This document shows, in pieces, positions 1-64,000 of a stretch of 64,000 nt of DNA. Each line of letters opens with the position of its first letter. Positions within the stretch are counted from its first letter, which is position 1. Where the stretch lies: contig CACVBU010000682.1 in NCBI GenBank assembly GCA_902728285.1, positions 29,970 through 93,969 of the forward strand, in the 5' to 3' direction. This DNA is from Clytia hemisphaerica (lineage: Eukaryota; Cnidaria; Hydrozoa; Leptothecata; Clytiidae). The notes beneath the pieces were generated by a model. That model was not told the DNA's origin. It saw nothing but the letters and a program-made list of their open reading frames with translations, and searched no databases. A program made the position numbers and the translations under genes.

Positions 1-288
1 CACTTGTTCCTTGGGCGAATCCCTGTGGGTGGTTTTCCATTCTTTTAAATTTCCATTTTAAGGGCGTGGTCATGAGTTTTTGGTTGAAATTGGTTACAAT
101 TTTACAATTGGGCCTTCGAATGATTTAAACACACTGAACCTAAGCATCTCCGAGTCTGTTTTCAAGTTTTTGTTTGCTTATAAAAAAACATGTATCCCTT
201 TACCCCTACACAATATTGCACTCCCTGTCTTATGATAACCTTTTTTTGCTTTTTGAATTGAAAACCGCCCTTTCGATACAGCTAAACT

Positions 289-472
289 ACCGAGTTTATG
301 TATTTGCACTTTTGAGGACGGTAGAGTGACTGAAGCGATTTGGAAAAACCCGCAATTCCGCCCCGCAATATCGAGGACGGTAAAAATGCTGATTTACCGT
401 CGTCCTCAGGATCTAGTCAAATTAGAACCTTACCGTCTCCGTCGCTGAAAAACACACATACATAAACTCGCT
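289..472. mobile_element. MITE family A, copy 1
   Basis: About 180 bp with inverted ends (CGAGTTTATG at 291-300 and CATAAACTCG at 461-470). The interior carries paired TGAGGACGG/CCGTCCTC motifs. Related copies lie at 36721-36900 and 38582-38749, in the opposite orientation. It is non-coding and looks like a short non-autonomous DNA transposon. Confidence 0.7.
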
Positions 473-810
473 ATTTTCGGGCGGCAGGGTGGCGGCTAGC
501 ATATATCCCGCATGGTATACCCGCAGTCATTAGATTACACCGTGTTATGGTCTGTAAATTATACAATTTCACAAAATGTAAACAACTACCACAACAACAA
601 GATCAGATGGGGGATTGGCAGAGATCACGATTTCGCCAGTTGGACAAAAATTGTTTGTATTTCTCTTTCTCAGACATCATCTTTCATTATAGTTTTGTGA
701 GTATATAGTTTTCTATAGTTTGTTTTGGACTGTAACAACTGCCACTGAATTACTCTCCTTAATTTCTGAAATAGACCTTAAATAATAAAAAATTATTTCA
801 AAGATAAAAA

Positions 811-1936
811 GGGTTGGCAAACGATATTATCCACCAGGCAGTTACATCAAAATGCCTCGAAAATGTTGATATGAAAATTGCGTAATCAGAGAACGTATGT
901 CTCGCTCATTATAAAAAGGCCGAGACAAACTTTCAATAATTGGATTGTAACATCGAGTTAAGTCTCTTTTGTTAAGTCACCAGGGGGTAAATAAAACAGA
1001 CCTTGATACATTTATCGTTCGTTTCAACTTGACCATTCGTTTAAAACTCAGCGTCCCAAATATTTGGGGTAGGTAAAATATGTACAAAGAAATTCATACT
1101 TTTCCAACTTGGCAAATCTTTAAAAAAGAAGCGAACAATAAAATATAATTACCCTTTCCAAATAAACCTCTTCGGTGGCGAGCGTAGTCTACTCTGACGT
1201 AATTGTAAAATTTATGTGATGGGAGTTTGACATAGTAATGTAATGTTGTTTGGGGAATTATGAAGTTCTCTGGAATTTCGATTGCATTTATTCAGGTTGA
1301 TTTTTTATGACTTCTAATGGTACTTTTTCTAACGAGTTTGATTACTCTGTTCTCACACTTATGTCTCTTTTTTTCGCGTCCTTTTCCGTGATTACTTTTA
1401 TTTATATTTTTAAAGACAGGTAAGAAGGCATATTGATGTAACTGCCAGGATGCATCCTCGCTTATCCCCCCCCCATTTTCTAATTACTAATCTTCTATCC
1501 TGATTTTCAGACTTTCTCAAGTGTTTCCAACTGTTTACTAAGTCTTTTTCTGAAATTTGCCCGTACCGGTGAAAAGGTCTCCAACCTCGGCTGGAACCAC
1601 CAAATGCAAGTAACCTTGGTGTTCACAAACCCCATACCCAGCCAACCGCTTGCTGCGCCAACGAGACACGACAGAAAGCTGTCATTCACAAATAGTTGTA
1701 TATAGCGTGCAATTTACAGACCTTAATCAAGAAAGCTCCCAACCCTACCAGTTCGGTGCCCCTACAAGGGATCTTAGCATCAGAAGTACGAATGCCCCTA
1801 AGAAGGCCTTCAGCCTTATAATATTGTGACTTTCAAGCTCCAACCCTAATCCTAACTATTAATAATCGAACCCCTGTCTAAGTCTGCAGATTGAAAAATT
1901 TCACTTGCATCCTGGTGGATGATATCGTTTGCCTAC
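811..1936. repeat. Region bounded by a 27-bp inverted repeat
   Basis: The sequence at 811-838 reappears inverted at 1911-1936 with about two mismatches (core CCTGGTGGAT..ATATCGTTTGCC). A further partial inverted match of 831-857 lies near 1432-1458. This could be a degraded non-autonomous transposon of about 1.1 kb. No coding capacity or clear target duplication was seen. Confidence 0.45.
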
Positions 1937-2125
1937 CGATAAAAAGCGTTTAACCAGGGACCTTGCTGTAGATTGAAGTGCAGTTTTAGAAACTATACAC
2001 GTGCTCTAATTTTTGTATAAGGTACTACAAAGGGATTAAGTATGTAAAATTTTTATTAAGAAAAAAGTAGGGTTTTTAGCCATTTCATTGTGCAAAAAAC
2101 TTTGTTTGCCAAGGCTAAGGAGGGG

Positions 2126-3652
2126 GGAGCCTTCCAAACTCAGACTCATTGCCACGGCACAGAAAGCATCAAATGGACGTTTTAATTTCGAACTCCTATC
2201 CCCTTCAAATAACGTTGGTCGTGGCAATCAAACTTGATCTCAAAATATTCAACCCTTTTCCCATCGCTCGCTGTGGGCCGCGCAGGCCGTCAAGCAAAGA
2301 GAACCTGAGGCATTAATAAACATTGGGCTGTTTGTTATGGTTTTCAAAACAGCCTTTCCATCCGCCATATTGAACTGTATACAAAAATGGTGGTGGCCGA
2401 ATTGTTGTGGTGAAATTCCCTAGAAAGTATGCAAAACATATGCAAAAAGAAAGTATTAATATAAAACTTACATGCATAATTCTGTAATTGGCATTATATT
2501 AAGGTGTAATCTTGGTGAAGAAAGATTAAATTTGCTTCTTTTGAAAACTAGAAATACTGTAATCAAATTTGCTCAACTCTTAGAACAAGCACTTCAAAAA
2601 ACCATAACATTAGACATAAACTCAAGCTGAAAAAATCATCCACAAAGGTACAAAAATAATCCTTATTTGGCTGACGGCAAATTATTCTCCTGGGAATAGT
2701 TAACCACCAAACGATCAAATCAAAGCATTGATCTGAACCGGCTGAATGTGTGACGTCATACATAATTACTGCTTTCAGTTTGCGTGTTTTGAAAGTTTAA
2801 TGTGTGTACTCCGTCTTGGTGGAATTTTTTAATGGCATGTAAACAGAATATCATAGCTGTCAACTCTCCCGCATTGGGCGGGAGACTCCCGCATGCCAAC
2901 GCTTTCTCCCGCGGAAAAAAAATTCAGCCAAATCTCCCGCATTTTCAGGATTTTCTCCCGCATCTCCCGCATTTCCAAAAAGTTTCTGATTTCTTGAAAA
3001 AAATTCAGAATTTGAAAGAGCGGAATGGCAAAATTTCCTGAATTTGGAAAATTGAGACGTAAAATTTCCCGATTTCCCCTATTTCCGGAAAAAAAATTCT
3101 GATAAAATCGGATTTCGCAGGAAAATTACCTCGATTTCCTGATTTTTCGATTCGGAAAAATTGGATTATCGAGAAAATTTTTCCAACTTGGAGCTCTCCC
3201 GCATTTTTGCAAGGCAAAGTTGACAGCTATGAATATATGCAATGTCTTTAAGAACAAATTTCTAAAAGGCTTTTGTTGTTCTGTAAATATTTTTTTTGGG
3301 ACTAAGAAATTCCATCTTTTATTGTTCTAATGATTATAATATCTCTTTATAAGACTATAAGATGCTTTGTTGTCTTTTTAATCTTTGTGTAAACTTGCAT
3401 ATGTTTTGCATATTTTCCAACTAAATCCAACCCCGGCTTTTTCATTGCTCTATTTTTGCATACAATTCAAGATGGCGGATGGTAAGGCAATAAGGTCTAT
3501 TAACATCTGGCATGGAATGAACTTCTCTAAACTTGATTTTTCTGCTGATAATTTCTTTGCCACGAAAGAATGTCAACAAATTATACCCCTACCCCCTAAA
3601 CAAACATCCATTTGACGTTTTCCGTGATAAGTTTGAGTTTGGAAGGCTTCCC
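2126..3652. mobile_element. Long-armed inverted-repeat (foldback) element
   Basis: The left arm, about 2126-2480, and the right arm, about 3390-3652, are diverged inverted copies. Shared landmarks are GGAAGGCT at the outer end, CATTTGA(T/C)G, CAA(T/G)ATGGCGGATGG and GCATATGTTTTGCATA. The arms surround a spacer that holds a second, nested MITE at 2851-3232. No transposase remains, so this looks like a non-autonomous or decayed DNA transposon. Confidence 0.6.
2851..3232. mobile_element. MITE with TCATAGCTGTCAACT ends, nested
   Basis: The terminal inverted repeats read TCATAGCTGTCAACT at the left and its complement at the right, with further CTCCCGCAT repeats inside each end. The flanks read ATA on both sides, a possible 3-bp target duplication. 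The interior has many TCTCCCGCATT and TTTCC(C/T)GA motifs. It sits in the spacer of the larger inverted-repeat element, so it inserted later. Confidence 0.65.
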
Positions 3653-3712
3653 TAATTCTATCCAGGGGGTCGTAATCCATAAAACCAGATGGTGTCAATC
3701 TAACAAGTTCGA

Positions 3713-4876
3713 ATAAAAATCACAATTGATCCAATCTAATGTAATCGAATACGATCAAGTGAATGCAATTCGATTTTCAAACGCAATCTAATCTCAATCG
3801 AACAGCCGATTCCTGGGTAATATTCAATTGTGTTCGATTGTGTTTGAATAACGTTTGATTGATTGTCAATTACATTCAATTGATTGTCAATTATGTTCGA
3901 TTGTGCTTTGTTTACCTTAATTCCATTAATTTGCCTTTAATTTTCGCGCAATTCGTAGATTAGGATATTCGCGCACCCTTTAATTTTTGCACATTTTGCA
4001 ATTTCTGGGATATTTTCTCAATGTATTTGACGATGATTGTAGGTGAAGACGGCAAAAAATGTGTGAAATTAGGAGTTTTGCTCCTTTTAAGTGTGTATTT
4101 AAGCTAGATTTTACATCCCAGAGGCATATTTAACATGAATCGAGGTCCTATCTTATTAAAAGAGCCCTAAGTTAGGATTTTCACACGTTCATAACAATTA
4201 CTAATTCGCACACCCTATTTTTGCGCACATATTCTCTGGAAAAATAAAAGGTGCGCAAAAGTTAATGGAATTAAGGTATGTATGACACAGGTGTTTGTCA
4301 CAAGCAAAAAATGGAAATTAGGAAGGCACAATTTCCACATTCAACATAACAAAAAAAATTCAAGATGGTAGACAGCGTGTGAAAAAAGGAGAAGCAAGAA
4401 AAAAAGTTGCCTTTGTTTGGGATAGCTTTCCTCTATCAAAAGGTGATTTCACATGGGATTTTCATGAGAGTAATCCTAAACTATCATAAACACAGATAAA
4501 TAAAAATATTATTGTGTACTTACATTTTAATATGAAAAACAATGCACATTCTAGAAGATACTTTTCAAGTCTTTTCCAGACATTTCGCATTTCGCAAAAT
4601 TAAAATAAAGATGGCAAAAGTGTGTTGATTCCTGTTTTTGCAGGTTTGTTATTTCACTTTTAAACAGCCGTGGCGAGCACATAAGCACCGCACGAGATTG
4701 ATGAAAGCAAGCAAATATAATTTAATCAATTAAAAATTATTGAATACAATCAAACATAATCGAATCAATCGAACGGCAAATTCTGGGCAATATTCAATTA
4801 AGATTAAAAATGCATTCTACAATTGAATTGCAGTTATTTGATTGCGTTCGATTGTGTTTAATTGATAGATAATTAA
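3713..4876. repeat. Pair of related palindromic AT-rich repeats
   Basis: Two similar blocks, 3713-3912 and about 4706-4876, share a centre like CGAACnGC..ATTC(C)TGGG(T/C)AATATTCAATT flanked by AATCGAA and TTCGATT motifs. They lie in the same orientation about 1 kb apart. The first block directly adjoins the MITE at 3913-4278. They may be the ends of one older element or two copies of a small palindromic MITE. Confidence 0.45.
3913..4278. mobile_element. 366-bp MITE with TACCTTAATTCCATTAA ends
   Basis: Seventeen-base terminal inverted repeats (TACCTTAATTCCATTAA) are seen at 3913-3929 and inverted at 4262-4278. Subterminal motifs with GCGCA/TGCGC also mirror each other. The TA at each tip is compatible with a Tc1/mariner-type target. 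There is no coding capacity. Confidence 0.65.
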
Positions 4877-4894
4877 GGTCAAAAAAATTGTGGG

Positions 4895-5055
4895 TATTGA
4901 TTATCCATCAATTAATATAGATGATTATCAATTAATTATATATCAATTACCTAACTATCAATTAGCTATAACTATCTATTAGCTATTGATTTAGTATCAA
5001 TTCCAATAATATAAGTATTGATTAAGTGTCGGTTACAATAATTATACCAATTAGT
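4895..5055. repeat. Low-complexity ATCAATTA-type repeat
   Basis: Degenerate repeats of ATTGAT/ATCAATTA/CTATCAATTAG fill this stretch. A similar tract lies at about 6762-6870, after the 539-bp transposon. No gene was seen. Confidence 0.5.
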
Positions 5056-6215
5056 CATTATATCATGAAAGATTTGATTATTTGCAACTACAGATCTTTT
5101 GTTTCTATCGATGGTGGTCGGGATAAAAAATCCAAAATGAGTAATCGGCCGTCAGACATAGAAGTCATCATTTAAGTTCTTCCGACAGAACTAGAGACCG
5201 GCTGGCTTTCAAGACCAGTCAGCCACGGCAAGTGTTCATACTCATTTCAGAACGTTTTGGAGTAAGAAAACGGAGCAGTTCTGTTCTGATAAAAATAGTG
5301 GAGCGAAACCATTTTGATCTGTTTTGCTTTGTAACATCTTTTGACATTTCGGAATTTGTTTCATTTCAAAACAAAACAGAATCAGGGATATCTTATAGCG
5401 GAGCTGGATAACGCACATTTAAAAAAGCCTTGTTCTATCTCTGTCCCTGACATTAAAATTTGATACGAAATTTAACTTTTTTAATTACAAACTCGTGAAA
5501 TTTGGATTTCCTCTTACGTCTTAGCCAATGATTCTGCTGCTGCATTTATCGTTCACGATTAAAAACTTTTAATTATCAAGAGGGTCTGTAAAACATTGAT
5601 GAATGACAATTTAAAAAAATGAAAAACATTGTTTTTATTAGTAAAGTTATAAGAAGTTTCTTCTCTAAGATTATAAATAGTACTTTTTCATTTGAAATAC
5701 TGCGCTACACCACAGGGTGCCTCACTTTCTAACTGATATTTTCAGATAGCAAGTCGGTATGTCTGATTATGGAAAAAATTTCAAGTCAATTGAAACATTA
5801 TTTGTCAAAGTATTTACATCCGAAATTTTTAAAGAGAAATCATGAAAGCTTCTCAAATTCATAACACACGCTGATAAAAAATAGATTTCATTTACAAGGA
5901 AGCTTTTGGGGTATCTTCTACAAATATTATTTTGATGAAAAGCGGGAACATCATAGCAAAATAATTATGTTCAAACGTACTGCATAAATAATTTGTCTGC
6001 TTCATTTTTCTTATAAAAACAGAACACTCAAGGGGACAGAGATGGATTTCTATCATCAACAGTTTACAATAGAAAAGACAAAGAAGAAATCCGCTAAGGA
6101 ATTCTCGTCCTTCATCCAGCTCTGCTATAACATATCCCTGACAGAATGTAGCATGTGAACGTTGTCTAAGTCCCACGAGCAGATTTTGGCATCTGAATTT
6201 GTATAGATACATAAT

Positions 6216-6754
6216 CAGGGGGGGTGAAGCAGTTAGTACAAGACATCATGCCGGTTAGTACCGTGGTGGTGTGCCATATGAATTGGATAAAATCACTTAG
6301 TACTCAGATGTACTAACTGCAAAAAAGGGTGGTCCCCTGCTAAAAATTTGCCAAATTTTGGTACTAATTGTGTAAAAAATAGGATTTTGTGAGAAAATTA
6401 AAAAAAAAAGACCATATTTTACCATAAAAATTTTTTTGGGAAGTAGATTTTTTTTTCAAATTTTCGAAATTTTTTTTTTAAATCTTAAAAAAAATTTGCT
6501 GGTTGCAATAGAAATTTGATTTTCTAAAATGTTGTTTTTTCCTATTGAAAGCTATGGATATTGAATCATTTTTAAGATATTAAATTTGATTTTATTTGAT
6601 TTTATTGAATTTATGAAGGTCAAAAGCCTTTTTCAAGGCTAAATTCAGTTAGTACAAACTGTACTAAGTGTACCAAGGTGGTGGTGTTACTAACTTCTTC
6701 CGAGAAAGCAGTTAGTAGGCATGATGTCTTGTACTAACTGCTTCACCCCCCCTG
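6216..6754. mobile_element. 539-bp hAT-like MITE with 37-bp perfect TIRs
   Basis: The ends are a 37-bp inverted repeat starting CAGGGGGGGTGAAGCAG, with no mismatch that I can see. The element is flanked by a direct duplication ACATAAT at 6209-6215 and 6755-6761. CAGGG termini suggest the hAT superfamily, which usually makes 8-bp duplications; here seven bases match. The interior is AT-rich, non-coding and carries several more GTACTAA motifs. Perfect ends suggest a young insertion. Confidence 0.85.
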
Positions 6755-8153
6755 ACATAATCGATACTTAATTGATAGGATAAAGTAATTGATAAATAAT
6801 TTGATACTCAATTGATAAAAAATCAATAATCAGCGATCATGTAAAAATTGTTACTATCTATCGATTACTTATTGGTTGCGCCGCAAATCTTCTAAAGTGA
6901 TTCATGAAAAAATTAACCAGCTCTTTTTAATGAAATTAACATTCTCAAAAACTAGGAAAAATTTGATAGAGATGAAAAAATTTGAACCAAAACGACCTTA
7001 AAAAGTAATTTTAAGAGCAACTTCCCAAAAAAAAGATCTATCAGGGAGAAGACATCCACCTAGATCCACGCGCCATTGGATAGGCTATTTCCCGGGAATT
7101 TTGCCGGACCTCAAACAAAAGACCCATTTACACGTGAGATATTATTTTTACTTTAGCGTATGATCAAGGCCTAACAAATTGAAGCGCCTGTTTTGGGAAT
7201 TGAATGACAAAATTTGGTTGGCTGATTCTAGCACGTTTTAGCAATTGGTCAGTTTGTTTCAAATTCATTGTTTCAAATACATCTTGTAGATGACTGATGT
7301 TGTTTTTTCTGAAAGCTTGATTTCCTAGTGTTACTAACTACTTGTCAGTGTCTGAACCCCAGCACCAAGTGGTTACCGTAAATCAGTCTAATGTGGATCA
7401 TTCATCTAATCACAAGTATTGTATTGTAAAATTATGTATATGAAGAATCTCTAAAATGCTGAGGACAGGAAAACAAAATTCAAAATGGATCTTTTGCTAG
7501 GCACAATCTCATGTTGAATAGTTAAAAAAACTCCAGTATCAAAACAAAGATGAGAAAACTTTTAACAAATTAACAAAAATATTCATGTCATTCACATCAA
7601 AATAAAAAAGCTTTTAAAGTCCATTTTTTGGAAAATTGAGTTATTATTATAACGAAACAAAGTTCTATGAGCACGAGGGCCTCTGGAACTGACCGTGATT
7701 ATTCGTATTTTACAATTGCCTTGTGTCGAATCTTTTCAAATGTTTACTCCATGCAGTGTTGAGTCTTTCTTTGAAGACTTTGACTGTCTTTGCCTCAGTG
7801 ACATCTTTTGGCAATTTATTCCAGGTTGTTATAGTTTGGTAAAAGAAGGAATTCGTTTGTACACGGAATCATCTCAAAGTTGTGTCTTCTGTTTGGTCGC
7901 GTTCGACCATGTTATGACCATACCGATGCTTTATACCCCATTTTTTATCGATTTTTTGGCTTAAATCCATAAGAAAACAACCTAAAGTGACCTAATTTTA
8001 AGCTTTTAGAAAAATAAGAATTCACATCAGTTTTAAGAAAGCCTTTAGTCCAGAGTGGAAACAAATTTTTAACACAAAAATATTTCAAATGTTAATGGTT
8101 TTTCAGAAGTAAGAAAAAATAATTTAGTAATAATTTATTAATAGTAATAATTA

Positions 8154-8540
8154 GGCGTAGTGGTATGGTGGTCATCATCCTTGACTCCCGCCTGGGAGGC
8201 CCAAGATTGATACCCACCATGTCTCTACGATTCACTTGGCAAGTGAATTTACCTTCGCCCGGGGCAACCCATGCCATGTGAGGGTAATTGGGTACCATTA
8301 CTCTGATACTAGAGTGTGGGTAGATTAGTCAGACATTGTGACGTGCCGTGGCACTCATAAGGTTCGGCCTCGCGTGAGCATTGCTCTCCCAGTGTCGTTT
8401 GAGTGTCATGGTATACGCCATGACTTGGCAGCTCGCGTCTGTCAAGTTGCAGTGTCTGTCAGTGCCGTGATTCCTACTCCTTCGTGGGTAGGACCCATCC
8501 CGATTGCATTCGGAGGGCTCATATCTATCTATCTAATAAG
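8154..8540 (+). mobile_element. tRNA-derived SINE, copy 1
   Basis: The head GGCGTAGTGGTATGGTGGTC resembles a tRNA A-box region, followed by a worn B box. The body shares TTGGCAAGTGAAT, ACCTT(C/G)G and CCCAT(G/A)CCATGTGAGGG with the copy at 45975-46323. The tail ends in a short TATC run. It is a degraded non-coding retroposon; the open frames in it are chance. Confidence 0.75.
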
Positions 8541-9136
8541 TCGATTTTCTCAAAACAACAAAAATGGACTTGGACTTTTATTTTAATGCAACGATTTGTC
8601 AATCGGCTGCAGCTGAATAAAGTCCTAGAAATGATTTGAAATGAAAAATAAACAAACCTTGAACTTATATATTTGGATTCTTGAAAGGTTCGAGGTTTGT
8701 TTACTATCTATTTCAAATCATTGCTTAGACATAAATAACTACATCGCTGAATAATTGAATAATTTACCTGAAGTGATGGTTACATTTCAAAATAAAAAAA
8801 TTTCTGAACCAAACTAAAGGCAATGTCTGCCAAATAAACATTTCCCTTATATTATCTTCTGAAATATGTTTTTAGTGATTTATAATACTAGTTTATAGTG
8901 GTTTATATAATTTCAGGGAGCCCTTATATTCAATGAACTTTAATTAACTTTGATATGATGGCATCATATATGATTGTTTTTGTGTGTTAATTTGAAGTTT
9001 TAAGCCTAAATCCCTGTTTTATTAATCTGATATGAATCCTTTTGTTTGACAAGGAAAATAGAATTGAAAGATTAATCATAAAGTTTTTATACAATTTTTG
9101 ATGATGATGATGATGCCATTGTTTTGCAATCTTTAG

Positions 9137-9963
9137 ATGGTATCTGATGTCCTTTATTTGACAAAAAAATTAACTTTTTCTGCGGCACACCGTCTTCATT
9201 CCAAAGAATTATTAGATGCTGAGAATGAAAAATTTTATGGGAAATGCAATCGTGTACATGGACATAACTACACCGTAAAGGTAAAGGCCGATTTGAATTT
9301 TAAAGGAATCTTGGACATTCATTTTTAGTTATTTCTTGACAAGTTTTCAAAGCTACCTGATGCTTTATATTTTCCAAATGAATAATTATATTTTCACCAC
9401 GTTTGTCATTGTAACGTCATTTTCTCTCATTTGTTTATATTATTTGTACTAAGTGGTATTCTTTTCAGGACTTATAAACGTTTAAAGTAACTGTTTGTCA
9501 CTCTTTTGATCACCGCACTGTAACCTTCCCACTAATACCTCTTGTGACGTTCTTAATTTTTTCTTAAATAAAAAGTCTCTTATAATACTATGCATTTGAT
9601 GCATTTTTACTTATATGTAAAGTGGAAAAATAATGTATACGGTTATGTTAAAAGCTTGAAATATTTATGAATTGTGTATTTTAGGTCACATTGCGTGGAA
9701 AAGTTGATCCAAAGTTAGGTTATTTCATAAACGCCCATGAGCTCAAACAGTATATGATCACTGCAATTGACAATGTGTTAGACCATCGAAATATAGATGT
9801 AGACATTCCTTTTTTCCGCCAACATGTCAGTACTATGGAGAATTTGTCCATCTTTATTTGGCAAAGTATGAAAGATGTGATGAAGGAGCCTGATTTGCTT
9901 TATGAAGTCAAGATCAAAGAGACGGATAGCAGTACTGTGGTTTATAGAGGCGAACAGACCTGA
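9137..9963 (+). CDS. PTS: 6-pyruvoyl-tetrahydropterin synthase
   Basis: The exons are 9137-9280 and 9685-9963, joined in phase 0, giving about 140 residues (human PTS has 145). The enzyme converts 7,8-dihydroneopterin triphosphate to 6-pyruvoyl-tetrahydropterin in the cytosol, the second step of tetrahydrobiopterin synthesis. The zinc ligands are visible as His18 (AAHRL), His41 and His43 (HGHNY); the catalytic Cys37 (YGKCN) and the Asp81-His82 pair (LDHRN) are present, as is the substrate-binding Glu in KETDSS near the C-terminus. The open frame runs past the first exon until a stop at 9326, but GTAAAG at 9281 is the donor, because the next exon continues the family alignment exactly. The start codon follows CAATCTTTAG directly, so an upstream leader exon or trans-spliced leader is likely. 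The next gene begins 740 bp downstream on the same strand. Confidence 0.93.
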
Positions 9964-10702
9964 TCAATATTTCAAAAGTCGCATTGGTTAGAATTTGTAA
10001 TATATTATTAAATGAATTCTCTTTCTGAATCTCAAACCCTTTGAGACTGTTTTTAATCTGTAGAGATGTTAAGATTCATAAACGTTTATTAATTTCCAAG
10101 TCTTTCTCTACTGAATTAGTTATAACGTCTGAACGACAACAGTTTCAAAAGCATATTTAAAGGCAAAGCAATCTCTTTTCACGAATTTCAATCAATAGTC
10201 TGTTTTTATCATTATTTTGACAGACCACTGTTTGATTCATTTCTTTCTTGTAAATGCTCTCTCAATACACAGTGGGTACAGGAATTCTCCTTCTTTGTAA
10301 CTGTTACTGCTTTAATGAAAAAGCCAACATTTTTGATTGACGAAAACACAATCTCTCTTCAACTTGGCATCACCTGTAAGGAAACAGTATGAGTTTAATT
10401 CATTCGACTGGGATGTTGTCCCTTTGATTTAGAGTATTTATAGAGTAATATATATTTTTTTATTATCTGAACTTACGAGGAATATACTCTTTTCTAATGG
10501 TTAATTTTAAGGATTGCGATGTATATCTTAAAAAAATATTCAGGTACATACAAATACATTGGAAATTTTTTGTCGTTTTTTTGCTGTTTTATTTCGGGGT
10601 GGAGTTTTTCAAAGAAATTGTATCTATATTTCAGAGAAATGTTGATAAATAAATTTGTTTTGATCATTTCAGTGAATTAGAAAATATAAACAAAAAAGAA
10701 GG
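9964..10702. other. Intergenic, nothing distinctive
   Basis: AT-rich sequence between PTS and the coiled-coil gene. The only notable signal is the acceptor-like TTGATCATTTCAG ending about 31 bases before the next start codon. Confidence 0.6.
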
Positions 10703-13364
10703 ATGGAGTTAGTAAAAGAACGCTTGAATCAAATGAAAGATGACTATGAAACTTCTAATGACAAGATCATCAAATTCGAAAGTGAACTCCAAGAAAGTCG
10801 ACGAAATTTAGAATCTGCTGTCAACGAGAAAGAATCACTTTTGAGGCGTATTGAAGTTGTCGAATCGCAAATCATCAATGCCAATAAGAATCGTGAACGG
10901 ATCGTTGATGATTTGAGGTATTTGGAACGCAATACAGATATCAATGAGGGGAAAAGAAAATTCCTCGAAAATAAAGAACTCGAAGGTGACATAAACATTT
11001 GTCGACTTGAAGAGAGATTATCTGAAGTTCGAGATAAGTTTTTTGAAAACTCCATCAAATGTGAAGAGGGTGAACGCAGGCTAGCCGTACTCCGATCCGA
11101 TTTTGATAAATTACGGTCTAGACGTTTGGAGATGCAGGAGCATGCGGTTTACTTGCAGCGAGATTTGGATGAAAAGACATTGAAATCACGTGAAATGGAG
11201 GATCACTTGGCAAACAATGGTGCCAAGGAATACGATGATGAAGCCAATCTAAGGATTGTTGAGGATTTGCATCGTGAGGAATTGGATCGAGAAGAAAGAG
11301 CCAGATTGAGAGTTCAAAAGCTACAACGCGTCATCGAAATGGTTGAAGGTACATTTATCAATTTTATTGAAGTGGGGAGGGTTACCAGGGTGTCTACGGG
11401 ACCTTGAAAACCTTGAAAACCTTGAAAATGAACCACCCAACCTTGAAAACCTTGAAAACTATCAATTTTCTGGGAAAAACCTTGAAAACCTTGAAAAATC
11501 GTTAAAAACCTTGAAAAGCACCATCCAGTCATTCAAAAAGTAAGAATAAGTAAAAAACCGCCTGCGGCGCTAAACCTTTATAACATTTAGAGAATTCCAT
11601 ATTTCCCTGTTTCTGTTGCGATTCTGTCACATATTTTTTTATCATTAGCTGAGTTTTTGTCACTAATTTTCCGTTTGCATGAGCCCTAAGAAATCGACTG
11701 TTCCCCAATTTTCAAATGACTTCAGGGCGTCTTGGAATAATGGCTGTTCATCAATAAAATTTCGAGGATTCCTTAAAACAACTCTTTTGGCAATTGATTT
11801 TTGTAAAAAACAAAATCAAAAACAAGGCGTTTTTTAGCCATTTGAAAGAGTCAAAATCAAAATTTTCTCTCGTCGGCGCAAACCATGGTTGCGCCTCCTC
11901 GGTCACTGTAAACAATTGGTTTTGCTTCTAATTCTTTATTTCAACAGTTGGAAGACTAGGGAGCTTGAGTATTTCCTTTTGTGGTATTCTTCTCGAGAGG
12001 GAGATAGGAATTTAACTGTGGAAGTAATTCCCCGGACACCAAAAGCGAATAAATTTTATTTGCTGTCCTCTATTTTTCTTTCACCTAGCACTCTGAAAAA
12101 AATAAAAAAAATTCTGTAAAGAGCCATATCAACTGAGTATCAAAAAAACTTGAAAAGTGCCAAAGTTTTTGCCAAAAAACCTTGAAAAACCACTTAAAAA
12201 TGACCAAAAAAACCTTGAAAACCTTGAAAACCCCGAAAAAAAATCCGTATACACCCTGGTTACGGTCTCTCTGAAGCAAGTCTGTAAAGTATATCATATT
12301 CCTTCATCAGATAGGCTAATTTCTTACTAATATCAAGGAAAACCAATCTGGAGTATATAGTCTATGAAATAGAGTTTGAAATTTATGACGAGGATTAGTT
12401 CCTTTCCTATACTTTAGGCGTACAAACTTTCGTGAGCAGAAACTTTCGCGAGGACGAAAAATTGCGAAATTCACAACATTTACTTTCGCGAATTTAACGG
12501 AAAATATTTTTCGCGAGCATAAACTTTCGCGAATCAAGACGTAAAATTGAGAATTTTCACATGAAAAAATGGCTTAGAGACACAAATACTTCTTGTGTTG
12601 GCTTGAAACATTTGTCTTTTGACTTATTAGTCCTTTAGCAGGCTAAAAAGTGCCATAAAAGTTACATTTTATTCAAAGTTTGAAGTTTTACAGATTTTCT
12701 ATTTTGTCAAGAATTTTTCGCGAGCATAAACTTTCGCGAATGGCCCTTCCTAGAATTTTTAAAGACATTTACTTTCGCGAAAAGGGCCAAAATTCGCGAA
12801 AATCGCGAAAGTTTCTGCTCGCGAAAGTTTCTACGCCTAAAGTATAGCCTGATCCCATAAAATAATCCAGCACCATCAGTTGAAGGGAATAGGGACCTTT
12901 AGCATCTAAGACGACGACTTGAATGAGGACGCGAAGTAAATCTTAAAATCGACGGACGGGTATGTGCGGAGGTTAAGGGTATGTTTTTCAAAATAGCAGA
13001 AATGCACTGTAAGGGTGGACTTTTGATAAATGCACCGTATGGGTGGAAATTTCAGCAAATCTAGGAAAAATTGCTAATTTTTGCTCGAAAATCTTGATTT
13101 TTTTGCTCTTTAGAGTTTAAAGGTTGAAAAGAAATGCACTGTAAGGGTAATTTCACCGATTTTTTCTGCACTGTAAGGGTGCGATTCTAAAAGCCAATTT
13201 TTTCGCCGCACACACGTCAGTTGGTAAACTCCCCCTCCCCCGGGATCGACAAAGACTTGAAATTGACACTGTTTTTATCTTTAGATCAAATAGAAGAGGT
13301 TCGTAGGCGAAAAAAGAAGCTGCAAGTTGAATACAAAAACTCTTTGGACATTATCGTGAATTAA
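10703..13364 (+). CDS. Tropomyosin-like coiled-coil protein
   Basis: The exons are 10703-11348 and 13285-13364, joined after one base of a codon; the product has about 241 residues. The first exon is nearly pure heptad-type sequence from residue 1 (MELVKERLNQMKDDYE) to about residue 215, with regularly spaced Leu/Ile/Val and many Glu, Arg and Lys. There is no proline-rich or globular domain, signal peptide or membrane segment. Patterns such as LEERLSEVRDKFFE and ERRLAVLRSDFDKLRSRR recall tropomyosin, but the protein is shorter than the usual 284 residues and lacks the canonical tropomyosin N-terminus, so I call it tropomyosin-like only. The short second exon ends in a basic stretch (EEVRRRKKKLQVEY) and the sequence NSLDIIVN. 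The single coding intron (1.9 kb) carries two DNA transposons. An acceptor-like TTTCAG lies 31 nt upstream of the start. Confidence 0.7.
11386..12258. mobile_element. hAT-like MITE with CTTGAAAAC subterminal repeats
   Basis: The ends CAGGGTGTCTACGG and, inverted, CAGGGTGTATACGG match at 13 of 14 bases. Flanking GTTAC occurs at 11381-11385 and 12259-12263, a likely target duplication. Just inside both ends are runs of CCTTGAAAA in the same (direct) orientation. The element lies in the intron of the coiled-coil gene. It is non-coding. Confidence 0.75.
12407..12847. mobile_element. 441-bp MITE rich in CTTTCGCGA repeats
   Basis: The terminal inverted repeats read CTATACTTTAGGCGTA at the left and TACGCCTAAAGTATAG at the right, followed by mirrored AAACTTTCGCGAGCA motifs. 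TATA at both tips fits a TA target as in Tc1/mariner elements. At least eight TTCGCGAA-type motifs lie inside, a local CpG enrichment in AT-rich DNA. It lies in the coiled-coil gene intron, 149 bp after the preceding hAT-like element. Confidence 0.75.
13003..13185 (+). repeat. Clustered GCACTGTAAGGGT repeats
   Basis: TGCACTGTAAGGGT or a one- to two-base variant occurs near 13004, 13039, 13135 and 13172. The spacing is irregular. The tract is in the intron of the coiled-coil gene and may be a fragment of another transposon. Confidence 0.45.
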
Positions 13365-15129
13365 GGAGAGCAATCAGCCATTTTTCTCTTGTTGCCATGG
13401 GTGTGGAAGCCATAATGTTTATGAATTGGACAGTCTAACCGCAAATTGTTCAAAAAGTCGAGATAATTAACAAAAAGGCAATTTATTCTTCCTGTGTTGA
13501 TCAAGTATTCATTTTTATCAATATTGAAAACATTTTGTTATATATTTATTTTTAAAAGAAGTTTTCATTTTTTAAAAGCAAAGTATTATATGCACTCTCG
13601 TTATTTTATTTGTTGCATAGGTAGTCAGTCACTATTTTTAAAGCTATATTGCACGTGTTTTTGACAAGGTTTATTAATTGAAATGACTATAGCTTGACTG
13701 CAAATACAAGTTGATAATAATGATGATTAATATAATACGTTTCGTAGGAAATAGTTTGATTTAAAAGCAAACAACTTTCAAAGACCAGCCTCCGATACTC
13801 CTCTCAATCGAGCTCGTTTTTATGTGTTATAAAACAGCATATACTCATATCATTTCATAAATTCATTAAGAAGAAAAGGACTTGGATGTAGGGAGTTCTA
13901 ACTTTTTTTCACTGTTCGTGTATATATGTTCTCATGGAAAATATCTTGAATATTTTTTTCTGAAGACTATTTCGTGACTAGACTTCTGTTTCACTTTTTC
14001 TTTCACAGTATTTCAGAATTTTCAGGCTTTCAATTATTAATATTTCATTATTTTCTCGAAAAGCCTTTTTCCTTCTAAATCTAAGGAAAATGAAAAGTCA
14101 AAACAATCTCTGTAAGGCTTTATGAAGAAGTCTTTCCTATTTTTTTTTATTCAAATTTAAGGACTAGTGTAAATGGTCCCTTAATCCAATAATACTTTCG
14201 TTTTCTCGATGGCATTTTAGAAGGATTTTGAAAATGATACCATTTTTTGATAGTACTTCAATTGCCATGGATACGAACTTTTCTTTCACACCCTCCTTTT
14301 ATTTATACGCAACCAGAAGAGGGTTCTTTAAACTGCAACACTTAAGAATATCAAATAAATTTAGAAAAGCAGTTTATTTTGAAGAATAATATTAATATAA
14401 GCAATGTATATTATGATAATAAATTTTCTTTTATATTGAAGTTGTTTTTATTTTGCCATTGAGAAATTATTATTATTATTATTAGCATATTGTAAAGAAA
14501 ATTGAAGAATTTAAAGGAAAGTAGATCTTTGGCATGATTACTGTCAACTTTTGAGTTTGAATCTCGAATAACTCAGTGATAAGTCTGTAATGAAACTTAA
14601 TCTGAAACTTTCTCCTAAATTCTCAACTAGCGATTGAAAACTTTCAAGAGATCTCCAATACTTTCAACATTTTGAAAAATGCAAAGAAATAACAGTCGAT
14701 TGGAATCTGTCCAAGCTCATACTGATCTAATTTGGTTCTTTTAAAGCTAATTTGTTTTCTAATTATTATAATAACCTTGTTTATAACCAGCTATTTAAAA
14801 TCAATCTTAGAATTTCTGAACTAAGGATTAAAAGTAACATTTGAACATTAAAAAAATCAGAATCGTGACAGTCGATTGAAATTCTTCCAGACTTAGTCTG
14901 ATGTAAAATCGTATTTGGTCCTTTTTAGGCTTATTTATTTATTTTCTAAATCAGCTTGTTGATAACAGCTAATCAAAGTCATTCTTAGAATTCCTATGGA
15001 ATAGGATCAGACCATCACACCATATAAGACTAAAGTTCAAAATTGTATAAAAAAAATTTTTATTTTAGCACAAGTATAACTGTTACTCAACAAGCAAGCT
15101 ATCACACATAATTTGATACTTGATCAATC
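13365..15129. other. Intergenic, AT-rich
   Basis: No gene was seen between the coiled-coil gene and MIOX. It contains a diverged tandem duplication near 14692-15010 and, at 15068, an acceptor-like TTTTATTTTAG about 61 bases before the MIOX start. Confidence 0.6.
14692..15010 (+). repeat. Diverged 176-bp tandem duplication
   Basis: ACAGTCGATTG(G/A)AAT begins at 14692 and again at 14868. The following roughly 140 bases align with shared landmarks TTTGGT(T/C)CTTTT, TTATAACCAGCTA/TGATAACAGCTAA and TCTTAGAATTYCT. It lies in the presumed promoter region of MIOX. Confidence 0.5.
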
Positions 15130-18100
15130 ATGAGGGTTTTGATTCCGGTAAGACATAAATTAACTTAGATTTAGAAGATTAAATTGATCAGTTTCTTCAA
15201 TGACTTCTAAGTTTAAATTTAAAAACAGTCAAGCAATATATTTCGGTTGTATCACCATTCTCAAGCTTATAAAAATACAAGTACTAGTAATACATACACC
15301 TTGAGAAAGGTGATACCACCGAAATATATTGCTTGACTGTTTTTAAATTTTAAACTTTGAAAAACGGCTTCAAATTATAACAATTCAATGACTTCATTCT
15401 TAATATATACTGGACTAAAGCATAGTGAAAAACAAAAGCTGCAAAGTCCAATTCGCACGCTTTTTCGAAGTTTGTCTTCTCTATCGCAGAATACAAGTTG
15501 ATGTTCTTATATCTTTTTTTGTTTTAGAAATTGGACACTGCCACTATTGGCGATCCATCAGAATCGTACAGACCAGAAAAGATCTCAAGAACTAAAAAGA
15601 CTAAAGAACAATTTCGTAATTATGATGTATGGAAGTTTATTAGATAATTTCTATCCCCACTATGTTAGTTGATTGATTACATGTTTTCCTTTTTAAGAAA
15701 GTCAAATATTTTGATTTTAAGCCTTAAAATGTTCTTAACTTGTTCTTAACATGTCGGAGATGAGAAGCCTTATGTTCCTATATAGTTTGTTCTTATAAAA
15801 AAAACGTGTACTAGAAATTGATTCAGTGTGATGGGTAAGAGTTGAATATGGACTGAAGTACAATGCTTTTATATTTACTCATTTCAGGAGAATCTTCAAA
15901 CAGATATGGTGAAGAAAACTTACCTTCTAATGCATGAGAAACAATGCGTTCAATTTGTCAAAAAAATGGTAATTTCTTTCTGTTTCTTTTCATTCATTCT
16001 GTGAATTTCCATAGGAAAAATGATCGCTTTCATTTTCAGGACCTTATATATCGTCGAATTAACGATTTTATCGATGAATCTATCAATACATAACATATCG
16101 ATAGACTTTCATCGATAGAAATTTAACGCCCCTTAGAACCTCTAAGATCTCCAAACAACCGTCAACGTTTCTACAATTTTAGGGGTTGTAAACACTTCGT
16201 TTCCTTTGAGACAGGGTTGTAAACACCTCGTTTTTATTGAGGCAGGGGTTGTAAACACTTCGTTTCCTTTGAGACAGGGTTGTAAACACTTCGTTTTCAT
16301 TGAGACAGGGTTGTAAACACTTCGTTTTCATTGAGACAGGATTGTAAACACTTCGTTTCCTTTGAGGCAGGGTTGTAAGCACTTCGTTTTCATCGAGGCA
16401 GGGTTGTAAACACTTCGTTTTCTTTGAGACAGGGTTGTAAACACTTCGTTTCCTTTGAGGCAGGGTTGTAAGCACTTCGTTTTCATCGAGGCAGGGTTGT
16501 AAACACTTCGTTTTCTTTGAGACAGGGTTGTAAACACTTCGTTTCCTTTGAGGCAGGGGTGTAAGCACTTCGTTTTCATCGAGGCAGGGGTGTAAACACC
16601 TCGTTTTTATTGAGGCAGGGGTTGTAAACACTTCGTTTCCTTTGAGACAGGGTTGTAAACACTTCGTTTTCATTGAGACAGGGTTGTAAACACTTCGTTT
16701 TCATTGAGACAGGGTTGTAAACACTTCGTTTTCATTGAGACAGGGTTGTAAACACTTCGTTTTCATTGAGACAGGGTTGTAAACACCTCGTTTTCATTGA
16801 GACAGGGTTGTAAACACTTCGTTTCCTTTGAGACAGGGTTGTAAACACCTCGTTTTCTTTGAGGCAGGGTTGTAAACACTTCGTTTCCTTTGAGACATGG
16901 TTGTAAGCACTTCGTTTCCTTTGAGGCAGGGGTGTAAGCACTTCGTTTTTATTGGGGTAGGGGTGTAAGCACTTCGTTTTCATTGAGACAGGGTTGTAAA
17001 CACCTCGTTTTCTTTGAGACAGGGTTGTAAACACTTCGTTTCCTTTGAGACAGGGTTGTAAACACTTCGTTTCCTTTGAGACAGGGTTGTAAACACTTCG
17101 TTTCCTTTGAGACAGGGTTGTAAACACTTCGTTTCCTTTGAGACAGGGTTGTAAACACTTCGTTTTCATTGAGACAGGGTTGTAAGCACTTCGTTTTCTT
17201 TGAGGCAGGGTTGTAAACACTTCGTTTTTATTGAGACAGGGTTGTAAACACTTCGTTTCCTTTGAGACAGGGTTGTAAACACCTCGTTTTCTTTGAGACA
17301 GGGTTGTAAACACTTCGTTTTCATTGAGACAGGGTTGTAAACACCTCGTTTTCTTTGAGACAGGGTTGTAAACACCTCGTTTTTATTGAGGCAGGGGTTG
17401 TAAACACTTCGTTTTCATTGAGACAGGGTTGTAAACTCTTCGTTTTCATTGAGACAGGGTTGTAAACACTTCGTTTTCATTGAGGCAGGGGTTGTAAACA
17501 CTTCGTTTTCATTGAGACAGGGTTGTAAACTCTTCGTTTTCATTGAGACAGGGTTGTAAACACTTCGTTTTCATTGAGACAGGGTTGTAAACACCTCGTT
17601 TTCTTTGAGGCAGGGTTGTAAACACTTCGTTTCCTTTGAGACAGGGTTGTAAACACTTCGTTTCCTTTGAGGCAGGGGTGTAAGCACTTCGTTTTCATTG
17701 GGGCAGGGGTGTAAGCACTTCGTTTTCATTGAGACAGGGTTGTAAACACCTCGTTTTCTTTGAGACAGGGTTGTAAACACTTCGTTTCCTTTGAGACAGG
17801 GTTGTAAACACTTCGTTTCCTTTGAGACAGGGTTGTAAACACTTCGTTTCCTTTGAGACAGGGTTGTAAACACTTCGTTTCCTTTGAGACAGGGTTGTAA
17901 ACACTTCGTTTTTATTGAGACAGGGTTGTAAGCACTTCGTTTTCATTGAGGCAGGGGTGTAAACACTTCGTTTTCTTTGAGGCAGGGGTGTAAACACTTC
18001 GTTTTCTTTGAGGCAGAGGTGTAAGCACTTCGTTTTCATTGAGGCAGAGGTGTAAACACTTCGTTTTCATTGAGGCAGGGGTTGTTTTATTGAGGCAGGG

Positions 18101-20348
18101 GTGTAAGCACTTCGTTTTCATTGAGTCAGGGGTGTAAACACTTCGTTTTCTTTGAGGCAGGGGTGTAAGCACTTCGTTTTCTTTGAGGCAGAGGTGTAAG
18201 CACTTCGTTTTCATTGAGGCAGGGGTGTAAGCACTTTATTTTTAGAGACAGGGGTGTAAGCACTTCATTTTTTTTGTTTTGTAGCATGAAAAATGGTGCG
18301 AGTTCAATCATGCAGAGATGACAATGATGGAAGCCATCATGTTATTGGATAATCTGGTGGACGAATCTGACCCTGATGTAGGTACCCATTAAGTAAACCT
18401 TAAATAGTATGTTTTTTTACAGGCAGGTTGGATGATTATCATATGGGTGGCATAATGAAACTTTTGGCACTAAATCAAATGTTGTCACTTCCTCCAGAGC
18501 TATTCATGCATACTTATCATTTCTTAGATGATAAATTATCATTTTTCCTTTTTTACAGACGGACCTACCAAACTCAATACATGCATTTCAAACAGCTGAA
18601 CGTATTCGAGAAAAATACCCCGATGATGGTATGTAATACCTAAAATATTTTTTGCTGTATGTGTCATATTGTGGCTCTGAATGCATTATAGATATAAAAA
18701 CTAATTTTGTTGGAGGATGAGCAGAAGCCTAAACTGAAAAGTTTTCTTATAAACCAAGCTTTGCCTCAAATTTCCTTTATAAAATCTTTTTTCTTTCCAC
18801 TGATTTTACAAAATCCTATAACATTTTCACCTCAGACTGGTTGCACCTGACTGGATTGATCCATGATGCTGGGAAGGTGATGGCGTTATGGGGCGAACCA
18901 CAATGGGCGGTTGTGGGTGATACTTTTCCTATTGGGTGTCGCTTTCAAGAAGAATGTGTTTTTCATCGATTCTTCGAGATGAACCCTGATTACAATAACT
19001 CGAACTATAAGTAAGACATTTATTTTGATTATTACCATCATACAGTTTCTTGATTTTTCGATAACCCAAAGAGTTTGTGAGGGTCAGGTCTACAAAGCGA
19101 TTTTAACTTGGTCACGTCAATCATTGACAAATCCGTTTGTTCGTCTGCTTGACGTGGTTACGTTGATTCCAAAGGTGGGTTGCCATCAACATGATCTGAC
19201 AACCTGCTTCCATTGTCTTCACTACTTACTCGGATCGAGCAGCTGCTCGTGTTGTTTATGTTGTTAAGAATGAGACTAGTGTAGTTTTAGGTATTTAAAA
19301 TTTCACACCGTCTGTATGAACGACAATCACCATAAGGTAATGTAAACAAGTTGAGCTGTATTTAGAACCCCATATTATATTCCTCAACGAATCAACTTTT
19401 ACTTTCTGTTTACTTTAGCACAAAGAATGGTATTTACAAAGAACATTGTGGATTGGACAATGTCACGATGTCATGGGGCCACGATGGTAAACACCAAAGA
19501 CTTTTCATCTAGTTTGGGAAAATGCAAAAACCTTCAATTATAAGAAGAACCGTTTTTTATTCAGATTGTCATATTGTTAATATCTGGATGTTCTTCTGCG
19601 TTTACCAACATGGGGGATAAAAAAATGATTTTCGAATGTTACGTCACAGTTTTTGACGAATCAAATAACTAAAAATGGATCATTTGACGTTCGAAAATCT
19701 ATCCCACCTCACCTAGCCGGGTCAGCCTGCCTCCATATGAAAAGCCCTTAATAAAAAGGCATAAATTCATTATAATACCCCGCATTATTATTCTACATCT
19801 ACCTTTAGAATACATGTACCGACTTTTGAAGTTCAACAAAACAAGCTTACCTGAAGAAGCTCTTTATCGCATTCGTTACCATTCATTTTATCCTTTCCAT
19901 GGGAGTGACGCGTACATGAATTTGTGTGATGAGAAAGATATCAAGTGGCAAGAAAAGTTGAAGGAATTCAGGTAAGTAATAATTAATGACACAACACTGT
20001 TTCTAAGCACGAAAAAAATACCAACTTTTAAGTTTGAATTTCTTTTGTAAAACCTGCACTTCGAGTTTGACACCTTTCCTTATCACTAGAAATATAATAA
20101 GTCTGAGTGGAAAAGGAGCTATTAAGCTCAGCCACTTTAAACGCACAAATCACAACCCAATCATACTGTACATAGAAAGTTACCCTTCGGAAAAAGAAAA
20201 GAAAGAACGAATCCTATTTCCATATTTTTCTTTTTCCAGTACGTTCGATTTGTATTCGAAAGCAGAATCGATTCCAGACGTGAAAGCATTGACACCTTAC
20301 TATCAATCACTCATTGACAAATACATTCCTGGTGTTCTGAAATGGTAG
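15130..20348 (+). CDS. MIOX: Myo-inositol oxygenase
   Basis: The nine exons are 15130-15147, 15528-15626, 15888-15968, 18285-18377, 18559-18628, 18836-19010, 19419-19486, 19809-19971 and 20240-20348. All junctions agree in phase and give 291 residues (human 285). The enzyme cleaves myo-inositol to D-glucuronate with O2 at a di-iron centre in the cytosol. Every known ligand is visible: His105 (IHAFQTAE), His130 and Asp131 (LIHDAGK, with Lys134), His200 (SWGHD), His226 (RYHSFYP) and Asp259 (FDLYSK). The C-terminus [10 protein letters not shown] is nearly invariant in the family. The first exon encodes only MRVLIP but has a good donor (GTAAGA) and fits the family N-terminus. Intron 1 carries a 150-bp foldback MITE. 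Intron 3 (15969-18284) is almost wholly a 31-bp minisatellite. An acceptor-like site lies 61 nt upstream of the start. Confidence 0.95.
15209..15357. mobile_element. 150-bp foldback MITE in MIOX intron 1
   Basis: Arms of about 60 bases starting AAGTTTAAATTTAAAAACAG pair with an almost perfect inverted copy around a loop near 15270-15300. The arms include CAATATATTTCGGT and TCAAGCAATAT. This would fold into a long hairpin in the pre-mRNA. Confidence 0.75.
16182..18271 (+). repeat. 31-bp minisatellite, about 67 copies, in MIOX intron 3
   Basis: The unit reads, in two halves, GGGTTGTAAACACTTCG and TTTTCATTGAGACA. Variants are mixed along the array: CTTTGAGACA or ATTGAGGCA ends, TTTCC for TTTTC, GTAAGC for GTAAAC, and an extra G. 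At about 18080 one unit is shortened. The array fills nearly all of the intron and ends about 13 bases before the exon 4 acceptor. Because 31 is not a multiple of three and the unit has no stop on the minus strand, long minus-strand open frames arise with no likely coding meaning. A CRISPR is excluded: there are no distinct spacers. Confidence 0.95.
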
Positions 20349-20556
20349 ACCACACCAATCATTGACATTATTCAATCATTTGGTGATGGTTATGGCGAAG
20401 TCTTGAAAATTCGTTGTACTTTCGTCAAACTAAACAATGAAGTTGGCTTAGTTAATTCTTTCTTCTGTAAAAAAGACAATTTTTATACACCCTTTTATTT
20501 TTAAATTTTATTCACCCGTTTTATTTTTATTAAATTTTTTATTCGCCCGTTTTATA

Positions 20557-20562
20557 AATAAA
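20557..20562 (+). promoter_or_regulatory. Polyadenylation signal AATAAA, probably MIOX
   Basis: AATAAA lies 209 bases after the MIOX stop, in a T-rich 3' untranslated region with near repeats of TTTTATTC(A/G)CCCGTTTTAT. It is the first canonical hexamer downstream of the stop. Confidence 0.5.
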
Positions 20563-20699
20563 TGTCACTATCGTAGTTTGGTAATTCCTCATGAAGATTA
20601 ATTTTCTAATCAACTTTGAGGTTTTGAAAATCATGGTAGGCTTTTATTTACACGTATTATTTTTTAAACGTATCCATTTTAATTTAAGTAGTACATACA

Positions 20700-20880
20700 G
20701 CTCCAGGGGAGGTACAAACCAAGTAACCCTTTGGCCAACTGACCGGTGTGTCACCGGGTTCGAAAGAATGATGGATTCCCCTACTTCCTCTATAGATACA
20801 CTTCCTATGTATCTATATAAGAAACTCTTTTCGCTAAAGGAGGAGCAGAAGCCTAACCGTGCGACTGATTTTTCTAGTTA
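20700..20880 (+). repeat. SINE-like fragment
   Basis: It has a B-box-like CACCGGGTTCGAAAG near 20753-20767 and a 3' part AAGAAACTCTTTTCGCTAAA at 20820-20839 followed by GGAGGAGCAGAAGCCTAA. The latter motif recurs at 55551-55580, and GATGAGCAGAAGCCTAA also at about 18716, pointing to a dispersed family. Confidence 0.5.
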
Positions 20881-22131
20881 AGTGTTTTTTGCAACCCAGC
20901 CTCTACTCTTTGATGTGGAAATAGGTAGAATATGTACAGTAGCTTTTCCCCATATTTGCCTGAGTATCCCGCCTCCCCTGGTTTTAGCTATGCAAATGCT
21001 GTGTTTTTCAGGCATGCATGATTTGTTTCAAATAATTTACCTTCTTATCTACAATCAGCACCGAAATATATTGGCAATTTTGGGTATTTTAACGTTTTTC
21101 AGAATTTAAAGGTCGAAGCGAGAATTTTCACTTTGCTTCATCGAATTTTTCGATTTAGGAGGGGTTTTAAGTGGCTTCCAGGCTATATTCTCTGCCTTAT
21201 TGGAACATTTTTGAGCTTTTAGATCCTAAGATCCTAAGGTTTTAAGTCTTAAATCTCACGTTAAAACTTAGAGTTAAAACTCTACTTCCGAACTGTACTT
21301 CAAAGCACTTAAAATCACTTCCGGTTTTAAAGTTTCGAGGGAATTTCCCTTTTTTGCCAAATATTTCGGCGCCGATTGTAGTGTAAATAGACATCTTACG
21401 AGTCATTGCTTTTCTCAAGTATTTTTATTTAATACAATCGTGTTTTAAATACTGTAACTGTGTTAATAATTTGATCAAATTTGGATCAATTCTCGTCATA
21501 TTTCTTTGTTTCCTGGGTGAGGTTCATTTGCTTCTTTCTTTTTCTTTTGCGCAATAATGTAATATAAGCACACAAAATATATTTCTACTCTGTTTTGATC
21601 TTTATTTTATCAGGACACCCTGTATTTAATCGTTCGTTATATGAATCACTGGAGAAAATGTTCAATGTTCATTAATTCGAGTAATTCCCAGTTATTTCTA
21701 CACGATTTCCATTTGAAATTGTGATGAGAAAACAGTATTCTATCTCATTTTGTTCGTTGTATTTTATTTTATTCAATTGTATCAAATGGATTCTAAACAA
21801 AGGAATATAAGTTATCGTGTGATTATCCGTGTATTGTTGTTTTAATTACGAGGCTTAGATTTACGAGGGCTATTAGCTGATTTCATTATCATATCGTTAT
21901 TACAGGAAAATCCAATTTCCAAATTTAGCTCACTTCACGGCGCGGCGGAAAAAATCAAAAATCTGTAAAATCCTGCTTTTCAAGCATGATTTCGACAGGT
22001 TTTGAACCATACTAGCGACAACAATCGCTAAAATGGTAGTCTTAGTTGTGTTGTCCATGATGAGTAACTCCGGGACTTCGCTGAGGTGAAAACTAGTTTC
22101 AAAAGCCCAAAAGGTTTTCCATCTGCTGTTC

Positions 22132-22772
22132 GATTGAGGTTAGCTCAAAATTCATATTGACGAGGCTTGGGGTTTTGTGCCTGTCCTGTCCTGTGCTGTG
22201 CTGTGGAGTGGGCCTTGCTGTTCGATTCGGTGAAGGCTTCTTCGTAAAAGCGAAAGACATGTATCTATTGACTATTTTTCGGATCCGGCATGCGGGAATA
22301 GTGTCAGGACCTGCAGGCGACCTGGTAGGGTTGGGTATGGGTGTGGTTTGGGTGTGGTTACGTATTGGCTAGGAATTTGGTTATTATCAGTTAGGGTTAG
22401 TGTTGGAGCTCGAAAAAAGCACTCTTTTGTGATTTTCTCTTAATACAGTTTGGTCTGCAGTTTGTACAATATAAATAGCCATCAGAAACGCTCTTTCGGC
22501 ATGAATCCGTGGCGCAGTGGATAGGGCTTTGGGTTTCAAAACATCGGAACTTTGCATTTAGTGGGTTCGAATCCCACCGGTGGCGATCTGTCGGTAAGTC
22601 ATTCAGTAAGTTAGAAAGCATAGTAAATAACTCACACAGAACCAGAAAGTCAGAAAAACTACGAACAAGAGACTGGAAAGTACGAAATAAGTCCAGATCT
22701 GTCTTTCGTCTTTACGAAGAAGCCACGACCGTTCGATTCCAGGTTAGCTCAAAATTCATAGTAACGTGGCGG
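22132..22772 (+). repeat. Direct repeat pair GGTTAGCTCAAAATTCATA
   Basis: TTCGATT(G/C)..GGTTAGCTCAAAATTCATA followed by T(G/A)ACG(A/T)GGC occurs at about 22131-22166 and again at about 22734-22771. The copies are direct and flank about 570 bases that include the tRNA-like sequence. This could be a tandem duplication or a duplicated flank of an insertion. Confidence 0.4.
22503..22590 (+). mobile_element. tRNA-like sequence (SINE head or tRNA pseudogene)
   Basis: GAATCCGTGGCGCAGTGGAT resembles a tRNA acceptor/D-arm with an A box, and GTGGGTTCGAATCCCAC at about 22561-22577 forms a perfect 5-bp T-stem with a B box. The acceptor arms pair at only about four of seven positions and the anticodon arm is poor, so this is probably not a functional tRNA. 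Confidence 0.5.
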
Positions 22773-22849
22773 GCATCATGGCTGCTACTGTTATAGCAGA
22801 CTAAAAGCTGTGTGAACACAAATGTAACTAGCCCATATTCAATATTGTA

Positions 22850-23621
22850 CCGTAGGATCGTCTAATCTCGACATAGGTCTTGCAATCTCGACATAGCTGT
22901 AGGCTGGTCTTCGAAATAAAAAATCAAACATAAACAAATACATACCAAAGTTATCAATCAATCACTAAATTGCACTCTCTCTCTCTCTTTCTCTATCACG
23001 TCACAGATTGTTAATATAATATGAGAAATGTGAACTGTTATTACTTATATTTGAAAAGAACACTTTAACGATGTAGTAATCACTAAAAAACTAATTAGCA
23101 TGCTTTCAACGAAGATGCCCAAATCACAACAACATTTTGCACGCGATTTTTTAGTAGACCTTTTTACCGTGAACCGAAAATAATTAAAATAACCCGGTTT
23201 CCTTATGAATTTGAAAAGGGACCGGGTGTGCTAGGTGCGGCGCCTAGAAGTTTAACGCGGCCTCCTAGCGCCTAGAGCGTGTGCTTGCAATAAATAATAA
23301 GGAAATGGAAACCAGGTCGACTAAGCGCGCGAATTATTTTTATCACGTGACTTGAAGCGTAATAAAGTTGTAAAATTTTAATGATGGACACGAGTAAGAT
23401 ACGAGGAAGTTTGCATGCGTTTCGTGTGTTGTGTAAAACTGCTTATAATTTGGCTGTTTTTTTAATTGAAAGGATTGCAATGTTTACTGAACTTCTAGTT
23501 TGATGGATGAACTTGTTCGATAAGAATGATACCAAGAATTTCATTCAAGGTTTGTTTTGATTATTTTACAGATCCGGTGTCGAGATTGCAAGACGTATGT
23601 CGAGATTAGACGATCCTACGG
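22850..23621. mobile_element. 772-bp MITE with 44-bp TIRs, TA target
   Basis: The ends CCGTAGGATCGTCTAATCTC and its continuation ..GACATAGGTCTTGCAATCTC match inverted at the right end over about 44 bases with very few mismatches. TA flanks both tips. The TATGTCGAGATT motif repeats within each end. It is non-coding and Tc1/mariner-like by target and tip. Confidence 0.8.
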
Positions 23622-24584
23622 TATAATAGGGTTGCACAAAAAGTTGCATAAAGCACTGTTTTAGACACCCCTCCTTCTTCATTCTTAATCCTATTCTGTC
23701 CATCCATATCCCTCTGGTCCTCACTCAATCAGGATGATTATATTGAATTAGAGGCTTGTAGAGTGATCAAGACTCCACCCTACCATGAAGTCGGGTATAA
23801 AAAGGGGTCGTTGACAAACGATTTTCCTTTTTTTAACGGCCTGAGGCCGTTAAGCCAGACGTAATTAATCGAACAGTTCGATTAGTATATGTAATCACAT
23901 GATAACGAGTGCAATTCGAATATAATTGCCATGTGATTTTTTTGTTATTAATTTTCCGAGTCCAAAAGGACGAGGAAAATTCGACACAAAAAAATCACGA
24001 GTGCAATTTTCGAATTGTACGAGTTATTATGTGATTACGAGCTAATCGCACAATGGCTTTCACTACTTTTTCCCAGTTAGGAAAGTAAATTACAGAAATT
24101 ACACTGAGAGTTTTACACTTCTCTTTATGTCTCTCTTTTATTGTTGATTATGGATTTTTATTCTCACAAAATAAATTTCGAATGCAATTAAAACGTTCGA
24201 TGCAAAAAAAATGTAAGAAAAAACAATAAAATCAATTTTAAACATTGGCGCCGCATTGGAGAGTGTGATTAACAATTAATTGCTCTCTACAGGATGCAAT
24301 TAACGATTAATTGCTCTCTTTGAGGGCGCGCCAAATAAGAAAAAATAACCCATTGTGCGATTACCGAACTAATCGAACTTTGTCAAACTTAATAGAACTT
24401 TTCAAAAGTCGCTAAAATTGTGAGTATTCGATTAATTTCGACAAAACATAGTAAGTTCGACAAAGTTCGACAAAGAGAAATGTTTGACAAATTCGACAAA
24501 AAACTCCGTTCGATAAAAGTTCGACAACAAGGAAGGTTCGACAAATTCGACAAAAAACTCCGTTCGAAAAAGTTCGACAACAAA

Positions 24585-25565
24585 ACATGACATCCTTTGG
24601 GTACTACCGTGGACGGCCGCTGGGGGTCCCGGGGGTCCGATTGGTGCCCACTGGTCAGGGGGATGTGAGGGTACACGTCTGCACCGTTGTGAGTCCTTCA
24701 AAGTTCCTCAATGTCAAAAGCCGATAAAAATTTGCAAAAAAGGACCTCCTTTGGGTACCAGCCAGTACCAGCCCTGGTGGGACCAATCGAGGCCTCTACA
24801 GCCCCCACAGCCTACGACAGCTTCAGATACCCTCTGTCTTGCTTTCCCTTAAAGCCAGCACCCTCCATCAGTCATCCAAAGCCTTTAAAAAGCTTGAAAA
24901 GGCGGAAAGGCTTGAAAATTGGTCAAAATTGGAAGAAAAAAATGACCTCCTTTGGGTACCACCACGGACGGCCCCTGGGGGTCCCAGCCGTCCCCTGGGG
25001 GTCCCAGCTGGTGTGCAAGGGGTCTGATCGGTGCTCACTGGTCAGGGGGGGGATGGATGTGAGAGTACACGCCTACACCGTTGGGGGTCCTTCAAAGTTC
25101 CTCCAAAGTGCCGTCAAAAGCCGGCAAAAATTGCCAAAAATGACCTCCTCAATTGAGGCTGCTACACCCCTTTCTCACCAGGAAAAATCGCCGGTGAGAC
25201 CAATTGAGGCCTCTACAGCCCTTCACAGCCCCCATAGCCCTCCGGACCCCTTCAGATGTCCTCTGCACCCCTTCAGATGCCCTCTGCCTTGCTCTTCCTC
25301 AAAGCCAGCACCCTCCATCAGTGCTCCAAAGCCTTTAAAAGGCTTGGAAAGGCTTGAAAATTGGCGAAAATTGTGAAAAATTGGGAAAAATGACCTCATT
25401 TGGGTACCACCGTGGACGGCCCCTGGGAGTCCCGGTCGGGGTTCCGGGGAGTTTGATTTGTACCCACTGGTCAGGGGGGATGTGAGGGTACATGCCTGCA
25501 CCAGCGGGGGTGTTTCAAAGTTCCTCAAAGTGTCGTCAAAGGCCGGCAAAAAGTGCGATCGAAAT
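24585..25565 (+). repeat. GC-rich imperfect tandem array, units about 350-450 bp
   Basis: Units begin near 24589, 24944 and 25391 with GAC(A/C)TC(C/A)TTTGGGTAC and continue with GTGGACGGCC(G/C)CTGGG, CACTGGTCAGGGGG and TCCTTCAAAGTTCCTC. GC content is far above the surroundings. Open frames exist on both strands but change frame between units, so I do not call a protein. Confidence 0.75.
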
Positions 25566-25809
25566 ACGCGCAAGTGGAGCGGCCTTCAGTTGCTCGGGTT
25601 TTCTCAAATTTTTGTTCGATTAAACTTGACAAAGTTCGATTAAGTTCGATTAATGTAATCGAACTAATTGAACTGTTCGATTTCAGTAATCGAACTTAAT
25701 CGAACTTTGTATTTTGAGAAATTTGTGAGTATTCGATTAAAGTTCGACAACCGAACTTAGTCGAACATTAATCGGCCAACAAAGTTCGATTATTGAAAAG
25801 GGTGTGACC

Positions 25810-26327
25810 AACAATTTTATTTTTATTTTCATAATATATTTCGGGAGATTCTTCCCATCATCAGATTTAATATCTAAAAACAAATATAAAAACAGTTTAA
25901 AAACAGTAGAAAATTCAAAACATATACAACTTCGTAAAAAGCATCCTCATACAACAACCTTCCCATAAATACTAAAAACATGTTTAAAAAATCGAGAAAT
26001 CAAAAAATTAGAAACCAATACATAAAGCGAAACGAAAAATTAAAAATGAATAAAAGAACAATTATATTTTTAGCACTAACGTGCGGCTTTTGTATTCGTC
26101 CTTTGTGTTCAATTCAGGTTTTAAGTCTTTAATAAACAAAGCTTCCAGTGTCATTAAGTGTTGTTCATTCTTTGATGACATACCAATATTATAGAGACAT
26201 CCTCAAGGGATATCTCTCTACACCACAATCAATGAAATGTTTTCCCACTTGACTCCTTGTGTGCTCCTTAAAGCGTGTAATCAGATGACGAACGGTTTGT
26301 CCGACATAGCGCGAGTTACATCGCATC
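25810..26327 (-). mobile_element. Penelope-like retroelement 3' fragment (GIY-YIG end)
   Basis: On the minus strand, about 26322-26220 reads CNSRYVGQTVRHLITRFKEH and then an HTRSQVGKHFIDCG-like run; after frameshifts, about 26160-26085 reads HLMTLEALFIKDLKPELNTK. These match the GIY-YIG endonuclease end of Penelope-like elements. The 3' non-coding part includes ATCTGATGATGGGAAGAATC. Frameshifts and the missing reverse transcriptase show it is dead. Confidence 0.75.
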
Positions 26328-26900
26328 AAAGTTCGATTAAGTTCGACAAAGTTCGATTAAAAATACTGTTCGATTGGTTTGATTAGTTACGTCTGGGTTA
26401 AGGTTCAGATCCCCTCCCCCCTACTTCTTAGCGGCCAAAAAATTTCTTCAAAAGTAAATACTTTCACTGGTCCATGGTCGCCATGTTCTTTCGATTCGTA
26501 ATCCTCAAAGTTCTTCTTTTCGCATGGAATAAACATGTGGTTTTGAGCCGTGACCTTTCAATTTTGAAATTCCAAGCCCCTCAGCAAGTCAGGACGGGAT
26601 GGGTGGAGCAAGGAGTCAACTGTGGCGGAGGGAAAAAATGCAGACTTTAGTCACGTGACCAGTCATTTTTCTCGTCGAAGCATTAATTATTGGTGACCTG
26701 GAATAAGGTGAATGTCGTGTGGTTGCTTTGGTCTTAGCCTTTCTTCACATGTTTCTACTTTTTGGACTGATGAAATTTGTAAGTGAGACTTTCCCTTTTT
26801 TTAAACTTTTTTAACTGCGTTGCAGTGACCCCCTCCCACCCCTTACGGCCAGAAGCTGTTAAAAAAAAGGAAAATCGTTTGTCGACGGCCCCTAACTTGC

Positions 26901-27078
26901 AGGCTAACATGCATAGCCCTCAAATGACTGACCAATCAAAGCAGCAAAATTTCCAAACAAATGAACTACGCAGAGCTCCGCTCACAGCTCTACTCTACCA
27001 TTTTTGTTTTGATTTAACTTTGTATTATATTATAATGACCAGCCAGGTCTTTTATTTGAGGGCTATGCATGTTAGCCT
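26901..27078. mobile_element. 178-bp MITE just upstream of MAN2A
   Basis: The ends AGGCTAACATGCATAGCCCT(CAAAT) match inverted at the right end (ATTTGAGGGCTATGCATGTTAGCCT). It is non-coding. It ends about 60 bases before the acceptor-like site that precedes the MAN2A start. Confidence 0.75.
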
Positions 27079-27185
27079 CCACCGATGCATGTTACCCAAT
27101 CTCACGGTAGATCTTTTTACGTCTTATTTCTACTTTTAGATGAAAATATTGTAAGTCATCAAGTTGGTTTTATTTGATATATATC

Positions 27186-30100
27186 ATGAAGAAGTTAACA
27201 GCAATATTTGGTAGTTGTTTATTCTTTTTTGTTGTCATGACAATGTATTTGTTATTGGATCAGTTTCAAATCACAATTGACAAACAAAAATTCATAGAGG
27301 AGGTATGCTTTTCTTACTTTTAAAAATTTTCATAGACTTATTTTCCTCCTTTAAAAAGAGTTACAAAAGTATTTCAATTTATGGGTTTTTTACTTGTTTT
27401 TTTTTATCAATATAAATTTTCACTTGGTTCATTTTGTAATGAATATTTGGTGTAAAATGTTCCTCTTTAAACTATTTTGCCATTTAAATTATCAGGGTAT
27501 TATTTAAGTCTAGAGAGAAAAATGGCATTGCTAGGAAGCCCAGGGTAACCTGGTTTTGATACTGTCTTTTTAATACCATATTTTCAGAAAAGTGGTCTCC
27601 TCAGTTAAAGGAGTGGATTGACAAGATTTTAAAATAATGAATGGTGAAACTTTCCCATTGCAAAGCCTGGATGGTAAAGTAGAAAGTGACTCTCTTTGTT
27701 TTATATAAGTCTAGTCCATCTAACACCTTTCCTTTTAAATTTCATCTAGACACAAAATGTGGAAAAGTCTGTCAATGATATTGGTAGAGATATCAACAAG
27801 CTAGAGGAAGAAATTAATTCCAATGATCGTATCATTGATTCCATGAAAGATCGTGTTCAAGGTATTGATGCTGCAGATCCAGGATTTCAGAATCGCCCAA
27901 AACCAATTATCCCTAGTTAGTATTTAGTTTATCTTACTATACTAATTACTAATTGAGTTTATGAAAAATTTCTATAACGCTAGCCCAGCATTAAGAGACA
28001 TCTCAGTCTATCACGGGCTTCACATAGCCGTAAGAGTATACGGATATAGGTAATCTATGAAAATTTTTGTGAAGAAGTCATTGCAGTGCAAATCTTTCAC
28101 AAATTTGAAAACCCACTTTCCCGTGGAAATAATTGACGTTTTTTGGGATCCTTGGGGCATAAGCTACCCGTTGACCGCAAAAATCCAAAATTTGTGAATT
28201 GACCGTTGACAACATTAGGGGTAGTGGGACCCAATGACGTCACGGGTTAGGGAAAAACTTCAAAATATGATATCTTGAGTTTGAAAAGGAGTTGGGAGGT
28301 TGTTGACCCCTCATTGGATCGAGAATTCTATGGGGAATAAGATGGAAGGGGTTATGAGGCTTGAAAAAGGCTTGGAAATTTGGCTGATTTTTCAGGCGTT
28401 TTCACTTGAAGACGTTATCAAAACAGGAAAAATGTGATATCTCGAGATTGGAAAGGAGTTTGGAGATGGTTGACCCCTCATTGGATCGGAAATTTAATGG
28501 AGAATAAGTTGGGAGGGGTAATAGTGGGTATATAGAGACTTTCGAAATTAAATATATTCAAATTGAGGCATCTTTTTTTTTTTTTTTTTTTTTTTTTAGC
28601 AATATATTTCGCAGGTCTATTGACCTCTATGAAAAGGTTTATCTTAGGTTCGATGACATCATCAAAAACTGAAAAATACAATATCTAGAGTTTGAGAAGG
28701 ATTTAAGCAATGATTGACCCCTTATTGGATCGGAAATCATCATGAGAATATATTTGGTCAATGAAGAAATAGTTACAGTAAAGTGAAAAGTTTATTACAC
28801 ATTCGATGACATCATTTAGAGCCCAAATGACGTAACAAAACATAAAATGTGTCATATCTTTAGTTTTAAACCATTTTAAGTGGTAATTTTTTGTTCTTTG
28901 GGATTAATTCAGTCTATAGTTTCCCCTTTACTATCCAAAGGGCTTATGATGCGTTCAGCTTATCTACTCCTCGACGAGTTTATGAAAATTTCTCAAATTT
29001 TGCCAGGGGGTTGATTCAAGTATGAAAGAGGGATTTCGTGCAGTTCTAAAACAAGAAATCTTATTGTCTTTCAAAAATGCAGTTATTATTTGGTCTTTTA
29101 AGGCGCGTCATGTCGACCTCAAATTCGTAAATACAGCAACATTTTTTATATATTTTCCATTCTTATACACTGATGATATATTGACGCTCTCAATTTGACG
29201 TTTTACTGCTCAATAAGTTTCCATTTTCGATTAAATTGAAATCGCTTTCAAACTTACTGAAGAAACTCTCACAATTGAAGATTTATTATTTACTAAGCTT
29301 TTTGGACCTACCCCAATGGGGTGAGGTCCTATAAATTAACCCATGTTCGTTAGTTAGTTAGTTAGTTAGTTACCAGCTTTTCTTGAGATTGGCTCATTAG
29401 TTTTTTCTGATTTTTGGCACAAAGGTGCATGACCATAAACCCTCGAATGTGACGGAACCCAATTTTCGAAAAAAAAATCTTTCGGGCAAATTTGGGCCAA
29501 AAAACAGCTTAAAAACAGGTTTTTTGGACTTTGCAAAAAATTGGATCATTAATTTTTTCTGATTTTTAGCATGAAAGTAGGGTACAATCATAGTTAAAAG
29601 ATGGCTCAAGCAGATTTTTTCAAAAAAAATTTTTTTTGCTCAAAAATCGCATTTTTATCTATAAGAAACCACCTCTTACCTAAGGGGGGGGGGACTTGAC
29701 CCCTCTAGAAACTATGTTACATTTATTGTATCATTCTTTATAATAATCTTCAAACATTTAAGTTTAATTGTCAACCCTTTTTTCTAGTCAAAGATAATGA
29801 AGGAGCTGCTCCTGACTTTGGTGGGAATTCAGAGCCGTCTGAAGGAATGTGTTCTTTCACAAATACTCCAAGCGGTGACAAACAAGACATCAGAGTAAGT
29901 GATTATATTGATTTATTAAATTCTAGCAATACAATAAAATTAAGCAATGAGCCTCTTCAAGCTGCATCACTTTTTCCACATTCAGCTTCTGCATCCTCTT
30001 GGAGTTGAATGATCTACAAATAGAATCTTGGAATGTTTGCCTGATGTGTGTATTCTTCAAAAATAGTAGTAATGACTGTAATTTGGCACACTTTCTTTGG

Positions 30101-33100
30101 GTAAATATTTTGGAGAGATTTTTTCAAAAATTTTGCTTGTTAGGGGCCTGGAGTGAGTTTTTCAAGATTAATAGGATGAATCAGTTCTTTTGGTCTAAAA
30201 TAGGTTTAGGACATGAACGGGTCATTTTGAAAGGAAATTCTTTTTCACTTTTCAGATGTTAGACTTTTTTGATGAAATCCCATTTGATGATATTGATGGT
30301 GGTGTCTGGAAACAAGGATGGGACATCTCATACTCCAGAAACGCATTTGATAATAAAAAGCTCAAAGTATTTGTGATGCCTCATTCACACAATGATCCAG
30401 GTAAAACCCAATATTTTCAAATGATAATTGAACAGCTATCTTAAAGACTTGTTCACTTTTTTGTTAAAAAAATAAACAGTTAACCCTAGGCTACGTCATA
30501 TCTTCCTTCAGTTTCAGCGTAAAACTCCTACTCTTCAGGATATGAGCACTGCTCTTGTTTTGGATATTCAAATCCTCCGGATAAATCGCATGCGCAGTGA
30601 TGTTTTAGTGAAACAAAAGAGGGTTTCGAAACCTAAGCCAATCAGCTGTGTTTTAAACATTCTTTTATTTGAAATCTCTATTGATAAACATCTTTTGTGA
30701 AAGTCTATTATGTTTAAACCTTTTAATAAGCAATTCTCGGTAGGGGTTACTAGTGGCCGTCTATAGCAGTGCCTATAGACCAAGAGTAAGGCCTAACAGC
30801 CTGGAGCTGTCTGTTGTGTAGACTAAGCTAACCCCTATTCAAAAGATAAATAAATAAACAAACATAATAAATGTTACTTTAAGGATTAGCACAGATTAGC
30901 ACTTTCTTTATAACAGCAAACTTTTGATATAACAATTTCCCAAAATCATTATTTTTTATAGGCTGGTTGAAGACAGTTGTGAGCTATTTTAATGATCAAA
31001 CAGTTCACATCATTTCTAATATCGTGGATGCACTTGCAAAAGATGAGAAAAGAAAATTCATTTGGGCTGAAACTTCTTATTTCAAAATGTGGTGGGATCA
31101 AACCTCTCCAATGAGAAGACAGCTTGCTCAAGAGTAGGTTTGAATCTCTTAAGAATAAACCAATCAAAATGAACAAAACACTTTTCTATGTGTTCATGTT
31201 TTTTTAAAATTTTGTTAGAGAATATTTTACAGTCTATGACAAATTTTCTTGTTGTTTTCATGTTGAACACTTTACTTAATGGAATTTTCAGTGACTTCCT
31301 TTCTTGAATGGGTACAATAAAAATTTTCTGCGAGTGTACTATTCTTGATGGATATTTTTTACAGGCAAATAAGAAATGGACAATTGGAGATAGTGACAGG
31401 TGGATGGGTGATGAATGATGAGTCAAACCCTCATTATTGGAACATGCTTGACCAAATGATGGAAGGTCATATATGGATGCAACAACATATTGGTAAATAT
31501 CCTTACTTTTTCGAAAGTATGTTAGAAAGAGAGAATCTTAAATCATACATGTGGTAATCAGTTAAAGATAATGTAAACTCCTGAGCCTATATACACTACT
31601 CATACCTGAGTCCCTGTTGTGCTGCAAGCAATATTGTAGAGTATTGTTCACCAATTATATTGTGTAGTCTAAGTAATTCTATAAATAGTTTAGTTAGATA
31701 AAAACACCTTCAAGTGATAATATCTTTTTTTTAAGTCATTTTGCTACACTTCATTTATGTTTTTAACAAGTTCTCTGTCTCTTATCATACCCAGGTGTAA
31801 AGCCAAAGTATGGTTGGGCCATTGATCCCTTTGGTTACTCATCTACCATGCCATATCTTTTGAAGAGAATGGGTTTTGAAGGCATGCTCATTCAACGTGT
31901 TCACTACAATGTGAAGAAATATCTGGCCAAGAAAAAGAACTTAGAATTCATGTGGAGACAAAACTGGGGTAAGTTATTTTGTTCTTCCTAATTGTCTTCT
32001 GGTGTTCATTTCTACTATCTTATTTGATAAAGTTATAAACTCTCTCAGTTAGTTTTTTATTTAATTTTTTTTCGATTTTTCATTATTTATCATGGTTTTT
32101 TGGTGGTCACTTTTTAACAAATTCTGGATTAAATAATGTCAGTGCACATTGAGGTACTAACATACGTTTATCTATTTTAGACCATGGTAAATCAACTGAT
32201 ATATTCACCCATGTCATGCCATTTTACAGTTACGATGTTCCTCATACTTGTGGACCTAACCCAAAGGTGTGTTGTCAATTTGATTTCCGTAGATTGTCAG
32301 GTGGAGGAATGTTTTGTCCCTGGCATATCCCTCCAAAGAGAATTGATGATCACAATGTACGAGAAAGAGCTGAAACACTTCTTGACCAGTATAAAAAGAA
32401 GGCTCAACTTTACAGATCTAATGTTGTTTTGGCACCCCTTGGTGATGATTTCCGTTACGACAAAGAATTTGAAGTTCGTGAACAATTTAGTAATTATGAA
32501 AAACTGATGAATTATGTCAATTCACATCCTGAGCTTAATGCGGAAATCAAATTTGGTACACTTCAAGATTATTTTCATGCAGTTTTTGAAAGAGAAGGAG
32601 TCAAACCAGGAGACCATCCACCAGGTTTTCCAACCCTTGGTGGTGACTTTTTCACTTATGCTGATCGAAACGATCATTACTGGAGTGGATACTACACATC
32701 AAGATCTTTCTTTAAGCACATGGATAGAGAGTTGATGGCACATCTAAGGTTTGTATTAAAATTACCATAATTTTTTGTCATTATTCGAAGTCACTTGTGT
32801 GGATTTCGGTTGCATAAAGTTACACAAAACATTTGAACTAATTAGGATGTTTGCATAAAATTTGAATAGAGAGAAACCGACGTTATATCGTCTGAAACCA
32901 TAAAACCAGCAGTTTAAGATAAGACATATTGATATCCTTATAATTTTCAACCCTAATTTTATTCTCCAGAGCTGCTGAAATCATCTTTTCTCTTGCCAAC
33001 GCACATAGTCAGCACCATGGAAACTTTGAAGGAGAAGACTTATTCCACAAACTTTCAGGAGCACGTAAAGAGTTAGCTCTCTTCCAACATCACGATGGTG

Positions 33101-36100
33101 TTACAGGAACAGCCAAAGACCATGTTGTCACTGACTATGGATCCAGAATGCATCGTGCCATCAAAGACAGTGTTGCAGTCATGGCAAAATCAGCTAACTT
33201 TCTTTTAACAACCGATAAGAATCAATTCAAAGACTCATCAGAGGGCGTTCAATTCTTCAAGTTTAGTGAAACGCGTGGAAACTTTGATAGTATTCCCACT
33301 AAAAATACCTTCATTGTTTCGAACTCCAAGACAAGTGTTTGTTTCTACAACTCCTTGGCTCAAGACCGCAGACAAACTGTTTTCCTTCACATTTCAGAAC
33401 CAATCGTTCAGGTTTGACACAGAATTTCATTCTCATTTTTATAGCAGGTCGACTTTAAATTTCATTACTTGAGTAGTTTGTTATTGTTTTATGTTTACCT
33501 GCTTTTGTTGCCCTGTTTGTTAATGAATAATGATTGCAAATTTTTAGGTGACAACCCCTGATGGCAAAGTAATTCCACATCAAGTCAGTTTGCTATGGAA
33601 AGACAGTGACAACTTGATATCCAGTAAATATTTGTTATCCTTTGTGGCTGACATTCCTGCACTTGGTTTGGCGCGATATGAAATCAAAAAAGATGACAGT
33701 GGCCAGGAATCTTTTGCTACAACTACTACATATAACACTAGAAGATCATATGAAAAGTTAGTTTGTTTACTTTTACCTGAACTTGATTTATCTATCAAGC
33801 TAAAGGCTATCCTACTCGAGAAAACAAAATAGCTTCATTCTGCATTTTTAGAATTTAATCAGAGCAGCCTAAACTTGAGCAAGTTTTAATTTTTGTTCTT
33901 TTTTGGGGAATCTTTCTGTCAAAGTTTTATTTCTAGTTCTAGAACTTTGAAAATTTGAATGTTTGTTGGTTTCAAAATTTTACCTTATCACAAAAATATT
34001 TAAGTGTATCTATCTTTTCATTTCAGCCGACACATCACGGTGAAGAGTGGATCTGGAAAAGAAATCAAACTGAAGAACCATCATTTCGAAGCCACATTCG
34101 ATGTTGAATCTGGTCTCTTGACCGATATGAAGCTGAAAGATCGACCTCTGCATAAAATGCAAATCAAATTCAAGAAGTATGGAACCACAGGGCGAATGGA
34201 TAAGAGTGGTGCTTATTTGTTTATGCCTGATGGTCAAGCAACTGTGAGTTTGAAAGTTCCTAAATTTTGTTGAAGATAAGTTTGTCTTGTATAATTTCTT
34301 TTGTTTGAATAATTAATCCAAAAGCTACAAACTTCTACCTACAACTGCTCTGATTGATGATCCTACTTGGTTTTCATTTTAGACGTTGAATTCACTGAAC
34401 CAACCAGTAATTGTCACTGAAGGGAAAATCTTCTCAGAAGTTCGCGTCAAAACAGAATATGTTTTACAGATTGTGCGTGTTTACCATGGACAAGTTGACG
34501 AAGCAAAATCCCTGAAAATTGAAAACATTTTAGATATTCGGCAGACTTCAAACTTTGAACTGGTTATGAGAATTGAAAGTGATCTAAAAAATAAGGAAAA
34601 GGAGTTTTTCACTGATCTCAATGGATTCCAGGTATGTAGCCTTAAAACTTTCCATCTTTATGGTATCGTTCACACTCGTGTATCCTGTTTTATTCTTCTT
34701 TTTACTTGACTAAACCAAATAAAGTCACAACACTCCTAGGTTCTTACCTATCAGTAAAGGACTAAAAAGAGAGATATTCTATGAGTTAAACGGTATAGTG
34801 GTTTAAAGGGAAAAAAATATTGGTCAAAGACTTCAGAATTTTTTTAAATCTGAAACCCTCTTTCAAGGGAACTAAAGACTATTTTTTCAATGACTGTTTA
34901 GATCCAAAGGAGAAAGACTTTGGCGAAACTTCCACTTCAAGCCAACTTTTACCCAGCACCTGCTCTTGTCTTCCTTCAAGATGGAACCTCCAGATTGACT
35001 CTGCAAACACAACAAAGCAATGGAGTCGCATCTCTTGAAACAGGCAAACAAATCATTGCAAATTTCTGCTTAAATAATATATTTCCAAGTTAAGCTCAAA
35101 GATATGTTGTGCAATCCAATCGTCACATTTCCACGTGAAATAATTACAATTTTACATTTTATTTATGTCTAAAATATTAGTACAATTGAAAATATAACAT
35201 TAATTTAACATTTTATTTTTTCACAGGTTATTTGGAAGTAGTGATGGATCGACGACTGATGCAGGATGATAACAGAGGTCTGGGTCAAGGTGTTCGTGAT
35301 AACAAAGTCACACCATCATTCTTCAATCTGCTTTTGGAAGATTTCGACACACCCAAACAACAAGTATTATGTTTATAATTACAGTAGATTGTAGTATATC
35401 TAACATTAAATTTAATCCTTTCAGCAGATTTTCCTACTAAAGTTGGTATTTACAATCTCATGTATTTCTCAACCAGACTTTTCAGTCCCGTATACCTAGA
35501 AAAATTAAGCCTTTTTCTTTCGAGGGACCTAAGTTTAAAGCTGAAATTTCATTTCAAGGGCGGAGTACAAAAATCAACTTAAAATTCAACAAAATTCAAC
35601 AAAATTCAGCAAAATTTAAAATTTTTGTCTAATTTGTTGTTTAAAGTCAAATTTCCGTCTGAGACAAAAAATTATTATTCTCTATTATTATTGTTTTTTT
35701 TTCGTTTTAAAGGTAGCTAAACCACCACCAGTGGCCTACCAATCATCACTTGGCATCACACTCTCCCATCAAATTCAACATCCAATCTTCACTTTCTTCA
35801 TCGCATCCACCGTCTCTGGTCAACAATACCTTCCATTAGCTCGTGGGCTGAAGATACAACTACCTTGTGACACACATCTCCTGAACCTGAAAACCCTACC
35901 AAAGAATATAAAAGACGAGCCAGGAGATGTATCCACTCTGCTGTTACATAGGATAGGCTATGATTGTCATTTTAAAAGTCACTGCAGTGAACGAAGAGTA
36001 TGTAATTTATGTTTTTTTCACTTTTTTATTGACTTGTGCTAGGACTGTTTTTTTTCTCTTCCTTAACTTTTCTGTTTAATCTCATTCATACTGAAGCTCA

Positions 36101-36487
36101 ATTAAAAATGCAATTGTAATTTCTACGCCAGTAGAGGATTAAGTTTTAGTTTGCTATAAAGTCAGATGACGTCAATTGTGAGCATATCAACATGATGACT
36201 TTTGACGTTATTCTACCCCAGTAAACTTGAACCCAATTTCAATTCTTACAGTTTTCAGATTAATTTTTGATATGTTTATGCTGTTTTCGTTTCACAATGA
36301 TTTTTTTTACATTTTCCTTGTCTGTTCTTTTCAGCAAACATTCCAAGATGTGTTTGATCCATTGACAGTGAATGATTTGAAAGAAACTACATTAAGTTTG
36401 TTACATTTGAAGAAAGATATGAACCCTCAAACACGCATCGATGTCCCTCCTATGGAAATCAAAGCTTTCAAATTGAAGCTGAAATGA
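27186..36487 (+). CDS. MAN2A: Golgi alpha-mannosidase II (GH38)
   Basis: The sixteen exons are 27186-27302, 27750-27915, 29788-29894, 30256-30400, 30962-31133, 31365-31492, 31795-31968, 32181-32748, 32970-33411, 33548-33756, 34027-34243, 34383-34631, 34902-35043, 35227-35363, 35713-35997 and 36335-36487. They join in phase to 1136 residues (human MAN2A1 has 1144). The enzyme removes two mannoses from GlcNAcMan5GlcNAc2 in the Golgi lumen. A type II signal anchor spans about residues 5-25 ([20 protein letters not shown]), followed by a coiled stem. The GH38 zinc site shows as HSHNDPGW (about 172-179), the nucleophile Asp in AIDPFGYS (about 289) and His in [10 protein letters not shown] (about 570); GDDFRY (about 430) carries the acid/base region. 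Intron 13 uses a GC donor (CAG|GCAAAC). The leader after an acceptor-like TTTTAG at 27139 starts with a four-codon upstream frame. Intron 2 contains repeats. Confidence 0.96.
28215..28770 (+). repeat. Diverged tandem repeats, about 200-230 bp, in MAN2A intron 2
   Basis: Three units share GA(C/T)GT(C/T)A..AAAAATATGATATCT(T/C)GAG, then GGTTGACCCCTCATTGGATC and GGAGAATAAG. They begin near 28220, 28410 and 28645. A T-run of about 27 bases lies at 28571-28597. Non-coding. Confidence 0.6.
29349..29372 (+). repeat. GTTA microsatellite
   Basis: Six perfect GTTA units follow GACCTACCCCAATGGGGTGA at 29310-29329. About 170 bp apart, two related blocks with TTTTTTCTGATTTTTGGCAC / TTTTTTCTGATTTTTAGCAT (29401 and 29554) follow, so the microsatellite is probably part of a larger degraded repeat in MAN2A intron 2. 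Confidence 0.7.
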
Positions 36488-37601
36488 AAATGGAATTCTT
36501 ATCTGCTACTTTTGCACTAAAATCTTTTTAAATGTAGGTCAATTTTAGAATCAGTAGAACAGATAGTGGACAATGTGGTCGATTTTTTATGGACACGTAA
36601 TTCTGCACAAGAAAAATCTGATGAAAACCATAAAGAAGCTAATAATGTTATTTATATCTACAATAGGGTCAAAGATGGGCGTGGCATTTTTAATGTACAT
36701 TTTAGATATTAATTACTAATAGCGAGCTTGTGCATCTGTGTTTTTTTCTACGGCGGAGACGGTTAGCTTTTGATTTCTCTAGATCCTGATTGACTGAGGA
36801 CGACGCTAAAGCAATTTTACCGTCCTTGATTCTGCGGTTCTTGTTCCAAATCACTTTGGTCAATCCGCCGTTCTCAAAAGCGCAAATAAATAAACTCGCT
36901 CATGACAATGGTACATAATTATCTTGATGACGCATAATTTTGGGCTTGATAATTTGATCGATAATTTTTTATTACGAATTAAATGTTTTATTGTTATTCT
37001 TTATACTACTTTTGTACATCCATACATTTTCCATAATCGTGTTTCCTTTTGTTTTTGAGTAGTTTACTTCACAGTTCAGTTTCTTTTGGTTCAAGTTGGT
37101 TTATAAGAATCAAAAACCGTTACTTTATAAATCCATTTGCATCTAGCTAATGTGACGATAAAAACTACTGACTAGTGAATCCATTGTTTCTTAATATGTT
37201 ATTCTGTTTATGAGTATTAGATAAATTATTTATTATTATTCGTAAAATTCATTAATGTCAATTTAATATTTTTTTGGCTTAATTTATTTGTTGGCAAATT
37301 TTTTTTCTTCATAAAAATGGATTTTTAAAGAAATGTGTCCCTATTGTCTTGTTTCACCGCTATGTTTAAGTGAGTTTGCTGAGTTTACAAATTCTTCCTC
37401 GCATGTAAAGTACTTTGATTGATATTTAAAAGCTGCCTTAAGCTCGAGGTCAAAGGTCAAATCAACCCAAGTGATTTAACCCTTTCTCATATTTTCATGT
37501 TTTTCTTTGTAGAAAGTAAAGTTGAAAAAAAAATTCATACAAGATAATAATCTAATTGAGATGACTTGACAAAAAGCAATGGGCGAAAGAAATGGAAAGA
37601 C
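36488..37601. other. Intergenic between MAN2A and PAAT
   Basis: AT-rich; it holds one MITE (36721-36900). The rest shows nothing recognisable apart from an acceptor-like TTTTCTTTGTAG ending at 37512. Confidence 0.6.
36721..36900. mobile_element. MITE family A, copy 2
   Basis: It is exactly 180 bp with AGCGAG and CTCGCT tips. The arms include AGCGAGCTTGTGCAT and, inverted, AGCGAGTTTATTTATTTGCG. The centre has TGACTGAGGACG and TTACCGTCC as in the copies at 289-472 and 38582-38749. Confidence 0.75.
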
Positions 37602-40600
37602 ATGTCTGAGATTATTCACAAACGACAAGATGAAGAAGGGGGATTCCCCTTTGGTGACGAAGATACTTTTCTGAGGGGAATTACCCTTTCATTCTCATGG
37701 GATTACCCTGATGACTTCAGTCTGAAAGATGTACAAGAGAATGTCTTCTTTGTTTACGATGAAAAAAACAAACCGAGGTATAATCAAAATACTCTTTCAT
37801 TCTTCTCCAAGATTCTTTTCAGAAATTTACATAGTTGACGCTCTCTAATTAATTTATTTTCAAGGTGAATTGGATTGTCAATTATTGTGAATAGTAGAGC
37901 GTTATTTATGAGAGTTTCTTGTTGACAGTGACTTTCAATAATGGAGGGCGTGTTGAATAGTAGAACATCGAGAGCGTAACCTGTGAACTGAAAACTTTAT
38001 TTTATCAACAAATGCGAAGATTCGGCAGCATTTTTCTTCATTTATTCGATCAACATTGTGTACTTGAGTATGAATTCACTCTCGAATGAAAAGCTCTGAA
38101 AAGAAGTTTTGTATAAATTATTTTTCATTCCAAACGATTTCATAAGAACAGTAAGGCTTCAATGCTAAAAATAAAACCAATTTGAGAATAACCCTGAAGC
38201 AATCTAAAATTCAATTTTCCGTTAAGGGTAAGAACATGATAACAACACAATAATATACTGTTTTTTTAACGATTGTAATCGTTCTTCCTACAGGTCAGAA
38301 TCACAGTACACATGTGATTGTATCCAGGAATCAGGTGCTGGTGTACTACTATTGAAACCTCATCCAGAAATAAATTCTCCATCACCGAGTGAAATTCATT
38401 TCACACCAAATCATCCATCACAATGTGAATTTCTGATTCAAAAGATGACGATTGTTAGTGAATCGCGTCACTTGGAATTGTATATCGACAACGTGTATGA
38501 AATGACAGCTAAAGGATGTGCCCTTACACTCAAGAAAGGAAGGTATATTTCTTGTTAATTTCCCTTCAAATCCAACTTATCAGCGAGCTTATCTATCTAT
38601 ATTTTTCTGCCATTGAGATGGTTATCTTCTGAATTTGCCTAGTTCCTGGTTGACTGAGGACGGCAGTAAATCATTATTTTTACTGTCCTCGATTTTGCGG
38701 GTCAAAACTTTGTGCAAATGTGAAAAAGTGCAAATGTATAAACTCACTGTTTTACTATAATGTAGTGTGAAATCTATTGTTTCGCGAGGTGAACAGGTGA
38801 ATGCATTGTATTGAAGTCATTTATTCTTCTTTTTCTATGTATGTTGGAAATGCATTTCTTCTTTCGTTCTTAGCAAACCAGCTCTTTATGAATGTCAATT
38901 TGAAATTCCAAATCACTTTGAACCATCCCAAAAACTCGGATTAAAGGTAAGTAATAATTTCATTAAAGAGCGTCATTTAACTTATCTCTTACCATCTGCA
39001 TACACAACATTCTTAAACAAGAGAAAGAACTGCTTTCTCCTCTTCCACTCCGCGCGAACACAAATTTCGAGAAATTCTATTGTTTTTTCTGTTTTGTCAG
39101 CATAGAGGCCACGAAAAAAATAAAAGAATCTTTGAGTGCCAAGAATTACATAATAGTTTAGTTAACGTCATTTTTTACGCATTGTCATTCTTCGTCATTT
39201 GAATTTTATGAAATGATGGAAACAGTTTTGAAGAGTAATCATTATACCGCTTGCATCAGCCCACTGAACATTATTGTATTGGAATGATGTGGTTTTCTTA
39301 CAATAAGTCAAAACATACGAAGGACATTAACAGCCAGTAAAAAAAGACCAAAAGTAACGCGGATCTTTCTTACAATTTTTCTCATGTTTTTTGACCTGTC
39401 TTTTTGAAGCAGTTTGTAGCAGTTCTCTACAAAAACAAGAGCTTAATGAAAATAATTCGACTCAATTTTGTTAAGTCGTTGTTTACTATGATTTTCCTTT
39501 ATTTAGTTTCTTTCACTCGGGGACCGTAACACAATGCGCCTACAGGCTGTCATCATCCAAGTGACTCACCATCAGAAGCCAGCCATGCAAAACCAAACTC
39601 CATTCCCACAGGTTTCCTTTCGTTTGCTTCATTTTCGACTTTGGTAATCTTAATCTCATTTTTATCAAAGAAAATTTTCGGCTACCTGTATTTTCTGGGA
39701 ATATTTTCCATCTTATAGTCTATAGACATTTTGATATCAAGTCCAAAATACCAACATTGAGTTTTAACTTGACAGGGTGTTACAGGTCTTCCAGGCACTT
39801 CCAACGTGGATATCGGTGGAGTTCGAGAAATGTTACAATCCATGGGTTTGAACGTTCCAAACAAAGCTGACCAATTAATGACCGATATTGAACATCAACA
39901 AAAACAGGTTTATTTTGCATATTTTGAATTTAAAATTCAAGCTTGACAAATGTTGCAATAACACACGGTCTAAAAGTTTGAACCGCAACTACATGAATAA
40001 AGAATACTTTATACGCTTATTTCAACCAATTCTTTGTTGATCAGGTTTATTGTCAAACGATGACATATATTGTGCATTGTCTTACAATTCTCAATAGATT
40101 CTCGGGATCCTATAATCAACCTTGTTTATTTGATAAGTCGATTTAATCACCATTCTCTCCGTTTTTAAAAACTTTTTAGTTGCAGATGAAACAATTACAA
40201 GGACTAGCGAACGTCGGATTAATGGCACAATTACAAACACTCACTCACCAACAACAAACACTTCAACAACAAAATCAATCCATGCAATTCCTTCAAGCAA
40301 TGTTTAACCCTACAAAACCTAACACGAACTCTCCTACTACTAACGGGCACGCCAAGAGCTCTTCCTCGTCAACTCGTGGCTCATCAAGAAGCGCCAGTCC
40401 GAGATTAACAAACGGTCATCGCTCACCTGAAAGCAAGTATCCTGTTTCCCGCGAGTCAGTTAATCCGCCAGAATCTTCGCTCAGGAGAGCGTCCTCCACA
40501 TCAACAATCAAGTCGCAAAGTGTTGGTTCTTTTGATCATTATAACGGATTTGGCACCTCATACCCTTCAACTGATTCGATTCTTCAAAGCGCCATACATA

Positions 40601-42190
40601 ACGAAGAAGAAGCAAGACAACTAGCAAGAACTAGTATAATTTCCTTTTAATTTATCAAATCAATATTATGTACATTTTAGAAATTATGAATTATCTGATT
40701 CTTCTACATGATCAATGCGCAAGTAATAGTCTAAAAGAAATGATACTGTTTTTTCTTAGGAGCGTCACACATAGAAGAACAAAACCAAGAGAACAACAAT
40801 TACGAGAAAACGCAAATTGAGATGGTCAAGAATTTCCTTCGATCTAGTGACCCTACATCACGGAAAATAACGATCACAAAGTTACCGCCAAAACCTGCCC
40901 GAGGCCGCCCTCAAAAGAGAGGTGATGGTGATCGGAAGCCACGCCCTCATTCTATGTCTGCTTTGCCGAGCGCCAGTGAAGTGGACTTTACAAAGTTGTT
41001 GAGTCAAATGATGCACGAGGAGAAAGAGGGATTGGCGAGTGGTGATGAAAAAGCTACTTTTGGTCCCGATGCTAACAACGCACGGTAAGTGGCGGCCTGA
41101 TTTGCATAATTCGTAAAGGATTCTATAGTGCTTTCGATTGAGGATAAGAAAAAACCTAGATAAGTGGGCTTGGTTTAACTTCAAGGATGCACTTATTGTT
41201 TCTTAGATTGATCTCAAGAACGAGGTTCGTCACAGTGAATAATCTCCTTATCTCACCACGTGAAGATAATATGTGAATTATTCATTTTTGAGTGCTACCA
41301 CTTGTTATTTTACTTCTACTGCTCTAGTAATTAGCTGACTAATGTTTTTTGCTCAGAACATCTTTGTTTGGATCTGCTTTAAACTTCATGTATATTTTAT
41401 CCAGATGTACTTTCCTGTATCTACAGAAAAGACCAGTTTTAACTTGTAAAAACCTGTGTACATTATTTACTTTTGTCTGGAAATGGTTCCGCTACAAACG
41501 TCACAGTAGAGAAACACTGAACAGACAAAGAACTCACATCTTATTTTTCATTTCAGGTGGTCGGCATACTTGCGGTCGCGCGTCCGCGCAAGCCAACGTT
41601 TCTCATCTTCTGCATCGTCCAATTATCCTTCTTCAGACACTCTGGATGACGTCATCAGCCCATCGGAAAGGTATGAGTCACCATTGGTTGAACAAGCAAT
41701 TTTAGTTGTTATTAATTATGAAATGTCAAAACATTGATTATCATTTACTTGTGTTAATTTGCACTTTCTATCTGGAACTTTGATAATTCATTCGAGTACA
41801 GCTTCTTTTCCCTTCAGTTCAGTTAGTTAATATTTTTTGCTAATACTAGAACAAGTTTGTGTACACGTCTTCTGAGTGAGAGTTCTGCGGAGGAAAGTGT
41901 GGCTTTCTATGAGTTTTCTTGCACCCTAAAGATTAAGCTTGGATTATTTCCAAAAAGTTTTAGGAAAACTTTCATCATTTTTTAGTTGTCCATCATGTGG
42001 TTGCCAAGGATGCAATGCAACATTGAACAAAATGCATAAAGAAATGTTAGTAATGGAAGCACGTATGACCCATCAAATGCAAACACAAATTTCGAACCTC
42101 CAACAACACATTGATTCTCGTATCGATCAAATGTATAGCATGATGATGGGTAACTTCTTTAATATGGAACCTTCTACTTCTGCTGTGTAA
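37602..42190 (+). CDS. PAAT: ATPase PAAT homologue (C10orf88-like)
   Basis: The nine exons are 37602-37777, 38294-38542, 38874-38946, 39507-39611, 39776-39907, 40180-40633, 40760-41084, 41557-41670 and 41986-42190, joined in phase to about 610 residues. The family (protein associated with ABC transporters) is an ATPase linked to mitochondrial ABC transporters. Identification rests on the first 250 residues, notably GLKFLSLGDRNTMRLQAVII and VREMLQSMGLNVP, which match my recollection of human C10orf88. After about residue 275 the protein is Gln- and Ser-rich and probably disordered. It ends with a cysteine cluster, SCPSCGCQGC, and a Met-rich coiled coil. The protein is longer than human (445 residues). 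The start is uncertain: an in-frame stop lies at 37557 and three out-of-frame ATGs precede 37602, so an upstream coding exon is possible. Intron 2 carries MITE copy 3. Confidence 0.8.
38582..38749. mobile_element. MITE family A, copy 3, in PAAT intron 2
   Basis: 168 bp with AGCGAGCTTATCTAT at the left and AAACTCACT at the right. The interior TGACTGAGGACGGCAGTAAA and ACTGTCCTCGATTTTGCGG match copies 1 and 2. Confidence 0.7.
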
Positions 42191-43802
42191 GATTTGTTGT
42201 TATTCAGTGTCGTATTGATGCAACTATACAACTATCAACCTTTAAGCGTAAGGAGACTATGTCAAAGTTTACCGGAAATGATCATGGTGTCAGCCCCCCC
42301 TCCTCCAGAAATCTGAAGGGCACCTAGGCCAGGTTTAGTAGCCCTTTGGGGTTACTTATTCATTGGGGGTGCCTAGCTGTTTTGATGATTTCGTGATTCC
42401 CAAACCACCCTAAAAATCATTAAGGTTTTAGGAATGAAAAAATAAGTGTCAATCCAAAAAAGTTATCGGCTGAATGGGGGTACCTAACTCAAAGCAATTT
42501 CTCAAAAGAACCTAACTCGTTGGGGGCACCATGCTTCAATGGGGCACCTGAAAAGTGAGCTGAAGCCATAATGTTTGACATCAAAAGCCTGTTTCCATTA
42601 GCATCGAATCTTTCCTATTAAACTCTGATCCAGTCTCCTCACGTCTCACGGCTTACGGAGATGTCGCCAAAAATGGGATCGGTCACTTTTTACTTCGAGG
42701 ATCCATCGGGTTTCGATAACTTTAAAAGATAGTTAAGCGCGACTGTTTGAGAGTAATAGCTTTTTTATTAGCGACGAGTTATTCTTTTTCAATTAGGAAA
42801 TACCTCCTAGATAACTAACGTCTGGTAAAGACTTTATAATTAATAAATTTCTTATGTGATTTTGTTGTGATTGAAAAGATATTTTTAAGTTTTTTATTTT
42901 TTATAATTTCAGGGTAGATTAAAATGATAACGCTTTACAATTTATATCATATATTTAAAATGAAAATTATATTATTCAGATAATCATATTAGTTTTAATA
43001 TTTCAATAGAATTCTTTGAATAATTTTTGGGAGCACGAATCTGGGATCCAGTTTCTGAGCAAAATTTGTTTATAAATAATTGCGTTGAGCTACCAGGCTC
43101 TTGAACAGAGCTCGAAAAATAAACGGTTTAATTAAATGCAAGGTTTCTTTAGACTAACAATATTTATATTTTGATTACTTTAGGAAAATGTACAATTTTA
43201 TTCATATTGTAAAACTAACAATCTAGTGAGAGATTGCTTTTTTAAACTAAATATATTATTTTTGATGTAGATAAAATAATTAGGTATAAAATATTAACAC
43301 CTGTTTGCTTGTTTACTCCCAGGTGCCTAATAAACGGAGGGGGATCCTAATTACAGGGAATTGCAAATTGTACCTGTCAATACCCCCAAACTAAAATCAG
43401 GCTATTTAGACTAGAATAAGGGCCTCTTCTTTTGACAGCTGAAAATATTTCCCAAAATAGATAAAAGCGGGGTCGGGAAAAATCACAAAATAAGAAATGG
43501 GAGGGAGGGCGATTACTAGGCACCTGAGAGTAAGACCATGTTCGCACATGACTATTCAGTTTCGCTCCGAAACGAAACGAAGCCATTCTTTTGGTTAGAA
43601 GTGACGTAACACTTGAATTTAACCAATAGAATGGCTTCATTTCGTTTTGGAGCGAAACGGAACCGTCACGTGCGAACAATATGTTCTAAGCTTCCCCATT
43701 ATGTCCGGATCAGCCGAGTATCCTTCACTTTAAGGACCATTTACTTTGTTTTATCTTTCAGAATATGATATAAAAATTAGACAAAATAATAAAATTCAAA
43801 GC
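42191..43802. other. Intergenic between PAAT and PITRM1
   Basis: No gene was seen. 42280-42560 holds several GGGG(G)CACCT/GGTGCCTA motifs, partly repeated at 43320; 43538-43683 is a foldback MITE; the remainder is AT-rich. An acceptor-like TTATCTTTCAG ends at 43761. Confidence 0.6.
43538..43683. mobile_element. 146-bp foldback MITE
   Basis: Almost the whole element is one palindrome: CATGTTCGCACATGAC, then TTTCGCTCC(G/A)AAACGAAA and GAAGCCATTCT(T/A)TTGGTTA occur at the left and inverted at the right. The loop is only a few bases near 43605-43613. Confidence 0.75.
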
Positions 43803-46800
43803 ATGTTACGTGCTTCAAAGAATATTAGCAAATGGTTGCCGACGATCAACCGACCATTATGCGGATGTACAACCAGGTACTGTTATTATATTTTTGAAAA
43901 TGATGTTAGCAAAACAATCATACTTTTGTTTTTGTATAACTGAATTAACGAGAAGATTTTCCGAAGTGGAACTAAATATGAATGTACCATACACCTTTTC
44001 AACCGTAGTCGCGCGGTCAGGTGCGTGCCACTTAATTATTTAACTATCCCCCTAAACTTGATTCAATCCTTTTTGACACCTTTTTCTATTGTCTATAGGT
44101 GCGAAAAAAGTCTGGGATGGTTTTAGGGTGGTAAAGCGGCCAAAAAAATGCCCGCGTGGCAATTGGCGACTACGGTCGAAAAGGTGTATTACGTCAAAAT
44201 GTATCCTCTGTTTTTGCGGATTTATCTCAGGCTATTATTGAATTTTACTTTCCATTTTTTCAGAAATGTAAAAAAGTCATCAGTTCGTTTGTCTTCAACC
44301 CAAACTAACCTGGAGAAAGAAATAGGTAAATTTGTTTATTGAGACAGACCTATAGCCTATTACAACCATACCTCTGTCGTTTGTATGCATCTTATTAGTG
44401 TCCAATTGACCAAGCCCGGAGAGAAATGATTTTATTTATTTTTCTTTCAGAGGCGTATTATGAGGACAAAGTAAAAAAGTTTGGTTACTCCGTCCTCGAG
44501 GTATGATGATATTCTTGAATAAATTATTTCGCTTTTTAAAAAAGTTTAAAATTAAGCGTTTAACTAAGGCTTCACCCTCCCCAGCAAGATGAAATGCTCG
44601 ACTTAAGGGGGTAAAAAGTTATTCTAAAACTTCCAGGGGGCAAAAGAGTGATTTCGTCCACCCTCACTTTAAGGTATGAAAAGAATTTTTTTAAGGGTAT
44701 TGTTGCAGCATAGTATAAGAAAGCCGTGGCTGGAATAGGTACCGCATTGTCTTTTCAGTTAATTGCTGTTCCATCTCTGTCTCCGAGCTTTATAAGAACA
44801 TCAAGATGCTCATTTTATTATTGGTAGATCGTTTTTGAAATTTCGCTCTTATTTTCCTTCACATTTTCCTTTTTTTGCTAGATATCTTTGAATCTGTACC
44901 CAATAGAACACTTGAACTAGTTTTGGACATATTTTAGGTATTTTGTGGAAACAATAGTTTTTCGCCAAAATTGAAATTATAAGAACTATATTCAAGATGA
45001 CAACTTTCCTGTCAGTTTGAATGATAAATTTTGAAGGTGCTGGCTTGAAATTTTCACAGTATTATCTTGATGTACTTTTTCATTGATTTCTAAAATAATT
45101 TCACTGAAATATTGTGAAGGTATTCGAGGCACTTTTTTAATTTTTGAATTCTTTCAGCCCAGTCATTTTGTGCTTGTTTAAATTTCCTATTGTTAATCTT
45201 TCCTTTACAATGATTTTATAATGCAAGTGTATTATCAAGGGCATATCATTAATGTCTAAAACGCACTGAGAAGTGAGTATTAATGACAAACCAATAAAAT
45301 TTACCATTAAAGATGCTACATTACTGATTTCTTGATCAACAAATAGTCATCAAATATGACAGAGATAGAACAACAGAAATTCAGATGTTATCATTCCAGC
45401 CGCGGCTTTCTTATACTATGATTGCAGATTGTTGCAAATTTTGCCATTTTCCAGGGGGTATCCACACATTTTCAATAATTTCTTTTTGACTTAAAAAGGT
45501 TTATCCACCCCACATGTATGGTCTTTTAATGGGACAGCCCATTACACAGTCCAGTCCACTACGTTGCATTACAGTCACTACTTATTCTTAGCGACTCAGA
45601 CGGGAAGGCAAGTTTTCATACCATAACGAGCTCAATCGAAACGGTAAACATCTTCATGGCTAAATCTTATGAAAAAAATGAAATAAATGATATGAACCCT
45701 CTAAATATATTTCAATCTATTTTTCTTCTGGATAAGGTGACTGATATAGGAGATTACAACGCGACGGGGGTTTGGTTGAAACATGATCAAACAGGTGCCG
45801 AACATTTACATATCGAACGAGATGATCAAAATAATGTTTTCAGGTGATTCACTTTTCACTGTCAACTCTCTCTTATTCATTCTCTCTGTCATTCGAACTT
45901 CAAAAAACCTTAGCCAACGCACAGACCTTGCAAGCTCGATCTGTACTCTGTCTGTGGTCAATATTCCCTCGTATTGACCTGAGAGAAGAGAAGAGAGAAG
46001 CTGACCCTCCGATATCATCGGACCGGGCCCTATCCCGACATCAGAGCCGTGCTGTATCGATGATGATATTCGCACAGTACGGGAGAACCTTGCGTTCTCG
46101 CAGGTACTGAACATATGAGTACCATCACCACACCACATTCAATGTCCAGCATATCTCCCCATACTCTTGTATCAGATTGATGGTACACCTATTCCCCTCA
46201 CATGGTATGGGTTGACCCAGGCCAAGGTACATTCACTTGCCAAAGGAATCGCACCGAGTGGGAATCGAACCCTTACCTTCAGCACGGAAGTCAAGAACGA
46301 TGACCACTACACTACTGCGCCCGTTTTGACCTTCAGAACAGTTAATATTGTATAATATCACTCACATAAATACTCAGTATAGAGGTTGTGTCAAACCACA
46401 TACCGAGATAATGTTTTTACACCTTTTATTATAGCGTATCATTCCGCACCACTCCGTTCGACGACACTGGAGTGTCGCACATTCTCGAACACACTGTATT
46501 GTGTGGTTCCGATAAATACCCTGTCCGTGACCCCTTCTTCAAAATGTTGAACCGATCACTCTCCACATTCATGAACGCTATGACGGGTAAATTTTATTTC
46601 TATCGATTTTAAAAATGATCAAAGTTGAAGTGAGTCTTTCTTCACTTTCTGTCAGATCTCTGCTGAAATCTTAGCCATTTTTCCCTGATATGGTATTTTA
46701 AGGAAAAACGGATCAATATAATAGGAAGAAATATCTATCTTTCCCAAACTAAATGTTTGACCTAGATGTTTGCTTCATTGTTGTTTCTAACGTACGAAAA

Positions 46801-49800
46801 CGAAAGATAAAATTTTACGGAGTCTGAAGATTTAATACGATTTTTAATAACCACAGTCGTACAAATATTTTGCTAATTTTTTACACAGCGAGCGATTGGA
46901 CGATGTATCCTTTCTCTACGCAAAACGAAAAAGATTATTACAATTTGATGTCCGTCTACCTTGATGCTGCTTTTTTCCCACATATCAACGAACTCGATTT
47001 CAGGTATTTATCGATTGTCCCTCCAATACCGCCTTTCTTTTTTAGGGAGATCTTGTACTGAATGCAAGCCCTATAATCAAGGCAAATGCCTACCGTTTGC
47101 GATAAGATTGAGAAAAAAAATTAGTTTGTTAGCTGTTTCGGGTCAACTCTTTCGGTCTCAGGCAATACCTTTTAATCCTTTCCAGTGCAATGATGACGAA
47201 ACTTGAGTCTAACCTAAATACAATTTTTGACTATTGGATGTTCGTTATATTGTTTCCATTGTGATTATATTGATTTGAATGGAAAGCATCATAAGTGAAA
47301 TTCATGAAAAACTCTTTCCCTTTACAGGCAAGAAGGTTGGAGATTGGAACATAGCGATTTGACTGACCCCTCCTCGGATATCATTTTCAAAGGTGTCGTT
47401 TTCAATGAAATGAAAGGAGCTCTGGTAAGAAGGGTTTTATTTATGTATGAAAAGCTTGGTATCTCCATAGGCATAAATCCAGACATTTCCTAGAAATCTT
47501 CGGGTATTCTACTCAAAGTTAACGTTAATTCGAATTAGAGAGCGTCAACTATTATAGTATCTTAAAAACGTAAGTATTAGAAAAATGTCTTTTTTCAGTC
47601 GAATTCCGAATCATTGTTCCACGAATACAATCAGAGAACGTTATTACCGGACCATACGTATGGTTACTGTAGCGGTGGTGATCCTTTACACATCCCACAT
47701 TTGACTGTAAGTATTCCATCTCTCATAATATAAGTAAGTTTCCGATGATTCATTAAGCATTGACTACATTTCCCGATGACGGGAGAAGAATCTCTCGAAA
47801 CGTAGCCAAAGGTAAATCTCGTGATCTAAGCCACGATAAACTTCCAATATAAGCATTATCTTCTTCGATTTCGATAGGAAGAGCAGTGGAGACCTAACTA
47901 AGAAAATATCGTGTATCATGTAGATTTTAGAATAATAACCCCTTCCGAGACAATTGGCACAATTCGGGATGATTCATTTTTTATTCCACAGATAATTGTT
48001 CAAAAGATAACTCGTTATCTCTCCTTTTTGTAGTGGGAACAGCTGAAAGATTTTCATAAAATGCACTATCACCCGAGTAACGCGAAGTAAGTCATATGTG
48101 TTTTCTTTCACCTCTGAGAAAAAATTCTTATGAACTTTTGAACTTTAAATCTCTATTTTTCTATTCATTACTAATAAACTATCGACTGTAGTAATTATCC
48201 ATTGGTAATTGTCGTGGAAACGTTGATTTCCAAGGATCTTCAAATCCATATTCTTCGTGTCCAGTCTCAATTGTCTTTTATGGTCCACCTTTCAGATTTT
48301 ATACATACGGTAATCTACCGCTAGAAGGCCATTTGGAGAAAATCACAGAAGGGGTTTTAAACCATTACCAAAAGATTGACCCTCAAACAGAAATTCCGTT
48401 AGAACCAAAGTGGACATCACCTGTAAGTGGCCGAAGATTTTCTAACAGCTTTACAGCTGTTTGGAGATGCTTTAAACTCTAACATTACAGATTTTAATCT
48501 TTGGAGCTATTTTAAAATGAAATGACTTCGAATTTGATTGTGATATTGCATCTACTTTCGATATGTCCCTTAAGACTTTGATTTCAACTTTTCATACTGT
48601 TTTACCCTTCAGAAAGAAGTAACAGTCCATTGTGCTCATGACCAACTCGTCCCAGACCCTCACAAACAATGCATGGTTGCTGTTAGTTACATGATGGACT
48701 AGTAAGAATCGTTACCTCAACACCCTAGAAAAGATGTAGATGTTTAATTTAGGCAAATCATTGAAATGCATACATAAACGTTAAAACAAAGAATTTAACT
48801 TATATCCTAGAAAAATGTAAAAATATATTTAAACGAACATTTTGTCTAGTATGCTAGACGACTAAGTTCAAAAGAGAAGGGTATGGCAAGGAAAACTGAA
48901 GGACATCATCATAATACAAACTAATATAACCCCGTAACAGTTATGGTTTTAGCATAAAGCACCTACATTGCTGTATAACACAAGTCCATATTTGATATGC
49001 AAGAGCATATTTCTAAACTATTTGTTTAGTCTATTGAGCACTCAAAAACTTTTTTTTCCCAGTTCTGAAGATCCTTTCGAATCATTTACTCTTGGTTTAA
49101 TCTCTGCATTGTTGGTGTCTGGTCCAAATTCACCCTTCTACCAAGCACTGATTGAATCCAACATCGGCTCCGATTATTCGCCGGTTTTAGGGTAAGTTAT
49201 GCGTTGTTACTTTGTTATTACCAATGATGCCTAAAGCTTCTTTTCCTATCTTTTCTTTGTTGTCTTCATTGGCTTTGTCATGCATAGTTAAACGGTTTGA
49301 AATACTTCGGACGTAGCAAATATATTTTTCTCTTTTTCAACAAAACCGAAGCAAGAGCGTTTAATATAAATCTACACGAATTAAATTGAATCTTTGTCTT
49401 CTTCATTTCAGTCTTGACACGTATACCAAACATCCGACATTTTCAGTCGGTCTTCAAGGACTAGCTGAGAATGACATTGACAAAGTTGTGGAAATCATAC
49501 ATCAAACATTCCAAGATGTTTACAGGTAGATTGAAATCTCATCTTTTTTTACTATTCATTACAATGTTCTGGTTGAAAGTGACGTACTGACTTATTTTAC
49601 GTCACTTACAACCAATCAGCTGTTGGGTCCATGATGTAATGTCAGAAGACATTGCAGTGGTGCATATCATGAATTGATTGTTCTTTGTAACAAATCTTTT
49701 ATCTTCACCCCAATTCAATTTCTGGCTAAAATGTTAGCATTAAAAATCAACCAACTCCTACTACTGGAACATTTCTTTAAACGCCGCCCAAAAATTACCT

Positions 49801-52800
49801 TGACCGTTTCATCTGACGTTGTGATAAAATTTCAAACTACAATTTCGTTTTACAGAGATGGTTTTGATGCAGCGAGAATCGAATCTTTATTACATTCTAT
49901 CGAACTTGGTCTAAAGCATCAAAGTAGTAACTTTGGACTGCATCTCATCATGGTAAATCTTTAACCGGATGTTAAATTTCGCGAGATTAAATTAAATCTC
50001 GTTTTTCTGCAAAAATATGAATTTTCATTGCAATTGTTTCTCTATTCTACTAAATTATGGAGGACTGGTAAATACATCTCATATTTTGTTTTCAACTTGT
50101 TCCAGCAACAATATTGCTATGATTGAATTTAATCTAAACCTTACCTTTCTTGTGCAGGGTTTAAACTCATCTTGGAATCAGGACAAAAATCCGCTACGCT
50201 TGCTGGAGTTGAACAAACAAGTCGAGCGGCTTCAGGTAACTTTTTTGATATTCGCGACACTCTGAATCGCAGATCTCTACAAAACTTCAGGTAGTATAAG
50301 TAGCACGAATCTGTTAGGGGGTAGCAGCAGCCTAGATTTGCGTTGATGTCAACTGCAAAGAATTTTCAATTCAAATGATTAAAAGATACCCTGACAAACA
50401 GAATTCAAAGCCTTTAAAAATGACTTATCAACAAATCAAAAACCTTTGAACTATTGCTCCAAATATTTCAACTAACAAACAAAGTTCTTTCAACTTTCAC
50501 AACAGCAAGTTCTTGCAACCGATGAATCGTTTCTTCAAAACAAAATCAAGATGTGTTTCCTTGACAACACTCACCGCTTGACGTTGACCATGAAACCTCA
50601 GGTTGGTTTACTCTCTCTAGGCTATATTTTAAACTTATCAAAGGTAGCGATATAGGTTTTTGTATATCAATAAAATACAGTTGACTCCCGCTAATTCGAA
50701 CTCCAACCGGAAATCTAATTCGTTCGAATTACGGAGAGATTCTAATTAAAGAAAGCTTTTTACGAAGGATCCTCCGGACGTGGACTGACAATGAGTTCGA
50801 ATCTATAAGACAGAAGTTCGAATTGATGATAATCGAATGAAGAATCTAGACAGCGGAAAATTCGGTTAAATTAGTTCTCACCGTCAGATTCCTAGAAGTT
50901 TGAAATCTAGATCACTTGCCGAAGTAGATTCTCACGAAGTGAATGCGATGGTGTGATCTGTGACATTTTTAACAGTGATGCTCAAATGGTTGGCGTCTAA
51001 ATAAGCCTGTATAGATCAAGTTCCTTGTATAGATATACCAATCGATTTATGCATGTCGCTTCTATGTGTGTTCCATAGGATGGTTTCAACCAGAAAAAGG
51101 ATGAGAAAGAAAGTGAACTCCTGCAAAAGAAAATTAAAGAATTGACGCCCGCTGATATCGAAAAACTTTTTGAACAAGGTCTCGCATTACTTTTTTTTTC
51201 ATTAAGTTCTTAAAACCACTTGATTGAATTCATCATTAAATCTATCAGATCTAACTTTATTGGAATATTGTGCAGTGGAGAACTAATGAAGACAGATGCT
51301 CAAGGGGTCAAATCATGATTATCTCTATAAATCCTATAGAACAAATTCCAAAATATTTATTTTTTTCGTGCAGGTAAAATTTTGGAGAATCTGCAGAACC
51401 AAGACGAAGACATAAGCGTTCTACCAAAGATGACATTATCAGGTACTGTTCTTTAAAATAAGCTTGATTGTTTTCTTTCTTCAAGCCTTCTTTTTAAGTC
51501 TTCTGAAAGATCTTACCTTATTGGGAAATTGACAAAGCAATTTAAGTGACCATCATTTCAATTATAAAATCAAGTCTTGACCTTTTAATTGAAAACTCTT
51601 ACTCATTTCTTAGACATCAAAAAAAATATCATCAAAACTGGAGTTGACCACTCATTTGTAGGTAAGATTGTTGTCAAATTGTCAATTGAAGCCTGTAGCT
51701 TTTGTCTACCTGTTACAAAGAGTTAAACTGATTACTAGTTAAACTTTACTTGATAACTCTAGATTCAAATTTCTAATTCTTTAACCCTGGGATCGCCCTA
51801 ATAATACCTCCAGACACACCGTCGTTACCAGCTGGTGAACTTCCATCCCCACTGCACTGTCACTGATCTTGTTTTCTTCCGCAACATTAAAGACGTCGCG
51901 TGGATGTGGGATATATTCTGTATTTTCCCTTTTCGCGTTCGATTTCGAAAGAAAGAAGCCGTTGCAATTATTCGATCGGGATTCGAATGTTTTCAATATA
52001 TTTCGTATCCCAAGACTGCGTATCTAATAATATCTTTACGCTAAATTTCAGATAATGTTCAGCTGCAGACAAGCGAGCAACCAACCAATGGAGTGACGTA
52101 TTTCCGTTCCATAGCAACCACCTCATCCCTACCTTACGTCTTGAAACCTTTCCTCCCTCTGTTTTGCAATGTTCTCACCAAGTATGGAATGCTATATTCT
52201 TTTTTTAAACTTTACTGAAGGTTTAAGTTGTCCTTTCTGTGAGCCTTTTTTTTTGTCAAAACTATGTTGTGCAATAACGCTTTTCAATGGTTCAGTCTAG
52301 AATCCAAACCTGGTCTTTATGACTAGTTTTTAAAGCTAAGATTATACCTATAGTAAGACCTCATCAAAATTTAAATCTTGTAACTTTAGCGTGCGACCAG
52401 CTCCATGGTGTTTAGCATTACATCTATGGGTGTGGTCGCTCGTCTAGATTATTTCAACAAATAGCCTACCTATCTACTTACTACCAGATGCTCAAAATAA
52501 TTAATTTTCAAAACATTTTACTGTTTAAAAAAATCATAACATAACGCTATTTTTACAATATCTACTCCTTAGAATGGGTACGACGAGTCACGGTTATAAA
52601 GATTTAGCACAACAAATTGAGTTGCACACTGGTGGTATCTCTGCATCACCACACCTTGTGACTGATCATTCGGACATGGAAACTTTCCAACAGGTTGGTC
52701 AACCGAGGCCTACTCATTGAATTTTCAGTCCCTGATCCTTCAGTAAGCCCTATAGAATCACCTCCTCCTGAATAAAGTTTGTAAAATGGCCCAAAATCAT

Positions 52801-54908
52801 GTCGCATTACCTAATGAAATAATGAGATTTTGATGTTTTCTTTTTCTTGGCAGGGTATTTTGTTGTCTTCACACTGCTTACAAAGAAACATCCCTCCAAT
52901 GTTCTCGTTGATCGGACAAATTGCAAACCAGTAAGTTATCCATAATTTTCATAGATTCTCCTAACTTCTATCCTGTGTTCACATATTATTATCAAAGACC
53001 TTTAAGTAGAGATGGCAGTCACATATATGTTCAAATTAGACGATCGTCGGTTGTTTAGCATGATCGATTTTTTAGACAATATGTTATCGGTTTTTTAGAC
53101 GATATGTTATCGGTCGAATAACCAGTTAATGCTTGTTTAGCCTATATTGAAAATAGAAATTGCAATTAGTACTAGTAATCGTATGGTTTGGAGAACATAC
53201 GATTCCGAGGTAATCGTCAGTAAATAATCATTAGTAAATCATAGTTTTTTTAGAAAAAGGGAAAATTTTTGACATTCGAATTGCAATGCAACTTATGTAC
53301 ACAAAGCGAATTTCTTTGTTCTTTTTTATATTGGAGAAAAAAAATGTCTTTGTTTTTTATTATATAGTAAAAAAAAGTCTCTGATACAGGACTTGGGAGA
53401 GAAAAGAATAAGGGGACAAAAGTGTCCCCCCGCCGAAGAGTGCAAAAAGTGGTAATAGTGCAATTAACGATTAATTGCACTCCTCTAAACCAATCAGATT
53501 CGAGTAATTTTGCACGGCTGACGATTACAGGAAACAATAGATAGTAGATAGTTGCATCGTTTCCACTTGAATTTAATTTTTTTAGCCCCCCAACAAAAGT
53601 TTCGTTTATTTCAACTCCGACGAAAGAGATATGAAGGATTTTGATAACGTTTGGTTTGAAATCGGCTAAAAACCTAATGGTCGGTTGTAAAGCCTATAAA
53701 CCATTTCAAAATGGTGATAATACTTGACCTTACTTACGCATGCGCTCTATTGATTTTTTACCATCTTAAAAACTAGAGTTGATTCAAAATTAAAATTTGG
53801 TACACACATTTTTTACCTAAAAACCAATTGATATTATTTAAAAGAAGACGCAACTATAGAAATTTAGACAGAAATTGACAATTTCTTTTGTTTAGGCTAA
53901 TTATCTTATATAATATTGTCTAAATAACCGATTTTAGGCTAATTTGAACATATCTGTGACTGATCTTTTTAATCTTTCGAGTAATAATTCTAATTTTTCT
54001 CTTTGTCAGACCAACACTGAATGATCCTGAGCGTTTACGAACACTTGTCAATTCGTACGCCAACGACTTGATCATGTCAGTTCCACAGTCTGGACACATG
54101 TATGCTATGGCTGCCGCTGCCAAGAGCTTATCTCCCGCTGCACAGCAAGCAGAGCTTTTTAGTGGTCTGTCTCAGGTAGAAAAATTTCTTTGGCTATCAT
54201 ATGTTCGAAAGTCTCAGGGAAAATTTCCATACTTAGTAGCCTCGGAGACAGAAATTTTAGAATCTGATTTACGATACTGATACAGTGTTTGCCAGAGAAA
54301 TATTATGTCTGACAAGGAATTTGCCTGATTTAACAATCTGAGCAAATTTTTAAAAAGAAGAATTGTGTGAAAAATGTCTTAAAAAATGTTTTTTTAATGA
54401 GTTTTTCAACAGTTTAAATTGACTTTCAAACTTATAGGTGAAAAACTAATTAACTAAATTTGATAAGTAAATAAAATATATAAAATTTAAGGTAGTTTTT
54501 CCTTTTAATAGATTTCACTTTATTTTGGACACAATTAGCTTTTCAATACCCACACCTCTTCTGTCCTAGCCGACATTATTGCAGATCTTTTGGTATTTTA
54601 AACACTTTACTTGTAGTATGTACGTATGATAGACCTAACAGGTTCTGCTAAAAAAATTATCAGAACAATAATTAAGATTTTACTTTTCCTGGTTTCAGGT
54701 TCAATTCATGAAACAAATAGCAGAAAATCTTGATTGTGATGACGTCATTGAGAATTTGATCAAGATTGCAATGTACATGTTAAACGCTAATGAAATGAGG
54801 TAAATAGTCAATAATTTTTTAAGTAGCATGGTGTTTTTCAATTTTTCCCGACTTTTTCGATTTAGTGCTCTCTTGGTATTCTGTTTGCAAAAACAAGGCA
54901 AAATCTGA
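43803..54908 (+). CDS. PITRM1: Presequence protease PITRM1, C-terminal quarter not found
   Basis: Twenty-four exons join in phase: 43803-43876, 44264-44325, 44451-44500, 45737-45843, 46435-46586, 46889-47003, 47328-47424, 47599-47706, 48034-48086, 48296-48422, 48613-48701, 49063-49191, 49412-49525, 49856-49952, 50158-50235, 50506-50601, 51079-51178, 51374-51442, 51614-51661, 52052-52181, 52573-52693, 52854-52930, 54010-54175 and 54699-54799, about 786 residues. This is the mitochondrial M16C metalloprotease that degrades cleaved presequences. The basic N-terminus ([17 protein letters not shown]) is a plausible import signal. The inverted zinc motif is HILEH (113-117) with Glu214 in FNEMKGA. 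Residues up to NANEMR match human up to about 764 of 1037. The last about 270 residues, half of the second peptidase lobe, were not seen downstream. A possible terminal exon 54866-54908 adds 14 unrelated residues before a stop, with AATAAA at 54923. Several introns hold transposons. Confidence 0.9.
44709..45420. mobile_element. 712-bp MITE in PITRM1 intron 3
   Basis: The ends CATAGTATAAGAAAGCCGTG (then GCTGGAAT) and, inverted, CATAGTATAAGAAAGCCGCG (then GCTGGAAT) match over about 28 bases with one mismatch. The interior is AT-rich and non-coding. The TA inside each tip fits a mariner-type target. Confidence 0.75.
45975..46323 (-). mobile_element. tRNA-derived SINE, copy 2, in PITRM1 intron 4
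   Basis: Read on the minus strand it starts GGGCGCAGTAGTGTAGTGGT, contains the B box GGGTTCGATTCCCACT, then TTGGCAAGTGAATGTACCTT and CCATACCATGTGAGGGGAAT. The last part (GGATAGGGCCC..CGGAGGG) matches copy 1 at 8154-8540, and the tail is a TCTCTCTTCTC run. This copy has the better-preserved promoter boxes. Confidence 0.8.
50678..50870 (+). mobile_element. pogo/Tigger-like transposon end
   Basis: CAGTTGACTCCCGCTAATTC resembles the termini of pogo/Tigger-type elements, preceded by TA. Several TCGAATT/AATTCGA motifs follow. I found no clear partner end, so this is probably a fragment in PITRM1 intron 16. Confidence 0.45.
53016..53962. mobile_element. 947-bp inverted-repeat element in PITRM1 intron 22
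   Basis: The ends CAGTCACATATATGTTCAAA and, inverted, CAGTCACAGATATGTTCAAA continue for about 20 more bases of weaker match (ATTAG..TCGGTT). Inside the left end a 36-bp stretch with TTTTTTAGAC(A/G)ATATGTTATCGG is duplicated (about 53068-53113). No target duplication is clear. Non-coding. Confidence 0.65.
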
Positions 54909-56535
54909 AGTAAAATAAGTGAAATAAAGAAGGGAGCTAAAATTAACAACCTTAAAGCGCTCCCTGGGTAGAGAGAAGAACTTCCCCTTTCAAAACATGT
55001 CACTTCATCCTATAAAGCTCCGAAAATTTCGTTGTCTTTGGAACCTTGCAAAGGAGCAAAAGACAAATTTTTTACCTACAGAAAATTATATGAATTCGAT
55101 GGTAACCATGTCTAAATTAATGTAATGTAGCTGGGGCAAAGCCTTGGGATCCGTAGCATTTTTCATGGGACGCAACCACTTTTGATTGTTTCGAAGATCG
55201 ATAAGATTTTAAGACTTTTTTGTGAGGAGGCCCTTGAATCAGCCCTGGCAAAATACAGCCCTGGCCTGCCCTGGCAAAACATTTCATGGCTAAAAGACTG
55301 ACGTAACAGACCAATCTTCAAACCCTCAAAATGAGTAAAAGATTGACAATTTTCAAAAGTTAAATTAAACGAAGATGAGCGTTATCATCGGATAGAACAT
55401 GAAATTCTGAGCAAAAAGGATACTTCAAGTCAAGTACTCAAACGCACAAAAAGATATTGTCATTTTTAAAGTTCCTCGAAAGATGCTACGGATGGTTATG
55501 CGCCACTAATTAGTCTGAATCGCAGACCTTTACAGATAAACTTCCTATAAGAAACTCTTTTCGCTAAAAGATGAGCAGTGTTATGTCCTACCTTATTCTT
55601 TTTGCATTGTAAAGAAGGAGGCCAAACTGAAAATTTGATGCATAACTTTTTAAATTTGGTTCAGAAGTTTTAAGCTTTTGAAGTCCAACTTTCTAAATTT
55701 AAAAATATTGATGCGTCGAATAAACTGAAAGGAAAAATTTTTTCGACATTGATGTGAATTTTATGTCATTCAATCTTTTAAAAAATCCTAAAATATTTCA
55801 ACAAAAATAAAATTTGTCTTGACATATAAATATGGCTATATACAAAGCAAACATTTTAAGGTTTTATTAAAACCTGATAATTTTCTAAATTGGCTAAGAA
55901 ATAATTCTCCTAACCCTGAAATCTCATTAAACCTCTTGGAGAGTATACTGAAATTACAAAAACTATGCTTTCAAAAAAAAACCCAAAATGCTCAAGAGAT
56001 AATATTTTATATTCCATTCAGAAGGATTAAGATCGAAGTAATCTTTCGCCCGGTTTGAAATCATGGAGATTCAAAAGTTCTTAAAAAGACTGTGCTGAAT
56101 TGAAATACTAAATAAAATTTCCCCTTCGAAATATATGAACTTTATATAAAATTTGAAGTGATAAGATTTAACTCCAAGAAATCTGCGACACTTAAGCTTT
56201 TTTCACATGTACGTAAAATTTTATTTAAGACCTTACGGAAAATTGTTCGTAAGGCTGTCTTTTGGGAATTTCCCCGACATTATGTAGAGTTTTTGTTGAT
56301 TAAGAGGGTCTTACGTGACTTTTCCTTCCGTTCAAAACTTTTTGAGCGCAAGCAAATTCTACATAAGGCCTTAATACACTACGTAAGCTTAGGTGAATTC
56401 CCACCCTTCAAGGTCTTTAGTAGAATTTTCGTACATGTGAAAAAAGCTTTAAAGAAGAACTTTTTCTAAAAAATATTCTAGGTTGGTTGGGATCTAAAAC
56501 TAGGTTTACAGTCCTTTTTGGTCAATTTTGAAGTG
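54909..56535. other. Convergent intergenic region between PITRM1 and the K/E-rich gene
   Basis: Besides a 254-bp MITE at 56195-56448 and a SINE-like motif at 55551-55580, nothing was recognised. I searched it for the missing PITRM1 C-terminal exons by eye and saw none. Two open frames of 79 and 103 codons lie in AT-rich and MITE sequence and are probably chance. Confidence 0.6.
56195..56448. mobile_element. 254-bp MITE with TTA target duplication
   Basis: The ends AGCTTTTTTCACATGTACG and their inverted partner match over 19 bases, followed by weaker matches (AAGACCTT). TTA flanks both sides (56192-56194 and 56449-56451), which fits the PIF/Harbinger superfamily. Confidence 0.75.
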
Positions 56536-56541
56536 TTTATT
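56536..56541 (-). promoter_or_regulatory. Polyadenylation signal AATAAA for the K/E-rich gene
   Basis: TTTATT on the plus strand is AATAAA on the minus strand, 85 bases beyond the stop of the secreted K/E-rich protein. Confidence 0.5.
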
Positions 56542-56626
56542 GTTCACACCTCATACCCTCTACAATAAAAGTCCATTCATACAGTCAATATCACTGCCTA
56601 GTTCATCAGACAAGCAAATCTCATTT

Positions 56627-59254
56627 TCAAGCGATATTTGAAGTATCCTGTGGGCTTCTTTCGTACTGACTTTTCGTTTCTTCTTTATTTTCTTCTTCTT
56701 TTCGATTTTTTTCGTCATCTTCCTCTTTCTTCGTACTCGATTTGTTATCAAACTCGGTTGTTTTGTTCTGTTCGTTTTGGTCTTGTGATGGTTTATCCAT
56801 TAATAATTCTTGTGAATCGTTCGATTTTGTTTTCTCCTCCTTTTCGTCACTTGATTTCTCATCTTTTGAATCTCTTTCGCCTTCTGAAAATTTAGGAAGC
56901 CAATTCTTGTTGGGACCATTATCATCTTCTTTTGGATCAAACTTTTTATCCTCTTCCTTTCCCTCCTCCTTCTCATTAGCTTTTGTTTGCTCTCCACCGT
57001 TCTCTTCTGACGTTCCTTCCTTTTTCATTTCGCTCCCCTCCATTTTCTGGCCATCACTCTCACCCTTGTTGTCTTTCTCGAAAGCGGCTGAACAAGCAGC
57101 ATCGGTGCACCCTTCTCCTTTGTTTCCGTGCTCCTCCTCAGAGAGTGGTTTCTCTCCTTCTTTGGAAAGTGCTTCATTTACTTTCTGCTCCTGCTCAGGT
57201 TTTTTCGTCTCCTCCACTTTTGGCTCCTCCTCGGGTTTCTTATTTTCTTCACTTTCAGGTTTTTTATCTTCAACAATTTTGTCTTCAGGTTTTATATCTT
57301 CTTTTGCTTTCTCGTCTTTCTCTCCTTTTGCCATTTTCAGTGCATTAAGAGCTTCCTCCTCTTTGCTCTCGTGTACGGCACTGGCCCCTGCCACCGTGCA
57401 TGCGGCGTCAGTACATTCACTTCGAATGGATTGATCATGGTCCATATCCTTCATGTCAAACCAGTCCATTTTACTGCCTTCTTTCTTTTCTTTTTCTCCT
57501 GCCGGGTTGAACTTCTTGAAATCTCCGTAAGCAGCCTCTTTTTCCTTTGGTTGTTCGGAGCTTTGTTTATTTTCGAGCTTCTTCTGTTCTTCTTCTTGCT
57601 TCTTAATCAATTTTTCTTTCTCTTCAGCTTGCTTTTCGTCAAGTGTTTTCTGTTCTTCTGCCTTCTTTTCCACTTCTTTTTTCTCTTCTTCGACTTTCTT
57701 TTCATCCTCCTTTTGTTTTTCTTCAGCTTGCTTCATCGCTTCTTTTTGCTTTTGCTCTTCCTCTTCTTGTTTCTTTTTCGCTTCTTTTTCTTGAGCTTCT
57801 TTCTCTTCCTCAGCCTTCTTCTGCTTCTCGTTTTCCTTTTTATCTGCTTCTTGTTTTTTCTCTTCTTCCTCTTCAGCTTTTTTGGCTTGAGTCGTCTTGT
57901 TTTCGTCCATTTTTTCAGCTTCTTTGTTATCTTTGCCTTCTTCTTTCTTTTGCTCCTTCGTTTGTTCGTCGTTGTTTTTCTTCTCCTCCTCTTCCTTCTT
58001 TTTCTCCTCTTCGTCTTCTTTTTTCTTTTTCTCTTCCTCTTTCTTTTTCTCTTCTTCGTCCTTCTCCTCCTCCTTTTTCTTTGGGTCTTCGTCATCTTTT
58101 TTCTTCGTTTCTTCCTCCTCAGCCTTCTTCTTTTCTTCTTCATCTTTTTTCTTCTTCTCTTCTTCCTCTTCAGCTTTCTTCTTTTCCTCTTCATCTTTTT
58201 TCTTCTTTTCTTCTTCATCTTTTTTCTTCTTTTCTTCTTCATCTTTTTTCTTCTTTTCTTCTTCATCTTTTTTCTTCTTCTCTTCTTCCTCTTCAGCTTT
58301 CTTCGTTTCTTCCTCTTCAGCCTTCTTCTTTGCTTCCTCGTCCTTTCTTTCTTGTTCTTTCTTCTCTTCTTCTTCCTTCTTCTTCTTCTCCTCCTTCTCC
58401 TTCTCCTTCTCAGCCTCCTCCTCCTTCTTCTTTTGTTCTTCCTTAGCGTCTTTTTCCATCTTTTCTTCCTTCTGCTTATCCTCGTCTTTCTTTTTCTCGT
58501 CCTCGTCTTTCTTTTTCTTCTCATCTTCTGTTTTATCATTAGGATTTTTGGTTGGAACACCTTCTGAATCTTTTGAATCTGTGTTCAATTCAGCCTTCTT
58601 ATTTGACTTCTCGTCTTTCTTTGGTTTAGCTTCATCCTCACTGCTTTTCTTAGGGTCGCCTGGCAACAGCATTGGGTCTTGTGGCTCCTTCTTTGACTTG
58701 GAATCAGTCTTTGGATTGTCTCCTGGTAATTTCATGTTCTCCTTTTCGTCTGTCGCAAGCTTCATTGGTTCCCCGTTTGCTTTTTTAGGTGTATGATCCT
58801 CTTCGAGATTTCTTGCATAATAGTCTTTATCACTCTCTCCGATTTCTTTCTTATGAGCTGCTTTTTGTTTTGCAGCGAGAATCCTCTGTTCGCCTTTCAC
58901 AATCTCCTTCTCCACTTCAGGGCTTGCGAAGAAAGCATCTTCAGTGACAGAAGGTTCTGCAGATTTCTTTTTGGCTACTACAGTCGATATATGACGATTG
59001 CCGTTTTTCATCATGTCCATCTTGCCATTACTGTGTTCAATCTGTGATTTGATCTCAGCGATCGCTGTATCTGTGATTCCACTACCTTTTGTCTCACAGG
59101 CGGCATCTACGCATTGCTCGACTACTCCCTTTTTATTGATGCGAAATCCTCCAACATTCTTCGTACGACTGTTCGATTCTTGGTATCGTGAATGTGGAAG
59201 GGCGTTGATTATTTGAATCAGTAGAAGGGCGCTGATTGCCAACTCCACCCTCAT
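56627..59254 (-). CDS. Secreted Lys/Glu-rich protein with three CxDAAC motifs
   Basis: One open frame of 875 residues. I do not recognise the family. MRVELAISALLLIQIINALP is a good signal peptide, so the protein should enter the secretory pathway. Residues about 150-590 are almost wholly Glu, Lys, Asp and Ala in alternating charge blocks (KKKKDEEE repeated), the composition of a stable single alpha-helix. The only cysteines I see are six, in three identical-type motifs: CVDAAC (48-53), CTDAAC (614-619) and CTDAAC (716-721), flanking the charged rod. The C-terminus is again hydrophilic (DTSNIA). There is no membrane anchor. The ATG lies one base after a TTATTTTACAG acceptor-like site, and AATAAA follows the stop. 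It could be an extracellular matrix, mucus or vesicle-matrix protein; that is guesswork. Introns cannot be excluded in the repetitive part. Confidence 0.85.
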   Translation of the reverse strand: MRVELAISALLLIQIINALPHSRYQESNSRTKNVGGFRINKKGVVEQCVDAACETKGSGITDTAIAEIKSQIEHSNGKMDMMKNGNRHISTVVAKKKSAEPSVTEDAFFASPEVEKEIVKGEQRILAAKQKAAHKKEIGESDKDYYARNLEEDHTPKKANGEPMKLATDEKENMKLPGDNPKTDSKSKKEPQDPMLLPGDPKKSSEDEAKPKKDEKSNKKAELNTDSKDSEGVPTKNPNDKTEDEKKKKDEDEKKKDEDKQKEEKMEKDAKEEQKKKEEEAEKEKEKEEKKKKEEEEKKEQERKDEEAKKKAEEEETKKAEEEEEKKKKDEEEKKKKDEEEKKKKDEEEKKKKDEEEKKKAEEEEEKKKKDEEEKKKAEEEETKKKDDEDPKKKEEEKDEEEKKKEEEKKKKEDEEEKKKEEEEKKNNDEQTKEQKKEEGKDNKEAEKMDENKTTQAKKAEEEEEKKQEADKKENEKQKKAEEEKEAQEKEAKKKQEEEEQKQKEAMKQAEEKQKEDEKKVEEEKKEVEKKAEEQKTLDEKQAEEKEKLIKKQEEEQKKLENKQSSEQPKEKEAAYGDFKKFNPAGEKEKKEGSKMDWFDMKDMDHDQSIRSECTDAACTVAGASAVHESKEEEALNALKMAKGEKDEKAKEDIKPEDKIVEDKKPESEENKKPEEEPKVEETKKPEQEQKVNEALSKEGEKPLSEEEHGNKGEGCTDAACSAAFEKDNKGESDGQKMEGSEMKKEGTSEENGGEQTKANEKEEGKEEDKKFDPKEDDNGPNKNWLPKFSEGERDSKDEKSSDEKEEKTKSNDSQELLMDKPSQDQNEQNKTTEFDNKSSTKKEEDDEKNRKEEENKEETKSQYERSPQDTSNIA
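58185..58280 (-). repeat. 24-bp tandem repeat encoding KKKKDEEE
   Basis: About four near-identical 24-bp units (plus strand TCATCTTTTTTCTTCTTTTC + TTCT) encode an eight-residue charge repeat. They show recent slippage or unequal exchange inside the rod-coding part of the gene. Confidence 0.8.
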
Positions 59255-60442
59255 CCTGTAAAATAAATAAAGAGAATAGTTATTATTTGATAATGCCCAA
59301 AAATTTTAACCGAATTTTGGCTCCGAAACCAACGTGTTAAGTTTCACGCTTTTACGCCCTCGGGTAAAATTTTTATGATGTTTAGCACAACTAGATTACA
59401 CTTTACAAACCACTTTTTGATTCAATAACGCAGGTATAAAGAGATTTTTCTTCTGTTTTTTCAGAATCGTGTATTGAAAAGGGTAACTTAAAAAAATCAC
59501 AAAATTATTTAATCAAAAAGTGTTTCTTGAAGTAATTCTGGAACACCACAGTCGTAATAAATGCAAGTTTCAAGAAATATTTTCCGTACCACTCCTTACG
59601 CATAAGAAGGATCGTCTCCCAAAGCAGTCTTTAGTGCTCAAATATTTATTCATTATAGTAGCTGAGAGAACTTAACTTTTTGAGATACCCCCTTTAGAAG
59701 TTTGGCCCCTGATTTAGGCCATCACTGACCTGTGTGTCCGTTAAAACATTTGTCCGAGAAATATTAAATCTCACCTTTTCATTTGCAAATTGTCCAATTA
59801 AAACCTGGATAGATGAAGGTTTTCGAAATAAGTTATAGATTACTTTTGTATTACTTTTGTATTACTTTTCCATCAAAAAGCGATGCACGAGATCTCAGCG
59901 AGAGTTAATATGAGGTATTGAGCATAATTTTCATGGCTGGTTGAATTTCAAACCAAAGTAAATGTTTTGTTTTAATAAACTACACAAACAGTGCGCCGTT
60001 CTAGAATATGATTGATTTGATTTTCTTAATTACAATTAGATGTTATCTCCTGTACATAAAGCCAATCATTATCAAACTATACATTTGCCTGGCTGTATGA
60101 CTTTTTTAAAGCTAATCTGAATAAGGCTTTTTTTTTGGAAAGATATCGGGAAAATGGAATAAAGAATATTGGCCAGTTTTTCTGTTTTTATTATCTAATG
60201 ATAAATGTGAAAATTCAAAGTAATGAAGTATTATTAATCAATCAAAACGTACTACTGTATTTGACAATGACATTTATTCACATCTCAACATGGTTTCGTC
60301 ATTTCAAACACTATTGTTATTCACTAAAGGTTTTTGTTTACTAAATAACACAATCGATCGTTAGTATTCTGTCTATCCCACTTCTGCCGTCATATCGTGA
60401 CCCGGCGAAGAATAGGAAATTAAATTTGAATTGAAATTGTGT
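59255..60442. other. Intergenic between the K/E-rich gene and the glutamate receptor
   Basis: AT-rich, no gene seen. TTTATT motifs near 60186 and 60273 could be minus-strand polyadenylation signals of the receptor gene. The first bases upstream of 59255 (minus strand) form the acceptor-like site of the K/E-rich gene. Confidence 0.5.
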
Positions 60443-63400
60443 TTACTGGGTTTCGTGATCGTTCATCATCATTGACGTTCTCTCGCTTTCAACTCCTTCT
60501 TTTCCTCCCATTTGATTTCGTTGAAGGAATCCCGAACTTTCCTCATCCAGACTGTTGTCGTCATCCGCCTCATCTGAACTTCCACGCCCTACAGAAGCGC
60601 CCTCTCTCTCAGAGTTTGCATGTGCATGGTCATGATTCTCTCCAACGTAAATACTCTGAGAACTACTCTCCCTCTCAACCAAGCCTTTACTCTCAGAAAC
60701 GGCTCCGTCAATCGAGTTGTCACGCCCACGAGAAACGCCCTCAACATCCGCCATTTCATCTTTAGCACATCGATGTTGTACGGAGACTTTCCGCCATCGT
60801 TTAGCAGCGAATTCGATATCCTGTTCTTCCTCGTTTTCTTCAATCTCTTCCAAAGTCTCATCTTCCTCCATCTCAAAAGGAATCAACCATCTTCTCAGTA
60901 CCTCATTCTCTTCCAACATACCTTGCAATGCGCTATGTCGATACATACACTGCAAATCATGTGTTTGAGCCAACTTGGAGTAGACCATTTCTCCACCGAG
61001 CACGATGATTGCTAACCCGGTTGCTATACAAAGAACGACGAATAATTTCTTGAAAAACAAGATTGTGAGCTTCTCAGTGCTTTTCCAATAAGTGGTGGGA
61101 CATTCGTGGCGGAGCCAGCGGCTGTGTAAATGTAATAGCTCTTCGTTTTCGTGCATTTGTATGATGACTTGAGAGATCTCTTCGGTGAGTGGTGACCCTT
61201 TGGGAAGGACGAAACCGTAATATGAAGATGGGAGGTTTGTGTGATGTACCATGATTTTACACTGGCCAATGGTCGCTCGATAATATTTTGCAAACGAGCT
61301 CTCCATGAAATACGCGTGGATCTCTCTGTAAATAGACACCAAATGTACATTTTAGAGGAGATATTAGATGAAAAATGAAGTGAAAATTATCGAATGAGCA
61401 CTGAAGTAGTATACTCTTTCACTTTTAACACATTTTCTCAAGACGCTCTCTAAATTCCGAAAGTCAAAAAGGTGAACTATCAAAAATGTGCGGACATGAA
61501 ACTTTTGACTAGCCTGACTATAAAGGTAGTGTCATACTTATCGATGATAGCCTGTACTCCAGAGTTCAAATGTCGCGTATTATAATTCTCCATGAATTTG
61601 TCCAAACGTTTCAATACAGGATCTGTGGAAGCATCAAAGACGTCAGATAGGAAAGCTTTACTCTGTGTGGCAAGTTTGAAGTCGGTTGTTGGGTGTTGAA
61701 TCTTTGATCGAATTAGATGAAAAATATCTTAAACGTGGTTTTTCCGAAAAAGAGTTTTCTCATTTATGAGAATCTTATAAGAATTGTAAGACCTCACTAC
61801 TGGAAAGAAAACGTCAGAATTCGTCAAAACGTCATGACCAACTAAATCTTCCATTGTTCACAAAATATTTATTTAAGTAATTTTACCCGTTTAACTGAAG
61901 CAGAAGTTGGATTAATGCTTTACACAAAAATAAACAACCCGTTATTTTGATAATTCATTACTTCCTTACCCTCTTATCCTGTAAACCTTTGAAATCATTG
62001 AACCCTCCATGGACAACTTGCTGATACGTCAACGAAGCTGTATACATAGTCGTGATACAAACCATACCAAACGCAAACAAGATGGAGATCACACGTCCAC
62101 CGAATGTCCCTGGGTTCTTAGCGCCCATGTCTCGTTGCATGACCAACCCTGTGATGTACAAAATACAATCCTTGAAAACGTAATTGATCATGCGGATTCC
62201 GATATACTTACGGTCGTCAGTACTGACGCGTTTAACTAGTTGTAGCGCGTTTTCCGCCACGTACACCACAATGATGGATGCGATCCAGAACGCGAGGATA
62301 GATAGCTGTGTTGCGTGGCTCAAATTACTGAACATGTTGAATTCAGATTTCTTATCTGTCTTGGCGATTTCGTTCAAAGTGATGATGTTGATATCATCCA
62401 CCAGGAATGGGGTTGTGAAGTCGACCTGGTTCAAACGTCTTTTGGTGATCGTGATTGGTCCAGCTCCCATCAATGCATTACCTGATGCCAGCTCTCCTAA
62501 GACCCCGGAAGAGGTGGACACGTTCGACCGCGAAACATTTCCTGAAGCGTAATAACCGATGCTGTCAGTTATGTACAGGTCAAAATCGATTAACAATTCT
62601 TCTGAAATTTTCATCAACAAATCAACGATGTATCCGAAACAGTATAATGTTTTCTCTGTTTTAATTGGTCCTCGTAGATCATGTGACTTGATTGGTCCAT
62701 TTGAATCACGCGACATTCGACATTCCATTTTCCGCTTGACATCTTTAACTTCGTTTTCAGTATGTTCTTCCATTCGAGTGAAAAGAAAAGGCTCCATTAT
62801 TGTCGTCGCCACGGGAACGAGCGGTCGCTTCTTGGAGAATGTGGTCGCATCGATGCACAGTGTCTCGTTCTCCGAGAGGAACGCTATGTAAATAGATGTT
62901 CTTCCTTGAGGTGTGACCTTTTTTATATAAGACAGTGGTTGATTCCTACAAAATAATTTGGGTTTCTTGATTCGTTTTTGTTACACCAGGACAATTCACT
63001 AATCTTTCTTCGTGTCAGTGATGAGGAATCCTTTTAAAAACTTTGTAGATTTGATATATAAGACTACGAGGCTAACTCAACCAAAACTTACGAACAATTT
63101 AAGAACAAGCAGATACCAGAAATAACGAAGAAAATAGATTTGTTAAGACTCTTCCAAGTAAAAAGATTATCTACATCAGCTGATATAAGCCTGGCCTAAT
63201 CTTTCAGAAAAAGTAGGAAGGTTGAGTCAAAACTCATTGATTTTAATGAAAACGGATTTTTTCCTTCCCCGAAACTGGAAAAGCACTTACGATTGTTTCT
63301 TTGGAGAACAAACACATTCAAGTGGAGAGAAAGTGAAAGTTCGCTGTGGAGTGTATTCTGCTGTCACAATATTTTCTTCAGGAATCAACCAGAAGTCTTG

Positions 63401-63754
63401 CTTTTCTGCTAAGACGTATTTTACACGCGCCTCCAATAAAGTATGTGTGATTTCTGTGGACGTTAACAGGATGTTCAAACGATTCACGTGTTTACTTTCA
63501 TTTTTTATCTCGCCAATGATTTTTCGTGGTAATGTATGATAATTAGTCAAATCTAGACTGTGCACTTCAATCACTTTATCAAATAAGCTTTGTTCCAGGC
63601 TGGACTGTGTTTGGGATAGTAAAATGTGGTATTTGTATCCAATATCGATCAGAAGTACGATTTTGTCTGCTTGAAACAGTTTTGTCATTTCAACGATGAG
63701 TTTGGTATGGATCCGGACACTCATTTCTGAAATATTTTCCGGACAGGTAATTTC
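60443..63754 (-). CDS. Ionotropic glutamate receptor, NMDA-receptor-like (5' end outside window)
   Basis: The exons, in transcript order, are 63754-63291, 62945-61970, 61701-61538 and 61325-60443, joined in phase to 828 residues; the signal peptide and first part of the N-terminal domain lie beyond 64000. The product is a ligand-gated cation channel subunit. Order: part of the amino-terminal domain; ligand lobe S1 with VATTIMEPFLF, a cysteine-bearing loop and YCFGYIVDLLMKI (compare GluN1), then GPITITKRR with the ligand-binding Arg; M1 (LSILAFWIASIIVVYV); pore loop ending GLVMQRDMG; M3 (ISILFAFGMVCITTMYTASL); lobe S2 with the ligand-contact Glu in YFMESS; M4 (LFVVLCIATGLAIIVLGGE); then a long acidic cytoplasmic tail. 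The usual M3 signature SYTANLAAF is altered to MYTASLTYQ. Homology to GluN1 in S2 is clear (GLQDKRIQHPTTDFKLAT), but the ligand cannot be told. Confidence 0.93.
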
Positions 63755-64000
63755 CTAAAAAAATGAAAAAAGGTTTTCTAGTCAGTAATCGTAGTTTTAT
63801 TTTCATAAGTTATTCGTGTGTTGGTGTGTAATAGTTAGTTTCTATGGGTTGAAAGTCCTTGTTTAGGACTTATTTCGAGTCAATTTGAGAAGAATTTATG
63901 GAAATTTATGGAAAAATAACCCGGAGTTTTTTCTTGACAAAGTAGTGAGGGTGGGCGGGCTACGGTGGTATGACAGATGGCAGGTTGAGTCTTTTCATTA

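Follow-up and report, generated by a model that had tools for sequence, protein, structure and literature searches.

Charged rods in described proteins

Single alpha-helices (SAH) have been studied chiefly as cytosolic levers and spacers. The Balbiani-ring silk proteins of Chironomus are secreted, highly charged and built of many short repeats with regularly placed crosslinking cysteines. Secretion and charge are common to those silk proteins and the predicted, probably secreted Clytia hemisphaerica protein described here, which differs in having a single rod and no more than three pairs of cysteines. The SAH domains of myosin-6 and of the designed EK3, as presented in PMC5347031, share with it a richness in K and E, opposite charges at i+3 and i+4, the lack of a hydrophobic seam and near-identical EEEKKK blocks; unlike them, it has a signal-peptide-like start ahead of the rod, breaks at P391 and G440, and a single arginine in the rod. 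Metazoan SAHs are reported to favour arginine over lysine (PMC5812594).

Lysine- and glutamate-rich tracts are also described outside the cytosol. The KEKE motif, as defined in PMC3427183, is longer than 12 aa, is more than 60% K and E/D, contains no W, Y, F or P and has no five like charges running. Lumenal proteins such as triadin carry K/E-rich segments of this kind, and the present protein likewise has lumenal or secreted segments that satisfy the composition rule; triadin is membrane-anchored and its 33-residue KEKE peptide is disordered by CD (PMC3427183), whereas the protein here has no clear anchor and has a helix-type charge pattern. Plasmodium PfGARP is exported and has a lysine-rich domain, so that such tracts do occur outside the cytosol (PMC13400357); the organism is a different one, and the likeness is one of description.

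Gene structure

The window, that is, the whole stretch of 64,000 nucleotides analysed, contains an open reading frame that in the ORF listing runs from 59254 to 56627 and encodes 875 aa. It coincides exactly with the 875-residue protein of the original prediction, which had left the strand unstated; it is the minus strand. The features of the gene, in the direction of transcription, are as follows.

59775..59782, minus strand: predicted coding part of exon 1, ATGAAAAG (donor consensus match, in-frame join)
59256..59774, minus strand: predicted intron of 519 bases, GTGAGA ... TTTATTTTACAG (GT-AG; acceptor 1 base ahead of the ATG of the ORF)
56627..59254, minus strand: main exon, an 875-aa frame that holds the signal-peptide-like start, the charged rod and all three of the CxDAAC motifs (ORF list, composition, cysteine positions)
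59198..59254, minus strand: signal-peptide-like stretch MRVELAISALLLIQIINAL, aa 1-19 (hydropathy)
59096..59113, minus strand: motif 1, CVDAAC, aa 48-53 (cysteine positions, DNA pattern)
57548..58519, minus strand: charged rod, aa 246-569, 324 residues (charge-pair test, composition, repeat test; limits by eye)
57398..57415, minus strand: motif 2, CTDAAC, aa 614-619 (cysteine positions, DNA pattern)
57092..57109, minus strand: motif 3, CTDAAC, aa 716-721 (cysteine positions, DNA pattern)
56536..56541, minus strand: polyadenylation-type signal AATAAA, about 85 bases past the stop codon

The splice acceptor TTTATTTTACAG lies one base 5' of the ATG of the 875-aa frame, and the donor at 59775/59774, right behind ATGAAAAG, is the sole match to the consensus pattern between 59256 and 60440. 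The two exons join in frame to give 2637 bases and 878 aa, with the N-terminus MKRMRVELAISALLLIQIINA (MKRMRVELA...), which places MKR ahead of the ORF's own Met; translation probably starts upstream of the 875-aa frame, in this short exon 1. The predicted exon and intron, along with the AATAAA, would make up the anatomy of an ordinary animal gene.

A purine-rich repeat could in principle be open by chance and encode no functional protein, and the T-poor strand is indeed open across the rod in a second frame as well, over 275 aa. Against this, the 245 aa ahead of the rod have a much weaker purine bias, yet the frame is open there too, and in the rod T makes up 8% of the bases at codon position 3 as against 0.6% at position 1. 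All 555 of the 555 pairs of 60-base rod stretches that are at least 80% alike are offset by a multiple of 3, and the 99 differences in 13 rod pairs that are not near-duplicates fall at codon positions 1/2/3 in the ratio 20/16/63; these counts are indicative only, because the pairs overlap and hence are not independent, and because the 24-base tandem units make frame-keeping offsets expected. A smaller count, on three pairs picked by amino-acid identity, a choice biased to silent changes, gave 5/4/16 differences at codon positions 1/2/3. Because the repeat differences lie mostly at third positions (63/99), the rod looks coding and constrained, and the earlier description of the protein as drifting is not simply so. 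This clustering, along with the signal-peptide-like start, the predicted splice sites and the AATAAA, all of them present, speaks against a frame open by chance, which we consider very improbable.

The charged rod

The rod (aa 246-569) is 80% K, E and D, with one arginine and 9/324 residues that are I, L, V, M, F, W or Y. It had been described as a K/E/A rod of over 400 residues. Alanine accounts for only 18 of its 324 residues, making it a K/E/D rod, and the length was overstated because P391 and G440 interrupt the rod and P569 ends it, with limits set by eye. The longest run free of proline and glycine is 152 residues (239-390); a rod of two or three shorter helices is possible.

The proposal of a single-helix-like character is well matched by the spacing of the charges. 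Between aa 246 and 570, 164 charge pairs at i+3 are opposite vs 54 like (z 7.7), and at i+4 there are 169 opposite vs 47 like (z 8.6), each against 2000 shuffles; like charges are preferred at i+7 and i+8, and the signature peaks at about residues 301-420, with 318-390 the most regular part. A search for a heptad seam found no enriched register, with 2-6 of about 46 positions hydrophobic per register even when alanine is counted. Nine blocks of the form [AD]EEE(E)KKK(K) are found in the rod, which thus bears the signature of the salt-bridged SAH type, as assigned by a charge-pair count against shuffles made for this analysis. The designed AEEEKKK is reported to be a monomeric single helix, >90% helical at 10 C in 100 mM NaCl, a helicity of which 60% is left in 4 M NaCl (PMC5347031); because the designed helix is retained at high NaCl, the rod should be mostly helical in sea-water salt.

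A greedy scan delimits eleven segments that conform to the KEKE definition; the two longest, both in the rod, have 85 and 104 aa. Taken whole, the rod falls outside the definition, being broken by P391 and by stretches of five consecutive acidic residues. In one alternative the protein stays in the ER or in secretory granules, where, as a KEKE-type polyampholyte, it would bind calcium or partners like the lumenal part of triadin and would not be structural material. The two longest segments agree with the published definition (PMC3427183), and the net charge of about -60 points the same way. K + E + D make up 488/875 residues. The triadin KEKE peptides, by contrast, are disordered by CD (PMC3427183), vs the helix-type charge spacing seen here. 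The two ends of the protein also bear on this alternative, as described in the next section.

N-terminus, C-terminus and predicted secretion

The first 19 residues form a hydrophobic N-terminus of signal-peptide type, as had been proposed, a call made by hydropathy only; the best N-terminal 11-mer, AISALLLIQII, has a mean hydropathy of 2.6. It is the sole strongly hydrophobic segment and is read as a signal peptide, though it may instead be an uncleaved signal anchor. By hydropathy there is no second membrane-like segment, the best 19-mer beyond residue 25 reaching 0.59 only, and nothing like the transmembrane anchor of triadin is found. The C-terminus is SNIA. A KDEL-type sequence is the ER-return signal, and SNIA does not belong to that type. 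The protein is probably soluble and secreted; the lack of a transmembrane segment past the N-terminus and of a KDEL-type end counts against lumenal residence, which we regard as unlikely.

The CxDAAC motifs

The protein has only six cysteines, at 48/53, 614/619 and 716/721, and every one lies in a CxDAAC motif outside the rod, just as first reported. Motif 1 is N-terminal of the rod and motifs 2 and 3 are C-terminal of it. No cysteine is unpaired; in each motif the two are five apart, with DAA invariant between them. When six cysteines were placed at random, three i,i+5 pairs arose in 0/200,000 trials, and shuffles of the protein gave three CxxxxC in 0/20,000 and at least one in 3.6%. At the DNA level a degenerate CxDAAC pattern, allowing up to 1 mismatch, has three matches in the window, all of them in this gene, where 0.07 would be expected; 0/100 shuffles reached three.

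The codons of the motifs differ between the copies. Copies 2 and 3 have none of their six codons in common and all six residues, with 6/6 third positions different, and therefore do not stem from a recent DNA duplication; where the same residue is encoded, 4/5 third positions differ between copies 1 and 2 and 2/5 between copies 1 and 3 (by eye). The sequence flanking the motifs appears unrelated from copy to copy. Since the residues have persisted or converged while the DNA changed, the comparison, made among the three copies within one protein, supports selection on the motif. The earlier suggestion of selection on a conserved motif gains from the residues kept across changed codons, and its word "conserved" applies between three internal copies only.

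Several roles for such pairs can be considered, and the disulfide loop, the crosslink and the metal site first proposed are all candidates. Each CxDAAC could close on itself, its disulfide making a six-residue ring within the chain that works as a short binding or recognition loop, with the rod doing no more than keep the loops apart and no covalent network being formed. Vasopressin-type peptides contain CxxxxC rings of six residues, and this precedent, along with the constant spacing of five, the invariant DAA and the lack of an odd cysteine, suits such a loop. No partner is known, and open-licence PMC text holds no relevant mention of the motif among the matches listed; we judge the binding-loop alternative to be rather less than an even prospect, and on the unlikely side.

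A further alternative is a peptide or hormone precursor, which would release the CxDAAC segments as active cyclic peptides and use the charged stretches as spacers. Such a precursor would have what is seen here: a small peptide, potentially cyclic, in three copies, a long acidic chain and a signal-peptide-like start. No KR, RR or RxxR occurs anywhere in the 875 aa (KK and RK do), so no dibasic KR/RR sites flank the repeated peptides; the three GK sites are all distant from the CxDAAC motifs, and the flanks differ among the three motifs. It is primarily the lack of KR, RR and RxxR that makes a precursor unlikely, to the point that we give it hardly any credence.

The host being a cnidarian, a component of the stinging capsule (nematocyst) has also to be weighed. 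In nematocysts secreted proteins are as a rule crosslinked by disulfides, and minicollagens have cysteine-rich ends flanking a stiff middle, a design that the arrangement here recalls. The hallmarks of minicollagens and nematocyst wall proteins are absent: no KR-type propeptide end follows the signal peptide, and in place of a minicollagen-type cysteine domain there are isolated CxxxxC pairs only. A nematocyst role is accordingly improbable.

Search for relatives

The assembly to which the window belongs (417.4 Mb, 951 contigs) was searched for relatives. The search for CxDAAC repeats that had been proposed, run as a whole-genome DNA scan, gave 13 matches, three of them in this gene, vs 19 in the reversed control, and thus no sign of a gene family. 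The remaining 10 are at chance level and fall in stop-to-stop frames 19-75 aa long, of which L011 and L013 are identical (24 aa each); a genome-wide CxDAAC family was rejected chiefly on the reversed control, as frames of 19-75 aa could be exons. At the protein level, with E up to 10 and 4 candidates scored, aa 1-200 hit nothing but themselves; for aa 574-740 (18 candidates scored) there was, besides the self-match, a 492-aa frame at E 1.97, which has no cysteine pair, looks unrelated by eye and was rejected as a paralogue; only the best candidates were scored, and remote paralogues could remain. Tandem copies, sought as C..AAC, C.DA.C and C.D.AC in frames of at least 40 aa, were found neither in the 40 kb that flank the window (C473:9970-29969 and 93970-113969) nor elsewhere in the window itself. 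As far as these searches reach, the gene appears to be a single-copy orphan in its own genome.

Neither the whole protein nor its parts aa 1-200 and aa 570-815 matched a Pfam family at E up to 1. NCBIfam gave 0 for the whole protein and, for aa 1-200, one match of 12.4 bits vs a cut-off of 27. Four weak matches of aa 1-200 to solved structures, the best at E 0.016 (an S-layer protein), were taken as chance, and a 45-aa segment around motif 2 matched no solved structure. In open-licence PMC text CTDAAC turns up in a phage-lysin context only, which is not relevant here, CxDAAC as a string gives nothing, and shorter forms of the motif are unrelated by title among the matches listed. Nor did the matches listed from the same body of text include, by title or by the passages given, a secreted single-helix protein of such design; a tenascin paper, in the passage available, merely cites the SAH program and presents no secreted SAH case. 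As far as searched, the rod, the CxDAAC motifs and the signal-peptide-like start form an undescribed combination of known elements.

Mitochondrial contig

A contig of 14,551 bases in the same assembly (C900) is mitochondrial. It reads TGA as Trp, with three such codons in COX1; the conserved Arg of DTRAYF is encoded by AGR, and ATA stands where Ile is conserved, which indicates code 4. Mitochondrial codes of the ascidian, echinoderm and arthropod types were excluded by this reading of COX1. The protein genes, named by eye, lie on one strand in the order cox2-atp8-atp6-cox3-nad2-nad5-nad6-nad3-nad4L-nad1-nad4-cob-partial cox1, with the small rRNA between nad5 and nad6; the large rRNA is encoded at one end, on the opposite strand. 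At E up to 0.001 Rfam finds two tRNAs; ARAGORN, run with the bacterial code, finds none within the first 10,000 bases. These features point to a cnidarian and would suit a hydrozoan. Some hydrozoans are expected to have terminal copies of cox1, and it counts against a hydrozoan that the contig has no inverted 20-mers; the contig breaks off inside cox1.

A secreted spacer as the preferred reading

The reading that we prefer, tentatively and with a probability of roughly 0.4, is that of a secreted spacer in extracellular material, in which the CxDAAC pairs would form small rings or crosslinks beside a stiff salt-bridged rod. From the secretion-type N-terminus, the charge pattern, and the placement and retention of the cysteine pairs, all displayed by the predicted protein, we infer the oxidation state of the cysteines, the crosslinking, the location and the material. 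Each CxDAAC pair would, in the oxidising secretory pathway, form a small ring by its disulfide or else link to a second chain once the secretion is assembled. As a stiff spacer the rod would span at most about 49 nm, the length of a continuous helix of 324 residues at 0.15 nm each, and the low-complexity arms on its two sides would hold the cysteine pairs, fixing the chain to partners or to itself. Because motif 1 precedes the rod and motifs 2 and 3 come after it, the spacer could be anchored at both sides within extracellular material or mucus.

Some points count against the spacer. P391 and G440 interrupt the helix, and parts of the rod fit the lumenal KEKE segments that bind partners as well. 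The CxxxxC pairs could also be merely structural, or bind partners rather than form crosslinks. A bolder version of the spacer would have the protein represent a new class of cnidarian extracellular building material, a long, salt-bridged and sea-water-stable single helix with six-residue cysteine rings at both its sides that crosslink chains end to end. This we think distinctly unlikely; if true, it would be an "ionic" counterpart of the spacers of collagen or silk.

Should the gene prove to be an ordinary low-complexity orphan, it would still be a clean case in which codon changes set an old retained motif apart from recent repeat duplication. A secreted SAH with cysteine anchors, on the other hand, would show that salt-bridged helices can serve as stiff extracellular spacers at the ionic strength of sea water, and would offer a natural template for disulfide-linked helical fibres.

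Neighboring genes and repeats

Besides the gene for the charged-rod protein, the window holds the following features:

10703-11407, plus strand: tropomyosin-like frame (Pfam match)
16183-18271: minisatellite with a 31-base unit (main array 16183-18085)
32216-32770, plus strand: alpha-mannosidase exon (Pfam Glyco_hydro_38N, E 7.9e-14)
60443-62812, minus strand: part of an NMDA-type ionotropic glutamate receptor gene (frames 61958-62812 and 60443-61342)

In the receptor locus, the frame at 61958-62812 matches Lig_chan-Glu_bd and Lig_chan in Pfam, with GluN1 chains as its best solved-structure relatives, and is identified by these similarities as part of an NMDA-type receptor. A Pfam search of the frame at 60443-61342 gave no match; visual inspection placed this frame in the receptor gene too. 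The position expected for the usual motif SYTANLAAF is occupied by MYTASLTYQQ; the gate region is divergent.

The tropomyosin match covers residues 1-215 of a single 234-aa frame (E 9.5e-19), which is perhaps an intron-poor or retrocopied tropomyosin. The main minisatellite array has about 61 copies (91% matches), and the minisatellite overlaps a pair of ORFs on the minus strand (164 aa and 193 aa).

Other contigs

The stretches L033 and L034 belong to the mitochondrial contig (C900; 14,551 bases, code 4), which has two tRNAs (Rfam), the large rRNA at one end on the opposite strand, and an incomplete cox1 running off the other end. Among the places elsewhere in the genome that match the degenerate CxDAAC DNA pattern, L011 (from base 1563, plus strand) and L013 (minus strand) carry identical copies of a 24-aa frame, YCCPRCTDAACTKSPICYSLQKGK, on different contigs, C721 and C857; the pair may stem from exon duplication or belong to a dispersed repeat.
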